A stretch of DNA of 64,000 nucleotides from an uncultured Alphaproteobacteria bacterium. Lineage in GTDB: Bacteria; Pseudomonadota; Alphaproteobacteria; Micavibrionales; CSBR16-224. Where the stretch lies: positions 186,001 through 250,000 of the forward strand of contig CATLPD010000003.1 of NCBI GenBank assembly GCA_950054485.1. Reading direction: 5' to 3'. Below the pieces are notes generated by a model. It searched no databases. It worked only from the letters and a program-made list of their open reading frames with translations, and had not been told where the DNA came from. Below, in pieces: positions 1 to 64,000 of the stretch. The position numbers and the translations under genes are program-made. Every line of letters starts with the position of its first letter. The stretch's first letter is position 1.

Positions 1-325
1 GGCCTGCGGTTGCCATGATTTTATCGCCGACTTCAGGTTTATCGGTAGAGCATAATTTATAAGTATATTCGTGACCTGTCTGAAGGCCTTTACAGAAAAA
101 GCTGTTACTGTGCACGTCAGTCAAAAGCAATGTAAGACGGGTATAGATTTCATTAAACTGGCTGGGAGTTTCTTCATAGTGTGCATTCAGCCATTTTTCG
201 ACCTTAAGAACCTGACCCGAAATCGCGCATGTCTCTGTGCCTGTGCCATCAACGATTGTTTCAGTTTCTGCAAAGGCAAAACTTATCCCGGCCAGTAAAA
301 TCAAAAATGAGAAGAGCAAGCGCAT
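1..325 (-). CDS. Secreted protein of unknown function, 3' end beyond the window
   Basis: The reverse strand reads from an ATG at 325 without a stop to the window edge, giving about 108 residues. It opens with a clear Sec signal peptide (MRLLFSFLILLAGISFAFA, likely cleaved before ETET), so the product is exported. The mature part holds four cysteines (near TCAI, FFCKG, KLCS), which could pair in the periplasm. I do not recognise the family. The start lies 10 nt downstream of the smc stop codon, so it is probably the last gene of the dsbA-like/smc transcript. The function is unknown; only the export signal is firm. Confidence 0.6.
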   Translation of the reverse strand, partial: MRLLFSFLILLAGISFAFAETETIVDGTGTETCAISGQVLKVEKWLNAHYEETPSQFNEIYTRLTLLLTDVHSNSFFCKGLQTGHEYTYKLCSTDKPEVGDKIMATAG

Positions 326-335
326 GTGATGACCC

Positions 336-3300
336 TTACGCAGCGATGGCATCTTCAAACATGTCAGGTTGTGACATATCAACAGATACCAATTGCGAGA
401 CCCCACGTTCGGACATCGTCACGCCATACAGGCGATCCATCCGCGCCATTGTCATGCGGTGGTGGGTAATGACGATAAAACGTGTATCGCCTTCGGCGGC
501 CATTTTCTCGAGTAGTGTGCATACGCGATCAACGTTACTGTCATCGAGCGGCGCGTCAATCTCGTCCAATACGCAAATCGGTGCGGGGTTTGTCAGGAAC
601 ATCGCAAAAATCAGCGCGATCGATGTCAATGTCTGCTCCCCACCCGAGAAGAGCGACAAGACCTGACACTTTTTGCCCGGTGGCTGTGCATAAATCTCAA
701 GGCCTGAATTCAGCGGATCATCAGCATCGGTAAGCTCCAGGTAGGCCTGACCGCCACCAAACAAGAGGCTGAACAGCTCGCCAAAGCTTTTGTTTACCGT
801 ATCGAATGCTGCAACCAGACGCTCGCGCGCTTCGCGGTTGAGCTTATTGATGCCTTGACGAAGGCGTGTAATTGCGGCCACCAGATCATCGCGCTCAGTG
901 GACATTGTATCCATTTGTGTGATCAGTTCTTGGCTTTCAACTTCAGCACGCAGGTTCACAGGGCCCATATTTTCACGCTCGCGTTGCAGGCGATCTAATC
1001 GACTTTGCAGTTTTTCAATATTGCCATCGATATTTTCGGCGTCCAGTTCAACCTTGGATAATAACTGGTGGGCAGCGCAATCGAATTTCTCTTCGATTTG
1101 TAAATCAAGCGTTTCCAAAGCCTGTTTCGTTGTGCTGACACCGGCCTGTGCAAGCGCACGGTTTTCACGCGCGTCGGCCAGTTCGTTTTCTGCTTTTTTC
1201 AGGGCTTGCTGATGCTCGCGATTTTCAGCTTCAGCCTCGGCCAATTTATCGGCGGCAACATCACGCGCCGTTTCCGCATCAGAAATCTGATCACGTAAAG
1301 TATCTTTTTGCGTTTTGATTTCGGTTGGCTTGACGTTCAGCGCCTGCAGATTTTTTTCTGCATCTGTCATGCGTTCGTTTAATTCTTCAACGCGTGTTTC
1401 AGATTGCGCGCGGCGGGCTGTCCAGCTTTCAATATCATTGCCAAGGTTGGCAATACGACTGTCGCGCATTTCTTTTTCGCGGACAATGCGGTTCAGCTCG
1501 GACTGTAAATCCAGTAATGTGCTGCGCTCGGCGGTTAGCTCTTCGCGCAATTCAACCAGTTTTTCGCGCGCGCTGTCATCTTCGGGCAGGGCCTTCAGAT
1601 CAGCCAGATAGGTTTTCAAATCTGTTTTATATGTATCGATCGCACTTTCGGTTGTTTCAATTTCAACAGACATGCGTGACAGGCTTTCTGTCATTTTTGA
1701 TGTATCGCGTTTTAACTGATCAAGATCGCGGCGGGTTTCTTCCAAATCGCTTTCAGCTGTCTGCAGCTTAGTACGTGCCTCGCGAATTTTCTCGTCAAGG
1801 TCGCCGCGTTTTTTGCGGCATTTTTCCAGCTCTTCTTCGGTCTTCTTCAATGTGATCGCAGCTGTTTCCAAATCGCTTTGCATATCTTTCAGGCGGTTGC
1901 GCTGTTCAAGACGTTGCGCCGATGGCAGCACCGCATCATCGCGGATCGAAAGACCATCCCAACGGACAGCCGCGCCGTCACGTGTAACCAGACACTGACC
2001 GGGTTTCAAATCGGACATCAGTTTGCGCGCCTGATCACCTGTATCAACAACGCCAATCAGTGAGAGGCAACGTTGCAGGGCAGGGGGCGCATCGACCAGA
2101 TCAAGCAGAGGACTCGCCCCTTTTGGTAGAGAAGGCGCATCACTATAAGCAGGCAATTCATGCCAATGGATCGGCGCATCTTCATTCAGCGCCGCCTGCA
2201 AATCATCACCGAGTGCAGCAGCGAGTGCTTTTTCAAAGCCGCCTTCAACAGTCAGTGAGTCTATTACGGGCGGATAATCTTCAGCCTCGTCATCATATAA
2301 TAATGTGCGAAGGGTATCCGCCTCGGCATTCAATTTTGTGAAACGTTGCTGTGCAGACTGATGGCTTTCAAGGGCATTTTCAACTGCGTCTTCAGCTTCG
2401 GCTTTTTCAGTTTCCAGTTTCTGACGCTGGTCACGCAATTTTGTATAGATCGCAATTTGCGATTCAACGTCCGATTCAAGTTTGCCGATCTTTTCCTGTT
2501 CAGGTGTTGATGATAGCAACTCATCTTTTTGTGATTTCAGGTCAATCAGTTTTTCCTGTGCGCGCTCCAGCGAACGCTCGGCCGTTTCAATCTGGTTTTC
2601 CAATGTGCGGCGACGTGCGGCGCGGTCGGCGTTTTCTTCGGTCAGAGCGGATACGCGCTCTTCCAGTTTTGTGACGGCAGCCTGTTTTGTTTCCTGTTTG
2701 GCGCCGATGTCATTCATCTGTTCTGTATGATCTTCGGGCGCGTCATTTAATTCAGCCAATTCCGATTTCAATTTTGAAATGGTTTCTACGGCTTCAGAAT
2801 CCAGCTGCTTTTCACGATCCAGATCGGTTTTAATTTGCATCAGCTGTGATGTCGTGCGCGCAGTTTCTTCTTCCAGACGCTGTTCTTCGGCTTCCAGCTG
2901 ACCGTATGTAATACGAAGGTGCTGAAGTTTTGCAGCGGCCTCGGCTTCGGCCTTGCGAAGGTCTGGTAAGATCGATGTTTCGTCTGTTTGCTCTGCTGTT
3001 TTGCTTGTCACTACGACTGTCAAATTGCGTACAACCTGTTCAGCAGTATCGAATGCTTCGCGTGCGGTCAGGGCGGCGGTTTCAGCCTCCTGATACTTCA
3101 GGAATAAAAGTGATGCTTCTGTTTTTTGAATGTCTGTGCTGATGTTGCGATAACGGGCTGCCTGACGGGCCTGTTTTTTCAATCCGCCCAGTTGTGCGTC
3201 CATTTGCCCCAAAACATCTTCAACACGGGTCAGGTTTGTTTCGGCAGCACGCAGTTTTAATTCAGCCTCGTGACGGCGGGCGTGAAGACCTGAAATACCG

Positions 3301-3806
3301 GCGGCTTCTTCCAAGATTAAACGGCGCTGTGTCGGCTTGGCATTGATCAAATCGGCGACGCGACCCTGAGAAACAAGTGCAGGCGAGTTCGCCCCAATGG
3401 AGACATCAGCAAATAAAAGCTGAACATCTTTCGCGCGGACGTTTTTACCATTGACCTTATAGCTTGACCCTTTGTCACGTTCGATGCGACGAACGATTTC
3501 CAGCTCGTCCGAATCATTCAGCTCGGCAGGGGCTTCGCGTTTTGAATTATCAAGATGTAAAGTGACTTCGGCAATGTTGCGGGCAGGGCGGCGGTCGGTT
3601 CCGTTAAAGATTACGTCTTCCATGCCGGACCCGCGCATGCGTTTTGCGGAGGTTTCACCCATGACCCAGCGCAGTGCCTCGACCAGATTCGATTTACCAC
3701 ACCCGTTCGGGCCGATAATTCCCGTTAGGCCTTTACCGATTTCAAGATCGGTTGCCTCGACAAAAGATTTAAATCCCGTCAAACGTAATTTATTAAATTG
3801 TACCAA
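336..3806 (-). CDS. smc: Chromosome segregation protein SMC
   Basis: This is the core ATPase of the condensin-like SMC complex, which compacts and segregates the chromosome in the cytoplasm. The 1156-residue length is typical. The N-terminal head carries the Walker A motif GPNGCGKSNLVEA (about residues 32-44). Two long Glu/Lys/Arg-rich coiled coils flank a hinge at about 500-640. The C-terminal head has the ABC signature FSGGEQ and Walker B CVLDEIDAPLDD. The start is a TTG: MVQFNKLRLTGFKSF matches the usual SMC N-terminus, and GGAGG lies about 10 nt upstream. It sits 31 nt after the DsbA-like gene, a common pairing in alphaproteobacteria. Partner genes scpA and scpB are not in the window. Confidence 0.97.
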   Translation of the reverse strand: MVQFNKLRLTGFKSFVEATDLEIGKGLTGIIGPNGCGKSNLVEALRWVMGETSAKRMRGSGMEDVIFNGTDRRPARNIAEVTLHLDNSKREAPAELNDSDELEIVRRIERDKGSSYKVNGKNVRAKDVQLLFADVSIGANSPALVSQGRVADLINAKPTQRRLILEEAAGISGLHARRHEAELKLRAAETNLTRVEDVLGQMDAQLGGLKKQARQAARYRNISTDIQKTEASLLFLKYQEAETAALTAREAFDTAEQVVRNLTVVVTSKTAEQTDETSILPDLRKAEAEAAAKLQHLRITYGQLEAEEQRLEEETARTTSQLMQIKTDLDREKQLDSEAVETISKLKSELAELNDAPEDHTEQMNDIGAKQETKQAAVTKLEERVSALTEENADRAARRRTLENQIETAERSLERAQEKLIDLKSQKDELLSSTPEQEKIGKLESDVESQIAIYTKLRDQRQKLETEKAEAEDAVENALESHQSAQQRFTKLNAEADTLRTLLYDDEAEDYPPVIDSLTVEGGFEKALAAALGDDLQAALNEDAPIHWHELPAYSDAPSLPKGASPLLDLVDAPPALQRCLSLIGVVDTGDQARKLMSDLKPGQCLVTRDGAAVRWDGLSIRDDAVLPSAQRLEQRNRLKDMQSDLETAAITLKKTEEELEKCRKKRGDLDEKIREARTKLQTAESDLEETRRDLDQLKRDTSKMTESLSRMSVEIETTESAIDTYKTDLKTYLADLKALPEDDSAREKLVELREELTAERSTLLDLQSELNRIVREKEMRDSRIANLGNDIESWTARRAQSETRVEELNERMTDAEKNLQALNVKPTEIKTQKDTLRDQISDAETARDVAADKLAEAEAENREHQQALKKAENELADARENRALAQAGVSTTKQALETLDLQIEEKFDCAAHQLLSKVELDAENIDGNIEKLQSRLDRLQRERENMGPVNLRAEVESQELITQMDTMSTERDDLVAAITRLRQGINKLNREARERLVAAFDTVNKSFGELFSLLFGGGQAYLELTDADDPLNSGLEIYAQPPGKKCQVLSLFSGGEQTLTSIALIFAMFLTNPAPICVLDEIDAPLDDSNVDRVCTLLEKMAAEGDTRFIVITHHRMTMARMDRLYGVTMSERGVSQLVSVDMSQPDMFEDAIAA

Positions 3807-3837
3807 TGTGCTCTAGCCTCCCCAGATCAGCGGTAAA

Positions 3838-4638
3838 TTAAAGGCCGCTGATGATTTTTCTAAAGCCCTCTACATCCGTTACACCGCTTTGAACATGCGC
3901 CCCGTCGTTAAATACGAAACTTGGGGTCGAGTTCAATTCATATGTTTTTGTCGCATTCTGGCGGCCTTCCAACAGGGCCGTTTCCAGCTCTTTATTGCTT
4001 AGGCACGCTTCCATGCGGGCATCGCTGATACCGGCCAGCTTACCCATTTTTGTCATGGCATCAATCGGATCATCCGCACCCACCCAGCGGCGCTGGTTTG
4101 CGAATAAGACTTCCAAAAGGCCAAAGAATTTATCTGCAGGTGCGCAGCGCGCCATCATCGATGCGCGCAGGGCCACACCATCCAGCGGAAATTCGCGGAA
4201 GATAAACTTAACTTCGCCTGTTTCAATCAGCTCTTTTTTAATGGCTGGCAGGTGATCGTTGTGGAAATTCGCACAGTGACTGCATGTCATTGACGCATAT
4301 TCAACAACTGTAACAGGGGCATCAGGGTTACCCAAAACGCGGTCCTGCATCAGGGCATCAACATCGATATCTGTATCAGACATTGTTGTGATTGTTGTTG
4401 AGCTTTCAATGACGACGGTTTCGCTGCCCGCTGTCATGGCGGCTTCGGCTTCGGCCTCTGTTTCAGCCAATACAGGCTCGGCCGGAATTTCAGTTGCAGT
4501 TGTTGTCGTTGTTACGCTTTCGGTAACGGTTACTTCGTCAGCTTGTCCGTTCGAAAAAAACGCAACAGACAAAACGATCACAATTAAACCTAATACGATA
4601 AGCCCGCCGGCTGTCTTTACGACACCTGATTTATTCAT
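3838..4638 (-). CDS. DsbA-family thiol:disulfide protein, membrane anchored
   Basis: This 266-residue protein should act in the periplasm as a disulfide oxidoreductase. An N-terminal membrane segment (about residues 8-28) is followed by a low-complexity Thr/Glu/Ala linker (about 35-90) and a thioredoxin-fold domain. The active site is CSHC (C119, C122) in the context YASMTCSHCANFH, and a cis-proline type STPSF lies near the C-terminus. This matches the DsbA-like thioredoxin_4 proteins often encoded next to smc in alphaproteobacteria. An AAGGGA ribosome site precedes the ATG. A promoter with an inverted repeat inside it lies upstream (4670-4699). The linker resembles a spacer that holds the domain away from the membrane. 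The substrate is unknown. Confidence 0.88.
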   Translation of the reverse strand: MNKSGVVKTAGGLIVLGLIVIVLSVAFFSNGQADEVTVTESVTTTTTATEIPAEPVLAETEAEAEAAMTAGSETVVIESSTTITTMSDTDIDVDALMQDRVLGNPDAPVTVVEYASMTCSHCANFHNDHLPAIKKELIETGEVKFIFREFPLDGVALRASMMARCAPADKFFGLLEVLFANQRRWVGADDPIDAMTKMGKLAGISDARMEACLSNKELETALLEGRQNATKTYELNSTPSFVFNDGAHVQSGVTDVEGFRKIISGL

Positions 4639-4669
4639 TTGAATATCCCTTCGATTTTGATTTGTTCAC

Positions 4670-4699
4670 AGTATATGCAAAAGTTAACGGCTTTTGCAA
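4670..4699 (-). promoter_or_regulatory. Promoter of the dsbA-like/smc operon with an operator-like inverted repeat
   Basis: On the minus strand TTGCAA (4699-4694) and TATACT (4675-4670) are separated by 18 nt. A perfect 8-bp inverted repeat, TGCAAAAG / CTTTTGCA with a 7-nt centre (4676-4698), covers the spacer and part of the -35. A protein bound there would block polymerase, so it is a candidate operator. No regulator gene is adjacent. Confidence 0.5.
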
Positions 4700-4766
4700 C
4701 TGATTTTTTGCTTGATAGATCAGGCCAAAGGCCAGACAATAGCTGAGAAATAAGATAAAGGTCACA

Positions 4767-5585
4767 ATGAAACTCTCTTTCCTTAAAATGCACGGTCTTG
4801 GTAACGACTTTATGGTCATTGATACGCGCCATCAGGTCGTATCCCTTGACAGCCGCATGATCCAGAAATGGGGTGACCGCCGCACGGGAATCGGGTTTGA
4901 CCAATTGGTCCTGATCGAGGAGCCCGAAAATGAAAAGGCCGACGTCTTTATGCGTATCCGTAATCGGAACGGTTCAATTGCCGAGACCTGCGGCAATGCC
5001 CTGCGCTGTATTGCGATGCTGATCTGTAACGAGACGGGCAAAGACACATGCGTCATTGAAACGGTTGTCGGGCTGGCAACCGCGGAAAAACACGGTGATG
5101 TCTATAAAATCAATATGGGTAAACCCAGATTCGATTGGCAATCGATTCCCCTGTCTGCCGAAATGGATACGGCCGCGCTGAATATCTGTGACGGCCCGCT
5201 GGAACACCCGATGGCTGTGAATGTCGGCAACCCGCATGCGGTTTTCTTTGTCGATAACGTGCAGGATATCGATTTGTCGGACGTTGGCCCGCGCATCGAG
5301 GAACATACCTATTTCCCCGAAAAGACAAACGTTGAAATCGCGCAAGTCATGGATGATGCGAATATCCGCATGCGTGTTTGGGAACGCGGAACGGGCATAA
5401 CCGGTGCCTGCGGAACGGGTGCGGCAGCTGTTATGGCGGCAGCCGTGACCAAGGATTTGGCATCGCGCACCTGCGATATTCATCTGGATGGCGGTGTTTT
5501 GCATTTCGAATGGGATCAGGCCAGCGGAGATTTATTTATGGCGGGGCCTGCAGAACTGTCCTTCCGTGCGGAGGTTGAGGTTTGA
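4767..5585 (+). CDS. dapF: Diaminopimelate epimerase
   Basis: DapF converts LL-diaminopimelate to meso-diaminopimelate, the last step before lysine and the source of the peptidoglycan cross-link residue. The 272-residue length is normal. The two catalytic cysteines are visible: C75 in AETCGNALRC and C215 in TGACGTGAAA. The N-terminal KMHGLGNDFMVID is the family signature. An AAGG ribosome site precedes the ATG at 4767. It diverges from the dsbA-like gene across a 128-bp intergenic region, and its stop overlaps the start of the next ORF by 4 nt. Confidence 0.97.
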   Translation: MKLSFLKMHGLGNDFMVIDTRHQVVSLDSRMIQKWGDRRTGIGFDQLVLIEEPENEKADVFMRIRNRNGSIAETCGNALRCIAMLICNETGKDTCVIETVVGLATAEKHGDVYKINMGKPRFDWQSIPLSAEMDTAALNICDGPLEHPMAVNVGNPHAVFFVDNVQDIDLSDVGPRIEEHTYFPEKTNVEIAQVMDDANIRMRVWERGTGITGACGTGAAAVMAAAVTKDLASRTCDIHLDGGVLHFEWDQASGDLFMAGPAELSFRAEVEV

Positions 5586-6052
5586 ATGTAACAAAAAACA
5601 TCATACTTAAGACTTTTTCAGAACAGCTATTATTTATAATAACCTTTCTGCCTTTTCTCATCTTTTACGTTCCGTTACTTCTTTTTTTCAGTTTCATGTC
5701 ACTAGCTACAACCATTATTGCCTTTTTTATGGGCATATTAGAGGGGCGACTCCCTTTCGATTTCTATGTTTTGTATTTTTTATCGTTTTTTGTGTTTTGT
5801 TTTCTAGGCGGCTGGGCGGTATTCAAAATTTTTACTAAAGATCAACTTAGCAAATTAGAAAATATTTTTTTATTTCTCGGTATTGTATCGTACATGCAAA
5901 TGATAGGTCGTTTCATTGAAATTAACCAACTTGAGATGCTTGCAAATAATGCTGTTTATTTTTGGTATTTTTTAGTTTACCCGACATTCTTAGCTACTTT
6001 CGCCACTATATTTCTAATAATCAGCAATTTTGATAGAAAGAATGTGGCTTAA
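5582..6052 (+). CDS. Small AT-rich membrane protein, unrecognised
   Basis: This 156-residue ORF has four strongly hydrophobic segments (about residues 14-50, 60-82, 92-112 and 120-148) and no motif I recognise. It starts with TTG overlapping the dapF stop by 4 nt, with GGAGG seven nt upstream at 5570-5574, which suggests translational coupling. The base composition is clearly more AT-rich than dapF and mtaB on either side, with many Phe, Ile and Leu codons, so it may be a recent insertion or a weakly constrained gene. I would call it an inner-membrane protein of unknown function. Confidence 0.6.
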   Translation: MNVTKNIILKTFSEQLLFIITFLPFLIFYVPLLLFFSFMSLATTIIAFFMGILEGRLPFDFYVLYFLSFFVFCFLGGWAVFKIFTKDQLSKLENIFLFLGIVSYMQMIGRFIEINQLEMLANNAVYFWYFLVYPTFLATFATIFLIISNFDRKNVA

Positions 6053-6063
6053 AAATTAAAATT

Positions 6064-6077
6064 GTGTTACATAACAC
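6064..6077. promoter_or_regulatory. Palindrome GTGTTACATAACAC just before mtaB
   Basis: A perfect 6-2-6 inverted repeat ends 3 nt before the mtaB ATG. No Shine-Dalgarno sequence is visible there. It could be a regulator site or a small hairpin affecting translation; nothing in the window identifies a binding protein. Confidence 0.35.
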
Positions 6078-6080
6078 CCC

Positions 6081-7360
6081 ATGACAACGACGGCAGACAT
6101 AATCGATAAGACGGAAGACAAGGATGTCGAACTGGTGACCTTCGGGTGCCGGCTGAATATCTATGAATCCGAAGTCATGCGCACCCATGCCCGCGATGCG
6201 GGTATGCGCGATGCGATTATCTTTAATACCTGCGCTGTCACGAAACAGGCCGAGGCCGCAGCGCGCCACGCGATCCGCAAGGCACGACGCGAAAATCCGG
6301 ACAAGGAAATCATCGTCACGGGCTGCGCGGCGCAGATCAATCCCGATATGTTCGGCAAGATGAAAGAGGTTGACCGCATTATCGGCAACGATCTGAAATT
6401 AAAGGCCGAAAGCTGGGGCGGGGCGGCATCAAAAGACCGCATGAATGTGAATGATATTATGGCGGTTACAGAAACGGCGGGCCATCTGATCAGCGGGTTT
6501 GAAGGCCACGCGCGCGCCTTTGTTCAAGTGCAGAACGGTTGTGATCACCGCTGTACATTCTGCATTATTCCATACGGTCGTGGAAATTCCAGATCTGTGC
6601 CGATTGGGGAAATTGTGGCCCAAGTGCGCGAACTGGTTTCACAAGGCTATAAAGAAGTTGTTTTGACAGGCGTTGATGTCACATCCTACGGCCCCGATCT
6701 GCCGGGCAAGCCGACGCTGGGCCAGATGATGCGTCGCCTTTTGGCGCTGGTGCCTGAATTGCCGCGCCTTCGTCTCTCGTCCCTTGACCCTGTCGAAATT
6801 GATGAAGATATGTGGCTGTTGATTGAAAACGAACCGCGTTTGATGCCGCATTTGCATCTGAGTTTGCAGGCGGGCGATGACATGATCTTGAAACGCATGA
6901 AACGTCGCCATTTGCGTCAGGATGTCATTGATGTCTGCGCGAAAGCACGTCAATTGCGCCCCGATGTTGTCTTTGGCGCGGATATTATTGCGGGCTTTCC
7001 AACCGAAACCGACGAGATGTTCGAAAACACCCGTAAGATTGTTGAAGAATGCGATCTGACCTATTTACATGTTTTTCCGTACTCGGAACGTGAAGGCACA
7101 CCCGCCGCCAAAATGCCGCAGGTGGATCATAAATTGCGTAAGGATCGCGCCGCAATCCTGCGTGATCTGGGCGTAAAACAAATTGCAAAACGTCTTGATC
7201 AATATGTCGGGGCCGAGGTCGAAGTCCTGATCGAGAAAAATAATACAGGACATACGCCGCACTTCCTGCCCGTCAAGTTCCAGAAAGAACTTGCAGAAGG
7301 GCAACTTGTCAGGGCAAAATTACTGTCACACGATAACGAACGTATGATGGCAGAAGTTTT

Positions 7361-7364
<4 letters not shown>
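6081..7364 (+). CDS. mtaB: tRNA t6A37 methylthiotransferase MtaB
   Basis: MtaB is a radical-SAM enzyme that adds a methylthio group to t6A at position 37 of tRNAs decoding ANN codons. The 427-residue protein shows both iron-sulfur sites. The N-terminal cluster ligands are C23 (VTFGCRLNIYES), C51 (FNTCAVT) and C82 (VTGCAAQ). The radical-SAM triad is C154/C158/C161 (CDHRCTFC). The CR in the first motif and overall shape favour MtaB over MiaB or RimO. It overlaps ftsY by 4 nt (ATGA), so the two are probably co-transcribed. Confidence 0.93.
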
Positions 7365-8476
<1,112 letters not shown>

Positions 8477-8504
8477 AATTCTTTCAAAAAGTTGATTTTT
8501 CGGA

Positions 8505-8532
8505 TTGCGTTATTTCCATAGTGTGATACATA
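8505..8532 (+). promoter_or_regulatory. Candidate promoter placing +1 at the ATG of the SAM-protein gene
   Basis: TTGCGT (8505-8510), a 16-nt spacer, then TACATA (8527-8532). With the -10 taken as -12 to -7, +1 falls on 8539, the A of an ATG. No Shine-Dalgarno sequence precedes that ATG. Confidence 0.45.
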
Positions 8533-8538
8533 GTGTGT

Positions 8539-9273
8539 ATGACACAGACTCAGAAAATTGACAGGTACCCCTTTCAAACGTGGTACGAAAAAACATCCGT
8601 TTCCAATTCAGTTGACGAATGTGATATTTGCCAGAGCATTCTGGACAGCGATATCCAGATGGATGTTGCGAGCGCCTGGGCCGATTATAATGTCTATTAC
8701 GAAGCTGCCCATGCCGAAGATGCCATTGCCTATGTCGAAGATGGCGGCGATATTTTTAAATGGTCTAAACAACATTGGATGTTTAATTACGCCGATCTTT
8801 TACCGCAGGTTGAAAAGGACGAATTGATTAGCAGCTTTTCAGACAGAAAACGTTTTGTTCACATTGGCTGTGGTGCGCTGCCGTTTACAGGCATATTCTT
8901 TAGCAACAGTTTTGAAAAACTCTGTTTGATCGACTTTGATAGCGGGGCATGTGATTTGGCACGCCGTCTGGTTGAGGCGATGAATATCAAAAACGTTGAA
9001 ATTTGTAATATGAACGGCAAGGATTTCCCGTTTGAATCCGGTGATACGGTCATGATTGCCAGCATGGTTTTGGACAAGAGCGAAATTATTCAGGCGGCTT
9101 CAGATAATAAGGTTTCAAACCTGCTGCTGCGTTCTACCGACCAGCGTCCACGTGGTATATTTTATAACAAAGACCACAATATTTCGGCCACTTTGAATTA
9201 CAGCTTTAAAGGCCGCACATATCCGCCGCATGAAATCGGGAATGTTACCTATCTCTATAGATATAATCGCTAG
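8539..9273 (+). CDS. Nicotianamine-synthase-like SAM-dependent protein
   Basis: This 244-residue protein has a Rossmann-type SAM site, FVHIGCGALPFTGIF (mid-protein), followed by an acidic strand end LCLIDFD. The G-C-G-x-L-P-x-T pattern resembles the G-S-G-P-L-P-x-T motif of nicotianamine synthase and related opine-metallophore enzymes, rather than ordinary class I methyltransferases. The rest of the protein is not something I recognise, so the reaction is uncertain: aminobutyryl transfer or methylation are both possible. The start is chosen at ATG 8539, not the in-frame GTG at 8533, because the promoter above would place +1 there. No metallophore export or dehydrogenase gene is adjacent. Confidence 0.6.
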   Translation: MTQTQKIDRYPFQTWYEKTSVSNSVDECDICQSILDSDIQMDVASAWADYNVYYEAAHAEDAIAYVEDGGDIFKWSKQHWMFNYADLLPQVEKDELISSFSDRKRFVHIGCGALPFTGIFFSNSFEKLCLIDFDSGACDLARRLVEAMNIKNVEICNMNGKDFPFESGDTVMIASMVLDKSEIIQAASDNKVSNLLLRSTDQRPRGIFYNKDHNISATLNYSFKGRTYPPHEIGNVTYLYRYNR

Positions 9274-9275
9274 AT

Positions 9276-9722
9276 TTAACGCTTGAATTGCTTATAGGCG
9301 GTGCGGATCTGGTCAACAACCTGTTTCGGGTTATCCGGCGAATTGTCAGGCAATTGTTTGATAGCGCTGAAATAAAAGGCAACGCGCGGGCTGACATTTC
9401 GGCCTGCATAGGATTCGACTTTGTCGATATTTGCTTTGCTTAGCGTCATGTCAGTCGGCAGGCGCTTTTTAATCAGGCCAGATGTCATTTTATAGGCAAA
9501 GCCCGGCATGCCGCCAACAATACCAATTGCTTTATCCATCAGGTTGACAGCCAGTTCGGCAACGCCGGCCTTTACATCATCAGGCTCTTGATCGATGCGT
9601 TCGAACATATCAAGGAACAGGGGCTCGACTTCGTCCCAGCTTTTACCTTTAAACATCATTTTGCCATATGTTTCGGCTTCTTGTTTGTAGGCTTCAATTT
9701 TTTCGGCGCTGGATTGGGTCAT
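9276..9722 (-). CDS. Small helical protein, paralog of the upstream gene
   Basis: This 148-residue soluble protein has no signal peptide or membrane segment. Its C-terminal third (SPRVAFYFSAIKQLPDNSPDNP, shortened here) closely matches the next gene upstream on the same strand. Both also share the K-x-W-x-x-(V/I)-E-P-(L/I)-F motif near residues 28-36. It is downstream of its paralog by 24 nt, with a clear AAGGAG ribosome site in the gap, so the two form a small operon. The family is unknown to me. Its start and stop are clean, and the duplication supports it being real. Confidence 0.7.
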   Translation of the reverse strand: MTQSSAEKIEAYKQEAETYGKMMFKGKSWDEVEPLFLDMFERIDQEPDDVKAGVAELAVNLMDKAIGIVGGMPGFAYKMTSGLIKKRLPTDMTLSKANIDKVESYAGRNVSPRVAFYFSAIKQLPDNSPDNPKQVVDQIRTAYKQFKR

Positions 9723-9746
9723 TGTCTTACTCCTTATACACTGTAT

Positions 9747-10196
9747 TTATTTTTTAATTTTATAGGCATCGCGCATGGCTTTCAACATCGCCTTGGGGTT
9801 GCCGGGATCATTGTCAGGCAGTTGGCGCACGGCTTTATAATAAAAGGCAACGCGTGGCGAGATTTGTTTCCCCAGTGCCTTTGAAACGTCATCCATGCTT
9901 TTCTTGGTATTTGTCAGGTCTGTTGGCATGGATTTCTCCATTTTCGAAGCGACCAGATTAAAGGCGAATTTCGGCATTTTGCCATAGAGGCTGATGCCGG
10001 TTTCTGCAATGCTTTGACCATTCAAAGCAACGCCAAGCTGAACGGCTTCGTTCTCGCTGTTAATACGGTCGTTAAAATTGTTAAAGATTGGTTCTATGTC
10101 TTCCCACGCCTTGCCCATAACGGCCATGTTGCGCATTTTCTCTAGTTCCTTGGTATAGGATTTGATTTTATCCAAATCGCTTTGGGATTCTGACAT
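9747..10196 (-). CDS. Small helical protein, tandem paralog
   Basis: The 149-residue product shares its architecture with the following gene: a K-A-W-E-D-I-E-P-I-F motif near residue 30, a central K(M/L)P-x-F-A segment, and the SPRVAFYY...RQLPDNDPGNPK block near the C-terminus. The ATG at 10196 is preferred over one four codons upstream because GAGG sits six nt before it. A strong promoter (10227-10255) drives the pair. Function unknown; a cytoplasmic helical protein, perhaps an oligomer or storage-granule type protein, but that is only a guess. Confidence 0.7.
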   Translation of the reverse strand: MSESQSDLDKIKSYTKELEKMRNMAVMGKAWEDIEPIFNNFNDRINSENEAVQLGVALNGQSIAETGISLYGKMPKFAFNLVASKMEKSMPTDLTNTKKSMDDVSKALGKQISPRVAFYYKAVRQLPDNDPGNPKAMLKAMRDAYKIKK

Positions 10197-10226
10197 CTTA
10201 AACCTCATAAAGTTAAAATAATATGT

Positions 10227-10255
10227 AAATTACCATTTAAATCTTTATATGTCAA
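10227..10255 (-). promoter_or_regulatory. Promoter of the tandem paralog operon
   Basis: TTGACA (10255-10250), a 17-nt spacer and TAATTT (10232-10227) on the minus strand, leaving about a 24-nt leader. A very similar promoter (TTGACAT, 17 nt, TAATTT) precedes the gene ending at 41951. Confidence 0.6.
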
Positions 10256-10336
10256 GTATTTGTTTATCAATTATGATGATTTACCTTTTCTTTATGCTAT
10301 TCTTGTAAAAATGGAATTTAAGAAAGAAAAGACAAG

Positions 10337-11839
10337 ATGCCAGCATTAAAAACAAAATCACAACCGCTGAAGGCGGGGATCAGAACAACCAAGCAGTTTA
10401 AAGACGCGGAAAAGGCGCTGGACTGGATCCGTCAGATCTATAATGCCAATACAAAATATTTACAGGAATGTTTTGATGTTTTCTCGGCTGTAGAACAGCA
10501 ATATTCACCTGTATCAGCCTTCTATCCATATGTTCAGGTCGTCATCAAAGACCAGCCCAAGGCTGACCGCAGGCGTGCATATGGTTTCCTGTCTAAAACG
10601 GGTGTTTACCGCACGACTGTTACGCGCCCTGATATTTACGATTTCTATTACCGCGAACAATTCAATTTGCTGTTGGGCAACCATGACACAAAAATCGAGG
10701 TCGGGGTCAGCGATGTTCCAATCCCCCTGCATTTTGCACTGGGCGAACATTTCCATCTGGAGGCTGATTTATCATCAAACCAGATCAGGTCACTGCAAGA
10801 TGTTTTCGATCTGCCGGATCTGACGAATATGGATGATTCCGTCCCGAATGGTGATTTTGATATTGCCCCCGGGGGTGTCAGGCCACTCGCATTATTTAAT
10901 GCGCCGCGGGTCGATTTAAGTTTGCAACGCTTAAAACATTACACCGCAACATCTGCATCGCATTTCCAAAATTTTGTTCTGTATACAAACTACCAATTTT
11001 ATGTTGATGAATTTGTGCGCCTCGGCCGTCAATTGATGGAAGATGCCGGTTCAGAATATTGCGAATTCGTCGAGCCGGGCGATCACATTACACATCGCGC
11101 AGAACGTGGTGGTTCGGCAGAAAAGTCAGGCGAAAAAGCCAAACGTTTGCCGCAGATGCCGGCCTATCACCTGAAACGTGAAGACGGATCAGGTATTACG
11201 CTGGTGAACATCGGCGTCGGTCCTTCAAATGCGAAGACGATTACAGACCATGTTGCCGTATTGCGTCCGCATGCCTGGATGATGCTGGGCCATTGTGCAG
11301 GTCTACGTAACAGCCAGTCGATGGGCGATTATGTTCTGGCGCACGCCTATGTGCGCGAAGACGGCGTTCTTGATGATGATTTGCCGATCTGGGTGCCGCT
11401 GCCTGCGCTGGCGGAAATTCAGGTCGCTCTGCAAAATGCGGTCTCGGAAATCACGGGCCTTGATGAATATGAATTCAAACAGGTCATGCGTACGGGAACG
11501 GTTGCGACAATCAATGACAGAAACTGGGAATTAAAAGACCAGCGCATTCCGGTGACAAAGCTGAGTCAGTGCCGCGCAGTGGCCCTTGATATGGAATCGG
11601 CGACGATTGCGGCAAATGGTTTCCGTTTCCGCGTGCCATACGGCACTTTATTGTGTGTGTCGGATAAACCCCTGCACGGTCAGTTAAAGCTGCCGGGTAT
11701 GGCTGATAAATTCTATCGCGAACGGGTTGATCAACATCTTAGGATCGGGATGCTGGCGATGGAAAAACTGCGCGCAATGGGCGCCGAGCGCCTGCACAGT
11801 CGTAAATTACGTAGTTTTACTGAAGTTGCCTTTCAGTAG
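10337..11839 (+). CDS. amn: AMP nucleosidase
   Basis: Amn hydrolyses AMP to adenine and ribose 5-phosphate and helps balance adenylate pools. The 500-residue length is typical. The N-terminal domain (AMNp_N type, about 1-200, with YPYVQVVI) is followed by a nucleoside-phosphorylase-type catalytic domain with ITLVNIGVGPSNAKT, HAWMMLGHCAGLR and ALDMESATIAANG, the last holding the Asp/Glu pair expected to contact ribose. The 3' end overlaps the convergent plsC gene by 23 nt, so the two transcripts must pair at their ends. Confidence 0.95.
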   Translation: MPALKTKSQPLKAGIRTTKQFKDAEKALDWIRQIYNANTKYLQECFDVFSAVEQQYSPVSAFYPYVQVVIKDQPKADRRRAYGFLSKTGVYRTTVTRPDIYDFYYREQFNLLLGNHDTKIEVGVSDVPIPLHFALGEHFHLEADLSSNQIRSLQDVFDLPDLTNMDDSVPNGDFDIAPGGVRPLALFNAPRVDLSLQRLKHYTATSASHFQNFVLYTNYQFYVDEFVRLGRQLMEDAGSEYCEFVEPGDHITHRAERGGSAEKSGEKAKRLPQMPAYHLKREDGSGITLVNIGVGPSNAKTITDHVAVLRPHAWMMLGHCAGLRNSQSMGDYVLAHAYVREDGVLDDDLPIWVPLPALAEIQVALQNAVSEITGLDEYEFKQVMRTGTVATINDRNWELKDQRIPVTKLSQCRAVALDMESATIAANGFRFRVPYGTLLCVSDKPLHGQLKLPGMADKFYRERVDQHLRIGMLAMEKLRAMGAERLHSRKLRSFTEVAFQ

Positions 11840-12554
11840 GGCTTGGCAAAAGTGCCAGGCTTTCCTGTTCGATTTCGGATTGTAGTCTATCCATGAAGGT
11901 TTTTGTTTCAAGCCCCGGCTCGATCGGGGGCAGGAATTTTATGGTCACGCATCCCGGCTGTTTCCAGAATTTATTCTTCCCCCAGAACAGACCGCTGTTC
12001 AGGGCGACCGGGATTACAGGTACATCATTAGCCTCATAAATTCGGCCAACGCCAGCCTTGTATTTGCGGGTTTCGCCGACGGTGGTGCGGGTGCCCTCGG
12101 GAAAGATCAGAAGCGGTCTTTTCTCTTCATGCAAAATGCGCTTTGATCCTTTGATAATAGATTCAATCGCAACCTTAGCCGAACCGCGGTCAATCGGGAT
12201 CATGCCCATTTTAATCGGATACCATCCCCACAGGGGGATCCATGTCAGCTCGCGCTTTAAAACGATGGCAAGATCAGCAAAAAGATAAGGCAGTTTCAGG
12301 GTCTCATAGGCGGATTGATGTTTGGCCGCCAGAATAAACCCGCTGTTTTGAGGAATATTTTCCCAGCCTTCGATTTTATAAGTCAGGCCCAAAAGATATT
12401 TTTCCAAAATCGCAACAGTTGTGAAATAGGTGTCATGCACAATTTTGATCGCCCAGCTTTGCGGCAGGATGAGTGTCCAAACTAGAAATACGCTCCAGAA
12501 TATAGACAGCAAAAAATAAAAAAAATTGAATACCAGATTGCGTAAGATAATCAT
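11817..12554 (-). CDS. plsC: 1-acyl-sn-glycerol-3-phosphate acyltransferase
   Basis: PlsC acylates lysophosphatidic acid to phosphatidic acid at the inner membrane. The 245-residue protein has an N-terminal membrane segment (about 5-30), the catalytic H-x4-acid motif as HQSAYE, and the substrate block FPEGTRT, followed by VPVIPVALNSGLFW. The acidic residue of the H-x4-D motif appears as Glu, a known variant. It is the last gene of an ftsE-ftsX-plsC operon, starting 9 nt after ftsX. Substrate preference cannot be read from sequence. Confidence 0.9.
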   Translation of the reverse strand: MIILRNLVFNFFYFLLSIFWSVFLVWTLILPQSWAIKIVHDTYFTTVAILEKYLLGLTYKIEGWENIPQNSGFILAAKHQSAYETLKLPYLFADLAIVLKRELTWIPLWGWYPIKMGMIPIDRGSAKVAIESIIKGSKRILHEEKRPLLIFPEGTRTTVGETRKYKAGVGRIYEANDVPVIPVALNSGLFWGKNKFWKQPGCVTIKFLPPIEPGLETKTFMDRLQSEIEQESLALLPSPTERQLQ

Positions 12555-12563
12555 GTGTCTTCC

Positions 12564-13445
12564 TTATAAGCTGGCGAGTGTGCGCCGCAGTGTCAGGCGT
12601 GCCGTAACGTAGGCGATAAAAATACAAAGGGCGACGGGCATGGCAAGCCAGCCGATAATTTCACCAAAACTGAAATCAGGCAGTAAATCAGAAAGGCCCA
12701 GTTGCCAGTCAATCAAGGCCATGACAAGCCCGGCACTTATAACCCCCGCAACTGTACCGACGAATGTGCGCCGCAAGGCAAAATGCTGAAACTGGCGCGC
12801 AATATATCCATCATCAGCGCCGACGATATTCAGAATTTCGATTTCATCGCGATGGATGTTTACACGCGACATCAACACCCAGACCAATGTCAAAGCCGTC
12901 ATTGCCGTCATCAAAATCAATAATGTGAGTGCGCCGACGTACAACATTTCCCCATAGGACAAAACATCGCCCGCCCAGTCATCATGCATGTGCAGCGATG
13001 CATCGGCATTGATGGATTGCAGCTTTTCACGGATTAAATCCTGATCATTCTGGTCAAAGCCGTCAATCAAGGTGATATCAACCAAAACAGGTAGTGGCAA
13101 AGAATCCGTATTTAAATCGTCTTTTCCATTGTCACCCAAGCTGGTCATCACCAGTTCGGATATTTCTTCATTCGGGATAATTTCAGCCTCTTCCACAGCG
13201 CGCATCGGGATCAGGGCCTCGGTTACCTTCAGGGCCGTATCTTCAGCCTCGACACTGAACGGGATTTCAATTGTGGCATGATTGCCGGCATAGGATTGCC
13301 AGTCGGAAATCATTTTCTGCGAAGCCAGGGCCGAGAACATGGAGAGTGTCGCAATAAAAACCAGACAGCCGATGATCCAGACAATGAAACGATTGCTGCC
13401 ATCATGTTCCAGCGATAGATCGTATTTATATTCAGGGAAATTCAT
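12564..13445 (-). CDS. ftsX: Cell division protein FtsX
   Basis: FtsX is the membrane subunit of the FtsEX complex, which sits at the septum and activates peptidoglycan hydrolases on the outside. The 293-residue protein has a cytoplasmic N-terminus, one membrane segment (about 22-45), a periplasmic loop (about 48-165) and three further membrane segments (about 170-195, 220-245 and 262-285), the FtsX/MacB-type arrangement. It overlaps ftsE by 4 nt. The periplasmic loop is where the hydrolase regulator would bind. A lytic transglycosylase and an M23 peptidase are encoded elsewhere in the window. Confidence 0.92.
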   Translation of the reverse strand: MNFPEYKYDLSLEHDGSNRFIVWIIGCLVFIATLSMFSALASQKMISDWQSYAGNHATIEIPFSVEAEDTALKVTEALIPMRAVEEAEIIPNEEISELVMTSLGDNGKDDLNTDSLPLPVLVDITLIDGFDQNDQDLIREKLQSINADASLHMHDDWAGDVLSYGEMLYVGALTLLILMTAMTALTLVWVLMSRVNIHRDEIEILNIVGADDGYIARQFQHFALRRTFVGTVAGVISAGLVMALIDWQLGLSDLLPDFSFGEIIGWLAMPVALCIFIAYVTARLTLRRTLASL

Positions 13446-14155
13446 GATTTGCCTCCGACTGAAGAAATCGAGGATTTCAAACCACTAAGGTCGACGGACT
13501 GGCGCACATGTCCGTTTTCCAGACGTAAAACGGGGCGGTCAAATTTTTCAAGAATGCTTTGATCGTGCGTCGCGATCACAACGGTTGTGCCAAGACGGTT
13601 TAGTTCGTCAAATAAACGCAGCAATTTTATACCGATTGTTTTATCAACGTTACCTGTCGGCTCGTCTGCCAGCAACAGTTTGGGGCGGTTGATAATGGCG
13701 CGTGCGATTGCGATGCGCTGCTGTTCCCCGCCTGAAAGGGTTTTCGGCAAGGCATGCATCGATTGCCCAAGACCTACCCAATCCAACAGCTCTTTGACGG
13801 TTTTATCGATTTTGGCCTCGTTCATGCCGGTTGCCCGCAGGGGCAGGGCGACATTATCAAATGCCGATAAATGATTGAGCAGGCGAAAATCCTGAAAGAC
13901 AATACCGATCTGACGGCGCAATTGCGTCATTTGTCTGGATGACAAAGCCAGAACATCACGCCCCATGATTTTGATTTGGCCGCGTGTCGGTTTCTGACCC
14001 AAATAAAGCAGGCGCATCAATGTCGTTTTACCCGCACCACTGGGCCCTGTCAGGAAATGAAATGACCCGGCCTGAAGGTCGAAACTCAGGTCCGTTAAGA
14101 TTTCAGGGCCGGTTGAATAACGCAAACCGACATTTTCAAAGCTGATCAAAGACAT
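13442..14155 (-). CDS. ftsE: Cell division ATP-binding protein FtsE
   Basis: FtsE is the cytoplasmic ABC ATPase that drives FtsX. The 237-residue protein has Walker A GPSGAGKTTL, the Q-loop region VFQDFRLL, the signature LSGGEQQR and Walker B LLLADEPTGNVD, followed by a switch His in IATHD. The NVD in place of the more usual NLD is the FtsE form. It begins the ftsE-ftsX-plsC operon and diverges from the zinc-ribbon gene. Confidence 0.95.
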   Translation of the reverse strand: MSLISFENVGLRYSTGPEILTDLSFDLQAGSFHFLTGPSGAGKTTLMRLLYLGQKPTRGQIKIMGRDVLALSSRQMTQLRRQIGIVFQDFRLLNHLSAFDNVALPLRATGMNEAKIDKTVKELLDWVGLGQSMHALPKTLSGGEQQRIAIARAIINRPKLLLADEPTGNVDKTIGIKLLRLFDELNRLGTTVVIATHDQSILEKFDRPVLRLENGHVRQSVDLSGLKSSISSVGGKS

Positions 14156-14175
14156 TGTCTATGGGACCTACCTAT

Positions 14176-14193
14176 ATAGCCCTTGGGGGCTAT
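14176..14193. promoter_or_regulatory. Inverted repeat between divergent ftsE and the zinc-ribbon gene
   Basis: ATAGCCC, a 4-nt loop TTGG, then GGGCTAT form a perfect 7-bp inverted repeat, 21 nt upstream of the ftsE start. Because both flanking genes start away from it, it is not a terminator of either; an operator or a 5' leader hairpin of ftsE is more likely. Confidence 0.4.
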
Positions 14194-14269
14194 CTTTATT
14201 ACATCAATCTGTTAAAATATAACGGTCTGCTGTTCAGGTGGAAAGAAAAAATCTTTGATTTTGGGGAAA

Positions 14270-14995
14270 ATGACGGTTTTAACCTGCGATAAATGCGATA
14301 CACAGTTCGAAGTTTCGGAAGCGGCGCTGGCTGGTGGCCGCAAAGTGCGCTGTACAACCTGTCTGCATGTTTGGTATCAGCCAGACCCGAATGCTGTGGA
14401 TGATGAGCCTGAAAGCCTTGAAGACAGGCTGCAGAGCTTTTCTGACGTTCTGGATGAGCAGGATGATGGCGCGCGCTCAAGCGTACCTGAAGCCATGCAG
14501 CCCGAAGATGATGCGTCAACGGGCATTGAAATCGCAGACGAAAAACCGAAAAAGAAAATGTCCGCGCAAACAGCAATCGTTTTATTTGCCGGAACCTTTC
14601 TATTGGCTTTGATCGGCATATTAGTGGTTCAGCAGACAATGGTCGCGAAATTCCCACAAACATCAGGCCTTTATGAAGCAATGGGGATAGAGGGCGAACC
14701 GGCATGGACGGGCATGAAAATTCAGGAGGGGATTGCGATTATCCGTCCCATGAAAAATGGCGAGATGCTATATATCGAGGCCACAGTCATAAATCTTTCG
14801 GACAACGCCAAGCGGGTTCCGCCAGTTAGGGTCGATTTAACAGACAAGGATACGGGCGAAGTGCTGCAAACCTGGAACCCCGATGTTGCAAAGGTTAATC
14901 TTGAGCCAGGTGAAAAATACGAAGTTAAGCTTGGCTTTACGGACGTTCAGTATAAACTGGGTGATGTAAAAATTTATTTCAGACCTTTTGATTAG
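14270..14995 (+). CDS. Zinc-ribbon (MJ0042/DUF3426-type) membrane protein
   Basis: The 241-residue protein begins with a zinc ribbon: CDKCDTQFEV and, about 20 residues on, VRCTTCLHVW. An acidic linker leads to one membrane segment (about residues 102-125) and a C-terminal extracytoplasmic domain resembling DUF3426 (IEATVINLSDNAKRVPP...). This family is common in alphaproteobacteria; its role is not established. I start at ATG 14270, not the upstream in-frame TTG at 14255, since the ribbon should begin at MTVLTCDKC and GGGG sits just before it. It is followed by cpdR after 3 nt. Confidence 0.85.
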   Translation: MTVLTCDKCDTQFEVSEAALAGGRKVRCTTCLHVWYQPDPNAVDDEPESLEDRLQSFSDVLDEQDDGARSSVPEAMQPEDDASTGIEIADEKPKKKMSAQTAIVLFAGTFLLALIGILVVQQTMVAKFPQTSGLYEAMGIEGEPAWTGMKIQEGIAIIRPMKNGEMLYIEATVINLSDNAKRVPPVRVDLTDKDTGEVLQTWNPDVAKVNLEPGEKYEVKLGFTDVQYKLGDVKIYFRPFD

Positions 14996-14998
14996 GGC

Positions 14999-15388
14999 AT
15001 GATGATGGATAGTGAAGATCTTGGTGTAAAACATATTCTGGTCACGGATGACGAAGATAGTGTGCGCGACTTTGTCGAACGCGCGTTGAATTACGCCGGA
15101 TATGCGGTCATAACCGCGACAAATGGGGCAGAGGCTCTTGAAAGACTGCAAGAACAGAAGTTTGATTTGCTTTTGACAGACATTGTGATGCCCGAACTGG
15201 ATGGGATTGCCTTGGCCTTGAAGGCCGCCAAGGATTACCCCGACATGAAAATCCTGATGATGAGTGGCTATGCCAATCAACGCCAACGCGCTCATAACCT
15301 TGATGTTCTGGCGCACGAGGTCATCAGCAAGCCGTTCAGTCTGGAAGAGATCACACGTAAAATCCAAAAAACGTTGGAAAGTGAATAG
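14999..15388 (+). CDS. cpdR: CpdR-type single-domain response regulator
   Basis: The protein is a lone receiver domain of 129 residues. It has the acidic pocket DDED, the phospho-acceptor Asp in LLLTDIVMPELDG, the Ser/Thr switch in MMSGYA and the conserved Lys in ISKPFS. LLTDIVMPE and the lack of an output domain match CpdR, which in Caulobacter controls ClpXP delivery and thereby CtrA proteolysis. Orthology by motif alone is not certain, because other single-domain regulators share these features. Three ATG codons in a row (14999, 15002, 15005) make the exact start ambiguous. It lies in one transcript with the zinc-ribbon gene. Confidence 0.75.
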   Translation: MMMDSEDLGVKHILVTDDEDSVRDFVERALNYAGYAVITATNGAEALERLQEQKFDLLLTDIVMPELDGIALALKAAKDYPDMKILMMSGYANQRQRAHNLDVLAHEVISKPFSLEEITRKIQKTLESE

Positions 15389-15406
15389 CATACAGGCAGT
15401 TTCGCA

Positions 15407-15436
15407 TTGACATAACCTTATGTTATCGGCTATGCA
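15407..15436 (+). promoter_or_regulatory. Promoter of the 595-aa orphan gene, possibly leaderless
   Basis: TTGACA (15407-15412), then TATGCA at 15431-15436 with an 18-nt spacer (or CTATGC with 17). The predicted +1 is 15442-15443, the ATG itself. The only purine-rich run, GGGG at 15438-15441, is one nt from the ATG and too close to act as a ribosome site. Confidence 0.5.
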
Positions 15437-15442
15437 TGGGGT

Positions 15443-17230
15443 ATGTCAGAAAATAATAATGCCCGTAAAACTCATCTCACATATAAAATGTGGCAAAACC
15501 TTGATGAATCGGCCCGCAAGGCTGAAATCGGGCAGGCTGTAAAAAACAAAGATTTCAAAACCCTGGACTCTTATATCGCCTATGGTGGCGATGATATTTC
15601 CTTTAATTACGCAATGTATGCCATTCAATGTGCCGAAGCCGAGACTGAAACAATTGAATATATTGTCAGCCGCCATCTAAAAAAACTGGACTACGAAACG
15701 GCGCTGGAAAAAGTGATCCGTGATAATAATATGATGTTGTTTGATATTATATATGCACATCGTGACCAAGCCGCTGAACTTCAAGAAAAAGTCTGGAGCG
15801 ATCTGGGTGCCGATAAGACAATATCAAAGACCTTAAATAAACTGGCGGCCAGCACATCAAATTCAAAGACAGATTTTTATGATCACGTCCATGTCATGGA
15901 ATTTGCCCTGAATACACGCGCTAGCGCTATTGTTGGAAAGATGCTGGATATTCATGAATTTGATCAGGATTCACTGGATTATATTCTTGAAAAATGGATG
16001 TCGCGCAATGGCCCGGGGCAAAGCACTGTTTTGATCGATTTAATGTTGAAAAAGGGCTCCAACCCTTCAAAGCTTGATAACACGGCGCTGTCGATGTTGT
16101 TGGATATCGAAGAAATACTGGAGAATGACGTACTATCTGAAACGATTGATGCGCGTTCGGATGATGTTCTCGATCTACTAATTTCTTTCAAAAACGAAGT
16201 ACTTATTAAAAAACATTATGCGCGTTTTGCCCCCCATCTGGAAAGAAAAGGCGAGCACGTTAAAAACGTTCTGAATACAAATATAACAAGCCTGATTGCA
16301 TATTTCCTGAGTGATCTGGGGCTGAATAATTATCCCGAGATAACGGAATATCTTGAAAATAATATGGACAGTCAGGTGCCGCTGATGTGCTACCAAGAAG
16401 TTGCAACACATGCAGACCCGAGAACCGTTTCGAAAAAATTTGTAACCGAATTATTGAAGGACAAAGTAAACGGAAAAGGCTGGAGTGTTTTTGGTATTTT
16501 GGTCGATCGCGAGGACGGATTTGACATTAATACCTACCCCGATGTAGCGCGTAAATTACTGCCACAGGCCATAAAGCGCAAACCGGTATCAAAAACGCTG
16601 GTTGATAAGTTGTTGAAATTGCCCGATCTGGAAGGGTTGGGACAAGCCGTAACCGCTGCTTTTAAATATAATGAAGATGGCGTTTTGTATCAGATATCTT
16701 CCAAATATAAAATTCCCTTTGAAGTTGTTGATTGGCAGGAATGCTATGACGCAATGAGCAGCAAAGCCGAACTGCGTCTATCCGTATATAAGACCCTGAA
16801 TAATGATTTGTTTTTACAGCAATTTCAGGCGGATTCTGTTGCCGGAAAAGTTCTTGAAGGCCTGAATAATCAGCCGTCTGCTAACCAGCAGTGGGAAGAG
16901 GCTATGAAAGATATTGTGAAATCCCGTCACTGCGCTGATATATTGCAGGCCCTTCATCAAAAAAAGAAGATCAGATTTAAAGCAGAAACATTTCTGCAAG
17001 AAAATGAAGATGGTGTAAGACTGCTGGATATGGTCTGCGGCTATAAAAGGCATCAGGCGTTTTTTAATCATGCTTATTGGGATCAGGATATTGCCGGCCT
17101 GCAAGCCATGTATAATGCCGCGCCTGAGTATGTTCAAAGGGATCTGGGCTCCGACTTTATAACACTTAAATGGGTCAACAAGACCGTTTCAAACTTCAAA
17201 AGCAGAAAAAAACCTCTTCCAAGGCGCTAA
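15443..17230 (+). CDS. Orphan helical-repeat-like protein, 595 aa
   Basis: I do not recognise this protein. It has no signal peptide or membrane segment and is predicted by eye to be almost all alpha-helical, with many Leu/Ile/Asp-rich helices spaced about 30-40 residues apart. That pattern resembles ankyrin- or HEAT-like solenoids without clear consensus; the N-terminal KNKDFKTLDSYIAYGGDD is the most ankyrin-like part. The C-terminus is basic (KSRKKPLPRR). It has its own promoter and lies between cpdR and a lytic transglycosylase. A cytoplasmic scaffold or effector is possible, but there is no direct evidence. Confidence 0.7.
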   Translation: MSENNNARKTHLTYKMWQNLDESARKAEIGQAVKNKDFKTLDSYIAYGGDDISFNYAMYAIQCAEAETETIEYIVSRHLKKLDYETALEKVIRDNNMMLFDIIYAHRDQAAELQEKVWSDLGADKTISKTLNKLAASTSNSKTDFYDHVHVMEFALNTRASAIVGKMLDIHEFDQDSLDYILEKWMSRNGPGQSTVLIDLMLKKGSNPSKLDNTALSMLLDIEEILENDVLSETIDARSDDVLDLLISFKNEVLIKKHYARFAPHLERKGEHVKNVLNTNITSLIAYFLSDLGLNNYPEITEYLENNMDSQVPLMCYQEVATHADPRTVSKKFVTELLKDKVNGKGWSVFGILVDREDGFDINTYPDVARKLLPQAIKRKPVSKTLVDKLLKLPDLEGLGQAVTAAFKYNEDGVLYQISSKYKIPFEVVDWQECYDAMSSKAELRLSVYKTLNNDLFLQQFQADSVAGKVLEGLNNQPSANQQWEEAMKDIVKSRHCADILQALHQKKKIRFKAETFLQENEDGVRLLDMVCGYKRHQAFFNHAYWDQDIAGLQAMYNAAPEYVQRDLGSDFITLKWVNKTVSNFKSRKKPLPRR

Positions 17231-17311
17231 CCCCTGAAAACTGGCACGGTATGTGCATATTATATGGGGAATAGAGAGCCGGGGGGCTTTGAGCAGAAGG
17301 GAGAGAGGTCT

Positions 17312-18265
17312 ATGACCGCAGCATTGCACCACATAGGATCTGAAATAATCAATAAATATCAGCAGCTTGCTGGCAAGGATGTCTTTAATGCAATTGAAGA
17401 TGCCAGCCGCACAACAGGTGTTGATTTCGGCTATTTGCTGGAGCAGGCGCAGGCAGAAAGTAACTTTGATGCCGATGTGAAGGCAAAAACATCCAGTGCG
17501 ACAGGTTTATATCAGTTTATCGAACAGACCTGGCTGGAAATGGTTGCCAAACACGGTTACAAACACGGTTTGGGACAATACGGCCAGCACATCAACTTTA
17601 ATTCCAAAAACGGCAGTATATCCGTCAGCTCGCGCGCCATGAAAAGCGAGATTCTTGAATTGCGCAAAAACCCCGAAATCGCCTCCAAGATGGCAGCTGA
17701 ATTTGCCAAGGACAACAAAGGGTATCTTGAGTCCCAAACACGCCGCGATATCGGTTCAACCGAAATGTATCTGGCGCATTTTCTGGGTGCGGGCAGCGCG
17801 GCAAAATTTATCAATGCGATGGATCGCAATGACGGTCAGACAGCTAACCGTTTATTCCCTGATGCAGCGCGCGCCAATAAAAATGTTTTTTATAATAAAA
17901 ACGGATCACCGAAAAGCCTGCAGCAGGTTTATGCCTTTTTTGATAAGAAGTTTTCGAACACGCCGGTGACACCGCAGCAAGCACCGACCAGCCCGATCAA
18001 GGACGTGCCCGAACAAATGCTGCATTTTGCAAGTGCTGAAGATAACTTGCCGGATATGATAAATGTGATGACGATGGATTTGGCCTCCAGCGCCTTTTCA
18101 CCGGCACCGTCTACGGCTTACAATTTCAGTTCGAACAGCTGGAAGGGTAACGATACGCTGAACGAGCTGGATGTGATCATGCTGTCACATATGATGCGCA
18201 CATGGACACATGAAGACAGCAGCCGTGGTTATGATGCCTACCGCACATCCGGAAGATATGCATAA
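17312..18265 (+). CDS. Lytic transglycosylase (SLT-type)
   Basis: The 317-residue protein carries a soluble-lytic-transglycosylase-like domain with the likely catalytic Glu at E49 (LLEQAQAESNFD), followed by SATGLYQFIEQTW and the later YLAHFLGAGSAAKFI. This cleaves peptidoglycan glycan strands. No obvious signal peptide is present, which is odd for such an enzyme; it may use another route or be released at lysis. I choose ATG 17312 because of a strong GGGAGAGAGG ribosome site; an upstream in-frame ATG (17264) adds 16 charged residues without a ribosome site. The 3' end overlaps convergent sppA by 28 nt. Confidence 0.82.
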   Translation: MTAALHHIGSEIINKYQQLAGKDVFNAIEDASRTTGVDFGYLLEQAQAESNFDADVKAKTSSATGLYQFIEQTWLEMVAKHGYKHGLGQYGQHINFNSKNGSISVSSRAMKSEILELRKNPEIASKMAAEFAKDNKGYLESQTRRDIGSTEMYLAHFLGAGSAAKFINAMDRNDGQTANRLFPDAARANKNVFYNKNGSPKSLQQVYAFFDKKFSNTPVTPQQAPTSPIKDVPEQMLHFASAEDNLPDMINVMTMDLASSAFSPAPSTAYNFSSNSWKGNDTLNELDVIMLSHMMRTWTHEDSSRGYDAYRTSGRYA

Positions 18266-20094
18266 GCACTGGTCGATGCGCTATACCCCTGAAATGTTTT
18301 CAATATGATTTTTAATGGATTATCCATGGCAACACCGTTTGTCAGGATATCGAGTATTTCCTCGAGCGGTGATTTTTTGGGTGGATACTCTACAATTTTG
18401 ACGCTTTCGGGGTTGTCTGCGTTTACAACAGATTTTGCGTGATGAAGGGCCTGATGAAGGCCGCCGATTTCGTCAACCAGCCCGATTTCCAATGCTTGTT
18501 CGCCCGTCCAGACGCGCCCGCCGGCAAGCTCATTGCGTAGTTTATCTATTGGAATATTACGTCCTTCGGATACGCGGCTTAGAAAGGCTTCGTATGTATG
18601 GTCAAGCAAAGCACTTACCTTTGCGCGTTCACCTGCATTAAATCGGTCGGTTGATGACCATAAACCAGCATTATCGCCAAAATTATATTCTGCGATATTT
18701 ACACCGGTTTTATCGAGAAGACCGCCAATGGTAATTTTACCGCCAAGAACGCCGATGGAACCCGTCAGGGTCGCAGGCTGGGCAAAAATGTGGTCTGCCT
18801 TTGCAGATATCCAATATCCGCCAGATGCCGCAGCGCTCGACATTGAGATAATAACGGACTTGCCATCTTTTTGTGCCCGCTCGACGGTGCGGGCAATCGT
18901 TTCAGATGCACTGGCAGATCCACCAGGGCTGTCAATACGCAATACGATTGCGCCTACTCTGGAATCGCGGCGTGCTTGTGACATGGCCGCAGATATTTTT
19001 TCAGCGGACAGGACCGGGCCGCCGCCAATGGGCGCCAGCATGACATCGTTACTGTCACCGGCCATAATTGCACCGCTGGCATAAATGACAGCCACACGTG
19101 ATACTGGAATGTCTTTTGTTTCTTCGGTCTCATCAAATGACTTCTGGCGCTCTTCCAGCTTTGCTGCCAGGCCTTCATCCTCTTTGCCGAGCATATAATT
19201 ATAATAGAGGTCAATCTCCCAAAATTTTGCGACATCTTTGCCGCCGGCTTCCTCGCGCGCCCGATCGACCATTTCGTCAACATATCCCAAATGGTCTACC
19301 AACCCCGCATCCAGAGAGTGCTGGTCAGTCAGCGGTGCGTTATCAATCAGTGTGGCGATTTCTGTGTTTGAAAGTTTACGCGAATCTGCCATACCCGCGA
19401 CCATTTGCGCATTTAAGTCCGATAGAAGCCGGCGGGTCATTTCTTCGTTTTCTTTTGACGGTGTGTTGCGTGTCATAGGCTCTACAGCTGTTTTATATTC
19501 GGCGCGCGCCATCATATCCGCATGAATGCCCAATTTATCGAGAGTCTCTTTAAAGAACGGTAACTGGCCGCTGAGCCCCGTGATGGAAACATTACCAATC
19601 GGCTGCAGCCAGACTTCATCAAAGGCACTACCAAGATAATAATCCTTCATACCGTTTGAAAAATCACCAAAAGCCGGTGCAAAGACAAAGGTGAATTTGC
19701 CGCTGGCCTGAAAACGTTTGATGGCGGCACGTAATTCCTGCACTTGGGCAATGCTGATGGTGTTGGGCTTTATACGTGCAATAAATCCGGTGACTTTCGG
19801 GTCATCGGCCGCAGCATCTAGCGCTGTAATAAATTCCTGTAATAATAATGGTGACGATAAAAGCGGGCTGGAAATGCTGGGCGGGGGTGAAACTTCGGGC
19901 AGGCTGTTTTCAAACGTATAGGTTAAAACGGTGTGATTTGAAGGTTCTGGATTTCCGACCTGACCGATTCTGTTCAGCGTAACAAAAGCGAAAATGAATG
20001 ATATAAATACCATCATGCCAATGGCTGTGAAAAAGCGCAATGCATAGCGCCCTAGTTTTTTTGTGAATGATGAATGCTTTAAGTTGTTAGTCAT
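18238..20094 (-). CDS. sppA: Signal peptide peptidase SppA, long (67K) type
   Basis: SppA degrades cleaved signal peptides in the inner membrane and periplasm. The 618-residue protein has an N-terminal membrane anchor (about 20-42) and two S49 domains, the long form as in E. coli. The general base is K201 (ARAEYKTAVEP) and the nucleophile is S424 (AAASGGYW), from the two halves as expected. LRIDSPGGSASASE and TGSIGVLGGK are typical S49 sequences. The gene lies convergent to the lytic transglycosylase, and its upstream side opens onto the GANTC-rich intergenic region. Confidence 0.95.
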   Translation of the reverse strand: MTNNLKHSSFTKKLGRYALRFFTAIGMMVFISFIFAFVTLNRIGQVGNPEPSNHTVLTYTFENSLPEVSPPPSISSPLLSSPLLLQEFITALDAAADDPKVTGFIARIKPNTISIAQVQELRAAIKRFQASGKFTFVFAPAFGDFSNGMKDYYLGSAFDEVWLQPIGNVSITGLSGQLPFFKETLDKLGIHADMMARAEYKTAVEPMTRNTPSKENEEMTRRLLSDLNAQMVAGMADSRKLSNTEIATLIDNAPLTDQHSLDAGLVDHLGYVDEMVDRAREEAGGKDVAKFWEIDLYYNYMLGKEDEGLAAKLEERQKSFDETEETKDIPVSRVAVIYASGAIMAGDSNDVMLAPIGGGPVLSAEKISAAMSQARRDSRVGAIVLRIDSPGGSASASETIARTVERAQKDGKSVIISMSSAAASGGYWISAKADHIFAQPATLTGSIGVLGGKITIGGLLDKTGVNIAEYNFGDNAGLWSSTDRFNAGERAKVSALLDHTYEAFLSRVSEGRNIPIDKLRNELAGGRVWTGEQALEIGLVDEIGGLHQALHHAKSVVNADNPESVKIVEYPPKKSPLEEILDILTNGVAMDNPLKIILKTFQGYSASTSAYAYLPDVR

Positions 20095-20324
20095 TTTTCG
20101 AAACTCGCCTCATGGTAGTGTCAACAAAGTTTTTTTGATTTTTGTCTAAAAAACCTGTTGAAAGTTTTTCCCAGACCTTTAAAAAGAAAGACGTTCCGCT
20201 AAACAACGATTCACGAACCGCCCACAGGGCCAGTTTACGTGAAGGTTAGAAAAATGCAATGTAGGATCGGTATAGATCCACGCGGCGGAAAAATAAAAAC
20301 AAAAAGACGGCAAAAACACCGCAT

Positions 20325-20356
20325 AAAAAAAGCCCCGTAACACAAGGTCACGGGGC
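20325..20356 (-). terminator. Rho-independent terminator, minus strand
   Basis: GCCCCGT (20332-20338) pairs with ACGGGGC (20350-20356), and the minus-strand transcript then enters a run of seven U (20331-20325). The nearest annotated minus gene upstream ends 235 nt away, so either a small RNA or a long 3' UTR ends here. Confidence 0.7.
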
Positions 20357-20418
20357 AAAGCAATCATCGAAGCGAAGTTTGCAAAGAAACCAAATCGGGG
20401 TGAAAAGGTTTTCTTCAC

Positions 20419-20464
20419 GACTCGAGTCTTCACTGAATCAGGGGTAAGAGTCGAGTCTTTTTTT
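20419..20464 (+). terminator. Terminator-like hairpin built from GANTC sites, plus strand
   Basis: GACTCGAGTCTT (20419-20430) pairs with AAGAGTCGAGTC (20446-20457), 11 of 12 positions, followed by seven T (20458-20464). No plus-strand gene is annotated upstream, so the RNA it would end is unknown. Confidence 0.6.
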
Positions 20465-20548
20465 AGAAAAAAGCGATAAAATTTTATTACTCTTTTATTT
20501 CAAGGGGTTGCACCAAGCTGTTGAATCAAAGATTCTATTGGTTATGAA

Positions 20549-20589
20549 AACGATTCGATTCTAGTTTTAAAGAATCGGTGCGAATCGTT
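20549..20589 (-). terminator. Bulged hairpin after the orphan gene
   Basis: AACGATTC (20549-20556) pairs with GAATCGTT (20582-20589), and inside it GATTCT (20557-20562) pairs with AGAATC (20571-20576), with a 5-nt bulge. It begins 2 nt after the stop of the minus gene. The following U-run is short, so termination is plausible but not certain. Confidence 0.45.
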
Positions 20590-20591
20590 AA

Positions 20592-21011
20592 TTAATTTCC
20601 TAATGTAAATCGACTAAAATGACTGCGGCTGAACCTAGGCTTGTAACTTTTCAAAAACTTACTTTTTAAATCGGTGTAATCTTCGGTTTTGAAACAAATG
20701 TCGTTTCGGCAACTGTAATATCTAAATGCCGTATTGAGAAAACTGTTTTCTTCGCGCCGGAAAATTTGCAAAACATCTCTATAGCTATATCCGCCTTGAT
20801 GGTTCTTTGTGAATGGCAGTTTATACTTAGGGATAAAATGCTCTACATACAATTCTATAAAAACATCGTATCGATTTGAGTCTTGTTTTTTCCTGGCAAC
20901 ATATTTTGCACGGTAATGACCGGGGCGTCCGGGAAATTTATCTTCTAACCAATGGGCGGGAACACGCAGGGTAGAGATCTTACGTGGTAATTTGGATCGC
21001 TTTTTAAACAT
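20592..21011 (-). CDS. Orphan basic protein, 139 aa, likely leaderless
   Basis: The product is a small, very basic, aromatic-rich soluble protein (many Lys, Arg, Tyr, Phe) with no motif I recognise. A nucleic-acid-binding role is possible from charge alone. The in-frame GTG at 21032 lies within the promoter spacer, so I take ATG 21011; the promoter at 21018-21045 puts +1 exactly on it. The gene follows aroC by 38 nt but has its own promoter. It is more AT-rich than aroC and borders the GANTC cluster on its 3' side, which may indicate acquired DNA. Confidence 0.55.
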   Translation of the reverse strand: MFKKRSKLPRKISTLRVPAHWLEDKFPGRPGHYRAKYVARKKQDSNRYDVFIELYVEHFIPKYKLPFTKNHQGGYSYRDVLQIFRREENSFLNTAFRYYSCRNDICFKTEDYTDLKSKFLKSYKPRFSRSHFSRFTLGN

Positions 21012-21017
21012 AATGCC

Positions 21018-21045
21018 ATAATAACTAGCCACACAAATATGTCAA
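21018..21045 (-). promoter_or_regulatory. Promoter of the orphan basic protein, +1 at the ATG
   Basis: TTGACA (21045-21040), a 16-nt spacer and TATTAT (21023-21018) on the minus strand. The expected +1 is 21011, the first base of the ATG. Confidence 0.6.
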
Positions 21046-21049
21046 TAAG

Positions 21050-22114
21050 CTAGAGGTGTTTGTTAAGCAAGGTTTGATCCGCCAAAACGCAGGCCATCAT
21101 CGCCTCGACTACTGGCGTGCCGCGCAGACCGACGCAAGGATCATGACGGCCCTTGGTTACGATTTCGGTTTCTGTCATGTCTTTGGTAATTGTCTGCTGC
21201 GGGATCAGGATTGAACTGGTCGGTTTGAAGGCAACGCGAACGATTAAATCCTGCCCGGTTGTAATGCCGCCCAGAACGCCGCCCATATGATTTGACAGGA
21301 AATGCGGCTTGCCGTCTTTAATGCGGATCTGATCAAGCGTATCTTCGCCGCGCGGGCCGACCATGCCGAACCCGTCACCAATTTCAACGCCTTTGACGGC
21401 ATTGATCCCCATCATCGCATCGGCAATCTGGCTTTCGATTTTCGCATATATAGGCGCACCCAAACCTGCCGGAACGCCCGACACGCGGCATTCGACAACC
21501 GCACCGATGCTGGAGCCTGATTTGCGAATGTCATCCAGATAATCCGACCATTCATCAACGACAGATGTGTCAGGGCAAAACATTGGGTTTTGATAAACCT
21601 GATCCCAATTGGGCGTATCGGTTTTAATTTTTTTCGCGCCCAGTTGAACGACACCGGCCTGAATTTTAATATCAGACCCGATAATTTTTCTGGCGACAGC
21701 GCCCGCGGCAACACGCATTGCAGTTTCGCGGGCGGATGATCGCCCGCCGCCGCGGTAATCGCGAATGCCGTATTTCATTTCATAGGTAAAATCCGCGTGT
21801 CCCGGGCGAAATTTATCTTTGATATCCGAATAGTCTTTTGACCTTTGGTCTGTGTTGTGAATGATCAGGCTGATCGGTGCGCCTGTTGTTTGCCCTTCAA
21901 ATACGCCTGATAGGATTTGGACCTCATCGGCCTCTTTACGTTGTGTTGTATGTTTTGATTGGCCTGGCTTGCGACGATCCAGATGCGGCTGAATATCGCT
22001 TTCTGATAATGCAATTTTTGACGGCACGCCATCAATCACACAGCCAATGGCAGGCCCATGGCTTTCGCCCCATGTTGTAAATCGGAAGATATGTCCGAAA
22101 CTGTTATAAGACAT
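21050..22114 (-). CDS. aroC: Chorismate synthase
   Basis: AroC makes chorismate from EPSP using reduced FMN, the last shared step of aromatic amino acid synthesis. The 354-residue length is normal. Family motifs include [16 protein letters not shown] near the N-terminus, [19 protein letters not shown] in the middle and [17 protein letters not shown] near the C-terminus. The ATG at 22114 overlaps the stop of the upstream gene by 1 base (TGATG), a coupled junction. An extra upstream TTG in frame is not needed. Confidence 0.97.
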
Positions 22115-22626
22115 CAATTTGATCCCAGAATATCGTTGATCTTGCGAAGCGGTCCTGTTTCATCGGGAATAGCCGGCAATTTTAATTCGCCTTTTTTAAT
22201 GTAAAGGTTCGGGAAATCGGGCAGTTTCGTTTCGTCCATTTTCAAATAAATGTCACTGACCATCTGGTTTTTATAATGGTGCGTTTTTTCAATCGGCTCT
22301 GAGCGGGTTCCGGTTATGTGATCATATGGAATCGTGAAAAATTGTTTCTGCTGCGTTTCATATTTCAGATGATCTTCATAAAACTGAAAGCGCTGGCCTT
22401 TGGCCAATTTTTTTAGGATGACAGGCATAAGGAAAGCTTCCAGAAGCATCAGGCCTGAAATAGCGAGCAGGATGTTAAAGGTGAATTGTTCGATTTCCTG
22501 AACACTATATAGCGTAATCGCAACAACCAAAACAATCAGCGAAATCACAAAGCTGGCCGCCGCCATGATCTTGAAAAGATTCTGGTTGGGGATCGAGCGC
22601 AATGTGAATTCAGGTGCTTTGGTCAT
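22114..22626 (-). CDS. Two-segment membrane protein with a PH-like domain
   Basis: The 170-residue protein has two membrane segments (about residues 20-42 and 50-70). After them comes a beta-rich cytoplasmic domain, with [25 protein letters not shown] resembling bacterial PH (bPH) domains, as in YdbT-like proteins. The identification rests on shape rather than a strict motif. It lies between fabI and aroC in one minus-strand run: fabI ends 12 nt before it on the coding strand order, and its stop overlaps aroC's start. Function unknown. Confidence 0.65.
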
Positions 22627-22638
22627 GGTTTGTTTATC

Positions 22639-23463
22639 CTATGATTTAAATCCGCTGAGGAGTTCGGCGGCATCCGCGGCGCGATCAACGGCCATCATAC
22701 CGACTGTATGATAGCCCGAGTCAACATGCATAACTTCGCCCGTTACGCCACGTCCTAGATCGCTGAGCAAAAACAGACCGGCACTGCCGACTTCTTCTGT
22801 TGTAACGTTACGGCGCAATGGGGAGTTCAGCTCGTTCCATTTAAGGATATATCGGAAATCACCGATTCCACTGGCGGCTAATGTTTTGATCGGACCCGCG
22901 CTGATCGCATTCACACGGATGCCGTCGCGACCTACATCATTCGCAAGATAGCGCACAGATGCTTCCAAGGCTGCCTTTGCAACGCCCATGACGTTATAGT
23001 GTGGCATAACGCGTTCGGCGCCGTAATATGAGAGTGTCAAGAGGCTGCCACCGTCCTTCATAAGGGGAACGGCTTTTTGTGCAACGGATGTAAAAGAATA
23101 AACAGAGATATCCATCGTGCGTAAAAAGTTTTCGCGTGTTGTGTCGAGATATAAGCCATCCAGCTCGTTTTTATCGGAAAAAGCAATGGCATGAACCAGA
23201 AAATCAATCTGGCCCCATTCTTTTTCAATGGCTTTAAATGTGGAATCAACACTGCTTTCATCTGTGACATCGCATTGTAAAACAAGTTTTGATCCGACGC
23301 TGTCGGCCAGCGGGCGCACACGTTTTTCCAGGGCTTCACCCTGGAATGTAAAGGCCAGTTCGGCCCCTTGGTCATGCAGGGTCTTGGCAATACCCCATGC
23401 AATAGAGCGGTCATTTGCAACCCCCATAATCAAACCGCGCTTGCCTGCCATGATATTTGTCAT
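22639..23463 (-). CDS. fabI: Enoyl-[acyl-carrier-protein] reductase, NADH
   Basis: FabI reduces the enoyl-ACP double bond in the last step of each fatty acid elongation cycle. From ATG 23463 the protein is 274 residues. It shows GVANDRSIAWGIAK (cofactor site), SYYGAE, and the catalytic Tyr/Lys pair Y156/K163 in HYNVMGVAK. This is the classical triclosan-target type rather than FabK or FabV. An upstream in-frame start at 23511 would add 16 residues unlike any FabI and is rejected. It starts the run fabI, PH-like gene, aroC. Confidence 0.97.
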   Translation of the reverse strand: MTNIMAGKRGLIMGVANDRSIAWGIAKTLHDQGAELAFTFQGEALEKRVRPLADSVGSKLVLQCDVTDESSVDSTFKAIEKEWGQIDFLVHAIAFSDKNELDGLYLDTTRENFLRTMDISVYSFTSVAQKAVPLMKDGGSLLTLSYYGAERVMPHYNVMGVAKAALEASVRYLANDVGRDGIRVNAISAGPIKTLAASGIGDFRYILKWNELNSPLRRNVTTEEVGSAGLFLLSDLGRGVTGEVMHVDSGYHTVGMMAVDRAADAAELLSGFKS

Positions 23464-23569
23464 TCTATTGATCCTTATATGTTTTTTAGAATTTGCCAAA
23501 AGTTTACACATATTTACAAAAGGGTCAAATTTTTAAAGGGGAGGGGTGAAAAGATTAACAAAAGATTAA

Positions 23570-23598
23570 TTGACTGTTGCCCCGATTTGCGATTCAAT
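23570..23598 (+). promoter_or_regulatory. Candidate promoter of the M23 peptidase gene with GANTC over the -10
   Basis: TTGACT (23570-23575), a 17-nt spacer and TTCAAT (23593-23598). A GATTC site (23591-23595) overlaps the -10, so CcrM-type methylation could affect it. The match to consensus is moderate. Confidence 0.4.
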
Positions 23599-23652
23599 GT
23601 TAAAAGGGTGTTATTCAAAGCGAAATAGAAAACTGACAGGGTTCATGTCTTA

Positions 23653-25203
23653 ATGCTCGAATATTTTAAAAACCGTATGGCGCAAGGCCGTCTGCCCGTA
23701 CCGCTACGTTATGTTGCGTTGGGTGTAATTTTAACCTGTCTTGGTGTCCAGTTCTATCCTGACGCCCAGGATTTGAAATTCTCACAAAATACTGCTGTAA
23801 ATCAGGTCAGCTATGTCGCGCCTGTAGCGCAAAAAACAGACACAGACGATGTGAAAACCGCAGATGTTTCAACAGATGATTCTGCCCGCGGATACTTCAC
23901 GCCGCCGGCCAGTAAAAAAATTCAGGCGATTCTGGCGTCTTTTGCGCCGGCTGCAGGCCAGCCCATTAATGTTGACGGCATCGCAATGCCCGAACCGCGT
24001 CCACAGATCTTGAAAATCGTATCGCCATCATCGTCATCGGTGATCAAGCGCATCGAATTTTTGAAAAACGAAGGTGTTATGCCTTTGAAGACAGAAATTA
24101 AAGCGGGCGGCACATTACAAGAATCGCTTATGGAATCACTTGATCTGTCATACGAGGAAGTCCACCAGCTGATTGGCAGCATTTCCTCGAAGATGGATCC
24201 GAAAGATATTCGTCCGGGCCAGAAAATTACGGCCTATACAGTTAAAAACGTTGAAGGCAACAAGTTGCTGGCCGTTGAAATGCAAAAAGATGTTTTAACA
24301 TCTTTGGCTGCTGTTCGTATTTCACAAAGTCGCTATGCAGTGGCTGAAGCGGTTAAACCGACAGTTAAAACAGTGCGGGCGGCCAAAGGCACAATCAGTA
24401 ATTCACTTTATCTGGCGGCGAACAAACAGAATGTTCCGGATCGTTTGATCGTTGATCTGATTCACGCTTATTCATGGTCGATCGATTTCCAGCGCGATAT
24501 CCGCGAAAACGACCAGTTTGAAATCATGTTTGAAGAATACCGCACGGAAGACGGCGATTTAGTGCCGGGCCGTGGTGAAATTCTATATGCCTCGTTGAAG
24601 ATTGGTAACCGTCCATATGCAATGTATCGTCATGAAATGGCGGATGGTCGTTCGGACTATTTTGAAGAAGACGGCAGTTCAGTGCGCAAGGCCTTGATGA
24701 CAACGCCGATTAACGGTGCGCGCATTTCATCAGGATTTGGCAAGCGCAGACACCCTGTGTTGGGATATACCAAAATGCACAAGGGAACAGACTTTGCCGC
24801 GCCCAGCGGAACGCCGATCTATGCATCGGGTGATGGTGTGATTGAATATCTTGGTCGTCGCGGTTCTTTCGGTAACTACATTAAAATTCGCCACCGCAAT
24901 GATTTGCATTCGGCATACGCCCACATGAAAGGTTTCAAAAAAGGCCTTTCAAACGGATCACGCGTCCGCCAGGGTGATGTTATCGGTTATGTGGGGACAA
25001 CAGGTCGTTCAACGGGCCCCCATCTGCATTATGAAGTACATATGAATGGTGTTCAGGTGAATCCGCGTTCGGTCAAATTGCCGACGGGTACAAAACTGGC
25101 CGGGGCCGATTTGAAAAACTTCAAGTCACATGTCCGCAAGATGAAGGCGCATATGGATAAATACGGACTGGGTCAGACGGTGGTTGCCGCCTTGCAGGAA
25201 TAA
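23653..25203 (+). CDS. M23-family peptidoglycan endopeptidase
   Basis: This 516-residue protein is anchored by an N-terminal membrane segment (about 18-36) and faces the periplasm. A LysM/OapA-like middle region (SLMESLDLSYEEVHQLIG ...RPGQKI) leads to a LytM domain with the zinc ligands in HKGTDFAAPSG and HLHYEV (context STGPHLHYEVHMNG). Complete ligands suggest an active DD-endopeptidase like ShyA/MepM rather than an EnvC/NlpD-type activator. The ATG is preceded directly by a tiny ATG-TCT-TAA ORF. A clear terminator follows (25232-25260). Confidence 0.9.
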   Translation: MLEYFKNRMAQGRLPVPLRYVALGVILTCLGVQFYPDAQDLKFSQNTAVNQVSYVAPVAQKTDTDDVKTADVSTDDSARGYFTPPASKKIQAILASFAPAAGQPINVDGIAMPEPRPQILKIVSPSSSSVIKRIEFLKNEGVMPLKTEIKAGGTLQESLMESLDLSYEEVHQLIGSISSKMDPKDIRPGQKITAYTVKNVEGNKLLAVEMQKDVLTSLAAVRISQSRYAVAEAVKPTVKTVRAAKGTISNSLYLAANKQNVPDRLIVDLIHAYSWSIDFQRDIRENDQFEIMFEEYRTEDGDLVPGRGEILYASLKIGNRPYAMYRHEMADGRSDYFEEDGSSVRKALMTTPINGARISSGFGKRRHPVLGYTKMHKGTDFAAPSGTPIYASGDGVIEYLGRRGSFGNYIKIRHRNDLHSAYAHMKGFKKGLSNGSRVRQGDVIGYVGTTGRSTGPHLHYEVHMNGVQVNPRSVKLPTGTKLAGADLKNFKSHVRKMKAHMDKYGLGQTVVAALQE

Positions 25204-25231
25204 CGCTTAATAAAATTCGATAGGGGATATA

Positions 25232-25260
25232 ACAGCCTGCCGTATGCGGGCTGTTTTTTT
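25232..25260 (+). terminator. Terminator of the M23 peptidase gene
   Basis: ACAGCCTGC (25232-25240) pairs with GCGGGCTGT (25246-25254), one G-U pair, with a 5-nt loop, then seven T. It lies just before the convergent holC stop. Confidence 0.85.
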
Positions 25261-25717
25261 ATGCGGCTTCGGTCGATGCTTTTTCTTCCCAGCCGCCGTT
25301 TTCTGTTTGTTGAAAATATTTCAGCGCATAGCCGCCGTCTTTCAGGTCTTTCCATTTTGTGCGTGCGGCTTTCAACGAGGCGTCATTCATGCCGTCGAAT
25401 ATATGACAGCATAAATCAAAATCGTCTTTTTGATCACTATCGCAGTCTTCGGTCAGAATCAAAAGGCTGGCCATGTTCGGGTTTTCATCTTTGGTTGTCA
25501 GCCATATGGGCTGATCTTTGGCGTTGTTATCCGCGCCGTGCGGCAGAAAACTGTCAGGATGGAAAGACCAAAGATGTGCGTCCATCTGTTCAAGTGTCTC
25601 GTCATTGGCGAATTTCACAATCGCGCGCATCCCCCGTTTATAGGCTTGTGTCAGAATGCCGGGCAATGCACGGTCCAATGACATGTTCTGCAAATGATAA
25701 AAACGAATTTCAGTCAT
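25259..25717 (-). CDS. holC: DNA polymerase III subunit chi
   Basis: HolC is the chi subunit of the clamp loader, linking it to SSB. From ATG 25717 the protein has 152 residues, normal for the alphaproteobacterial form. MTEIRFYHLQN and the later AHLWSFHPDSFLPHG are characteristic. The start 25717 is chosen over 25732 because of the typical MTEIRFYH N-terminus; neither has a ribosome site. The gene is convergent to the M23 peptidase and divergent from the acyl-CoA dehydrogenase. TAGACT and ATAAAA spaced by 17 nt upstream could again give a leaderless mRNA. Confidence 0.85.
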   Translation of the reverse strand: MTEIRFYHLQNMSLDRALPGILTQAYKRGMRAIVKFANDETLEQMDAHLWSFHPDSFLPHGADNNAKDQPIWLTTKDENPNMASLLILTEDCDSDQKDDFDLCCHIFDGMNDASLKAARTKWKDLKDGGYALKYFQQTENGGWEEKASTEAA

Positions 25718-25772
25718 GTCTTTTTTTATCATTTTATCTGATCTATAGTCTAGGGCAAAAGGAGTTAATGAT

Positions 25773-27533
25773 ATGAGTTACAAACCGCCCGTACAGGATA
25801 TGGCCTTTGTGCTAAAGCATGTGGCAGAGATGGAAAATCTGCTGGCCTATCCGGCCTATGAAGATTTCGATATGGATATTGTTGATCCGGTTCTGGAGGA
25901 GGCAGCAAAGCTGGCGGCAAACGTCTGGGCCCCGTTAAATCGCGATGGTGATACCGATGGTGCGAAATTAAAAGACGGGCAGGTCAAAACAACACCCGGC
26001 TTCAAAGATGCATATTTGCAATATGTTGCAGGGGGCTGGAATGCGCTGCCGCACAATCCCGAATTTGGCGGGCAGGGGCTGCCGTGGTCTTTATCGATGG
26101 CAACGAATGAAATGTGGCAGGCTGCGAATTTGTCGCTTGGCCTATGCCCACTTCTTACGCAGGCAGGTATTGAGGCGCTGGAACATCACGGCTCTGATCA
26201 TCTTCAAAAAACCTATCTTGAGAAATTGGTCAGCGGCGAATGGGCTGGCACCATGAACCTGACGGAACCGCAGGCAGGAACCGATCTGGCGGCAATTCGC
26301 ACAGTCGCCAAAAAAGACGGCGATCATTATCTGCTGCAAGGTCAGAAAATATATATCACTTATGGTGACCACGAATTTACCGACAACATCATCCACCTGG
26401 TCTTGGCCAAAATTGATGGCTTGCCAGATGATAACAGCGGTCTTGGTCTGTTTCTGGTGCCGAAATTTTTTGTCAACGAAGACGGATCGCTGGGCGATCG
26501 CAATGATGTATGGCCGGTATCACTGGAACATAAACTTGGCATTCACGGATCACCAACATGTGTAATGGCCTATGGTGACAAAGGCGAATGTGTCGCCTAT
26601 CTAGTCGGTAAAGAAGGCGAAGGCCTGAAAAATATGTTCACGATGATGAATAACGCCCGTATTTCAGTTGGTCTGCAGGGCGTATCGATGATGGAGCGCG
26701 CCTATCAGCATGCCGTCCATTACGCGAAAGAGCGTGTACAGAGCTTTAAGCTGGGTGGGTCAAGCGATGAGCGTGTAGCGATTATTGAGCACGCAGATGT
26801 GAAACGTATGCTTTTGACGATGAAGGCCTATGCCGATGCGGGACGCGCTTTGTCCTATTACGCAGGGGCGCAACTGGATCGCCAGAATAACGAGGCGGAT
26901 GCAGATAAGAAAAAAGCTGCAGCAAATCGCGCTGATTTTCTGACGCCATTGGTTAAGGGCTGGTGTACAGATATGGCGGTAGAAGTATCATCAATCGGCA
27001 TTCAGGTACATGGCGGTATGGGCTTTATCGAAGAGACAGGCGCAGCGCAATTCATACGCGACAGCCGCATTTTGCCGATTTATGAAGGCACTAACGGAAT
27101 TCAAGCTGCTGATTTTATGTTCCGCAAATTCCTGCGCGATCAGGGGACGGAGGTTAAAAAATATATTGCCGAAATGACGGCTGCTGATTTGAGTGCTATG
27201 GAGGCAGAAACGCAGCAGGCGCTGAAATCCGGCCTAAAAACTTTGAAAGAAACGACCGAATGGCTTTTAAAACAGGATATGAAGGACCTTGATCCCTTTG
27301 CGGCATCATCAACCTACTATCTGAAAATGTTTGCGAGTGTTGCTGCTGGGTTCCTGATGGCGAAACTGGCCATTCAGGCCAAGGGTGATACAAGTCCGTT
27401 TGCGCAAAACAAGGTAAAAATCTGCCGTTATTACATAGAGGCGTTAATGCCGCAGGCCTCAGGTTACGCCCCTGTTATCATGGGTGGCCAATCGGTTTTA
27501 CGTGATATGGAACAGCATAGTTTCGATTCTTGA
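25773..27533 (+). CDS. Acyl-CoA dehydrogenase, long form (DmdC-like)
   Basis: This FAD enzyme forms the alpha-beta double bond in acyl-CoA thioesters. At 586 residues it is longer than short-chain dehydrogenases and resembles the family that includes DmdC (3-methylthiopropionyl-CoA dehydrogenase) with an extra C-terminal domain. Motifs are MNLTEPQAGTDL, the FAD/catalytic region VHGGMGFIEETGAAQFIRDSRI and PIYEGTNGIQA. MSYKPPVQDMAFVLKHVA is the typical N-terminus. A good AAAGGAG precedes the ATG. The true substrate cannot be inferred; no other beta-oxidation or DMSP gene is nearby. Confidence 0.9.
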   Translation: MSYKPPVQDMAFVLKHVAEMENLLAYPAYEDFDMDIVDPVLEEAAKLAANVWAPLNRDGDTDGAKLKDGQVKTTPGFKDAYLQYVAGGWNALPHNPEFGGQGLPWSLSMATNEMWQAANLSLGLCPLLTQAGIEALEHHGSDHLQKTYLEKLVSGEWAGTMNLTEPQAGTDLAAIRTVAKKDGDHYLLQGQKIYITYGDHEFTDNIIHLVLAKIDGLPDDNSGLGLFLVPKFFVNEDGSLGDRNDVWPVSLEHKLGIHGSPTCVMAYGDKGECVAYLVGKEGEGLKNMFTMMNNARISVGLQGVSMMERAYQHAVHYAKERVQSFKLGGSSDERVAIIEHADVKRMLLTMKAYADAGRALSYYAGAQLDRQNNEADADKKKAAANRADFLTPLVKGWCTDMAVEVSSIGIQVHGGMGFIEETGAAQFIRDSRILPIYEGTNGIQAADFMFRKFLRDQGTEVKKYIAEMTAADLSAMEAETQQALKSGLKTLKETTEWLLKQDMKDLDPFAASSTYYLKMFASVAAGFLMAKLAIQAKGDTSPFAQNKVKICRYYIEALMPQASGYAPVIMGGQSVLRDMEQHSFDS

Positions 27534-27558
27534 CATAAATTCAGCGCGTTGATAGGCT
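27525..27558 (+). promoter_or_regulatory. Promoter of the 364-aa orphan, GANTC next to -35, +1 at the ATG
   Basis: GATTC (27525-27529) directly abuts TTGACA (27530-27535). A 17-nt spacer leads to TAGGCT (27553-27558), and +1 is expected at 27565, the ATG. No ribosome site is present. Confidence 0.55.
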
Positions 27559-27564
27559 GAGCCC

Positions 27565-28659
27565 ATGCATAAAGAAGATTTAAAAGCCAGCAGAAACGCA
27601 GGCTATATGAAATTGCTGGGTGATACCAATCGGCTGTCAAAATGGGAAATCCAGTTTATGGTCGATTGCGAAAATGGCCGTTTTCAGGAAATATCATTGA
27701 ATTACCGTGCGGTCTCCGGCCGTGTTTTTGACATGGGGCTTTTGGCGGCCGCCCTGAATAACCAGCATAATTTTATCAGGGCTGTTTTTATGACGAATAC
27801 GGCATCAGATACACGCAGTAATTTGTGGAATGAATTGTATGAATCTTTTCCCATGGACTACAAACGTCTTAAGGCCTACTTCGGACGCAGCGGCATCCAT
27901 TTGTTTTTGGAAAAAGATCTGACCAGACTTGATGTTCGTATTACAAATGACTGGCTGATATTTGCCCCTGATCTGATGCATAGCGCATCCATACAAGATC
28001 AGTTTAAAAAATATAATCAGATGTTGCGCCACAGTGCATTAATTTATGGCTGTGCTGATCTTTATAAGACTTTAACTGCATATACGGACGACCCTGACGG
28101 GCATTTGCCGGATTGGTTGCGTGAGGATATTTGCATGCTGGGTATGCAGGACGATCAGAATTTTGCGATGGCCCCCAAACAAAAAGTTTTCGATATATTG
28201 CTGGACCAAATGTCGCCCGACTGGGATATGTCCTATGCGCTGTATACATCGAAATCTTTGGAACCTTACATTGAATACGGATACAGATATGAAGATTTCA
28301 AACACATCAATAACCCCAAATTTAAAAATGTTCATATAAACAAGGATATCTCCCAATTGAAAGGCATTCATGTTCTGTATAAATTCTATTTAAATCAGGA
28401 TAGTTTCAGTGTTGACGAGCTGAAAGACGTGACAGTGATTGAGGCTTTTTTATCGGCGGGCAGGTTCACAGATCTTTTGGAACATGTTAATCACATGGAT
28501 AAAACAGGTTACATCACCTATGTGCAGGATAAACTATCTCCACTGCACAAAAAACGATACGACCATAAGCTCAAAGAGCTGGGGCAATATTATGAGCTTC
28601 AGAAAATTTCCAAAAACCGCCCAAAAAGGCCTTCTTTAAAACGCAATCCCCGTCCATAA
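27565..28659 (+). CDS. Orphan protein, 364 aa
   Basis: I do not recognise this protein. It is soluble, with no signal peptide, rich in aromatic and charged residues, and ends in a very basic tail (KNRPKRPSLKRNPRP). Helices predominate. It lies between an acyl-CoA dehydrogenase and zapE, and zapE starts 7 nt after its stop, so the two share a transcript. Its own promoter looks leaderless. The basic proline-rich tail is like the C-terminus of the 595-aa orphan, but I see no convincing homology between them. Confidence 0.65.
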   Translation: MHKEDLKASRNAGYMKLLGDTNRLSKWEIQFMVDCENGRFQEISLNYRAVSGRVFDMGLLAAALNNQHNFIRAVFMTNTASDTRSNLWNELYESFPMDYKRLKAYFGRSGIHLFLEKDLTRLDVRITNDWLIFAPDLMHSASIQDQFKKYNQMLRHSALIYGCADLYKTLTAYTDDPDGHLPDWLREDICMLGMQDDQNFAMAPKQKVFDILLDQMSPDWDMSYALYTSKSLEPYIEYGYRYEDFKHINNPKFKNVHINKDISQLKGIHVLYKFYLNQDSFSVDELKDVTVIEAFLSAGRFTDLLEHVNHMDKTGYITYVQDKLSPLHKKRYDHKLKELGQYYELQKISKNRPKRPSLKRNPRP

Positions 28660-28666
28660 TATTTTT

Positions 28667-29740
28667 ATGACGGATGTTCTGAAAAAATATCGTGATTTAT
28701 GCTCTAAAAACAGCTGGGCCGAGGACAAAGACCAATTGGCGGCGATAAGCGCATTGAACAATCTTGAACAGGACCTGTCGGTAAATAAATCTTTTTTCGC
28801 ACGCTTTAAAAAGAAAGTATCAAAAGGCGGCAGCGTATATTTGTATGGCGGGGTCGGGCGCGGGAAAACCTTTGTGATGGACCTATTTTTTCAGAACACT
28901 TCTGTCGCAGAAAAAAAACGCTATCACTTTCACGAATTTATGATTCATATTCACAATCGTCTGCATGAAAAAAGACAAAATAAAACAGATCAGGGTACGG
29001 GCGCACTTTTAAAATCGATCGGCGAGGAAATTGCCGCTGAAACGCGCCTTTTGTGTTTTGACGAGATGTTTGTCGATGATGTTGCGGATGCCATGCTTTT
29101 GGGGCGGCTGTTCACTGTATTTTTCGAGGCCGGAATGGTTATCGTCTTTACATCCAATATCCGCCCGGATGATCTGTATTTAAATGGTTTGCAGCGTGAA
29201 CGATTTTTACCGTTTATTACCCTTTTAAAGGACCGCGGACATGTCATTCATTTTGATGGGCATCAGGACTATAGGGCAGGGCGGTTACGTGAACACAAGC
29301 GCTATACCTATCCACTTTCGGAAGAATTGCATATTGAAATGATGGATCTGTTCGAAGAATTTGCAGACGGCAAAGTGCCCGTCCGCACGGATATAGAAGT
29401 TAAAGGACGTAACCTGTCTTTTCCAAGAACGGTAAATGGGGTTTTACTGACGGGCTTTGATGCGGTTTGCGGCATCCCCTTGGGTGCCGAGGATTATCTA
29501 TCGCTCTGTGATCATTTTTCGACATTTATTATCCAGAACCTGCCGCAAATGGATGATTTGCAGCGCAACGAAGTAAAGCGCTTTATCACGCTTGTCGATA
29601 CACTGTATGAAAAGAAAAAACTGGTGTTTTTTACGGCTGAACAGCCAATTGAATATCTTTACACCGGCAAACATTACAAACAGGAATTTGAACGTATACA
29701 AAGCCGCATTCTGGAGATGCAGTCGCCAGCATACCCCTGA
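28667..29740 (+). CDS. zapE: Cell division protein ZapE (AFG1-like ATPase)
   Basis: ZapE is a septum-associated AAA-type ATPase related to mitochondrial AFG1. The 357-residue protein has Walker A GGVGRGKTFVMD (about residues 62-73), YHFHEFM, Walker B LLCFDEMFVDDVADAM and a sensor region VFTSNIRPDDLY. In Proteobacteria it is often next to TCA genes or mdh; here mdh follows about 2.8 kb downstream, after three other genes. It has no strong ribosome site and is likely coupled to the preceding gene. Confidence 0.92.
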   Translation: MTDVLKKYRDLCSKNSWAEDKDQLAAISALNNLEQDLSVNKSFFARFKKKVSKGGSVYLYGGVGRGKTFVMDLFFQNTSVAEKKRYHFHEFMIHIHNRLHEKRQNKTDQGTGALLKSIGEEIAAETRLLCFDEMFVDDVADAMLLGRLFTVFFEAGMVIVFTSNIRPDDLYLNGLQRERFLPFITLLKDRGHVIHFDGHQDYRAGRLREHKRYTYPLSEELHIEMMDLFEEFADGKVPVRTDIEVKGRNLSFPRTVNGVLLTGFDAVCGIPLGAEDYLSLCDHFSTFIIQNLPQMDDLQRNEVKRFITLVDTLYEKKKLVFFTAEQPIEYLYTGKHYKQEFERIQSRILEMQSPAYP

Positions 29741-29803
29741 TAGACTATATTAATACTTTATTTGCTGCTTTGTGGCATACTTTATTAAGGGATGGGGACC
29801 GGT

Positions 29804-31099
29804 ATGTTTGAATTTATAAAATCTTTATTCAAAAAAGATGAAAAAACGCAATACGAGCGTGAAAAACGCATTGCGTCCAGCGACAACCTGTCCAAAAAAC
29901 GAAAATTAGCCGCCGATCCTGATGCTCATCCCGAAATTTTATTTTACATGACGGCCGACAAAGACGTTGAAACGCGCCGGTCTGTCGCAAGCAACATGCG
30001 CACGCCCGTTCAGGCAAGCGATGTTCTGGTCAAAGACAAGGATACTGACGTCAGGATGCTGCTGGCAAAACGCCTCGTCAAGCTGTTGCCTGAACTGGCA
30101 GAAGATGTTCACGGACAGCTCTACGCATTCGCCGTCAAAACATTGCATCAATTGGCACGGGACGAGGTTGCGAAAATTCGCGTTGCGTTGTCTACAGCAT
30201 TGCAGGATCATGCCTATGCCCCGCCGGAGGTTGTTAAGACCTTGGCGCAAGACGTTGAGCGCGCTGTGGCCGAGCCGATCCTGCGGTATTGTACGAAATT
30301 GTCCGATGAAGACCTTCTGGATATTCTGGAGCACCACCCCGCAGACTGGGTCGGTCAGGCGATGGCATTGCGGCGTAATATATCGGATGAAATGACAGAC
30401 ACGTTCATCGAACATATGGACGAGGCCGGCGGTCGTATGATGCTGGAATCGCCCGATCATAAATTTGCTGAAGGTACATTATCAAAAATTATCGAGAAAT
30501 CACGCCAGTTCGTATCCTGGCAGGAGCCGATAGCCCTTAGGCCCGAGCTGACCTATGCATTGGCCCGGCAGTTGGCGGGCTTTGCCGGCGAGGCTGTGTT
30601 GAAGACCTTGGGTAGCCGTAGGGATTTTGATAAACAGACGACCATAGAAATTTCGTCAATGGTGCAGCGCCGTGTGGCTTTCATGTCATCGGAAAACCCG
30701 CATGAAACGCTGGAACAAAAGGTCAACCGCTATGTATCTGCCGGTAAAATGAACCCCGAGACGATCAGCGATGCGCTGGCATGGCGGGAGGAAGGGTTTG
30801 TAAAACTGGGTCTATCTCGTATGTCGGGCGTGCATCAGCTGATTATTGACAAAATTTTTGCCAGTCAGTCCCCTAAATCGATTACGGCTTTGGCTTGGTA
30901 TTGCGGCCTGCCGATGCGCACTGCCGTTGAATTGCAAAAGATATTGGGGCAGGTCCCGACGCAATCTTTAATTTATGCTCGCGCAGGGGTTGATTATCCG
31001 CTGAATGAGGCTGATATGATCTGGCAGTTGGAATTTTTCGGCATTGAAATTGACCCTGAAACGATATCCAACCAGCCTTCGCAATCTCAAAAGAAATAA
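29804..31099 (+). CDS. DUF2336 domain protein
   Basis: The 431-residue protein has an alpha-helical, HEAT-like character in its first two thirds, with short repeats such as DKDVETRRSVASNM and DKDTDVRMLLAKRL. This matches DUF2336, a family found mainly in alphaproteobacteria and of unknown role. Residues about 270-350 (FDKQTTIEISSMVQRRV...) are the conserved tail. I start at ATG 29804 because GGGG is six nt upstream; the in-frame ATG at 29792 has AAGG only one nt before it. No membrane segment is seen. Confidence 0.8.
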   Translation: MFEFIKSLFKKDEKTQYEREKRIASSDNLSKKRKLAADPDAHPEILFYMTADKDVETRRSVASNMRTPVQASDVLVKDKDTDVRMLLAKRLVKLLPELAEDVHGQLYAFAVKTLHQLARDEVAKIRVALSTALQDHAYAPPEVVKTLAQDVERAVAEPILRYCTKLSDEDLLDILEHHPADWVGQAMALRRNISDEMTDTFIEHMDEAGGRMMLESPDHKFAEGTLSKIIEKSRQFVSWQEPIALRPELTYALARQLAGFAGEAVLKTLGSRRDFDKQTTIEISSMVQRRVAFMSSENPHETLEQKVNRYVSAGKMNPETISDALAWREEGFVKLGLSRMSGVHQLIIDKIFASQSPKSITALAWYCGLPMRTAVELQKILGQVPTQSLIYARAGVDYPLNEADMIWQLEFFGIEIDPETISNQPSQSQKK

Positions 31100-31100
31100 A

Positions 31101-31146
31101 TTGACATAATACACCCCCTTTGTTATATTATGCCAAATAAATTTGG
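31101..31146 (+). promoter_or_regulatory. Strong promoter and palindrome of the first envelope-family locus
   Basis: TTGACA (31101-31106), a 17-nt spacer and TATATT (31124-31129) give near-consensus elements. Just downstream, CCAAATAAATTTGG (31133-31146) is a perfect palindrome covering the expected start point, a possible operator. The second locus of the family has a matching TTGACATAAT promoter at 54192. Confidence 0.7.
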
Positions 31147-31160
31147 TATAAGGATTCGTT

Positions 31161-31736
31161 ATGTCTGTAAAACGTATTTTCGCAAAAGTTGCGCGTTCAC
31201 CTGTTTTTCTTGCGCCGGCATGTCTGGCTAGTGCTGTTGCTATTCCCATTTCTGTCAATATGGCTGTAAATCACGATTTAAGCACGGAAGCTGTTGTTCA
31301 GGATGAAAGAACAGAAGAATATCGTGAAAGAATGAGCCATTTAAGGCATGATGCAAAGTGGGAATTTCAACAAGAAGATCATATGGAGCTAGCCAAGGAC
31401 TTGGTCCTTGATGAAAGCATCAATGAGCGCGAGTTTAAAGAGTTCGCATCATATTTCCCTGCTAGAGACAATCACGATCTATTGCCACGTCCATCGCGCG
31501 CTGATTCGCTTGATGAATGCCGTTTGGAATATGGCGATGCCGGCATTGCAGCGAATGACACTGCAATTGCGGCGAATATCATCAGTTGTATGAGAAATAA
31601 TAATCTTTTGTCGTCATGGTTGACCATTGTCCTCAGCATCGTAAGTGCGGCCGGTTTTGCCGGCGTTGCGTCAATGGCGTCATCTTCACCAAAATTAAAG
31701 CAATGGGCGACTGAACCGCCAAAAAAAGGAAACTGA
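31161..31736 (+). CDS. Envelope-family protein D (two membrane segments, C-R-L...C-M)
   Basis: This 191-residue protein has an N-terminal membrane segment (about 15-36), a helical extracytoplasmic part, and a second membrane segment (about 152-174) followed by a short basic tail ending KKGN. Before the second segment are two cysteines in LDECRLEYG and ISCM. The same plan, including a NEREF-type helix before the cysteines, occurs in the next gene and in three genes at 54.2-56.5 kb. The family is unknown to me. Seven A at 31721-31727, in phase for a -1 shift, lie just before the stop and connect to the next gene's frame. Confidence 0.7.
   Translation: MSVKRIFAKVARSPVFLAPACLASAVAIPISVNMAVNHDLSTEAVVQDERTEEYRERMSHLRHDAKWEFQQEDHMELAKDLVLDESINEREFKEFASYFPARDNHDLLPRPSRADSLDECRLEYGDAGIAANDTAIAANIISCMRNNNLLSSWLTIVLSIVSAAGFAGVASMASSSPKLKQWATEPPKKGN
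31721..31727 (+). promoter_or_regulatory. A_AAA_AAA slippery heptamer at the end of gene D
   Basis: In the zero frame the codons are CCA AAA AAA GGA AAC TGA. The heptamer A_AAA_AAA is therefore in the right phase for -1 slippage, and the -1 frame is open from 31715 and runs into gene E. It could be a programmed site or simply a Lys-rich tail. Confidence 0.4.
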
Positions 31737-31759
31737 CACAAACCGCTGAAACCGAACAA

Positions 31760-32491
31760 ATGCGACAGGATTTAAACGAAGTGCGTGCATTGGCGGATCA
31801 ATTTACAGATGCTAGCAATGCATATAATCAGCACCGTGCCAGCTCCGATACACAAACGGAAAAAATTTATTTCGCGAATGCCAATGGCGATGTGATTGCT
31901 TTTGATGAAGGCGACACACGTATTGAAATGCTGGATATGTCATCTTTAACACAACTTAGTAAAATTGTGTCTGGCGATGAAACGAAAGCAACACAACTGG
32001 TGGATGTCCAGACAGGGCAAACATATGCCATTCCTGAATTGGAACAGCGTCAAAATCTGAAACAGGCAATGGAAGATGCAGAGGCCGTATATGAGCAGGC
32101 AGCAGATGATTTCCGTGTCGAACTTGTTTTAAATCCGAATGTTAACGAAGTGACCTATAGCCAGTTCCGCGATTTAATGCCGGGCCTGCCGTTTTATCAG
32201 AATAATGATTTGCGTGTGAATTTCTGGCCCGATGGCGACGGCGCATCCCTGAATGAATGCCGCGTCAAATACGGTAATAATGTGGCCGGTGAACGCGCTG
32301 ATGTTGCCGCAGCGGTTGCGGATTGTATGAAAGAAAATGATGTCAGCAGTTTCTGGGCCTTGGTCGGTTCGATTGCCTTGTCACTGTTCCTTGGAATTGG
32401 CTCGGCAATTGGTATGAATGAATCTTATACCTTGCAAGATTGGTCCCGATTGCCGAAACCGAAAAAACTTCCAAAACCGGACCCAAATTAA
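31760..32491 (+). CDS. Envelope-family protein E, lacking the N-terminal segment
   Basis: The 243-residue product shares the C-terminal half of the family: a N-x-V-N-E-V-x-Y helix, LNECRVKYG and ADCM cysteines, a membrane segment (about 195-218) and a tail ending PKPDPN. Unlike its relatives it has no N-terminal membrane segment or signal, so by itself its cysteine region would not reach the periplasm. No ribosome site precedes ATG 31760; the nearest AGGA is 30 nt upstream inside gene D. Possible readings are a -1 frameshift fusion with gene D, a decayed gene, or an assembly error in the A-run. Confidence 0.6.
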   Translation: MRQDLNEVRALADQFTDASNAYNQHRASSDTQTEKIYFANANGDVIAFDEGDTRIEMLDMSSLTQLSKIVSGDETKATQLVDVQTGQTYAIPELEQRQNLKQAMEDAEAVYEQAADDFRVELVLNPNVNEVTYSQFRDLMPGLPFYQNNDLRVNFWPDGDGASLNECRVKYGNNVAGERADVAAAVADCMKENDVSSFWALVGSIALSLFLGIGSAIGMNESYTLQDWSRLPKPKKLPKPDPN

Positions 32492-32559
32492 TTTAAATTG
32501 CCCCCTACCATCTCCGGGTAAGTGTGCTAGTCTATTGCCGACAGAATAAACGAATCTGA

Positions 32560-33543
<984 letters not shown>

Positions 33544-33559
33544 AGCCAAGGGATAGATA

Positions 33560-33916
33560 ATGACCGAAATTAAAAAGTTTCATGAAATCCCGGACCTGTT
33601 AAGCGGCGTTGTTGTCCATGGTAATACAGTTTATACCGCCGGACGTGTGTCAAAAGCGAAAGCTGGCGAAAGTGTCAAGGTGCAGGCCTATGACATTTTT
33701 AAAACACTGGATGCGGATTTGGCAGCTGCGGGAACGGATAAAACAAAACTTTTGCAGGCCAGTATCTGGTTGACGGATATCAGTAAGATCAAAGAATTCA
33801 ACGAGGCATGGGCCGAATGGCTTGACGGATGTAAGCCTCCGGCGCGAGCAGCAGTCGAGGCACCCTTGGTGACTGCCGGTTGCTATGTTGAAGTTATGTT
33901 GGTTGCTGCTATATAA
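33560..33916 (+). CDS. RidA/YjgF-family protein
   Basis: RidA proteins hydrolyse reactive enamine/imine intermediates. This 118-residue one keeps the key Arg in [11 protein letters not shown] and the usual C-terminal VEVMLVAAI. It matches the YjgF fold in length. The gene lies 16 nt after mdh and 43 nt before sucC, so it is in the TCA transcript. That placement suggests a housekeeping protective role, but the local substrate is unknown. Confidence 0.88.
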
Positions 33917-33959
33917 TAACTGTGATTCGAAATATAAATTAGAGAAACGGAAAAGACGA

Positions 33960-35132
33960 ATGAATATTCATGAGTATCAGGCGAAAGCCCTTTTGAAAAA
34001 ACGCGGTGTTCCGATGCTGGATGGCGGTGTCGCCTATACAGCGGACGAGGCTGTGGATGTTGCCAAGAAACTCGACAGCAAGGTTTATGTTGTTAAGGCG
34101 CAAATTCACGCAGGTGGTCGCGGTAAGGGAGGCGGGGTAAAACTTGCCAAATCCCTGGACGAGGTTAAAACAATCGCTGATGAAATTATCGGCATGCAAT
34201 TGGTTACGCCACAGACGACGGCCGAAGGACAAGAAGTCAAACGCGTTTATGTCGAGCAAGGCTGCGATATTGATCGTGAACTTTATCTTGGGATGTTGGT
34301 CGACCGTGCAACATCACGCGTGACCATCATGGCCTCGACCGAGGGCGGAATGGAAATCGAAGAAGTCGCAGAACATTCGCCTGAAAAGATTTTGAAAGTT
34401 GCCGTTGATCCGGCAAGCGGTATTCAACCATTCCATGCGCGTAAACTGGCATTCGGTTTGGGTTTGACAAAAGATCAGGTTAAAAACGCGGTTAAAGTTA
34501 TCATGACCATGTATAACGCCTTTATCGAACTGGATTGTTCGATTGTTGAAATCAACCCATTGGTTGTTACAAAATCAGGCGATGTATTGCCTCTGGATGC
34601 GAAAATCAATTTTGATGACAATGCCTTGTTCCGTCACAAAGATATCGAAGAGCTGCGTGACGAGGACGAAGAAGATCCGACAGAACGTAAAGCGAACGAT
34701 CTGGATCTGGCATACGTCAAGCTGGATGGAAACATCGGTTGTATGGTGAACGGTGCCGGTCTGGCGATGGCGACAATGGATATCATTAAGCTATATGGCG
34801 GCGAGCCAGCAAACTTTCTGGATGTCGGTGGCGGGGCCAACAAAGAAAAGGTCACAGCAGCCTTTAAGCTGATTATGACCGACCCGAATGTTGAAGGTAT
34901 TCTGGTGAATATTTTCGGTGGAATTATGCGCTGTGACATTATTGCAGAAGGTGTGATCGCGGCGACGCGTGAAATGGGACTGACCATTCCGCTGGTTGTA
35001 CGCCTTGCGGGTACAAACGTTGATAAAGGTAAGGAATTGCTGGCGAAATCCGGCTTGAATATTATTCCAGCTGATAATCTGGCAGATGCTGCACATAAGA
35101 TTGTTAACGCTGCGAAAAGAGAGGCTGCATAA
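33960..35132 (+). CDS. sucC: Succinate-CoA ligase, beta subunit
   Basis: SucC is the nucleotide-binding subunit that, with SucD, interconverts succinyl-CoA and succinate with ATP/GTP formation. The 390-residue protein begins [18 protein letters not shown], the typical start, with an ATP-grasp domain containing [15 protein letters not shown] and a C-terminal CoA-ligase domain with [11 protein letters not shown]. An in-frame upstream start at 33885 would overlap ridA and adds unrelated residues. It is followed by sucD after a 1-nt gap. Confidence 0.97.
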
Positions 35133-35133
35133 A

Positions 35134-36009
35134 ATGAGTGTTCTGGTTAACAAAAATACAAAAGTAATTTGTCAGGGCTTTACCGGCGCGAATGGAACAT
35201 TCCATTCCGAACAGGCCATTGCCTACGGCACAAACATGGTTGGTGGTGTAACACCCGGTAAAGGCGGCCAAAAGCATTTGGACCTGCCGGTTTTCAACAC
35301 AGTTGATGAAGCTGTTAAAAAGACAGGCGCGAATGCCACAGTGATTTACGTGCCACCACCCTTTGCAGCTGATGCGATTCTTGAGGCCGTGGATGCGGAG
35401 CTTGAACTGGCCGTATGCATCACAGAAGGTATTCCGGTGCTGGACATGGTACGTGTTAAACGCGCACTGGAAGGATCAAAAACACGCCTGATCGGGCCGA
35501 ACTGCCCGGGCGTGATTACGCCGGATGAATGCAAGATCGGTATTATGCCGGGCCATATTCATAAGCGCGGAAAAATCGGTATCGTATCGCGTTCAGGGAC
35601 ATTGACGTATGAAGCTGTTGCGCAAACAACCGCAAACGGTCTTGGCCAGTCAACATGTATCGGTATCGGCGGTGACCCTGTGAACGGGACAAACTTTATC
35701 GATTCATTGGAATTGTTCCTGAATGATGATGAAACTGCAGGTATTCTGATGATCGGTGAAATTGGCGGATCAGCCGAGGAAGAGGCCGCAGAATTCTATA
35801 AAGCGCATAAAAACAAAAAGCCGATTGCAGGCTTTATCGCGGGCGTGACAGCCCCACCGGGTCGTCGTATGGGCCATGCCGGCGCCGTGATTTCAGGCGG
35901 TAAAGGCGGTGCAGGCGATAAGATCGAAGCCATGCGCTCGGCTGGTTTTGTCATGTCTGACAGTCCCGCCGGATTGGGCGAGGCCATGCAAAAGGCGATG
36001 GCGGCTTAG
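35134..36009 (+). CDS. sucD: Succinate-CoA ligase, alpha subunit
   Basis: SucD binds CoA and carries the phospho-His. The 291-residue protein shows [24 protein letters not shown], and the active-site His region [10 protein letters not shown]. The ATG lies one nt after the sucC stop, so translation is coupled. A strong stem-loop with a T-run follows 22 nt after the stop, then the Nudix gene. Confidence 0.97.
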
Positions 36010-36030
36010 TAAAATTAATTTTTACAAGAA

Positions 36031-36065
36031 AGTCCGGCTATCTGAAACCAGAGCCGGACTTTTTT
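36031..36065 (+). terminator. Terminator or attenuator between sucD and the Nudix gene
   Basis: AGTCCGGCT (36031-36039) pairs perfectly with AGCCGGACT (36052-36060) and is followed by T-rich sequence. The Nudix gene starts only 21 nt later, with no visible promoter between, so read-through is probably needed to express it. Confidence 0.85.
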
Positions 36066-36085
36066 AATTCTGAAAGGAGATATAA

Positions 36086-36592
36086 ATGCTGCACCCATGT
36101 AAGAAAGTAGACGGCGTTGAATATTGTAACCGTGATGGTGCGGGCTATACGCCTAGTGAAACCTGCAAGGTTTTTCGCCGTGAAGGGGCCTTTATATTCC
36201 TAGAACAACAGGGAAAGCTTTTGATGGTCAAGCCCGTTGACGGTCGTAGTTATTGGGAAATTCCGGGCGGCGGGGTCGATGAAGGCGAAACATTTCAGCA
36301 GGCAGCCATCCGTGAATTTGGTGAAGAAACAGGATTTGACCTGATCAGCGCAAATCTTGAGCCCGTCTTTGAACAGCGCATATATCTGTATCATAGGAAA
36401 GAAGATTTCTACTGGAATTACGACCAGAATTATTTCAAGGCCTCAGGCGATTTTTCTGATCTGGTGTTTGAAGGCATCAAGGAAGCGCCCGAAGAGGGTC
36501 ATATCCAATGGGTCAACCGCGATGAGTTACAAAACGTAAAAATCAAACACACCGTTATTCCAGCGCTTAAAGCAGCGGGATATTTGCTATAA
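36086..36592 (+). CDS. Nudix hydrolase
   Basis: The 168-residue protein contains a complete Nudix box, GGGVDEGETFQQAAIREFGEETGF trimmed to G-x5-E-x7-R-E-x2-E-E-x-G-F, so it should hydrolyse a nucleoside-diphosphate-linked substrate with a divalent metal. The N-terminus has cysteines (HPCKK, EYCNR, ETCK) that might bind zinc, which is less common. AAAGGAGAT is a very strong ribosome site. It lies between sucD and sucA. The exact substrate cannot be told. Confidence 0.88.
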   Translation: MLHPCKKVDGVEYCNRDGAGYTPSETCKVFRREGAFIFLEQQGKLLMVKPVDGRSYWEIPGGGVDEGETFQQAAIREFGEETGFDLISANLEPVFEQRIYLYHRKEDFYWNYDQNYFKASGDFSDLVFEGIKEAPEEGHIQWVNRDELQNVKIKHTVIPALKAAGYLL

Positions 36593-36684
36593 ACGACGCT
36601 ATTTAACGTAAGCCTTAGCACTAATCCGGTATTATGGCGAATCGATCGCTTTTCATGGTGATTTTACAAATTTTCTAGCTTGAC

Positions 36685-36717
36685 GAATCTTGCGAAGGGT
36701 TTATTTCCTGTTATGAT
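36685..36717 (+). promoter_or_regulatory. Promoter of sucAB with GANTC beside the -35
   Basis: TTGCGA (36690-36695), a 16-nt spacer and TATGAT (36712-36717) lie about 48 nt before the sucA start. GAATC (36685-36689) directly abuts the -35, as at 27525. Confidence 0.5.
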
Positions 36718-36764
36718 TTTATATGCCGTTTTCCGGCTTAAAATAATGATAAGGAACATTTAAA

Positions 36765-39647
36765 ATGTCATCACGCGAGGCGCTTCAAAATCAGGCCTTT
36801 CTTTCTGCCGCCGATCCGGACTATCTGTCCGAGCTTTATTCAAAATATCTGGATAACCCGACCAAAATTGACGAAAGCTGGTCGCGTTTTTTTGACGGGC
36901 TGGATGATGATTCACGTGCGCTGCTTGATGATATAAAAGGTGCTAGCTGGACACCTGCGCCGGCAAAGGTCAAGGCTGTAATGTCGCAGGCGGCCAATTC
37001 GGGCATGTCGGATGCGCCTGTGGTGCGCAACGTTAAAGGCGGCAAATCAGATGTGGAAGTGCGCCAGTCGACATTGGATTCCGTGCGCGCCCTGATGCTG
37101 GTTCGCGCCCATCGTATTCGTGGTCACCTTAAGGCTGACCTGGACCCGCTGGGCCTAATGAAACGCCGTACACATCCCGAGCTTGAGCCTGAAACATACG
37201 GCTTTACTGGTGACGATTGGGATCGTCCGATCTTTATGAATGGCGCTTTAGGTTTTGAAACCGCAACCCTGCGCGATGTTATGGGCGCATTGCATGAAAT
37301 TTACGGTGGCAGTGTCGGTGTTGAATTCATGCATATTTCCGACCCTGAACAGCGCGAGTGGGTGCGTGACCGTATCGAAGACAGCCGCAACCACACCGAA
37401 TTTACAAAAGATGGTAAAAAAGCAATCCTCAGCCGCCTGACCGCGGCCGAAGGCTTCGAGAAATTTCTGCAAACAAAATATACAGGTACAAAACGTTTCG
37501 GTCTGGAGGGCGGGGAGTCTCTGGTGCCTGCAATCGAACAGATCATGAAGCGCGGCGGTCAATTGGGTCTGAAAGAAATTGTTTTGGGCATGGCGCACCG
37601 CGGCCGTTTGAATGTTCTAACAAACGTGATGGGTAAAAGCTTTACTGCGATTTTCCACGAATTCAAAGGCGGATCATTTAAGCCCGAAGACGTGCAGGGA
37701 TCGGGTGATGTGAAATATCACCTTGGCACTTCATCAGATCGTGACTTTGATGGGAATACTGTGCACTTATCTTTGCAACCTAATCCATCGCACCTTGAAA
37801 TCGTAAACCCTGTCGTTGTTGGTAAAACTTACGCAAAACAAATCCAGCAAAATGATGATAGCAAGTCAGGCGCAATGGCTTTGTTATTACACGGTGATGC
37901 CGCGATTGCTGGTCAGGGCGTGATGCAGGAAACGATGTTGCTCTCGGGTCTTGAGGGGTATGCAACAGGTGGAACGATTCATTACGTGATTAACAACCAG
38001 ATCGGTTTTACTACCCCGCCCGAGGAATCGCGCTCAGGCACCTATGCCACGGATATCGGCAAAGGTTGTGATGCACCGATTTTTCATGTGAATGCGGATG
38101 ATCCCGAAGCAGTTGTGCATGTGGCACGCATAGCGGTTGAATTCCGCATGCAGTTTAAAAAAGATGTCTTCATTGATATGATCGGTTATCGCCGTCATGG
38201 CCATAACGAAGGGGACGAGCCTGCCTTTACCCAACCCGTGATGTATGATTCGATAAAATCACAAAAAACGACACGTAACCTATACGCCGAAGAGCTAATG
38301 CGTGAAGGGGTGATCACGGCGGCAGAAGACGAAGACCTTCTGCAATCCTGGAACGATCATCTGGAAGAAGAATTTAAAGCGGCTGACAGCTATAAGCCAA
38401 ACGATGCCGATATGCTGGAAGGCCAGTGGAAAGGTATAGAGCTTCCAAAAGATGATGATCGCCGCGGGAACACGGCGATATCTGACGAGGTCGCACAAAG
38501 AGTTGGCCGCGCAATTTATACCGTGCCGGACGGCTTTAATCTGAATTCAAAAATTAAACGCCAGTTAGATGCCAAAAAAGAAATGTTTGAAACGGGCGAA
38601 GGCTTTGACTGGGCGACAGCCGAGGCCTTGGCTTTTGGTGCGCTGGCCTATGAAGGCTTTCCGGTGCGTCTGTCCGGTCAGGATTGTGAACGCGGAACAT
38701 TCTCACAGCGTCATTCCGTTTGGATAGATCAGGAAAATATGAAGAAATATATTCCGCTCAATCATATCGAGGGACAAAAAGCGCCGTATCGTGTTTATAA
38801 CTCACCGCTATCGGAAGAGGCCGTATTGGGTTTTGAATATGGCTATAGCTCGGCCGAGCCGAATGCATTGGTGATGTGGGAGGCGCAGTTTGGTGACTTT
38901 GTGAACGGCGCGCAGGTTGTGATTGACCAGTTCATCACATCGGGTGAAACGAAATGGCTGCGTATGTCAGGCTTGACAATGTTATTGCCGCATGGCTATG
39001 AGGGGCAGGGGCCGGAGCATTCATCTGCCCGCCTCGAGCGTTTCTTACAGCAATGCGCCGAAGATAATATTCAGGTTGCAAACTGCACCACACCTGCAAA
39101 CTATTTCCACATTTTGCGTCGTCAGATGCATCGTGATTTCAGAAAACCGCTGATTATCTTTACCCCGAAATCTCTGCTGCGTCACAAAGCTGCGGTATCA
39201 CCATTATCAATGATGACGGGTAACCAGACATTCCACCGCGTTTTGTACGAAGATGAAATGCCGGGTGAACCATGGGATATCAAGCGTATCGTTCTATGTA
39301 CAGGTAAGGTTTTCTATGACCTACAAGCTGCACGGGACGAGGCCGGAATTAAAGATGTGACAATGTTGCGTATCGAACAGCTCTACCCATTCCCGGATAA
39401 AGCCTTGCGTGAAATCTTGGCAGGCTTTCCGAATGCGGAAGTCGTTTGGTGTCAGGAAGAACCCGAGAACATGGGCGCATGGACATTCGTTGACCGCCGC
39501 ATTGAAAATGTGATCAAGGATCTGGAATTGAAAAACAAACGTCCGATTTATGTGGGCCGCCCTGCAGCTGCATCACCTGCCGTCGGTCTATTGTCGAAAC
39601 ATAACGAAGAACAGGAACGCCTTGTCAAACAGGCGATATCAATTTAA
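36765..39647 (+). CDS. sucA: 2-oxoglutarate dehydrogenase E1 component
   Basis: SucA is the thiamin-diphosphate decarboxylase of the 2-oxoglutarate dehydrogenase complex. The 960-residue length is as expected. It starts with the helical segment that binds E2 (about 1-45, FLSAADPDYLSELYSKYLDNP). Motifs include LGMAHRGRLNVL, GDAAIAGQGVMQET (ThDP site), INNQIGFTT, and GYRRHGHNEGDEP. It is followed by sucB after 24 nt; an AAGGA ribosome site precedes the ATG. Confidence 0.98.
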   Translation: MSSREALQNQAFLSAADPDYLSELYSKYLDNPTKIDESWSRFFDGLDDDSRALLDDIKGASWTPAPAKVKAVMSQAANSGMSDAPVVRNVKGGKSDVEVRQSTLDSVRALMLVRAHRIRGHLKADLDPLGLMKRRTHPELEPETYGFTGDDWDRPIFMNGALGFETATLRDVMGALHEIYGGSVGVEFMHISDPEQREWVRDRIEDSRNHTEFTKDGKKAILSRLTAAEGFEKFLQTKYTGTKRFGLEGGESLVPAIEQIMKRGGQLGLKEIVLGMAHRGRLNVLTNVMGKSFTAIFHEFKGGSFKPEDVQGSGDVKYHLGTSSDRDFDGNTVHLSLQPNPSHLEIVNPVVVGKTYAKQIQQNDDSKSGAMALLLHGDAAIAGQGVMQETMLLSGLEGYATGGTIHYVINNQIGFTTPPEESRSGTYATDIGKGCDAPIFHVNADDPEAVVHVARIAVEFRMQFKKDVFIDMIGYRRHGHNEGDEPAFTQPVMYDSIKSQKTTRNLYAEELMREGVITAAEDEDLLQSWNDHLEEEFKAADSYKPNDADMLEGQWKGIELPKDDDRRGNTAISDEVAQRVGRAIYTVPDGFNLNSKIKRQLDAKKEMFETGEGFDWATAEALAFGALAYEGFPVRLSGQDCERGTFSQRHSVWIDQENMKKYIPLNHIEGQKAPYRVYNSPLSEEAVLGFEYGYSSAEPNALVMWEAQFGDFVNGAQVVIDQFITSGETKWLRMSGLTMLLPHGYEGQGPEHSSARLERFLQQCAEDNIQVANCTTPANYFHILRRQMHRDFRKPLIIFTPKSLLRHKAAVSPLSMMTGNQTFHRVLYEDEMPGEPWDIKRIVLCTGKVFYDLQAARDEAGIKDVTMLRIEQLYPFPDKALREILAGFPNAEVVWCQEEPENMGAWTFVDRRIENVIKDLELKNKRPIYVGRPAAASPAVGLLSKHNEEQERLVKQAISI

Positions 39648-39671
39648 TTTTCAAAGAAAAAGGAAAAGAAA

Positions 39672-40913
39672 ATGGCAACTGAAATTAAAGTCCCGACATT
39701 GGGTGAATCCGTATCCGAGGCAACAGTCGCACAATGGCTGAAATCAGAAGGCGATGCCGTTGCGGCAGACGAACCGTTGGTAGAACTTGAAACGGACAAA
39801 GTGACATTGGAAGTCAATGCGCCTGCCGCAGGTGTCCTTCGCAAAATCACCGTTAAGACCGGTGAAAATGTCGAAGTTGACGCCGTACTGGGTATGCTGG
39901 AAGAAGGCGCAACGGACGGCAAGAAGGCAGATAAACCAGCCGCTAACGAAGATAATAAGGCCGTAAAAAAAGAAGAGACAAAGGCAGATGCGCCGAAATC
40001 AGAGGCACCAAAAACCACATCTGCAAATGCGGACATACCGCTGTCACCTGCCGTTCGTAAAATGGTTGATGACAATGGCCTGGATGCATCGAAAATTCCA
40101 GCCAGTGGTAAAGACGGCCGCATTTTAAAAAGCGATGTGCAGGATTTCATTGATAACGGCGGAAAAAATAAAGGGTCCTCAAGCAGCGGAGCGGTAGCGC
40201 ACGTTAGCAACGAGCCACGCGAAGAACGCGTCCGCATGACACGTTTGCGCCAGTCAATTGCCAAACGCCTGAAAGATGCACAAAACACAGCTGCGCTTTT
40301 GACAACATTTAACGAAGTCGACATGACAAACGTAATGGAACTGCGCAAAGAATATAAAGACAGCTTTGAAAAGCGTCACGGCATCAAGCTGGGCTTCATG
40401 TCTTTCTTTGTAAAGGCGGCGATTCAGGCGCTGAAAGACTTCCCCGCTGTGAATGCCGAAATCGACGGTGAAGATATCGTCTATAAAAACTTTTATGATA
40501 TCGGTGTTGCCGTATCGACCCCGACCGGTCTGGTTGTTCCGGTTATTCGTGATGCAGATCAGAAAAACTTTGCCGATATCGAAGGCACAATTGTTGATCT
40601 GGGTACGCGCGCGCGTGACGGAAAACTATCGATGGATGAAATGATGGGCGGCAGCTTTACCATTACAAATGGCGGCGTTTTCGGATCATTGCTTTCGACC
40701 CCGATTATCAACCCGCCGCAATCAGCGATTTTGGGGATGCATAAAATTCAGGAGCGCCCGATGGCTGTGAATGGCGAGGTCAAAGTCCGCCCGATGATGT
40801 ATTTGGCGATGTCTTACGATCACCGCATCATTGACGGGAAAGAGGCGGTTAGCTTCCTTGTCCGCGTCAAGGATGCGATCGAAGATCCGCAAAGATTGCT
40901 GTTAGATATATAA
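39672..40913 (+). CDS. sucB: Dihydrolipoyl succinyltransferase (E2)
   Basis: SucB forms the core of the complex and transfers the succinyl group to CoA. The 413-residue protein has one lipoyl domain with lipoyl lysine K43 ([11 protein letters not shown]), a Lys/Glu/Ala linker (about 80-120), an E1/E3-binding segment ([14 protein letters not shown]) and the catalytic domain with [17 protein letters not shown] clean terminator follows at 40916. The E3 gene lpdA is separate, about 2.4 kb downstream. Confidence 0.98.
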
Positions 40914-40915
40914 TT

Positions 40916-40943
40916 AAAAGGAGCCTTTTGGCTCCTTTTTTTT
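40916..40943 (+). terminator. Terminator of sucAB
   Basis: AAAAGGAGCC (40916-40925), loop TTTT, GGCTCCTTTT (40930-40939), then more T. It is symmetric, so it likely also ends the convergent minus-strand gene. Confidence 0.9.
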
Positions 40944-41826
40944 ATTGTAATACGAATATTAGAATTAGCGATGCTAGGCTAAGGAATAGACCTGCAATGG
41001 GATTGGAATCATCATCTATTTTTCTGATCTTGTAATAGATCATAAACCATACCGGGGCCAGACCTCCGATAAATCCGGGATACGCAGGGTTTGGTGTTAA
41101 GATAATAGCAAGGGAAATTAAAACCCATGAAAATGTATGAAAGAAAGCGATTGAGCTTGCTGCCTTAAATAAATGTCCATCGATTTTAAATAACGTGATA
41201 TTTCTTTTCGGTCTATTCATCCGTTGACTTAAGAAGACCGGAAGTGAAATTAGAAACATAGAAATGTTTGATAAAAATACGAAATTTAAAGCAATTGGTA
41301 AAAGTGTTTCACCACTTTCCATTGCTATTTTACCAATAACCGACATTAAGGCATATAGAACGGCGACAGGAATTACAGACATTAAAATTTGCAGACCAAT
41401 ATCATTTTTACGTATGAACTGCAAACTGGATATAAAGATTACAAAAGCAATTAAAATACCAATTGCTTTATCTGGATTTTCTATAAGAAGAAGGCGTTGG
41501 CTTTGATCCCATATTAACCAGAAAACAAATGTCAGCATAATGGAAATGGGTTGATGCAGGTTTGCTATTCGACCATTGTGTCGAGCTGCTAGATTGTATT
41601 GAACCATCATCCCCACGGCACTGATCGCACCTTCTAAAATTATAACCAGATAATATGCGGGAACTTGCGGCCACTCCATAAAAGGAATAAGAGGCACCAT
41701 CATGCATGCTGAGAAAAGTGCGCGGAGTGTATTTAATTTAAATCCATTAATTTTAAAGCGCTTATTTAACTCGCTTTGAATGCAGTACATCCAGCTGGAA
41801 AATAATGTAAAAACAACCCATAACAT
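40942..41826 (-). CDS. DMT/EamA-like transporter
   Basis: The 294-residue protein has about ten hydrophobic segments in two halves, the usual EamA/DMT plan. The loops are short and the C-terminus (LFLSLASLILIFVLQ) ends inside the last segment. The sequence lacks strong motifs; the substrate is unknown. It is convergent to sucB, sharing the terminator between them. Its base composition is more AT-rich than the TCA genes, which may be due to hydrophobic codons or to transfer. Confidence 0.7.
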   Translation of the reverse strand: MLWVVFTLFSSWMYCIQSELNKRFKINGFKLNTLRALFSACMMVPLIPFMEWPQVPAYYLVIILEGAISAVGMMVQYNLAARHNGRIANLHQPISIMLTFVFWLIWDQSQRLLLIENPDKAIGILIAFVIFISSLQFIRKNDIGLQILMSVIPVAVLYALMSVIGKIAMESGETLLPIALNFVFLSNISMFLISLPVFLSQRMNRPKRNITLFKIDGHLFKAASSIAFFHTFSWVLISLAIILTPNPAYPGFIGGLAPVWFMIYYKIRKIDDDSNPIAGLFLSLASLILIFVLQ

Positions 41827-41904
41827 ACTTTAACCCTAAACTTTTTAAGCCTTCTTAAACCTAGAATAATAGTCTTAATAAATATTCAATATGGTCAAAA
41901 GTAA

Positions 41905-41930
41905 AAAGCCCGCGTATAGCGGACTTTTTT
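41905..41930 (-). terminator. Terminator of the 111-aa gene, bidirectional
   Basis: AAGCCCGC (41907-41914) and GCGGACTT (41920-41927) pair at 7 of 8 positions, with A-rich sequence on one side and T-rich on the other. In minus orientation it follows the stop of the gene starting at 42286. Confidence 0.6.
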
Positions 41931-41950
41931 AATTGTAAAATTTTAAGTTT

Positions 41951-42286
41951 TTAGCGTTTTGGCTTTGGCAGGCTGCGGGCGTGTTGGCCGTTTTCCTGTG
42001 CCATCATTTCATCAATATCTTTAATACGCGCTGCTACAATCTCAAAGGCTTCTGCAAGAGTAATCACCTGTGTCATGATGCCGCCTTCTTTATAGGCAAA
42101 ACTTTTCTTTTCTTCATCCGAAGCAATCTCTTCAATTGCTGCGGCCATTTTCTTCATAGCCTTATTCATTTCATCCTTTTGTATAGTGTTAGAATTTGCG
42201 GCCGTTTCAGAGTCTTTTTTTAATTCGTCTATCATCTTTGATAAATCGTTATTGCCATCTCTGGCGCTCGGTCTTTTGGGTCTCAT
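41951..42286 (-). CDS. Small cytoplasmic protein, 111 aa
   Basis: This small soluble protein is mostly helical, with an acidic/basic heptad-like stretch (about 12-70) that could form a coiled coil, and a basic tail ending LPKPKR. No motif is recognised. A consensus-like promoter is present upstream and a terminator follows, so it is an isolated, probably real gene. The shared promoter type with the pair at 9276-10196 suggests similar expression, but no sequence likeness was seen. Confidence 0.6.
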   Translation of the reverse strand: MRPKRPSARDGNNDLSKMIDELKKDSETAANSNTIQKDEMNKAMKKMAAAIEEIASDEEKKSFAYKEGGIMTQVITLAEAFEIVAARIKDIDEMMAQENGQHARSLPKPKR

Positions 42287-42315
42287 TTCTTAATCCTTTC
42301 GATACTAAAGAGTAA

Positions 42316-42344
42316 AAATTACGAAAATTATTTAAATATGTCAA
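42316..42344 (-). promoter_or_regulatory. Promoter of the 111-aa gene
   Basis: TTGACA (42344-42339), a 17-nt spacer and TAATTT (42321-42316) on the minus strand. An AAGGA ribosome site lies between it and the ATG at 42286. Confidence 0.6.
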
Positions 42345-42430
42345 TGAAAATTCTTAACATAAGGCCGGGGTTGCGCAAGAATATGAGGATGTAATTTGTT
42401 CAAACAGATATCATTCAGGGAAGCTGTTAT

Positions 42431-43135
42431 TTAATCACACGTCCGCCATCCACCGACATCCAGATGCAGATGATCGCGGTGGGCGGCGTTATAATTGGGT
42501 GATAGGACACCGTTAAAGACGCGGCAGGACCCTTGATAGACATCACGCAGGAACCGCCCCTCGGGTGTATTTTTACCCCAGTCTTTCAAAACGGTAACCT
42601 TCTGGCCGTTTTTCAAATGGAAACCGCCGATATCAATCGCGTTCCCCTTACTATGTTCACTGCGTTTATTTGTGCCTGCAATATTTCGGCAGGAATATGT
42701 CCCCATTTCCCAGATTTTGGCAACGGGTGATCTTAGGTGGCGTGCGGCAGCCGGCTGAACGACCGTTTTCTCCCACGTATGCACGGCCGTCATCAACGGA
42801 CAGGTTCCCCGCACATTCCCTGTTCCTGTATATGGGTATAATCCCTGATCCAGCACCACCATTTGCGGCACGGTGCAATTGCCTTTGGTGTCATTGGGCA
42901 CGACCATAAAGGATACACCCGTTGTCATCAGGCCATTTATACATTGCTGCGGGTTCTGCTGACGCTTTTGCGTCTGGCGCTGAAAACCTGTCGTTGTGGC
43001 TTCGTTCATCAACCCTTTTAAAAGATAGGGCGTTGCCTGAGAAATCACCATCGGCGCATAGGCCTCTGGATTACAGGAGGACAAGCCAATAGTTAAACAC
43101 AAAATTCCGATTAAACGTTTGATTTGACCCTTCAA
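42431..43135 (-). CDS. Extensin-like (peptidase-fold) lipoprotein
   Basis: The 234-residue protein begins with a lipoprotein signal ending at C21 (GLSSC), so it should be lipid-anchored. The C-terminal half has RSEHSKGNAIDIGGF and AAHRDHLHLDVGG, the zinc-ligand pattern of extensin-like (PF06904-type) proteins related to D-Ala-D-Ala metallopeptidases. Cysteines in YSCRN, GSCRV and RTCD may pair. The start is a TTG (43135) with GGGG five nt before it; an ATG three bases upstream is in another frame. Substrate is likely peptidoglycan, from family knowledge only. Confidence 0.82.
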   Translation of the reverse strand: MKGQIKRLIGILCLTIGLSSCNPEAYAPMVISQATPYLLKGLMNEATTTGFQRQTQKRQQNPQQCINGLMTTGVSFMVVPNDTKGNCTVPQMVVLDQGLYPYTGTGNVRGTCPLMTAVHTWEKTVVQPAAARHLRSPVAKIWEMGTYSCRNIAGTNKRSEHSKGNAIDIGGFHLKNGQKVTVLKDWGKNTPEGRFLRDVYQGSCRVFNGVLSPNYNAAHRDHLHLDVGGWRTCD

Positions 43136-43280
43136 ACATACCCCGCTTTTTGATTGCTAACATAGTTTATACACCATATAGATTTCTTTTCCCTCGAAAA
43201 AAGAATTTATTCTCGATTTCAGGGGCTGTTTTTCGTATGGTAAGCTTAAGAAAAACGACTCGTAATATAAGGATTTAAGC

Positions 43281-44687
43281 ATGTCGACAGAATATGATGT
43301 AGTGGTAATCGGATCGGGCCCCGGCGGATATGTGTGTGCCATTCGTTGCGCGCAATTGGGCCTAAAAACAGCATGTATCGAAAAGGATGATACATTGGGT
43401 GGTACTTGTCTGAATGTAGGCTGTATCCCGTCCAAAGCATTGCTGCATGCATCAATGAAATTTGACGAAGCTGCACATCATCTTGAAAGTCTGGGGGTAT
43501 CGGTGGGCAAGCCCAAGCTGGACCTGAAAAAGATGATGAAGCATAAGGATGATGTTGTCGGTGCCAATACACAAGGCATCCAGTTTTTGTTCAAGAAAAA
43601 CAAAGTCGATCATATCGTTGGACACGGCACAATAAAATCGGCAAATGAAATCGAAGTCAAAGATCCGAAAGGTAAAACGCAAACGGTTAAAACGCAATCG
43701 ATTGTGATCGCCACAGGGTCCGAAGTTACACCGCTTCCGGGTATCGAAATTGACGAAGAACAAATCGTGTCATCAACTGGCGCGCTGAAATTAAAATCAG
43801 TGCCAAAAAAAATGACTGTGATCGGTGGCGGTGTCATTGGTCTTGAAATGGGAACAGTCTGGAGCCGTCTGGGTACAGAGGTAACGGTTGTTGAATTTAT
43901 GGATACAATCCTGCCGGGGATGGATGCCGATGTATCGAAAGAAATGAAAAAGATCCTTGAAAAACAGGGTATGACGTTCAAGTTATCATCAAAGGTTAAA
44001 GGTGCAAAAACTTCGAAATCAGGTGTTAAATTGACGGTTGAGCCTGCCAAAGGCGGGGATGCTGAAACGCATGATGCAGATGTTGTTTTGGTTGCGATCG
44101 GCCGTCGTCCTTACACGAAGAATTTGGGATTGGAAGAGGCCGGGGTCAAAATGGCTGAACGCGGCATGATTGATGTAAATGATCATTTTGAAACATCGGT
44201 TTCAGGCATCTATGCCATCGGTGATGTGATCCGTGGGCCGATGCTGGCACATAAGGCCGAAGATGAAGGTGTCGTTGTTGCCGAGATTCTGGCAGGTGAA
44301 AGCGGTCATATTAACTATGATGCCATCCCCGGCGTTGTTTACACCCACCCCGAGGTCGCATCAGTTGGAAAAACCGAAGCCCAACTGAAAGATGCAGGTA
44401 TTGATTATAAGGTCGGAAAATTCCCATTCATGGCGAATGGCCGTGCGCGTGCAATGAATGAAACAGACGGCTTTGTAAAGATTCTGGCAGATAAGAAAAC
44501 GGACCGTGTTCTGGGCTGTCATATCATAGGGGCCGAGGCCGGAACGCTGATTGCAGAAATCGGTCTGGCGATGGAATTCGGCGCCAGTGCCGAAGATATT
44601 GCCCGTACATGTCATGCGCATCCGACCCTGAATGAGGTTGTCAAAGAAGCGGCCCTGGCGTCTGACGGCCGCGCACTACACATCTGA
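43281..44687 (+). CDS. lpdA: Dihydrolipoamide dehydrogenase (E3)
   Basis: Lpd reoxidises the dihydrolipoyl groups of the 2-oxoglutarate and related complexes, giving NADH. The 468-residue protein has the FAD loop GSGPGGYVCA, the redox pair C43/C48 (GGTCLNVGC), the NAD loop GGGVIGLEMG and the C-terminal catalytic His in HAHPTLNEV. AAGGA precedes the ATG. Its nearness to sucAB suggests it serves OGDH, though it could also serve pyruvate dehydrogenase. Confidence 0.97.
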   Translation: MSTEYDVVVIGSGPGGYVCAIRCAQLGLKTACIEKDDTLGGTCLNVGCIPSKALLHASMKFDEAAHHLESLGVSVGKPKLDLKKMMKHKDDVVGANTQGIQFLFKKNKVDHIVGHGTIKSANEIEVKDPKGKTQTVKTQSIVIATGSEVTPLPGIEIDEEQIVSSTGALKLKSVPKKMTVIGGGVIGLEMGTVWSRLGTEVTVVEFMDTILPGMDADVSKEMKKILEKQGMTFKLSSKVKGAKTSKSGVKLTVEPAKGGDAETHDADVVLVAIGRRPYTKNLGLEEAGVKMAERGMIDVNDHFETSVSGIYAIGDVIRGPMLAHKAEDEGVVVAEILAGESGHINYDAIPGVVYTHPEVASVGKTEAQLKDAGIDYKVGKFPFMANGRARAMNETDGFVKILADKKTDRVLGCHIIGAEAGTLIAEIGLAMEFGASAEDIARTCHAHPTLNEVVKEAALASDGRALHI

Positions 44688-44715
44688 TTGACATAAGCTC
44701 TTTCTGTGGTATTGT
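44688..44715 (+). promoter_or_regulatory. Promoter of the HAD phosphatase/SGNH hydrolase pair
   Basis: TTGACA (44688-44693), a 16-nt spacer and TATTGT (44710-44715). The first bases lie just after the lpdA stop, so the pair has its own start. Confidence 0.5.
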
Positions 44716-44739
44716 GTATTGCATTCAGGGAGAAAAGCT

Positions 44740-45285
44740 GTGAAAAATTTTAATAAATCTTCTGCCAGAGGAATGTCCAAGATTGAAATATTTTTGGATA
44801 TGGACGGCGTTATTTCCGATTTTGACCGCCACTGTACGGAAACAGGAATGCGCAAAGTAGATGGCACGCCAAATTATAACGGTATGAATACTGTAGAATG
44901 GTATTCAAATATGGCGGTTTTTGATGGTGCACGGAAATTTTACGATAATCTTCAAACGCGCGGACATGTGCGTTTCTTAACGGCCCCGATTAAATTTCCA
45001 GAGTGTTTTAGTGGTAAAGCCGAATGGATTTTAAAGTTCGTGCCCGAGCGTGGGCGCATGATTTTGGGTGAGCTGATGATCGTGGCCAGTAAAGACAAAC
45101 ATTTAGTGGCAAAGCCAAACCGTGTGTTGATTGATGATAGTGAAAAGAACATCAAAGAATGGATCGCTGCGGGCGGTATCGGAATTTTGCATACGGGTGA
45201 TTATGCCGCCACACTTAAAGAGCTTGATATAAAAATTAAAGCTTTTCAAAAAACAACTAATCTAAAAGCGCCACTTAAACCATGA
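44740..45285 (+). CDS. HAD-family phosphatase, 5'(3')-deoxyribonucleotidase-like
   Basis: The protein has the HAD signature DMDGVISDF near its N-terminus, with nucleophile and acid/base Asp, a Thr in FLTAPI (motif II), K109-type Lys and the acidic pair in LIDDSEKN (motif IV). The pattern is close to the NT5C/deoxyribonucleotidase group. I choose GTG 44740, because AGGGAG is eight nt upstream; ATG 44773 (MSKIEIFLD) is also possible, but its AGAGGA is only one nt away. Its stop overlaps the next start by 4 nt. Confidence 0.75.
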   Translation: MKNFNKSSARGMSKIEIFLDMDGVISDFDRHCTETGMRKVDGTPNYNGMNTVEWYSNMAVFDGARKFYDNLQTRGHVRFLTAPIKFPECFSGKAEWILKFVPERGRMILGELMIVASKDKHLVAKPNRVLIDDSEKNIKEWIAAGGIGILHTGDYAATLKELDIKIKAFQKTTNLKAPLKP

Positions 45286-45959
45286 CACATCTCTATGTTT
45301 TTGGCGACAGTATAGCACAAGGTGCATGGGACCCGTTTGGCGGGTGGGTGCAGCGTGTACGTACCATTCTAGATCAAACATTTTTCGATGATCCTGATAA
45401 AGAGTGCCTGACATTTAATATGGGGGTCAGTGGCAATACGTCTGATGATATTCTAAAGCGTTTTCAAAAAGAAATGAAAGCCCGTGTTTTCAGCGATGAA
45501 AAAAATATGATCATTTTCGCAATGGGTATTAATGATAGTCTGGTTTTTCAGGAAACAGGTTTGGCCCAGATATCTGTTTCCGACTTTGAAAGTAACCTGA
45601 CGAAGCTTTATAAAAAAGCGAAAAAATATTCCGACCGTATTTGTTTTGTAGGTTTGAACCCTGTTCATGAAAAGCTGGTTAACCCGTTGCCTTGGGCGCC
45701 TGAAAAATCATATTGGAACAGTTCCATTCAACAATATAATGAAATTATCAAAGGTTTTTGCGCGGAAGAAAATATTAAGTTTATTGATATTTGGCAGGAT
45801 TGGATTAACGAGTCTTATCACGACTGGCTTTTTGATGGTATTCATCCGAACGCTGCCGGGCATCAACGCATTGCCGGGGCCGTCCTGAGCCGTTTTTTGA
45901 AGCCTGCAGGCTGGTTTATTCCGGATGAGGATGAAGAAGGCTATATTCGCCTGAAGTAA
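45282..45959 (+). CDS. SGNH/GDSL-family hydrolase
   Basis: The 225-residue protein has the SGNH blocks: GDSIAQGAWD (nucleophile Ser), the oxyanion Gly in GVSGN, GIND with Asn, and DGIHPNAAGH with catalytic Asp and His. No signal peptide is present, so it should act in the cytoplasm as an esterase or acylhydrolase. It overlaps the HAD gene by 4 nt. Substrate unknown. Confidence 0.88.
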   Translation: MTHLYVFGDSIAQGAWDPFGGWVQRVRTILDQTFFDDPDKECLTFNMGVSGNTSDDILKRFQKEMKARVFSDEKNMIIFAMGINDSLVFQETGLAQISVSDFESNLTKLYKKAKKYSDRICFVGLNPVHEKLVNPLPWAPEKSYWNSSIQQYNEIIKGFCAEENIKFIDIWQDWINESYHDWLFDGIHPNAAGHQRIAGAVLSRFLKPAGWFIPDEDEEGYIRLK

Positions 45960-45962
45960 TGA

Positions 45963-46769
45963 TCAAGCTGCGCTTTGGATATTCTCGCCTTGCGGTTTCT
46001 TATTATTAATCATCCAGCTTGATAAGATGTTCGCCATATATTCGGCGTCCTTTATTTCGGGCAGCATGTGCCCTGACCCTTGAATCGTAATCAAATATTT
46101 TTCTGCACGTGCGCGATCGTAAATATCCAGAGCGTTTTGATATGTCACCATTTCGTCATCGGGATCATGGAAAACAAAGACCGCGCACTTCAGCTTACGC
46201 GTGATTTGTTCAATGTCGTGTGATTTCACATCCTGAATAAATTGTTTTTTCAAAATATATGTGCGGCCGGCGACGGATATCTCGATTTGTCCGTCTTTTT
46301 CCATGACCTGTGCATTTTCTTCAAAATGACGCATAACGTGCCGCGGGTCTTTTGGCGAACCAAGTGTGGCGACCGCCTTTACCGAAGGCCTTTGATGCGC
46401 AAAGCCGATACTGGCCGCGCCGCCAAAGCTGTGACCGATCAAAAGCGATATATCTTGATCGTACTCCTCTTTTATTTTGTCCGCGACGGATTTGATATCC
46501 AGAATATTTGTTGTGAAATTCGTATCCGAAAAATTACCACCGCTTTTCCCGAGACCCGTAAAATCAAAACGCACCATGGCAATTCCGCGCTCTGCCATTG
46601 CTCGGGACACGCGTTTGGGGGCAAAGAATTCTTTCTCGCACGTGAAGCAGTTTGAAAAAATACCAAAGCTGCGCGGTTTTTCATCTGCGGGCATTTCCAG
46701 GTAAGCCGAAATGATATGGCCGCGGTCATTTTCAAGATCAAAGCTTATTGTTTTATATTTTTTCATCAC
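45963..46769 (-). CDS. Alpha/beta hydrolase
   Basis: The 268-residue protein shows the nucleophile elbow GHSFGGA, an upstream RFDFTGLGKSGG and a later acid/His region (FHDPDDEMVTY, GSGHMLPEI). It belongs to the alpha/beta-hydrolase superfamily, near the peptidase S9/osmC-linked hydrolases (FSNCFTCEKEF is the typical start of that OsmC-partner group). No OsmC gene is adjacent here. It is convergent to the SGNH gene, only 3 nt apart. Confidence 0.85.
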   Translation of the reverse strand: MMKKYKTISFDLENDRGHIISAYLEMPADEKPRSFGIFSNCFTCEKEFFAPKRVSRAMAERGIAMVRFDFTGLGKSGGNFSDTNFTTNILDIKSVADKIKEEYDQDISLLIGHSFGGAASIGFAHQRPSVKAVATLGSPKDPRHVMRHFEENAQVMEKDGQIEISVAGRTYILKKQFIQDVKSHDIEQITRKLKCAVFVFHDPDDEMVTYQNALDIYDRARAEKYLITIQGSGHMLPEIKDAEYMANILSSWMINNKKPQGENIQSAA

Positions 46770-46817
46770 ATCAAATCCTCAGAAGCGATCATAAAGGGCG
46801 GCTTGTAAAAAGGCCAT

Positions 46818-46848
46818 AAAAAAACGCGGCCTGGGGCGACCGCGTTTT
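46818..46848 (-). terminator. Terminator of the charged-repeat protein gene
   Basis: AAAACGCGG (46821-46829) and CCGCGTTTT (46840-46848) pair fully around a 10-nt loop. A-rich sequence at 46818-46824 gives the U-run for a minus-strand transcript. Confidence 0.8.
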
Positions 46849-46865
46849 TCTGTGTGGTAAATTAT

Positions 46866-47369
46866 TTATTCGCTGGTGCCGCGTTTTTCTTGTCTTTTTT
46901 CACGGCGGTGCTCGCGACGTTCTCTAAACTTTTCTTTATCGTCTTCGCTGAGGCCTTCATAGCGTTCTTTCATCTTGGCTTTCTTATCAGCTTTTTCTTC
47001 GTCCGACATACTTTCCCATTTTTCACGCATTTGTTCTTTTTTCTCAGCGCGGCGTTCTTTCCATTTTTCTTTTTCTTCTTCCGGCAGGCTATCGATAAAG
47101 GCCTTGCGTTCTTCCTTCATTTTTTCGCGTTCTTCTTCGGATAATCCGGTCCACCAGTCACGACGCTTTTTCATCATTTCCATGCGCTCTTCTTCCGACA
47201 TGTTTTTGAATGAATCCCGGCGCTCGGTCAGATATTCAACGCGCTGTTCTGCTGTCATGTTTTTAAAAGCATTCCAGTCTGTAACAAAGGTATCATCAGC
47301 CAATGCCGATCCGCTCATCAGGGCGGTCATACCGGCAATCATCAAGCCGTATTTAAAGTGTTTTATCAT
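46866..47369 (-). CDS. Secreted highly charged repeat protein
   Basis: The 167-residue protein has a signal peptide (cleavage after SGSALA). The rest is about 140 residues of Glu, Lys and Arg with few hydrophobics, arranged in six repeats of about 20-25 residues starting (N/G/S)-(M/L)-(S/T/P)-(E/A/D)-E/D-x-(R/K). This should form a long charged helix in the periplasm, somewhat like DUF3106 or Spy-type proteins. No cysteine is present in the mature part. AGGAG precedes the ATG. Function unknown; a chaperone or spacer role is a guess. Confidence 0.75.
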   Translation of the reverse strand: MIKHFKYGLMIAGMTALMSGSALADDTFVTDWNAFKNMTAEQRVEYLTERRDSFKNMSEEERMEMMKKRRDWWTGLSEEEREKMKEERKAFIDSLPEEEKEKWKERRAEKKEQMREKWESMSDEEKADKKAKMKERYEGLSEDDKEKFRERREHRREKRQEKRGTSE

Positions 47370-47497
47370 GTGTTAACTCCTGTTTTTCTATTGATAACCA
47401 TTGTTACTGTCGGCGGCTATCTTTCCCCTTGCTTAAAATACAATTTTAGGTCATTTTTATTAATAACGGTATATTTTCTGAATGTGGGAGACTGAAA

Positions 47498-47653
47498 ATG
47501 CACAATATCAAAAAATTCATTCTGATTGTATCATTTATTTTATCGAGTGTCGTGATGGTTAGCGCCTGTAATACGGTCGAAGGCCTTGGACAAGACACAC
47601 GCGCACTGGGGGATGCTATTACCGGCGCATCACGTGACAGCCGCGGGTATTAA
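47498..47653 (+). CDS. ecnA: Entericidin A/B-family lipoprotein
   Basis: A short ORF of 51 residues, MHNIKKFIL... with lipobox VSAC (C24) followed by NTVEGLGQDTRALGDAI, matches the entericidin family of small stress-related lipoproteins that act at the outer membrane. The N-TVEG-x-G-x-D motif is strongly conserved in proteobacteria. It diverges from the charged-repeat gene and ends 15 nt before the convergent 1247-aa gene. In enterobacteria, entericidins form an antidote/toxin pair; here only one copy is visible, so the toxin-antidote role is not supported. Confidence 0.85.
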   Translation: MHNIKKFILIVSFILSSVVMVSACNTVEGLGQDTRALGDAITGASRDSRGY

Positions 47654-47668
47654 TCCACTTTTCTAATC

Positions 47669-50600
47669 TTAGTTTTGCGGTGGCCAGCCTTTTCGCTTTG
47701 GTGAAGCAGCTTTTTGCTGGGGTGAATTGTCATTTGTGTTTTCTTTAACTTCATTTGCGGCAGCCTCGAAGTCCTGCAGAATGTCGGTAAAAGGCTTTTT
47801 GTAATCACCAAATAACAATGTATCTGCTGGTATGGAAAGTTGTCTTTGCTTTGCATCCAGGTCTGACCAGTCTTTAAATTGTGCGCTTGTATATCTGTCA
47901 AGTTTGCGGGTTTTTTGAACAATCTTACTTTCGCTATGCTTACCTTTTACAAGTTTTTTCAATGTGCTTTCGCTATTCAGCGCTTTGACCTGACAGTTGA
48001 CAGAATCTTCAAAAGTTACATCCATTACATTTGCAGACTTGATCTGGGCAGTTTCAATATCCGAAGCCTTAACCAATTCATCATCCGTTGAAAGCAAGCC
48101 GGCGGTCTTGTTTTTCATCTGCATAAGCGCAAGGCGATCACGTGACCCGGATAATTCAAAACGTATTTTGGCTGATCCCAACGAAATGAATACGCTGTCC
48201 CCCATGTCTGAAAGATTTGTAATTTTATCTGTCGCTATGCTGATTTCACCGATGGTCGTAAGGTTCGCATCAGACTTCAAACGGTTTTCAAATTCAGTAT
48301 CAACACTATACATAGTGATGATAGAGTTCTTTTTCTTATTATCCTGAAGACCGCTGCCCAGAAATTGTAATGTATATTTCTTATCGAGGGTGCCCTGTAA
48401 TTCCTGTGTTGTAAGCGTTGCAAGATTTGCAGGGTTAACCCAGATGTTTCTGTCTGAAGCCAGTACAAAGCCTTGCTTGTCCAAAATGTCTACCGCTTTT
48501 TCGGCTTGTTTCTCATCGATGATAATTGGCGGCAGAATGAAGTTTGACAGGTCTTCGTTGAAAGGACGAATTCTGTTTTTGCCATCATATACAGTCTTAC
48601 CACAGCGCAGATAAACTTCACCCGTTTCAGCAACATATTCTATAGCATCCAATTGCTTCATATTTATATATTGCGAACCAATCGGTTCAAAATCAGGGTT
48701 TTCATTCAGCAATTTTGTAAGAGCTTTGTATTCTGCATCTGTTAGGTGGAAATCTTTAAAGCACGTTTCATTGTTGATGAAATAAACATTGTTATTATCA
48801 TCAAAAAAGACCTGATGCAGTGTCGCCATATTAACCAAGGATGATCCATTAATCTCCATTAAGTCCGGATTTTTGTCCGATAGGGACTTTAGTATTGCAC
48901 TGATATCGGCATCATCCTGAATCTGCAAAGGGGCACTGAAATTCTTGTAAGAGAACTGAAGGTATATATCGCCATTTTGTTCGCGTACTTCAATATAATC
49001 AAGTTTCTCAGGGTTTAGGAATTCGGTCTCCACAAAGACCAGATTGCTACGGTTCAATGCCTGAAATAGATCTGATACTTGCTCAGGGCTCTCATAGCCT
49101 GGCAATTCATATTCACGGCCGTTCGCGATAATAAAGCTGCTTTCTATTTCCCCGTCGGGGCCTGACGGACAGTAGATATTGGTAATTTGTGCGGGGTTTA
49201 AGATGCAGCCATCTTTATATTCTATAAAGTCACCATCAATGCTTTTGACATTCTCCAGATACTCTTTTTCAAGTTCTTTATTTGATGTTGCCTTGGCTGC
49301 TTTCTCGTAAAAATTGGCCCGTTCAGCCGGTGAGGTTAATATAGACATGACAGCAGCAATTTTTTGCGCATCGCCCGTTTGATAGACCGTGTCAAATACG
49401 GTTTCAGGCTGGCCTGATAAAAGATGTTTACGCATATCTGACACAAAATCGGCATCATCAAGCTGCCAGAACGCAGGCAAAACATCTGTCCATTGATCAT
49501 GATCAACAAGATTTGCAATCATTTGTTTTGCAATTTCTGTTTTATCTAGCGTATTGTGTGTCACGCCATTTTCCCACAACATTAAAAAGATTTTAGCACT
49601 GTATGTTTCTGTGGGGTTTTTCAAATACGGGTCCAAAATATCTGCTTCAGGGTTCATTATTTTTGCCAAAGCATAGCTTTGTTCGAATAAAACCTCGCTG
49701 AATTGAGAAAGATTAATCAGCCGTGAATTCGCATCTTTTGAAAGATCGAGTAGTGACAATGCGCATTTAGCCAACTCTTCAGTATCTGGATCGCGGCCGG
49801 GGAAGTGCGCATTTAATAGGGCTGCGATAATCTTTATTTTAGGCTCTTTTGTTCCGGCCATTTTGTACGCTTTTTCAAATGTCTTTGTCTCCAAAACCGC
49901 TTGAATATAGGATGTGCCTGATTTTTCAATGATGCGTGATAGAGTATCCGCATTATCTTCAATTTTTTGACCGACAGGGTTATAGACTTCTGACGCCATG
50001 TCAAAATAAGTCGTGACTAGATTATTCGCCGCTTCTTCAAGGTTACCTTCTAGGTGTAATGAAGTAAGTGGGGTCTCGTCTGTCTTACTTTCCAAAACGT
50101 CAAGGACATTCAGCAGTTTTTGGCCATGTCCCAACTGATCCAGAGCAAGTTCGGTCAGGCTGTTATAGCCTTTCGCCTCAAGAGCCCATGCACGGAAATC
50201 TTTAAATGTATGTTTTTGCGTCGCCTGTTTAAGAATCTCGACATTTTCGGCTTTTGATAAATCATTTAAGGCCGTCGTAAATTCGATGTAGGCGTGCGTA
50301 TCTTCAATAATGGCCTCGCTGAATGTACGAAGGGTTTCGTTAAAATCGTTTTGCGCCAGACGGATCACAGACTCTGCTTTTTTATGCTGATCCAAAAGGC
50401 TTTCAAATGATGATGGTTTCGGATATTCTTCAGCGCCTCTATCTTCTACCAAGGCCTGTGTCCACGCCCAAAAATCCATGTTTCTGGCTTTGGCAAATAC
50501 AGGATTGCCCTCGATTTTCAACAGCTCGGTTTTGGTTTCAGCAATAGCTTGTTCGAACATGCGGTCTTCTTTACCGCGAATACGGCCCCACCAACCTGTT

Positions 50601-51412
50601 TTAAGTCCTTCGTCAAAAGCAACCGAGGTTTCATCCTCAATGTTTTGGCGGGTCGTGTCGTCAATTTCGTTGAATAAGCTCTGCGGCACACCTAACGGGA
50701 AGTCGGATAAGGCGTTCTCAATCCTTTTGTCGCCCGCAAAGGCTTCCAAAACAGCAGTTGCCGCACGTGTACCGTCTTTGTCTGTAATGTCCAGAATAAC
50801 GCCCCAGATAGAATGCATATCAGATGTCGGTTTAGGCAACGGCTTGCGGTCATGCAACTTCACCACTAGACGGACGTGGTTCGCGTCAAGCTCTTCGAAC
50901 AGGTCGCCAACATCTTTATCAAGCTTTTCCTCATCAAACATTTTGGCGCGCTCGGCCTTAATAGCCTGGATGATGCCTTGTGACATTTTTTCGGCGTTTC
51001 TGGCGCTTAGCCCCAGATTTTGCTGCTTGATAAAGGTGGCCAGTTGTTCTGTCTCGGGTTTGGTGCCCTCAAAGCTGTAGGTGATTGTCTCGACAGAGTT
51101 TTCTTCTTCGCCTTTTGAAGGCATGCGGATGAAAACTTCATTTGCTTTTGGAGCAGGGCGGGCCTTTTTAATTTTTTGTTGTTCGGCTTTCAAAGTCTTC
51201 AAAAGTTCGGACTTCTCGCCGTTCGCAAGTTGGCTTAAAAGCTGTTTGTAGGATGTAATGATTTCTTTGCGGTTTTCAAGAATCCATTCTTTGGCACGGC
51301 TGTTTTTCTTATCAAGGGATTTGATCATATTCCCCAGATATATCTGACGCGTTTTAAGCTCTTTCAGCTGATTCTCGAAATTTTCTTCGGTATATACGTC
51401 TTTTGGCGCCAT
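47669..51412 (-). CDS. Orphan 1247-aa protein with C-terminal repeats
   Basis: This large protein has no signal peptide or membrane segment and no catalytic motif I recognise. The N-terminal 110 residues look like a coiled coil (Lys/Glu/Leu). The middle (about 110-730) is helical with an Asp/Glu-rich surface. From about 735 to 1155 I see about seven divergent repeats of 45-75 residues, each with a N-P/N-M-x-x-L-x-x-I start and a G-x-V-Y-L strand. The tail is Pro/Lys/Gln-rich (SPKRKGWPPQN). A TTGCAT-17-TAGATT promoter lies upstream. It may be a secreted or scaffold effector, but nothing proves it. Confidence 0.7.
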   Translation of the reverse strand: MAPKDVYTEENFENQLKELKTRQIYLGNMIKSLDKKNSRAKEWILENRKEIITSYKQLLSQLANGEKSELLKTLKAEQQKIKKARPAPKANEVFIRMPSKGEEENSVETITYSFEGTKPETEQLATFIKQQNLGLSARNAEKMSQGIIQAIKAERAKMFDEEKLDKDVGDLFEELDANHVRLVVKLHDRKPLPKPTSDMHSIWGVILDITDKDGTRAATAVLEAFAGDKRIENALSDFPLGVPQSLFNEIDDTTRQNIEDETSVAFDEGLKTGWWGRIRGKEDRMFEQAIAETKTELLKIEGNPVFAKARNMDFWAWTQALVEDRGAEEYPKPSSFESLLDQHKKAESVIRLAQNDFNETLRTFSEAIIEDTHAYIEFTTALNDLSKAENVEILKQATQKHTFKDFRAWALEAKGYNSLTELALDQLGHGQKLLNVLDVLESKTDETPLTSLHLEGNLEEAANNLVTTYFDMASEVYNPVGQKIEDNADTLSRIIEKSGTSYIQAVLETKTFEKAYKMAGTKEPKIKIIAALLNAHFPGRDPDTEELAKCALSLLDLSKDANSRLINLSQFSEVLFEQSYALAKIMNPEADILDPYLKNPTETYSAKIFLMLWENGVTHNTLDKTEIAKQMIANLVDHDQWTDVLPAFWQLDDADFVSDMRKHLLSGQPETVFDTVYQTGDAQKIAAVMSILTSPAERANFYEKAAKATSNKELEKEYLENVKSIDGDFIEYKDGCILNPAQITNIYCPSGPDGEIESSFIIANGREYELPGYESPEQVSDLFQALNRSNLVFVETEFLNPEKLDYIEVREQNGDIYLQFSYKNFSAPLQIQDDADISAILKSLSDKNPDLMEINGSSLVNMATLHQVFFDDNNNVYFINNETCFKDFHLTDAEYKALTKLLNENPDFEPIGSQYINMKQLDAIEYVAETGEVYLRCGKTVYDGKNRIRPFNEDLSNFILPPIIIDEKQAEKAVDILDKQGFVLASDRNIWVNPANLATLTTQELQGTLDKKYTLQFLGSGLQDNKKKNSIITMYSVDTEFENRLKSDANLTTIGEISIATDKITNLSDMGDSVFISLGSAKIRFELSGSRDRLALMQMKNKTAGLLSTDDELVKASDIETAQIKSANVMDVTFEDSVNCQVKALNSESTLKKLVKGKHSESKIVQKTRKLDRYTSAQFKDWSDLDAKQRQLSIPADTLLFGDYKKPFTDILQDFEAAANEVKENTNDNSPQQKAASPKRKGWPPQN

Positions 51413-51456
51413 TGAACTAAAGCCTGCTTAATTTTTTGTTAACAATTGATTTTCAT

Positions 51457-51485
51457 AATCTATCATATTTATTTTCATAATGCAA
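51457..51485 (-). promoter_or_regulatory. Promoter of the 1247-aa gene
   Basis: TTGCAT (51485-51480), a 17-nt spacer and TAGATT (51462-51457) on the minus strand, about 45 nt before the ATG at 51412. Confidence 0.5.
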
Positions 51486-51513
51486 GAATTTAATCCAATT
51501 TCGGGAAAAAAAT

Positions 51514-51541
51514 TTGCGATCAGGCTATTTGGTGATAATAA
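51514..51541 (+). promoter_or_regulatory. Promoter of the BPL_N gene, +1 near the ATG
   Basis: TTGCGA (51514-51519), a 16-nt spacer and TAATAA (51536-51541). Predicted +1 is 51548, within one nt of the ATG at 51547. Confidence 0.45.
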
Positions 51542-51546
51542 AAAAC

Positions 51547-52290
51547 ATGCCAGAGATTCTTGTCTATAACGATTACATTCATAATAACCAGATGCTGATT
51601 AAAAAGCTGGGGGTTGCTTTGAATGGCTTTGATATCAAAACATGCGATGCGCATGATATTCTATCCGGGGTATTGGATAGTCGGCCCGGGTTATTTGTAA
51701 TGCCTGGCGGGGCAGATCGGTATTACTGCGAAAAACTGGACGGCGCAGCGAATGCAAGGATCAAACAGTATGTCGAAGATGGCGGATCTTATCTGGGGAT
51801 ATGTGCGGGCGCCTATTATGGGGCCAGATCGTTAGAATGGGCCAGGGAAGAGGGCGCGGCATCAATATGCGAAGACCGTGAGCTGGCTTTCGTCCAGTCG
51901 ACGGCTATTGGGCCCATATACAATTACATAGAAGGCAATCGTTTCGAAAACAGCTGGGACGGATTATGTACTCTTAAATATAAAGGGCAATCTTTTAAGG
52001 CTGTTTATCGTGGTGGCTGCTATTTCAAAACGACACCGGATTGCGAGGTTCTGGCGCGATACGCCGATTTGCCTGATGCACCTGCAGCCATAGTATATAA
52101 GGAATTCGGCAAGGGGAAAGTGATGTTGTCAGGTCCACATATTGAGCTGAATTCTCGGGATTATAGCCAGCTAATCTATAAAAATTGCAACGCATCATAT
52201 GATTACTGCCGAAAGCTGATAGAAGAAATGCAGCCTTCAGACGTCCAGATTGATGATTTATGGACTGATATTGTCCAATCCTTGTTATAA
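51547..52290 (+). CDS. BPL_N-domain (class I amidotransferase-like) protein
   Basis: The 247-residue protein has a class I glutamine-amidotransferase-like fold: FVMPGGADRYY, then YLGICAGAYYGAR, the nucleophile-elbow Cys, and later GKVMLSGPHIEL with a His. This is the BPL_N domain, found alone or in biotin-protein-ligase-like proteins. No ligase domain is attached, and the function of stand-alone forms is not known to me. I start at ATG 51547; an upstream in-frame TTG at 51514 is the -35 element. Confidence 0.82.
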   Translation: MPEILVYNDYIHNNQMLIKKLGVALNGFDIKTCDAHDILSGVLDSRPGLFVMPGGADRYYCEKLDGAANARIKQYVEDGGSYLGICAGAYYGARSLEWAREEGAASICEDRELAFVQSTAIGPIYNYIEGNRFENSWDGLCTLKYKGQSFKAVYRGGCYFKTTPDCEVLARYADLPDAPAAIVYKEFGKGKVMLSGPHIELNSRDYSQLIYKNCNASYDYCRKLIEEMQPSDVQIDDLWTDIVQSLL

Positions 52291-52293
52291 AAC

Positions 52294-52322
52294 TAGACAT
52301 TTCCCGTATAAACCTATACATA
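52294..52322 (+). promoter_or_regulatory. Candidate promoter of typA
   Basis: TAGACA (52294-52299), a 17-nt spacer and TACATA (52317-52322). An AAGGCGG ribosome site lies between it and the ATG. Confidence 0.4.
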
Positions 52323-52353
52323 TGCGGAAAAGACTAGAAAAGGCGGTCACATC

Positions 52354-54177
52354 ATGAATACGGCGGATATCAGAAACGTTGCGATTATTGCACACGTTGA
52401 TCACGGCAAAACAACATTAATTGATTCTATTCTGGCGCAAAGCGGGACATTCCGTGAAAACCAGTCGGTCGCAGAACGCGTTATGGATTCGAACGATCTT
52501 GAAAAAGAGCGCGGTATCACCATTCTGGCGAAATGTACATCGATCGATTGGGACAGCAAACGCGTTAATATTATTGATACGCCCGGTCACGCCGATTTCG
52601 GCGGCGAAGTCGAACGCGTATTGGATATGGCCGATGGTGTTATCCTGCTTGTGGATGCTGCTGAAGGCCCTATGCCTCAAACGAAGTTCGTTCTGGGTAA
52701 GGCTTTGAAACAGGGTCTGCGTCCGATCGTTGTAATCAATAAAATTGACCGCCCTGACCGCCGCCCTGACGAGGTTGTCGACGAAGTCTTTGATCTGTTC
52801 TGTGCCCTTGAAGCCAACGAAGAACAACTTGATTTCCCGATTTTATATGCATCAGGCCGCGATGGATGGTGTACGAGCGAACTGGAAGACGAACGTGTCA
52901 ACCTGCATCCGATGCTGGATCTGATTGTAGAACATGTCGGTGCGCCTGATGTTGATCCTTCGAAACCCTTTGCCATGTTGGCGACTTTGCTGGATTCTGA
53001 CCCCTATCTGGGGCGCTGTTTGACAGGCCGCGTTGTCAGCGGCGTTGCAAAGGTGAATTCAAATGTGAAAGCCATGAATCTTGATGGAAAAGTCATTGAA
53101 AACGGACGTCTGACAAAACTACTGCGCTTTGAAGGCACAAACCGTGTTCCGGCCGATAGCGTGCAGGCGGGTGATATTGTTTGTATTGCCGGTATGCAGG
53201 AGGCCTCGGTTGCCGATACCATCTGCGACCCTGCAGTTAGCCAGCCGGCACCATCAACCCCGATTGATCCGCCGACCATGTCTGTCATGATTACAGTGAA
53301 TGATTCACCGTTTGCCGGACAGGAGGGTGATAAGGTCACATCAACCATGATTCGTAACCGTCTGCTGGCCGAGGCTGAAACCAATGTTGCCATTACCTTT
53401 GAAGAATCAGCGGGTAAGGATGCTTTTGAAATTGGTGGGCGCGGCGAATTGCAATTGTCTGTTCTGATTGAAACCATGCGTCGTGAGGGCTTTGAGCTGA
53501 CGGTATCACGCCCGCGCGTTCTGATGAAGGAAGAGGGCGGACAGAAGCTGGAGCCGATCGAAGAAGTCATCATTGATGTTGATGAAGAATATTCCAGCAC
53601 GGTAATTGATAAAATGAACCGTCGCAAGGCTGAAATGGTTGAAATGAAACAGGCGGGTACAGGAAAAACTCGTATCATATTCCATGCACCTTCACGTGGT
53701 TTGATTGGATATCAAAGCCGTTTCCTGACCGACACGCGCGGAACAGGTGTGATGAACCGTGTTTTCCATGGCTATGCACCATACAAAGGTGAAATCGGCC
53801 AGCGCCGCAATGGGGCCTTGATTTCAATGGAGCAGGGACAGGCTGTTGCCTATGCCCTATTCAACCTGCAAGATCGCGGCGTGATGTTCGTAAACCCGCA
53901 GGACCCGATTTATAAAGGGATGGTTGTGGGCGAGCATAACCGTGAAAACGATCTTGAGATCAATTTGCTAAAGGGTAAAAAGCTGACCAACGTTCGAGCA
54001 TCCGGTAGTGATGAAGCCGTCACATTGACCCCGCCACGCCAGATGACATTGGAAGATATGATTTCATACATCAATGACGATGAACTGGTTGAAGTGACAC
54101 CAAAAGCCCTGCGTCTACGCAAACGTTTATTGTGCCCGCACGAGCGTAAAAAAGCATCCCGCGCCGCCGAAGCTTGA
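52354..54177 (+). CDS. typA: Translational GTPase TypA/BipA
   Basis: TypA is a ribosome-associated GTPase that helps 50S assembly and stress adaptation. The 607-residue length is standard. GTPase motifs are AHVDHGKTTL, the effector RGITI, DTPGHADFGGE and NKID. The EF-G-like domains and C-terminal domain (HAPSRGLIGYQSRFLTDTRGTG) follow. It has no terminator; the envelope-family operon starts 65 nt later with its own promoter. Confidence 0.97.
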   Translation: MNTADIRNVAIIAHVDHGKTTLIDSILAQSGTFRENQSVAERVMDSNDLEKERGITILAKCTSIDWDSKRVNIIDTPGHADFGGEVERVLDMADGVILLVDAAEGPMPQTKFVLGKALKQGLRPIVVINKIDRPDRRPDEVVDEVFDLFCALEANEEQLDFPILYASGRDGWCTSELEDERVNLHPMLDLIVEHVGAPDVDPSKPFAMLATLLDSDPYLGRCLTGRVVSGVAKVNSNVKAMNLDGKVIENGRLTKLLRFEGTNRVPADSVQAGDIVCIAGMQEASVADTICDPAVSQPAPSTPIDPPTMSVMITVNDSPFAGQEGDKVTSTMIRNRLLAEAETNVAITFEESAGKDAFEIGGRGELQLSVLIETMRREGFELTVSRPRVLMKEEGGQKLEPIEEVIIDVDEEYSSTVIDKMNRRKAEMVEMKQAGTGKTRIIFHAPSRGLIGYQSRFLTDTRGTGVMNRVFHGYAPYKGEIGQRRNGALISMEQGQAVAYALFNLQDRGVMFVNPQDPIYKGMVVGEHNRENDLEINLLKGKKLTNVRASGSDEAVTLTPPRQMTLEDMISYINDDELVEVTPKALRLRKRLLCPHERKKASRAAEA

Positions 54178-54191
54178 TTTACATATTTTTC

Positions 54192-54220
54192 TTGACATAA
54201 TTATTTGGCTGTTCTAGATT
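54192..54220 (+). promoter_or_regulatory. Promoter of the second envelope-family locus
   Basis: TTGACA (54192-54197), a 17-nt spacer and TAGATT (54215-54220). It begins TTGACATAAT, like the promoter of the first locus at 31101, so the two loci may be expressed alike. Confidence 0.65.
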
Positions 54221-54242
54221 TACAAAAAATCCGGAGCAGTCA

Positions 54243-55016
54243 ATGAATCGTAGCACTAAAAAAATCATTTCAAGCCTTGTAGGCCTTTCAATGGCGGCCT
54301 CTGTACCTGCGGGTGCTTATTGGGCTTTTGACGAAGGCTTGTTGGGAGCGGATCATTCTGATCGTACAGCATCCCAGGCGCTTGTAAACCTAGACAAGGC
54401 TGAGTTGCAAGCACAGGTGCAACAAGCTGCAGACCTTGAACAAGCACGGATCATATATGAAGCGGAGTGGAATAAGGCCATTGAGGATGCGTTCGCAAAA
54501 GGTATGAACCGAGAGCAAGCATTCGACGCAGCGGCACCCTATCAATCATTGCTTAATCAGTCAAAAGATGCGCTTGACCAACTAACGGCAGATTTTAACC
54601 GGAATGTCTTTGGCAATATGACCTTATCTGAAAATTATTTGCAAAATGTGACATATGATTTTCGTCAGGCAGCGCCAAATAGCAGCGTGAATGAAGATCT
54701 TGCGCGTTATATCGACGATTGTCAGGTTTCGTTTGTTGCTGAAAGATCAGAAGATCGTAGGTATAAACGTCCCCAACAAGTGCTCGATTGTGCGGTGGAT
54801 AAAGAAGCAAATACGGTTCCCAGACATCTTAACGATGTCCTTGGAAACGCGGCGGCACCTTTGTTTGTCTTTTTTCTAATTGGCAGTAGCATCCTTACTC
54901 TTGTGGCTTTTCCCTTTGGGTATTCGATAAGTCAAGGAGGATTAAAAAAACTTGAAGATCGCCAAGCCAGAAAAAAAGCCGAAAAAAAATCAAAACAAAA
55001 GCTGAAGAGTAACTAG
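54243..55016 (+). CDS. Envelope-family protein A
   Basis: The 257-residue protein has an N-terminal membrane segment (about 8-29), then F-DEG-LL-GAD, a motif shared with B and C. A long helical, Gln/Ala-rich region leads to NMTLSENYLQNV, then IDDCQV and LDCAV, a second membrane segment (about 205-228), and a very basic tail ending KSN. This predicts a periplasmic domain with two Cys between two membrane anchors. It is the first of three tandem paralogs. The family is unrecognised. Confidence 0.75.
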   Translation: MNRSTKKIISSLVGLSMAASVPAGAYWAFDEGLLGADHSDRTASQALVNLDKAELQAQVQQAADLEQARIIYEAEWNKAIEDAFAKGMNREQAFDAAAPYQSLLNQSKDALDQLTADFNRNVFGNMTLSENYLQNVTYDFRQAAPNSSVNEDLARYIDDCQVSFVAERSEDRRYKRPQQVLDCAVDKEANTVPRHLNDVLGNAAAPLFVFFLIGSSILTLVAFPFGYSISQGGLKKLEDRQARKKAEKKSKQKLKSN

Positions 55017-55035
55017 ATATATAGGGATCAGGAAT

Positions 55036-55779
55036 ATGCCGATTTTTAAAACTTCTAAAAAATATGCCAAAACGATGACGGCTTTGACGGGTGTATTCTC
55101 GATGATTGCTATGCCGTACGTCGCCCATCAGGCAATTGATGAAGGTATTTACGGTGCTGATCAGACTGAATTATCCGAAACCGATGCCAACCGCGACCAT
55201 GAATATCTGCAAAACCGCATGGATGAATTATCATCTGCGACAACGGAATTAAACACACTGAAAGCAGCCCAAGGTGATTTATATCGTGAAGGGCGTGATA
55301 ATGCAGCCCCTTTAAGCGAAGATCAGTATCGCGAAAATGCTCTTGATATCGAGAAAGCTGAAGATGATATCCGTGAATTAAAGCAGGATATCTTCAACAA
55401 TCTTTATACCAACCGCACAATGTCAGAGGAGTCATTGGAAGGCCTAATGGAGGCATACCGCGTATTATATGGCGCGGCTGTTGAATATTCAGGCGAGATT
55501 CACGAAGATAACGCCCGTAATATCCGCGAATGTCAGGTTCGCAACGATCTGACAGGCACATTTGCATCACCTGATAGAAGAATGGCGGAACGTATCGAAA
55601 GCTGCGCCGATTGGAATGCAAGTTCCCGCATGTTCAGCATCATGGCCGCCTTAGTAACTTTTTTTGCGGGTATGGGGCTATTTCTGATAAAGGCCGACAA
55701 CCTGCATAACCGCTTTGAAAACCAACATTTACGTGCGGTCGAGCGTAAAGAGCGCAGCAGACCGCCAAAACCAAACTAA
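55036..55779 (+). CDS. Envelope-family protein B
   Basis: At 247 residues, it shares with C the N-terminal KKYAKTMTALTGVF, then I-DEG-IY-GAD, and a coiled-coil-like Glu/Lys region. Next are D-I-F-x-N-x-Y-x-NRTMSEESL, GEIHEDNARNIRECQV and IESCA. A second membrane segment (about 197-218) leads to a basic tail ending PPKPN. It starts 19 nt after gene A with an AGGA ribosome site. The likeness to C is high and to A moderate, so B and C look like a recent duplication. Confidence 0.78.
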   Translation: MPIFKTSKKYAKTMTALTGVFSMIAMPYVAHQAIDEGIYGADQTELSETDANRDHEYLQNRMDELSSATTELNTLKAAQGDLYREGRDNAAPLSEDQYRENALDIEKAEDDIRELKQDIFNNLYTNRTMSEESLEGLMEAYRVLYGAAVEYSGEIHEDNARNIRECQVRNDLTGTFASPDRRMAERIESCADWNASSRMFSIMAALVTFFAGMGLFLIKADNLHNRFENQHLRAVERKERSRPPKPN

Positions 55780-55796
55780 TGTAACAGGAATTTGAA

Positions 55797-56543
55797 ATGC
55801 CGATCATAAAAGATAGAAAGAAATATGCGAAAACCATGACGGCTCTGACAGGCGTATTTGCGATGGTTGTTGCGCCTACGGCCTTATACTTTACCATTGA
55901 TGAGGGTGTCTCGGGCGCTGATAATATAACTTTATCAGATGCGGCTGCTAAGGAAGATCGCGCATATATCGAACAACGCATGGAAGATTTACGTGGCCTT
56001 AACAATAATGTTGTCAACCTGACCGCCCAGCAGGGCACGCTTTATCGTCAGGATCGTACAGGCGGTAATGATGCCTATGCAGAAAATTCACAAGCGATAT
56101 ATGATACAAATAAGCAGATCGAGACTATAAAACAGGATATTTTTGAAAATATTTATTCAAACCGCAGTCTTTCTGAAAGTGACCTGCAGTCCATAATGCA
56201 TCAATATCGTCTGGAATTTAAAGAGGACGTACCATTACGTGGAGAAATTCAGGAAGATTTCGCACGCCATATCCGTAGTTGTCAGGTCGAATACAACATG
56301 GACATAGGCTTTGTAGAGCCAACTGAATACAACGCTGAAAAAATCGAACGTTGTGCCAGCGATATAGAAGAATACAATGAAACCCCTCATTGGGGCGGTT
56401 TTACAGCCGTAACTTCAAGTTTAATAGCGCTTTTTATGTTCGTTATGGCGAATGGCGATATGCATCGTGACTTTCTAAATCGCCATGATCGTCTGACACG
56501 GCGAAAGCAAGATGCTAAGAAAAACAAAACCAAACCGAACTGA
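55797..56543 (+). CDS. Envelope-family protein C
   Basis: The 248-residue protein has the same order as B: KKYAKTMTALTGVF at the N-terminal membrane segment, I-DEG-VS-GAD, DIFENIYSNRSLSESDL, GEIQEDFARHIRSCQV, IERCA, a membrane segment (about 198-220) and a tail ending KTKPN. It starts 17 nt after gene B with AGGA upstream. The two Cys are placed as in the other members, so a structural disulfide is plausible. Confidence 0.78.
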   Translation: MPIIKDRKKYAKTMTALTGVFAMVVAPTALYFTIDEGVSGADNITLSDAAAKEDRAYIEQRMEDLRGLNNNVVNLTAQQGTLYRQDRTGGNDAYAENSQAIYDTNKQIETIKQDIFENIYSNRSLSESDLQSIMHQYRLEFKEDVPLRGEIQEDFARHIRSCQVEYNMDIGFVEPTEYNAEKIERCASDIEEYNETPHWGGFTAVTSSLIALFMFVMANGDMHRDFLNRHDRLTRRKQDAKKNKTKPN

Positions 56544-56614
56544 TTGATATCACAATTTATATTGCAAATTTCTTCCCCATATTTATCATTGATATATAGA
56601 TCAGGGGGAACAGT

Positions 56615-57127
56615 GTGATCAAAATCGGTTTTTACAGTATTATTATTTCAGCACTTGCCGTGCAACTTACGGGGTGTGCATCTTTAATCGACAGTGCAAC
56701 GCAGGACGTTGAATTTGTTACGCCGGGCGTTATCGGGGCAGATTGCCGTGCTGAAAACAAGAAATATTCCTATAATATTTATACACCTGATATCGTAACT
56801 TTAGAGCGATCATACTACCCGCTGACAATCACATGTAAAGCGCCTGGCTATGAAACTGAAATTGTTCAAATGCCAACAGAGATAAACGAAACGACAGCAT
56901 TTAATATTGTAAATGGTGTTATTCCCGGTATGGCATACGATGCTGGCAGTCGTGCATTAATGGAATATCCCGACCGTATCGAAATTTACATGACCCCGAT
57001 CGCGGTCGAGGACGAGACAATTGTGCCTTTGTACGAACCGGCAGATGTGCCTCAGTATATTCCGCCGCCTGTACCCTATCAAACCGAGACGACCGTACAG
57101 GAAGTCATGACAGGCACAAAAAAATAA
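56615..57127 (+). CDS. Lipoprotein of unknown function
   Basis: The 170-residue protein has a lipobox LTGC (C21) and should be lipid-anchored in the envelope. The mature part has CRAENKKYSYN, and LTITCKAPGYETEIVQMP is reminiscent of a PEGA-like or beta-sandwich domain. The tail is Pro-rich (QYIPPPVPYQ). It starts with GTG 56615 after AGGGGGA. It may belong with the preceding three-gene operon (72-nt gap), although a separate promoter cannot be excluded. Confidence 0.75.
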   Translation: MIKIGFYSIIISALAVQLTGCASLIDSATQDVEFVTPGVIGADCRAENKKYSYNIYTPDIVTLERSYYPLTITCKAPGYETEIVQMPTEINETTAFNIVNGVIPGMAYDAGSRALMEYPDRIEIYMTPIAVEDETIVPLYEPADVPQYIPPPVPYQTETTVQEVMTGTKK

Positions 57128-57128
57128 C

Positions 57129-59213
57129 CTAGCCGGAGCGTAGGTATTTCATCGCATTTTCTTTTCTGAATAAATAAAGTAGCGTGCGCAACGCTTCGCC
57201 GCGCGCGGTCTTTAATTGCGGATCGTTATTTATAATCAGCTTGGCATCATCCTGTGCAATTTGCATTAAATCGCGATGCACCGATAAGTTCGCAAGCTTG
57301 AATTCAGGCAGGCCGCTTTGTTTTGTGCCCAAGACTTCTCCGGCGCCGCGAATGCGAAGGTCTTCTTCAGCAATGACAAAGCCGTCTTCGGTATCGCGAA
57401 TGGTTGACAGGCGCAGTCTTGCGGTTTCACCTGATTTGGGTGAAAAGAGTAATAAGCAGCTGGATGGTTTTTCGCCGCGCCCGACACGGCCGCGCAACTG
57501 ATGTAATTGTGAAAGGCCGAAACGTTCGGCATGTTCAATGACCATCACGGTGGCTTCAGGAACATCAACGCCAACTTCGATAACAGTTGTGGCGACCAGA
57601 ACGTCCAGATCCCCATTTTTAAACTGTTCCATGACGGCATCTTTTTCGACAGCCTTCATTCGGCCATGAACCAGACCGACGCGGCTGCCAATATGCATGC
57701 CCAGAACGCGGTGGCGTTCTTCGGCGGCGGCCAGATCCAGCTTTTCCGAATCTTCGACAAGTGGGCAGACCCAATATATGCGCTCACCCTCGGATATTTT
57801 GCGTTTCAGCCCGTCAATCACATCTTCCAGTCTGTCCAATGATACGACGCGTGTATCAATGGGTTTGCGCCCCGCCGGTTTTTCATCAAGACGGCTGACT
57901 TCCATATCGCCATAGGCCGCAAGTGTCAGACTACGTGGAATGGGAGTTGCGGTCATAACCAGGATATCGGTTCGTGCTCCCTTTTCTGAAAAGGCAAGAC
58001 GTTGATGCACGCCGAAACGGTGTTGTTCATCAATGATGGCGAGGCCCAAATCTTTGAAAATTACATCATCTTGAAACAGGGCATGGGTGCCGATAATAAT
58101 TTTAGCATCGCCGTTTTTAATTCTCTCCAGAATTTCAGTTCGCGACTTCCCTTTGTCTCTTCCTGTCAAAACAGCATATTCAAAACCGACAGCATCGCAG
58201 AGCTTACCCATACTTTCGGTATGCTGACGTGCTAGAATTTCTGTCGGCGCCATAAAGGCAGCTTGTGCGCCGTTGGCAACGGCATTTAACATGGCAAATA
58301 ATCCGACAACGGTTTTCCCGCTGCCGACATCACCTTGAACCAGCCGTAACATACGGTCGTTTGATGCCATGTCTTTGTCGATATCATCTATCGATTTTTG
58401 TTGTGCCGATGTCAGTGTAAAGGGCAGGGCCTCTAGCATCTTGTCTTTAAGTGCTGGATCAGGTGGAAGGGCGCGCCCCAGACTGCGGGTTTGGTGGTGC
58501 CGTACAAGGCGCAACGACAGCTGGTTTGCCAGTAACTCGTCATAGGCTAAACGCTGGCGGGCTGGTGTGATCCCCTCAATGTCATCAAAGTCTGCCGGGC
58601 TGTGTGCTGCTGTGACAGATGCGTGCCAGTCGGGCCAGCCCCGCTGTTTGTTAAGCGTGCCATCAATCCATTCCGGCAGGTGTGGCAGACGCTGCAGGGC
58701 AGCCTCGATCGTATTCAACATGCGTTTATGTGTCAGGCCGGCGGTTAAGGGGTATACAGCCTCGACAGCGGCAATTTCATCGTATTCTTCAACCGGGCCC
58801 ATACGGTCGGGGTGGGCCATTTGCGGACGCCCATGATAGAATTCGATGCGTCCGCTGACCACGCGTTCTTGTCCGACAGGTAACTGCGATAACAGCCAGT
58901 CTTTGCGCGGATGAAAGAAAACCAGATCAATGCCACCGGTTTCGTCACTGCATCTGACCCGCCATGGTCTGTGGCGCGATGACCCGGGGACATGTTCGTT
59001 GACGGTCAGTTTAATCGTTGCAATACGTTCGCGCTCAAGGTCTTTGACCAGCGGACTGTAACGGCGATCAATCAGGTTGCTAGGCATGTGAAAAAGAATG
59101 TCAATAACGGCCGGGCCGCATAATTTTTCATACAGGCCAAGCAACTTCGGCCCGACCCCGCCCAAAGTTTTGAGCGATGTAAACATCGGGTCAAGTGCAA
59201 AGGGGCGTGACAT
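57129..59213 (-). CDS. recG: ATP-dependent DNA helicase RecG
   Basis: RecG remodels stalled forks and branched DNA. The 694-residue protein has an N-terminal wedge/OB domain (about 1-200) and a helicase core with Walker A GDVGSGKTVVG, DEQHRFG (motif II) and a C-terminal RGRVGRG. It lies at the end of a minus run with the two membrane genes upstream, and its start overlaps the stop of the DUF2157-like gene by 23 nt. The nearby sdhE and mfd on the plus strand form the usual alphaproteobacterial neighbourhood. Confidence 0.97.
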   Translation of the reverse strand: MSRPFALDPMFTSLKTLGGVGPKLLGLYEKLCGPAVIDILFHMPSNLIDRRYSPLVKDLERERIATIKLTVNEHVPGSSRHRPWRVRCSDETGGIDLVFFHPRKDWLLSQLPVGQERVVSGRIEFYHGRPQMAHPDRMGPVEEYDEIAAVEAVYPLTAGLTHKRMLNTIEAALQRLPHLPEWIDGTLNKQRGWPDWHASVTAAHSPADFDDIEGITPARQRLAYDELLANQLSLRLVRHHQTRSLGRALPPDPALKDKMLEALPFTLTSAQQKSIDDIDKDMASNDRMLRLVQGDVGSGKTVVGLFAMLNAVANGAQAAFMAPTEILARQHTESMGKLCDAVGFEYAVLTGRDKGKSRTEILERIKNGDAKIIIGTHALFQDDVIFKDLGLAIIDEQHRFGVHQRLAFSEKGARTDILVMTATPIPRSLTLAAYGDMEVSRLDEKPAGRKPIDTRVVSLDRLEDVIDGLKRKISEGERIYWVCPLVEDSEKLDLAAAEERHRVLGMHIGSRVGLVHGRMKAVEKDAVMEQFKNGDLDVLVATTVIEVGVDVPEATVMVIEHAERFGLSQLHQLRGRVGRGEKPSSCLLLFSPKSGETARLRLSTIRDTEDGFVIAEEDLRIRGAGEVLGTKQSGLPEFKLANLSVHRDLMQIAQDDAKLIINNDPQLKTARGEALRTLLYLFRKENAMKYLRSG

Positions 59214-60123
59214 TATAATCCATATTTTTTGTGAGTTTTATAGCCATTCTGCCCAGCGCGAAAAAACTGACTCCGATCATCAGCAGGGCAATGGGCCAGC
59301 CCATGGTTGATGCAAAATGGTCATTTGTGAATTTACCGATATAAAAAAGCATGGAGGCTGAACCGACAAAAAGCAGTGACCGGCTGGATACATAAGTTGC
59401 AAGATAAATGAAAAATGCGCTGAAGCCTAAAAATAAAAGCCCACCGATAGTATCTTTGACGATCATCCAAAGACTGCAGAGAGATCCGATGCTCGCAACC
59501 AAAAACCAGAAACCTGTTACAGCACGATGCCGTGTTTTGCTGATAGCCGTTAAAATAAAGATATAGCTGATGCCGATCGCAAACCCTATTTCAGCATCAA
59601 ATTTTGGCAGCAAGCCGGCTATTTTTGTCAGGCAGCCAAGCAGTAACCCGAAGAAGAACAGCATGGTAAAAATCAATACTGAACGCCGGTATTTCAGAAA
59701 GATCGGGAAATGTTGTAACAGCATAAATGCAGATATTATTGCGCCGCCCTTTGCCGGATCCGGATCATCAGAGATATGACGTAGTAAAACCATCAGGCCT
59801 GTTGCCTCCAACAAAGAAGACATCAGAATCAGGGGCGTGGAAAGCGCCGTGTAGCGTTCATCATTAATTGCAATAATGGCCATGGCAAAAAGAACAAAAC
59901 CAACCCCTAGTGTTGATAGAACCTGAAAGGTTATGCCAAAGGTCTTCCAAAACATACCAACAAAGAGAGCAAGCCCTGCAAAAACCAAAATTGCGCCTAT
60001 ATAATAAAAGAGTTTTTGCAGCGAACCGCTTGTGCTCTTTTGCACCTTGCCAAGGTCTTTGACGCTGACGTCATAGTCCCTCATCATTCTTTGTATTTCA
60101 ATAATGGCGTCGTTTTTATTCAT
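59191..60123 (-). CDS. DUF2157-like membrane protein
   Basis: The 310-residue protein has about nine hydrophobic segments after a charged N-terminal domain (about 1-35). LQKLFYYIGAILVFAGLALFVG resembles the first segment of DUF2157 proteins. It overlaps recG by 23 nt and the next upstream gene by 8 nt, so all three are one transcript. No function is known for this family; the DUF2157 call rests on shape and one motif. Confidence 0.65.
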   Translation of the reverse strand: MNKNDAIIEIQRMMRDYDVSVKDLGKVQKSTSGSLQKLFYYIGAILVFAGLALFVGMFWKTFGITFQVLSTLGVGFVLFAMAIIAINDERYTALSTPLILMSSLLEATGLMVLLRHISDDPDPAKGGAIISAFMLLQHFPIFLKYRRSVLIFTMLFFFGLLLGCLTKIAGLLPKFDAEIGFAIGISYIFILTAISKTRHRAVTGFWFLVASIGSLCSLWMIVKDTIGGLLFLGFSAFFIYLATYVSSRSLLFVGSASMLFYIGKFTNDHFASTMGWPIALLMIGVSFFALGRMAIKLTKNMDYNVTPLCT

Positions 60124-60700
60124 CGTTTTTTATCCATCCCAAAAACTGAACATCATAATGTCTATAGCCTCGCTCGGGCATAACAATTTCGTGGTGTGCG
60201 TTATCCTTAACAAGAAAGTAATTTCGGTTGTAGCGATAGCCGCTGCCGAACATTAATCCAAGTAGGCCGCTGTCGTTATATCCACGTAAATACTCAAATC
60301 GATAGCCATCAGGCGCCGCCGTTTTGGTGTCAAGCTTTGCGTTTTGGAATTTTTCAAGCTTAACACTGTCGGTGGCTTCACCTGTGATCAGCGCGCCAAT
60401 TTCCGATACATTTTGCGTCTCGGCATCATAATGGAAAAGATGTTGAAAACGTGTGCGCTTTTCTTTTTTGTCTTCATCGGCATTCAGGTCTTCGGCCTCG
60501 GCTTTTAAGCGGCCGTCATAAACAGAATAGTAAATGCTGCGCACGTCGTTTTCATACTTGCTGAGAGTGAAAAGAAAATCATATTGTGGTGCGGGTTGGC
60601 CGACTTTTGAAACGTAGCTTGAAAAGGCGAATATCGCGATTAATAGAAACGGCAGTAAAATGCCCATGGACAAAAGCAAATTATCTTTTATAAAATTCAT
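60116..60700 (-). CDS. Membrane-anchored protein of the recG operon
   Basis: The 194-residue protein has one N-terminal membrane segment (about 8-30) and a periplasmic part with aromatic-rich C-terminus (GYRYNRNYFLVKDNAHHEIVMPERG). DUF2157 proteins are often next to a similar small partner protein, which fits the 8-nt overlap here. I do not see the GDYxxLxY motif of such partners clearly, so identity is open. Confidence 0.6.
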   Translation of the reverse strand: MNFIKDNLLLSMGILLPFLLIAIFAFSSYVSKVGQPAPQYDFLFTLSKYENDVRSIYYSVYDGRLKAEAEDLNADEDKKEKRTRFQHLFHYDAETQNVSEIGALITGEATDSVKLEKFQNAKLDTKTAAPDGYRFEYLRGYNDSGLLGLMFGSGYRYNRNYFLVKDNAHHEIVMPERGYRHYDVQFLGWIKNDE

Positions 60701-60732
60701 ATGTGCCTCTTTAATAAAATATCAGGTTAATA

Positions 60733-61020
60733 ATGAACCAGAATTTAGAAAATAACAAGCATGAGCCCTTGGATGCCAAAAGAAAGCGCCTGCGGTTCCG
60801 TAGTTGGCATCGCGGTACCAAGGAGATGGATTTTGTACTGGGAAATTTTGCGGACAAATATGTTTTTGATTTTGAATCAAAGCAGTTGGATTTATACGAC
60901 AGGCTTTTAAATAACAGCGATCCTGATCTTTATAACTGGTTATCGGGCAACGAGCCCGTGCCGCCAGCCGAGGATAACGAGGTTATGCAACTGTTCCTGA
61001 GGTTTGAATTGATAAAGTAA
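60733..61020 (+). CDS. sdhE: Succinate dehydrogenase FAD assembly factor
   Basis: SdhE promotes covalent FAD attachment to succinate dehydrogenase. The 95-residue protein has the RGxxE motif as HRGTKEMD, the usual LRFRSWHRGTKE start of its domain, and YDRLLNNSDPDLYNWLSG. Its place between recG and mfd is typical of alphaproteobacteria. The sdh genes themselves are not in the window, although sucCD and sucAB are. Confidence 0.95.
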   Translation: MNQNLENNKHEPLDAKRKRLRFRSWHRGTKEMDFVLGNFADKYVFDFESKQLDLYDRLLNNSDPDLYNWLSGNEPVPPAEDNEVMQLFLRFELIK

Positions 61021-61149
61021 GTTTTCATATTTGAGTTGAGGCTCATTGTATTTTATATAATTTGATAAAAATGATTACTTGCACAATTCGCTGACAATGA
61101 TCTTATTGACGCATTATCGAAAGCAGCGCATTAAAAACTGAAGCGATAA

Positions 61150-61608
61150 TTATCCGTGAAAGATTGAATGAATAAAGCTGTAGGTTAGATCAAAACTGAA
61201 CTTGGCTGCGACAAACATAATCCCAAACCAGATGATATTTGCGATCCAGCCCAGCTTTTTCAAATAGCGTAGATCGGGAAAGGGTGGGTTTCGCCTTTTT
61301 TGCCACGACATAATGAAATAATTGGTCATGTAGAGCAGAACACCGAAAATATCCGCAAAGCAAATCAGACCGATCAGGAAAAACAGTACGCCTGTAAAGG
61401 TCAGGAACTGTGCCTCGGGTGACATCCAGAACAGGTAAACGCAGATGATAACCCATCCGACAACAGCATTGGCAATTGAATCCAGCAAATTCCATTGCAG
61501 GAACGACCGTTCCAACAATACCGTTGGGTCCACACGGCCGCTACGGCGCGTGGGGTTCGGTCTGGCATCTTCTTCATCGACGTTTTTTAAATAATCTGAA
61601 ACACCCAT
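61150..61608 (-). CDS. Small membrane protein, 152 aa
   Basis: From ATG 61608 the protein has a charged N-terminus (DYLKNVDEEDARPNPTRRSGR) and three to four hydrophobic segments (about 50-70, 78-100 and 120-140). The longer upstream reading to 61821 overlaps the divergent mfd start and is rejected. AATAAT six nt before the ATG suggests a leaderless start, though no -35 is seen. Function unknown. It lies between sdhE and mfd. Confidence 0.6.
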   Translation of the reverse strand: MGVSDYLKNVDEEDARPNPTRRSGRVDPTVLLERSFLQWNLLDSIANAVVGWVIICVYLFWMSPEAQFLTFTGVLFFLIGLICFADIFGVLLYMTNYFIMSWQKRRNPPFPDLRYLKKLGWIANIIWFGIMFVAAKFSFDLTYSFIHSIFHG

Positions 61609-61674
61609 ATTTTTATTATTGCAGAGTTTTCTCAGGAAATATAGATTTCTTTTCCGCTTTGGGGCGCTATCTGG

Positions 61675-61680
61675 TATAAC
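61675..61680 (+). promoter_or_regulatory. Extended -10 of mfd
   Basis: TGG-TATAAC (TG at 61672-61673, TATAAC at 61675-61680) is an extended -10. It would start transcription at 61687, the second of two tandem ATG codons. The -35 (TTTCCG) is weak. Confidence 0.4.
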
Positions 61681-61683
61681 GCG

Positions 61684-64000
61684 ATGATGGAACAAACAGC
61701 TGAAATTATTGATGTTGCGAAAGGGCAGAGTGCGGAGACTCTTCACGGGGTTCCGCACGGCTATGATGCGCTTTATGTCAGCAATCTGGTTCAAAAGGCA
61801 CCCTCGAAAACAGTTCTGCATATTGCAACGGATGATCTTGCCGCCGCACGGCTGGAGGAGGGCATTTCTTTCTTTGCACCCGATGTTGAAATTTTGAAGT
61901 TTCCGGCTTGGGATTGCCTGCCATACGATCGTGTATCACCCAGTTCTGACATTATTGGTGAACGTGTAAAAACTTTGACCAAACTGTTAAAAGGTGATCA
62001 GAACAGCCCACGCCTGATCATCACAACGATTAATGCGGTTCTGCAGAAGCTTCCGCCTAAATCGCAATTTGAAAGCGGCGATATGTCATTACAGGTTGGC
62101 AAGGTAACATCGCCGCAAAAGCTGATATCCTTTTTATCAGATAGCGGTTTTTATCGCGTTGATACCGTCCGGGAGCCGGGTGAATTCGCTGTGCGTGGTG
62201 ATATTATAGACGTCTATCCTGCCGAAGCTGAAATGCCGGGCCGTATCGATTTTTTCGGTGACGATGTTGAGCAGATGCGACTGTTTGATCCCATGAGCCA
62301 GCGCACAATCGAAAACATCACATCGCTTTCTTTTGCGCCGGTATCGGAAGTGATACTGAATGAAAATACGATCCGTAATTTTCGTGCCAATTACCGCGAG
62401 ATGTTCGGTATGCCGAAAGACACGGATATTTTGTATGAGAACATCAAGGAAGGCCGCAGTCACCCCGGTATGGAACATTGGCTGCCGATGTTTTTTAAAG
62501 AGCCCCTGTGTACCGTATTCGATTTTATAAAAGATGCTGTCATCACGTGTGATCCGCAAATCGCATTGGCCGAGGCAGAGCGCCTGAAGCAGGTTGAAGA
62601 TTTTTACGACGCCCGCATCGCGATGCAAAATATTGAAGAGAAAACGAAAGCACCCGTATACCACCCTGTAGAAATCGGCAGTTTGTTTTTGTCTGCGCAG
62701 GACCTGAACGCGCGGTTTAATCATTATAATGTCATTCATTTTTCGCCTTTCGCAGCGGCCAACGGCGGGCAGGATGCAGGTGCGCGCAAGGGCCGTGATT
62801 TTGGCGATGTGCGATCAAACCCCAATCTTGATATTTATGGCGAAACGGCAGCGCATATCAAACAATTGCAGGGGCAGAAAAAACGCGTTTTGGTGACAGC
62901 CTATAGTGACGGTGCACGCGATCGTTTGAAAACTGTTTTGGGCGAGCACGGTATTTCGTCTGCGCAGTCTGTTGCCAGTTGGCAATCGGTCGAGGGGCTG
63001 AAACCCAAAGCGGTTGGTTTTGTCACGTTGGCTTTGGAACAAGGGTTTGAAACAGATGATCTGGCGATCCTGACGGAGCAAGACATCTTGGGTGATCGTT
63101 TATCGCGCCCGACACGTAAACGCAAAAAATCATCCGAAGAATTTCTGACCGAGCTGTCGCAACTGTCCGAAGGTGATTACGTTGTGCATGATGAAAATGG
63201 TATCGGTAAATTTGAAAAGCTGGAGACGCTGACCATTCGTGGTGTGGCGCACGACTGTTTGAAATTGATCTACAGCGGTGGTGACAGATTGTTCGTGCCT
63301 GTTGAAAATCTGGAAGTCCTGACACGTTACGGATCAGAAGACAGTATCGCGCAGCTTGATAAACTTGGCGGGGCAGGATGGCAGGCCCGTAAGGCCAAGG
63401 TCAAAAAAGACCTGTTGGTGATTGCGGGCGAGCTGTTGAAAATTGCGGCCGCAAGACTGTTGAAAAAGACCGAGCAAATTGATCCGCCCAAAACGGACTA
63501 CGAAAAATTTGCAGCCGGCTTTCCCTATGTTGAAACGGATGACCAGCAACGCGCGATTGATGATGTGATTGAAGATTTAAATCAGGGGCGCGCGATGGAC
63601 CGTCTGGTCTGCGGTGATGTCGGGTTTGGTAAAACGGAAGTCGCATTGCGTGCTGCATTTATTGTCGCGATGGCGGGGTATCAGGTGGCAATAGTCGCGC
63701 CGACAACTTTGCTTGCGCGGCAACACTATCAGGAATTCATGCGTCGTTTTAAAGGCTTTCCGCTGCGCATCGTACAGCTTTCACGCCTTGTAAAACCGTC
63801 TGAGGCCAAACGCGTTAAAGACGAAATACAATCGGGCGAGGCCAATATCGTTGTCGGTACACATGCCCTGTTGGGGAAAACGGTTAAGTTCAATCACCTG
63901 GGTTTGATGATTGTTGATGAAGAACAACGTTTCGGCGTTAAACAAAAAGAACGCCTAAAAGAATTGCAGGATAACGTGCATGTTCTGACATTAACCGCAA
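61684..64000 (+). CDS. mfd: Transcription-repair coupling factor Mfd, 3' truncated by the window
   Basis: Mfd removes stalled RNA polymerase and recruits UvrA to transcription-blocking lesions. About 772 residues are visible and the frame stays open to the edge. It has the UvrB-like N-terminal domain (WDCLPYDRVSPSSDI, YRVDTVREPGEFAVRGDIIDVYPA). The RNA-polymerase-interacting domain (GDYVVHDENGIGKFEKL) follows, then the helicase core with GDVGFGKTEVALRAAF and DEEQRFGVKQKE. Two tandem ATGs (61684, 61687) compete; the promoter favours 61687, and no ribosome site is seen. The TRG motif and the C-terminal domain lie beyond the window. Confidence 0.96.
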   Translation, partial: MMEQTAEIIDVAKGQSAETLHGVPHGYDALYVSNLVQKAPSKTVLHIATDDLAAARLEEGISFFAPDVEILKFPAWDCLPYDRVSPSSDIIGERVKTLTKLLKGDQNSPRLIITTINAVLQKLPPKSQFESGDMSLQVGKVTSPQKLISFLSDSGFYRVDTVREPGEFAVRGDIIDVYPAEAEMPGRIDFFGDDVEQMRLFDPMSQRTIENITSLSFAPVSEVILNENTIRNFRANYREMFGMPKDTDILYENIKEGRSHPGMEHWLPMFFKEPLCTVFDFIKDAVITCDPQIALAEAERLKQVEDFYDARIAMQNIEEKTKAPVYHPVEIGSLFLSAQDLNARFNHYNVIHFSPFAAANGGQDAGARKGRDFGDVRSNPNLDIYGETAAHIKQLQGQKKRVLVTAYSDGARDRLKTVLGEHGISSAQSVASWQSVEGLKPKAVGFVTLALEQGFETDDLAILTEQDILGDRLSRPTRKRKKSSEEFLTELSQLSEGDYVVHDENGIGKFEKLETLTIRGVAHDCLKLIYSGGDRLFVPVENLEVLTRYGSEDSIAQLDKLGGAGWQARKAKVKKDLLVIAGELLKIAAARLLKKTEQIDPPKTDYEKFAAGFPYVETDDQQRAIDDVIEDLNQGRAMDRLVCGDVGFGKTEVALRAAFIVAMAGYQVAIVAPTTLLARQHYQEFMRRFKGFPLRIVQLSRLVKPSEAKRVKDEIQSGEANIVVGTHALLGKTVKFNHLGLMIVDEEQRFGVKQKERLKELQDNVHVLTLTA

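Follow-up and report, generated by a model that had tools for sequence, protein, structure and literature searches.

To our knowledge, promoters timed by methylation are known mainly from protein genes. The closest described counterparts of the element reported here are the ctrA P1 and mipZ promoters of Caulobacter crescentus, a genome with both CcrM and GcrA, in which GANTC lies over the -35 and near the -10 or the start. As described in the available part of PMC3667746, the GcrA footprint on ctrAP1 covers 13 nt at the -35 when the promoter is hemimethylated, and the -35 to -10 region when it is fully methylated. The available part of PMC7987155 gives YGAKTCK as an extended site for CcrM/GcrA promoters and describes methylation sites both upstream and downstream of promoters as able to act. 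Two regulatory RNAs also bear comparison. CcnA of Caulobacter is a noncoding RNA tied to alphaproteobacterial cell-cycle control that acts on ribosome-binding sites, is located in the origin and presumably has CtrA as its activator (PMC8959179, available part). EcpR1 of Sinorhizobium is a trans-acting small RNA with stem-loops that base pairs with cell-cycle genes, is induced by stress and uses a loop to pair with its targets gcrA and dnaA (PMC4414408, available part).

We analyzed a stretch of 64,000 nucleotides from an uncultured alphaproteobacterium (hereafter the window) that contains an unusually dense run of GANTC sites. Our favored reading, which we hold to be rather probable on sequence evidence, is that this run serves as promoter and upstream regulatory region for a conserved minus-strand gene encoding a trans-acting small RNA, whose transcription is set by CcrM methylation, probably via GcrA. 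The proposed read-out of methylation state at a promoter would be common to this element and the CcrM/GcrA promoters, but ctrA P1 and mipZ drive protein genes, whereas the gene here encodes an RNA and its spacer carries a DnaA box in one family of relatives. Compared by description, the RNA differs from CcnA in that the window site is not an origin, and from EcpR1 in that it is proposed to pair through a linker, with tdk, the thymidine kinase gene, as its predicted target. The CtrA site motif is TTAA-N7-TTAA, and no such site was found at the element. The density of sites differs as well: GcrA-bound 1-kb regions average 1.78 GANTC (PMC3667746, available part) against 11 in 168 bp here. Among the papers listed in literature searches on CcrM and GANTC, Micavibrio, small RNAs and thymidine kinase, none names this RNA.

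Density of GANTC sites in the cluster

The eleven sites begin at 20419, 20424, 20435, 20448, 20453, 20523, 20531, 20552, 20557, 20572 and 20582, exactly where an earlier interpretation made from the letters alone (the sequence-only reading) had placed them. They fall into two groups:

20419 to 20457, no strand: five GANTC sites (20419, 20424, 20435, 20448, 20453) from the inferred -35 to +1, with counterparts in relatives
20458 to 20522, no strand: AT-rich stretch separating the two groups, read from the sequence
20523 to 20586, no strand: six upstream GANTC sites; upstream GANTC groups also occur in relatives of family f3

GANTC is depleted in the window as a whole (113 observed versus 244 ± 15 in dinucleotide shuffles), which makes the cluster stand out even more. 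The runner-up 168-bp stretch holds 3 sites within the window and 4 in a 707.5-kb sample representing 31 percent of the genome (1085 sites in total), and in 200 Poisson simulations of 2.28 Mb at the sample's GANTC density the 168-bp maximum never exceeded 6. Such clusters are therefore not common in the sample, and the earlier claim that this one goes beyond chance is borne out. Although GANTC is generally enriched between genes in CcrM species (PMC3973325, available part), it is scarcely credible that palindromes simply piled up by chance in an AT-rich intergenic region, given these counts and the recurrence of the cluster upstream of the same RNA in relatives. The adjacent pairs that the sequence-only reading described as built into hairpins are indeed present, including three copies of the tandem GANTCGANTC, but the palindromic nature of GANTC largely accounts for the hairpins. 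Genome-wide the tandem occurs at 5 places, the three in the cluster included, and its backward control pattern also at 5, so GANTC tandems as such are not enriched.

The predicted small RNA, its structure and its spread

The sequence-only reading saw the sites but missed what lies beside them at about 20419-20325, a previously unnoticed small RNA gene on the minus strand that is well supported by comparison with relatives:

20325 to 20419, minus strand: predicted small RNA of about 95 nt, 5' end inferred (covariance model R1)
20384 to 20415, minus strand: 5' hairpin (seen when the window RNA is folded; helices 1-3 covary in relatives)
20363 to 20378, minus strand: conserved linker ACTTCGCTTCGATGAT, the proposed pairing region (alignment)
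20325 to 20356, minus strand: strong intrinsic terminator, a 10-bp stem then T7, at the same place in all aligned relatives

Model R1, built from 13 f3 sequences and one from genome G003, with the window's own genome (G000) not included, matches the window at 20418-20326 with 40.6 bits (E 2.7e-6). The 15-nt linker ACUUCGCUUCGAUGA is invariant in 16 of 16 aligned sequences and exact in the window and in G003. In the R1-fitted alignment A4 (14 distinct rows), which leans towards the given structure and is judged here against shuffles and slid structures, 84.8 percent of cells pair, both sides change in 18 of 26 pairs (8.7 ± 1.7 in shuffles, 4-7 with the structure slid), and the covariation score is 0.355 (0.193 in shuffles, at most 0.104 when slid). 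Pair counts were taken from A4 because A1-A3 align the hairpin of G000 and G003 wrongly and A2 yielded no useful structure with RNAalifold. A conserved covarying structure and an own terminator, as in trans-acting bacterial small RNAs, are both present. The sequence-only reading had also offered a structural RNA whose stems repeat the GANTC site. We reject this, even though the GANTC folds of the cluster region are significant in RNA folding: the structured RNA adjoins the cluster and lies mostly outside it, and its conserved covarying stems contain no GANTC. A known RNA family was likewise rejected, since Rfam returned none at gathering score for the window and six relative loci (best weak match 23.1 bits against 50).

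R1 matches 22 of 135 genomes of the order, 16 in f3 and 6 in f1, the latter out of 7 known f1 genomes; in a class sample of 289 genomes it matches the window's own and none of the 288 others. Three draft assemblies, G006 (f1), G032 and G042 (both f3), gave no match, and two extra weak matches (G049 and G052) are tdk leaders. Searching 55 relatives at the DNA level returned matches from 16 genomes including the own. Most matches were short and scattered; the G003 and G040 ones comprise the same linker and terminator upstream of sppA. Searching the 135 genomes of the order for the linker with at most one mismatch also yielded 22 genomes, in 4 of which (G011, G062, G097, G128) no element surrounds the match. 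The remaining loci share a unit of AT-rich stretch, GACTCGACTC or GATTCGACTC, hairpin, linker and terminator, on sppA's strand wherever sppA is readable (copies L038 and L049, at contig edges, are cut upstream). These comparisons support well both the existence of hairpin, linker and terminator as an RNA gene and the company of GANTC at its promoter in the two families. G052 has two copies of the RNA (contigs C69 and C221), one at a contig edge, either a duplication or an assembly artefact. A mobile or viral element was considered and rejected, the single viral-contig match to the linker being an unrelated GC-rich sequence without the element. The linker pattern also has 23 genome contig matches, of which those listed from other phyla lack the element as well.

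The neighboring genes in the window are as follows, and the sequence-only reading had named the nearest two, sppA and an orphan gene, correctly:

18238 to 20094, minus strand: sppA, downstream of the RNA on the same strand (TIGR00705, NCBIfam, E 2e-97)
20592 to 21032, minus strand: ORF of 146 aa between aroC and the element, no relatives
21050 to 22117, minus strand: aroC, chorismate synthase (PF01264, E 1.9e-135)

In the loci read, the RNA is followed in the same orientation by either sppA or an etfB-like gene, which would suit a cis-acting leader (attenuator) of the downstream gene. However, these two genes are unrelated. The RNA is upstream of sppA in f3, G000 and G003, and of the etfB-like gene in G002, with the same surroundings by eye in G001, G004 and G005; in these four genomes R1 finds the RNA away from sppA, and sppA stands elsewhere without it. 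The sppA neighborhood held no element in the members read of f2, f4, f5 and f7, nor in G001, G002, G004, G005 and G006. Differing downstream genes and sppA without the RNA indicate that the RNA is a gene of its own and not a part of sppA. Furthermore, the terminator ends 230 bp from the start of sppA in the window, no competing antiterminator was noticed in the folds, and in two genera the linker is predicted to pair with the tdk leader elsewhere in the genome. We therefore consider a leader function unlikely and a trans-acting RNA the better reading. As for the 146-aa ORF, no relative of it was found in Pfam, NCBIfam, the phage records or 142 order genomes. It has probably arrived only recently in its place between aroC and the element; a promoter-like TTGACA-16-TATTAT lies just upstream of it. 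On the far side of sppA, its end overlaps by 28 bp (18238-18265) a convergent plus-strand ORF at 17264-18265 with a weak transglycosylase match.

The inferred promoter and the proposed replication signal

The GANTC run is likely the promoter of this small RNA, kept across two little-studied alphaproteobacterial families. Two elements are proposed:

20449 to 20454, minus strand: inferred -35 TCGACT, spanning the tandem GACTCGACTC (hexamers by eye and script)
20426 to 20431, minus strand: inferred -10 GAAGAC, weak (A2 and T6 kept in relatives, T6 lost here)

In 20 of 21 loci a script recognizes TCGACT or TGGACA and, exactly 17 bp further on, a second hexamer; the remaining locus, in G004, reads TCGACA-N17-CAAAAT by eye, and the second hexamers in f3 are GAAACT, GAGACT, GATGCT or GACACT. 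The elements are putative because the hexamers were picked by eye. With this assignment the -35 spans the pair at 20448-20457, the site at 20435 lies in the spacer, and those at 20424 and 20419 overlap the -10 and the start, respectively, placing 5 of the 11 sites between the inferred -35 and +1. Among 17 aligned sequences the tandem's first GANTC differs only at N, the pattern to be expected were conservation directed at the methylation site. The 330 bp upstream of the linker contain 6-11 GANTC sites in 16 of 17 loci and 4 in the other. Counts are smaller in G001, G002 and G004 (2-3 within 250 bp of the RNA start) and in G005 (none in the 85 bp available upstream, the single site being at the RNA start itself), so that with f1 genera g2 and g3 down to 2-3 sites a dense cluster is not needed everywhere; in all four genomes a GANTC at the -35 or start persists despite other neighbors. 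The extended site YGAKTCK has 7 matches in 20400-20600, both strands counted.

The RNA could be real and the cluster nevertheless serve protection from methylation or recruitment of CcrM instead of regulation. It would then be understandable that 6 of the 11 sites sit some 70-130 bp further upstream than the -35, that known CcrM promoters do without such density, and that g2 and g3 retain so few. We judge this improbable: the tandem over the -35 is the most conserved part, and GANTC at the -35 or start is found also in G001, G002, G004 and G005, where the neighbors of the RNA are others.

The window's genome (2.28 Mb in 12 contigs) does not lack the ccrM gene on which the sequence-only reading depended. 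It encodes a CcrM-type methylase with a RAMA domain (NF050803, E 7.6e-187), whose 620 bits are below the cut-off of 830 of the Caulobacter CcrM equivalog model, adjoining an ORF read by eye as ribonuclease HII. GcrA is present in 21 of 21 genomes searched (PF07750, E 9.7e-42 in G000). With both genes present, the cluster recurring upstream of the RNA and sites falling on the inferred promoter, the proposal of a methylation-sensitive regulatory element fits, and from the position and conservation of the sites we infer a link between CcrM/GcrA and the RNA promoter.

A perfect DnaA box TTATCCACA lies in the promoter spacer of 15 of 15 f3 loci, flanked by GANTC, and 3 of these have two facing boxes; at the site in G000 and G003 no box was found within one mismatch. 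Together with the AT-rich stretch beside the sites in the window, the f3 boxes would suit a chromosomal replication origin or another DnaA/CcrM replication control site, in line with the replication-linked element that the sequence-only reading had put forward. Several boxes, as in oriC, were not encountered, however, with none in the window element and one or two in f3, and the RNA occurs next to different genes in different genomes. Along the own 307-kb contig, 29 of 31 10-kb steps show positive GC skew, with no switch at 206.4 kb. In G002 (one contig, 2.67 Mb) all 12 samples up to 1.28 Mb are positive and all 8 from 1.40 Mb on are negative, the sign changing between these two positions as well as at the contig ends; the RNA, at 1.194 Mb, has positive skew on both sides. 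Skew in the f3 samples is weak and decides nothing. On the skew of the own contig and G002 we reject an origin or terminus here, and the broader alternative of a replication control site seems very unlikely beside that of an RNA promoter. The end of the own contig C3 (300001-307508), with GC down to 0.346 and strong positive skew, is possibly a mobile region.

Proposed action, predicted target and significance

If the promoter reading is correct, RNA polymerase would start near 20419, directed by TCGACT-N17-GAAGAC, a sigma70-type promoter of poor quality. GANTC sites are present at its -35, spacer, -10 and start, and CcrM would methylate them. Passage of the replication fork would leave these sites hemimethylated, and GcrA would read the methylation state and alter transcription. 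In f3, a second input, tied to initiation, would come from the DnaA box in the spacer. The bacterium may in this way time the RNA by whether its DNA was just copied. The RNA itself would act in trans, its linker pairing with ribosome-binding sites. We infer this regulation, and the targets of the RNA, from the arrangement and conservation described above.

The best supported target is tdk, a good predicted candidate in two f3 genera. In g17 (six genomes) and g21 (G029), the linker together with the preceding CUCCC/CCCCC shows complementarity to the tdk leader across its Shine-Dalgarno sequence. We found tdk in 21 of 29 genomes searched and tested 19 of them, leaving out G006 and G042 because no RNA was found there. 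In 7 of the 19 the duplex energies are -33 to -40 kcal/mol and 0 of 500 shuffles are as good; the pairing fails in the other 12, where shuffles do as well 5 times out of 500 (G023), 34 times (G037), 42 times (G026), 52 times (G000) and more than 100 times in each of the remaining eight. Ranked among sampled gene starts, to which it was added by hand, tdk comes first of 350 in G020 and first of 326 in G040. In the window's own genome it ranks 83 of 658, so that tdk is not supported as a target there, and no other target stands out among the gene starts sampled. This rank, the weak -10 and the missing DnaA box are the points against our reading in the own genome; an input from DnaA and the targeting of tdk would apply to relatives only.

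More tentatively, and with less confidence than we place in our favored reading, we can envisage a new family of small RNAs with replication as its signal, in which up to 11 promoter GANTC sites and, in f3, the DnaA box gate a burst upon fork passage that tunes nucleotide supply (tdk, in two genera) and other targets. If true, fork passage would be linked to post-transcriptional control by a small RNA with many CcrM sites at its promoter, sites kept across genera even where the neighbors of the RNA differ. Multi-site GANTC clusters would become testable for whether one site or many, and full or half methylation, matter. The alphaproteobacteria concerned are represented here mostly by metagenome assemblies.

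Other GANTC-rich stretches were seen in relatives. In G024 of family f4, in which R1 finds no RNA, six GANTC sites lie within 168 bp (L022, 2700-2870) upstream of a small ORF with a helix-turn-helix look. A GANTC-dense stretch in G002 (L237, 7010-7400) lies between look-alikes of an ABC transporter ATPase and membrane protein (ftsE/ftsX-like, by eye). Finally, a GANTC run of about 350 bp in G020 (L106, 19212-19550) surrounds the start of ihfA (IHF alpha, NF001401, E 7.2e-45) and is possibly another CcrM-controlled promoter.

Follow-up and report, generated by a model that had tools for sequence, protein, structure and literature searches.

A multicopy family of two-anchor helical envelope proteins in relatives of Micavibrio, with a C-terminal residue that is nearly uniform within each genome

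Results

The window, that is, the whole stretch of 64,000 nucleotides analysed here, belongs to the genome that we will refer to as G000, and was compared with G001 to G006, six further genomes from its bacterial family (Micavibrionales). It carries three tandem genes (A, B and C) and a second pair (D and E), which are listed in Table 1 together with their promoters and with several diagnostic codons of C. A preliminary description had taken A, B and C for tandem paralogs, and they proved to be so: their ORFs are intact and their homology is above chance, C recovering B at E=4.7e-49 (40% identity) and A at 1.8e-11 (27%) when used as a query against its own genome. The motifs that had been quoted for the three proteins (DEG-x2-GAD, N-x-x-(L/M)-S-E-x-x-L and C-Q-V...C-A) are all present, as are the second membrane segment and the basic tail ending in Asn. 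Two membrane segments (TM1 and TM2) enclose the ectodomain of A, C and D by hydropathy, that of B via its alignment to C, and that of C also in its AlphaFold model; the positive-inside rule predicts a cytosolic location for the N-terminus and the tail. The neighbours of the array are the housekeeping genes bipA and recG, and the gene following bipA is not conserved among the relatives. Directly 3' of C (window positions 56615-57127) lies a gene for a putative lipoprotein of 170 aa, for which Pfam gave no match.

Table 1. Positions of the family genes, promoters and selected codons in the window, and helices of the model of C
Feature	Position in window (genome position)	Strand	Description
D promoter	31101..31129 (G000:C3:217101-217129)	+	TTGACATAATACACCCCCTTTGTTATATT
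Gene D	31161..31736	+	191 aa; short; TM1, Cys pair and TM2 present; last residue Asn
Gene E	31760..32491	+	243 aa; member without TM1, with Cys pair and TM2; last residue Asn
A-B-C array promoter	54192..54220 (G000:C3:240192-240220)	+	TTGACATAA-type -35 and -10 (TTGACATAATTATTTGGCTGTTCTAGATT)
Gene A	54243..55016	+	257 aa; TM1, helical ectodomain (Cys160, Cys183), TM2, basic tail; last residue Asn
Gene B	55036..55779	+	247 aa; plan as in A; last residue Asn
Gene C	55797..56543	+	248 aa; plan as in A; last residue Asn; AlphaFold model
Glu127 codon of C	56175..56177	+	near-invariant Glu of the L-S-E helix, 134/135 family members
Cys162 codon of C	56280..56282	+	first Cys of the all-or-none pair
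Cys186 codon of C	56352..56354	+	second Cys of the all-or-none pair
Terminal Asn248 codon of C	56538..56540	+	Asn is the last residue in 12/12 copies of G000
Helices in the model of C			residues 3-38, 48-86, 91-121, 127-141, 153-165, 177-195, 200-218, 220-242

Genes D and E, which the preliminary description had added to the same family, joined A-C once a profile of the relatives was used; their membership stands, with two departures from the plan of A-C, as D lacks the DEG-x2-GAD motif and E the first membrane segment. The ORF of E starts 23 bases past the stop codon of D and has no clear ribosome site; upstream of it, the frame stays open as far as an A7 run (31721-31727) that sits in frame as A AAA AAA. 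The end of D reads ...ccA AAA AAA gga aac tga, and E lies in the -1 frame, which has no stop between the A7 run and E. E is possibly a 5'-truncated copy, or else a continuation of D through -1 slippage at the A7 run.

The strong promoters that were said to be shared by the copies are found, as the TTGACATAA type, ahead of A and of D; B and C, situated behind A, have none of their own. Among family genes with upstream space, the best promoter-like site contains TTGACATA in 16/27, vs 2/104 for other genes. The corresponding promoter class, TTGACATAA-N-TAnnnT, amounts to 79 sites in G000 and 49 in G004 (the reversed pattern to 4 and 0, respectively), an enrichment of ~20-fold over the reversed control in G000. 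A regulon specific for the family was discarded, as the class occurs genome-wide (the 79 sites mentioned), and 30 sampled sites are mostly ahead of genes looking lineage-specific. One of the genes with this promoter class, L196 (G004:C1:91 kb), encodes 171 aa with two membrane segments and a basic RRRKPQKPVRGL tail, and is possibly a short family relative. Two others, L203 and L209 (G000:C1:254 kb and 369 kb), are related to each other, have a common start (HPVWGVKNIPDPDWSDLKWW and HPIWEIEGIPEPTQEDREWW) and look like ankyrin-type repeat proteins.

The five copies in two loci counted at the outset are an undercount, since 12 copies, spread over five loci, are present in G000: A-C, D-E, two trios (one adjoining uvrB at C3:103 kb, the other at C1:128 kb) and a lone copy at C1:377 kb. 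An iterated profile was needed because single-protein queries matched nothing outside G000, as was the case for C alone when searched against the same bacterial family and against a collection of genome contigs; the profile of A-C and that of the relatives match at E=2.2e-9. The first profile gave 30 copies in G004 (on one contig), 31 in G002, 37 in G005, 15 in G003 and 9 in G006, and a better profile at least eight in G001, these numbers being lower bounds, or possibly including contamination, for the metagenome bins that make up most of the compared genomes. The copies of the relatives occur as single genes and as arrays of two to six. A model restricted to the ectodomain (TM1, TM2 and tail removed) recovers 200/204 ORFs of the full model, with the best reversed decoy at 0.0026 among 1279 ORFs, and thus the tail did not select the matches.

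Weak relatives keeping two membrane segments and, in part, an I-S-E motif exist in f3, a second family of the order. Four of these distant relatives (L099, L101, L102 and L104) vary in their last residue, and most of their tails are shorter than those of the main family. No convincing copies were found in the genomes of f4, the family that apparently includes Micavibrio itself, nor was there any convincing match beyond the order among 385 genomes of the class and 398 of the phylum (~780, both samples including G000 and partly overlapping). Two partial matches outside the order in the class sample (E 2e-5 and 4e-5) were rejected, as they lie inside, or antisense to, unrelated proteins. Viral contigs and phage records yielded no relatives of the family. 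The absence of a named family for these proteins, already suspected, agrees with the scans of 60 members against Pfam and NCBIfam, of seven members against PADLOC and of the profile against PDB sequences, none of which gave a convincing match; the fold searches returned no match at E<=0.001, and no anti-phage defence profile of PADLOC matched any of the seven members. By sequence comparison, A-E are members of a large, previously unnamed multicopy family, apparently confined to relatives of Micavibrio, which we will refer to as the “LSE two-anchor family” and which takes up to ~37 genes in genomes of 2-2.7 Mb.

AlphaFold models were obtained for C (from 12 sequences, mean pLDDT 72.7) and for a relative in G002 (from 7 sequences, mean pLDDT 70.4), which represent subfamilies ~17% identical, and their common all-helical plan bears out the earlier suggestion of a helical fold. 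Confidence is moderate and, with seven sequences common to both alignments, the two models are partly dependent on each other. The order of helices is the same in both: TM1, hairpin, L-S-E helix, L-x-E-(C/A)-R region, third helix, TM2 and tail. The long antiparallel hairpin reaches a pLDDT of ~90, and the tails are of low confidence. Across the 135 aligned members, Glu127 of the L-S-E helix is kept in 134, and other frequent positions are Asp42, Leu65, Ser126, Leu159, Glu161 and a Pro of the tail. Both Cys are present in 48 of these sequences, neither in 86 and a single one in 1. This all-or-none behaviour, holding in 134/135 sequences, makes a disulfide likely where the pair is present, in line with the disulfide-bonded ectodomain of the preliminary description. 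Loss of the disulfide machinery was rejected as the cause of the Cys-free sets, given that all seven genomes have DsbB.

The last residue of the proteins follows a rule that varies among the genomes, Asn ending the 12 copies of G000 and His all the complete copies of G002 (28/28), G003 (13/13) and G004 (31/31), while in G005 all 32 end in Tyr, Trp or Phe. His is also the end of 11/14 copies of G006, with three exceptions, and G001 is looser (four Leu, two Asn, one Ala and one Val). Two copies of G006 (L145 and L146), with the ends RFKHGN and RFKHGC, run two residues past the FKH end typical of relatives, and another one (L153) ends in LPTNC, its nearest paralogs in G006 ending in LPTSH. As a control, other ORFs of the same loci end in Asn in 1/59 cases (G000) and in His in 2/119 (G004). 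Identity between the paralogs is mostly <20%, and the copies differ in their tails and in their final and stop codons.

A tree was built with the tail left out and the Cys masked; it is a quick tree with long branches, on which independent switches were counted on starred branches only. The terminal residue switched in 10/10 independent G004/G005 pairs (sign test p=0.002), and in 7/7 of those between G006 and G005; the Cys pair switched in 7-8 of the 10 G004/G005 pairs, and in none of them in the opposite direction. A scan of all columns for G004 vs G005 placed the largest shifts at Cys186, Cys162 and the last residue (0.87-0.90), the next column reaching 0.67. Within a genome, the terminal residue and the Cys pair are nearly uniform, and on the tree both have switched convergently. 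Gene conversion was considered as the cause of the uniform ends and rejected: the genomes are interleaved in the tree, and the variation among copies in the tail and in the last and stop codons shows that homogenised gene ends are not responsible.

Between G002 and G004, two species of one genus, the dN/dS of 24 one-to-one ortholog pairs ranges from 0.04 to 0.22 (median 0.10), and that of the neighbour genes is 0.066. Judged by these ratios, the family genes evolve somewhat faster than their neighbours, yet are clearly under purifying selection. The adaptive function that had been suggested from fast divergence is thus not borne out: these are stable genes, and the purifying selection acting on them argues against an arms race.

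Discussion

The observations above could be accommodated by a family of specialised inner-membrane adaptors with one common cytosolic partner that reads their C-terminus, a reading to which we give an even chance. Each protein would start with a short, basic segment in the cytosol and cross the membrane at TM1 into an all-helical periplasmic domain, made up of a long antiparallel hairpin and three further helices (the L-S-E helix, the L-x-E-(C/A)-R helix and another short one); behind TM2, a tail of ~25 residues, basic and rich in Pro, would lie in the cytosol. The paralogs would act as specialised adaptors or anchors whose differing ectodomains presumably engage different envelope clients, and one common cytosolic or membrane partner, such as a docking or assembly factor, would bind the C-terminal residue of every one of them. 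An alteration in the pocket of this partner would then force the same switch in all the paralogs, leaving one type of terminal residue per genome. We infer both the common reader and the adaptor role; one partner reading all C-termini is what is expected when the same residue has changed in all paralogs with no trace of gene conversion. The more specific version, in which each species has a single cytosolic or membrane-embedded reader for the last residue of its 10-37 divergent adaptors, and reader and clients have been co-switched several times (among Asn, His and aromatic ends), is put forward tentatively, with somewhat less than an even chance of being right. The concerted switch of the Cys pair falls outside what the common reader explains.

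Several other explanations must be weighed against this one. The paralogs could form mixed oligomers or arrays in which each C-terminus packs into the pocket of a neighbouring paralog, with no separate reader; many similar copies with strong promoters and a long helical hairpin would suit such assemblies, and a family-wide concerted change would follow if all subunits touch one another. However, the scan of G004 and G005 shows no further column, such as that of a pocket, switching as fully as the Cys pair and the last residue, and the tail is predicted to be cytosolic, where the remaining protein offers only short segments, so that we consider mixed assemblies unlikely. C-terminal residues are among the known determinants of bacterial proteases, and the last residue of the family is far more constrained than the remaining tail; it might therefore be a stability or processing signal, the protease or peptidase of each species sparing or trimming given ends. 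Other proteins of the same genomes nevertheless lack that residue, and there is little resemblance, as protease rules go, between Asn, His and aromatic ends, which leaves a signal of this kind quite unlikely.

The order includes Micavibrio, and 10-37 paralogs with divergent ectodomains in tandem arrays might bring to mind the prey- or kin-recognition receptors of a Micavibrio-like predator, diversifying under selection. The low median dN/dS of the 24 ortholog pairs from two species contradicts such diversification, and f4, apparently the family of Micavibrio itself, has no convincing copies; recognition receptors thus seem improbable to us. Finally, the uniform ends could reflect shared ancestry only, through one recent ancestor per genome or gene conversion, as might be thought from the 12 copies of G000, largely in their own tandem clades, and from the eight of G001, which form one clade. 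But the copies of G003-G006 are interleaved in well-supported clades, contradicting genome-specific descent there; the terminal residue switches together in all ten contrasts despite this interleaving, and neither tails nor codons have been homogenised. Of the explanations considered, common ancestry alone is the one we find hardest to credit, and very improbable.

If the common reader is real, the family would follow a previously undescribed, species-specific code by which helical inner-membrane proteins are recognised at their C-terminus. The terminal residue rule offers a direct and testable handle on it, as it involves one amino acid, has natural swap variants between species and leads to the expectation of a shared partner.

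Some known systems resemble the LSE family in part. Chemoreceptors (TarH/4HB_MCP) also consist of TM1, a periplasmic helical domain and TM2, with many paralogs per genome, and some of them have a common C-terminal tether motif; the TarH profile matched 1/60 members (E=0.0018). Unlike chemoreceptors, the LSE family has no HAMP or signalling domain, and its tail is only ~25 residues long. The Rz-like inner-membrane spanin (PHROG phrog_312) shares the N-terminal anchor and the long periplasmic coiled coil, and its profile matches A at E=7e-5 over residues 16-117 (TM1 and hairpin), the sole match among the seven members scanned, probably as coiled coils do. Spanins, however, lack TM2 and are located in phage lysis cassettes, whereas the LSE proteins have two anchors and A-B-C lies beside housekeeping genes, outside a phage lysis context. 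The plan of the Wzz polysaccharide co-polymerases (TM1, a periplasmic helical hairpin, TM2 and a short cytosolic end) is similar too, with two membrane segments around a helical hairpin and a short cytosolic end; the Wzz domain was absent from the Pfam and NCBIfam scans of 60 members and, unlike Wzz, the LSE family shows no beta strands in its models and has a far higher copy number.

The closest known logic would be, by analogy, that of the outer-membrane beta-barrel proteins which, according to PMC3869937 (citing Robert et al., 2006), bear a species-specific C-terminal signature read by BamA/Omp85. Both cases join many divergent proteins under one C-terminal residue rule that varies by species, with a single shared reader being proposed for the LSE family. 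In contrast with the clients of BamA as described there, the LSE proteins would be helical inner-membrane proteins (both models are all-helical and free of strands) with a tail predicted to be cytosolic, ends that include Asn and His, and a reader that is so far putative.
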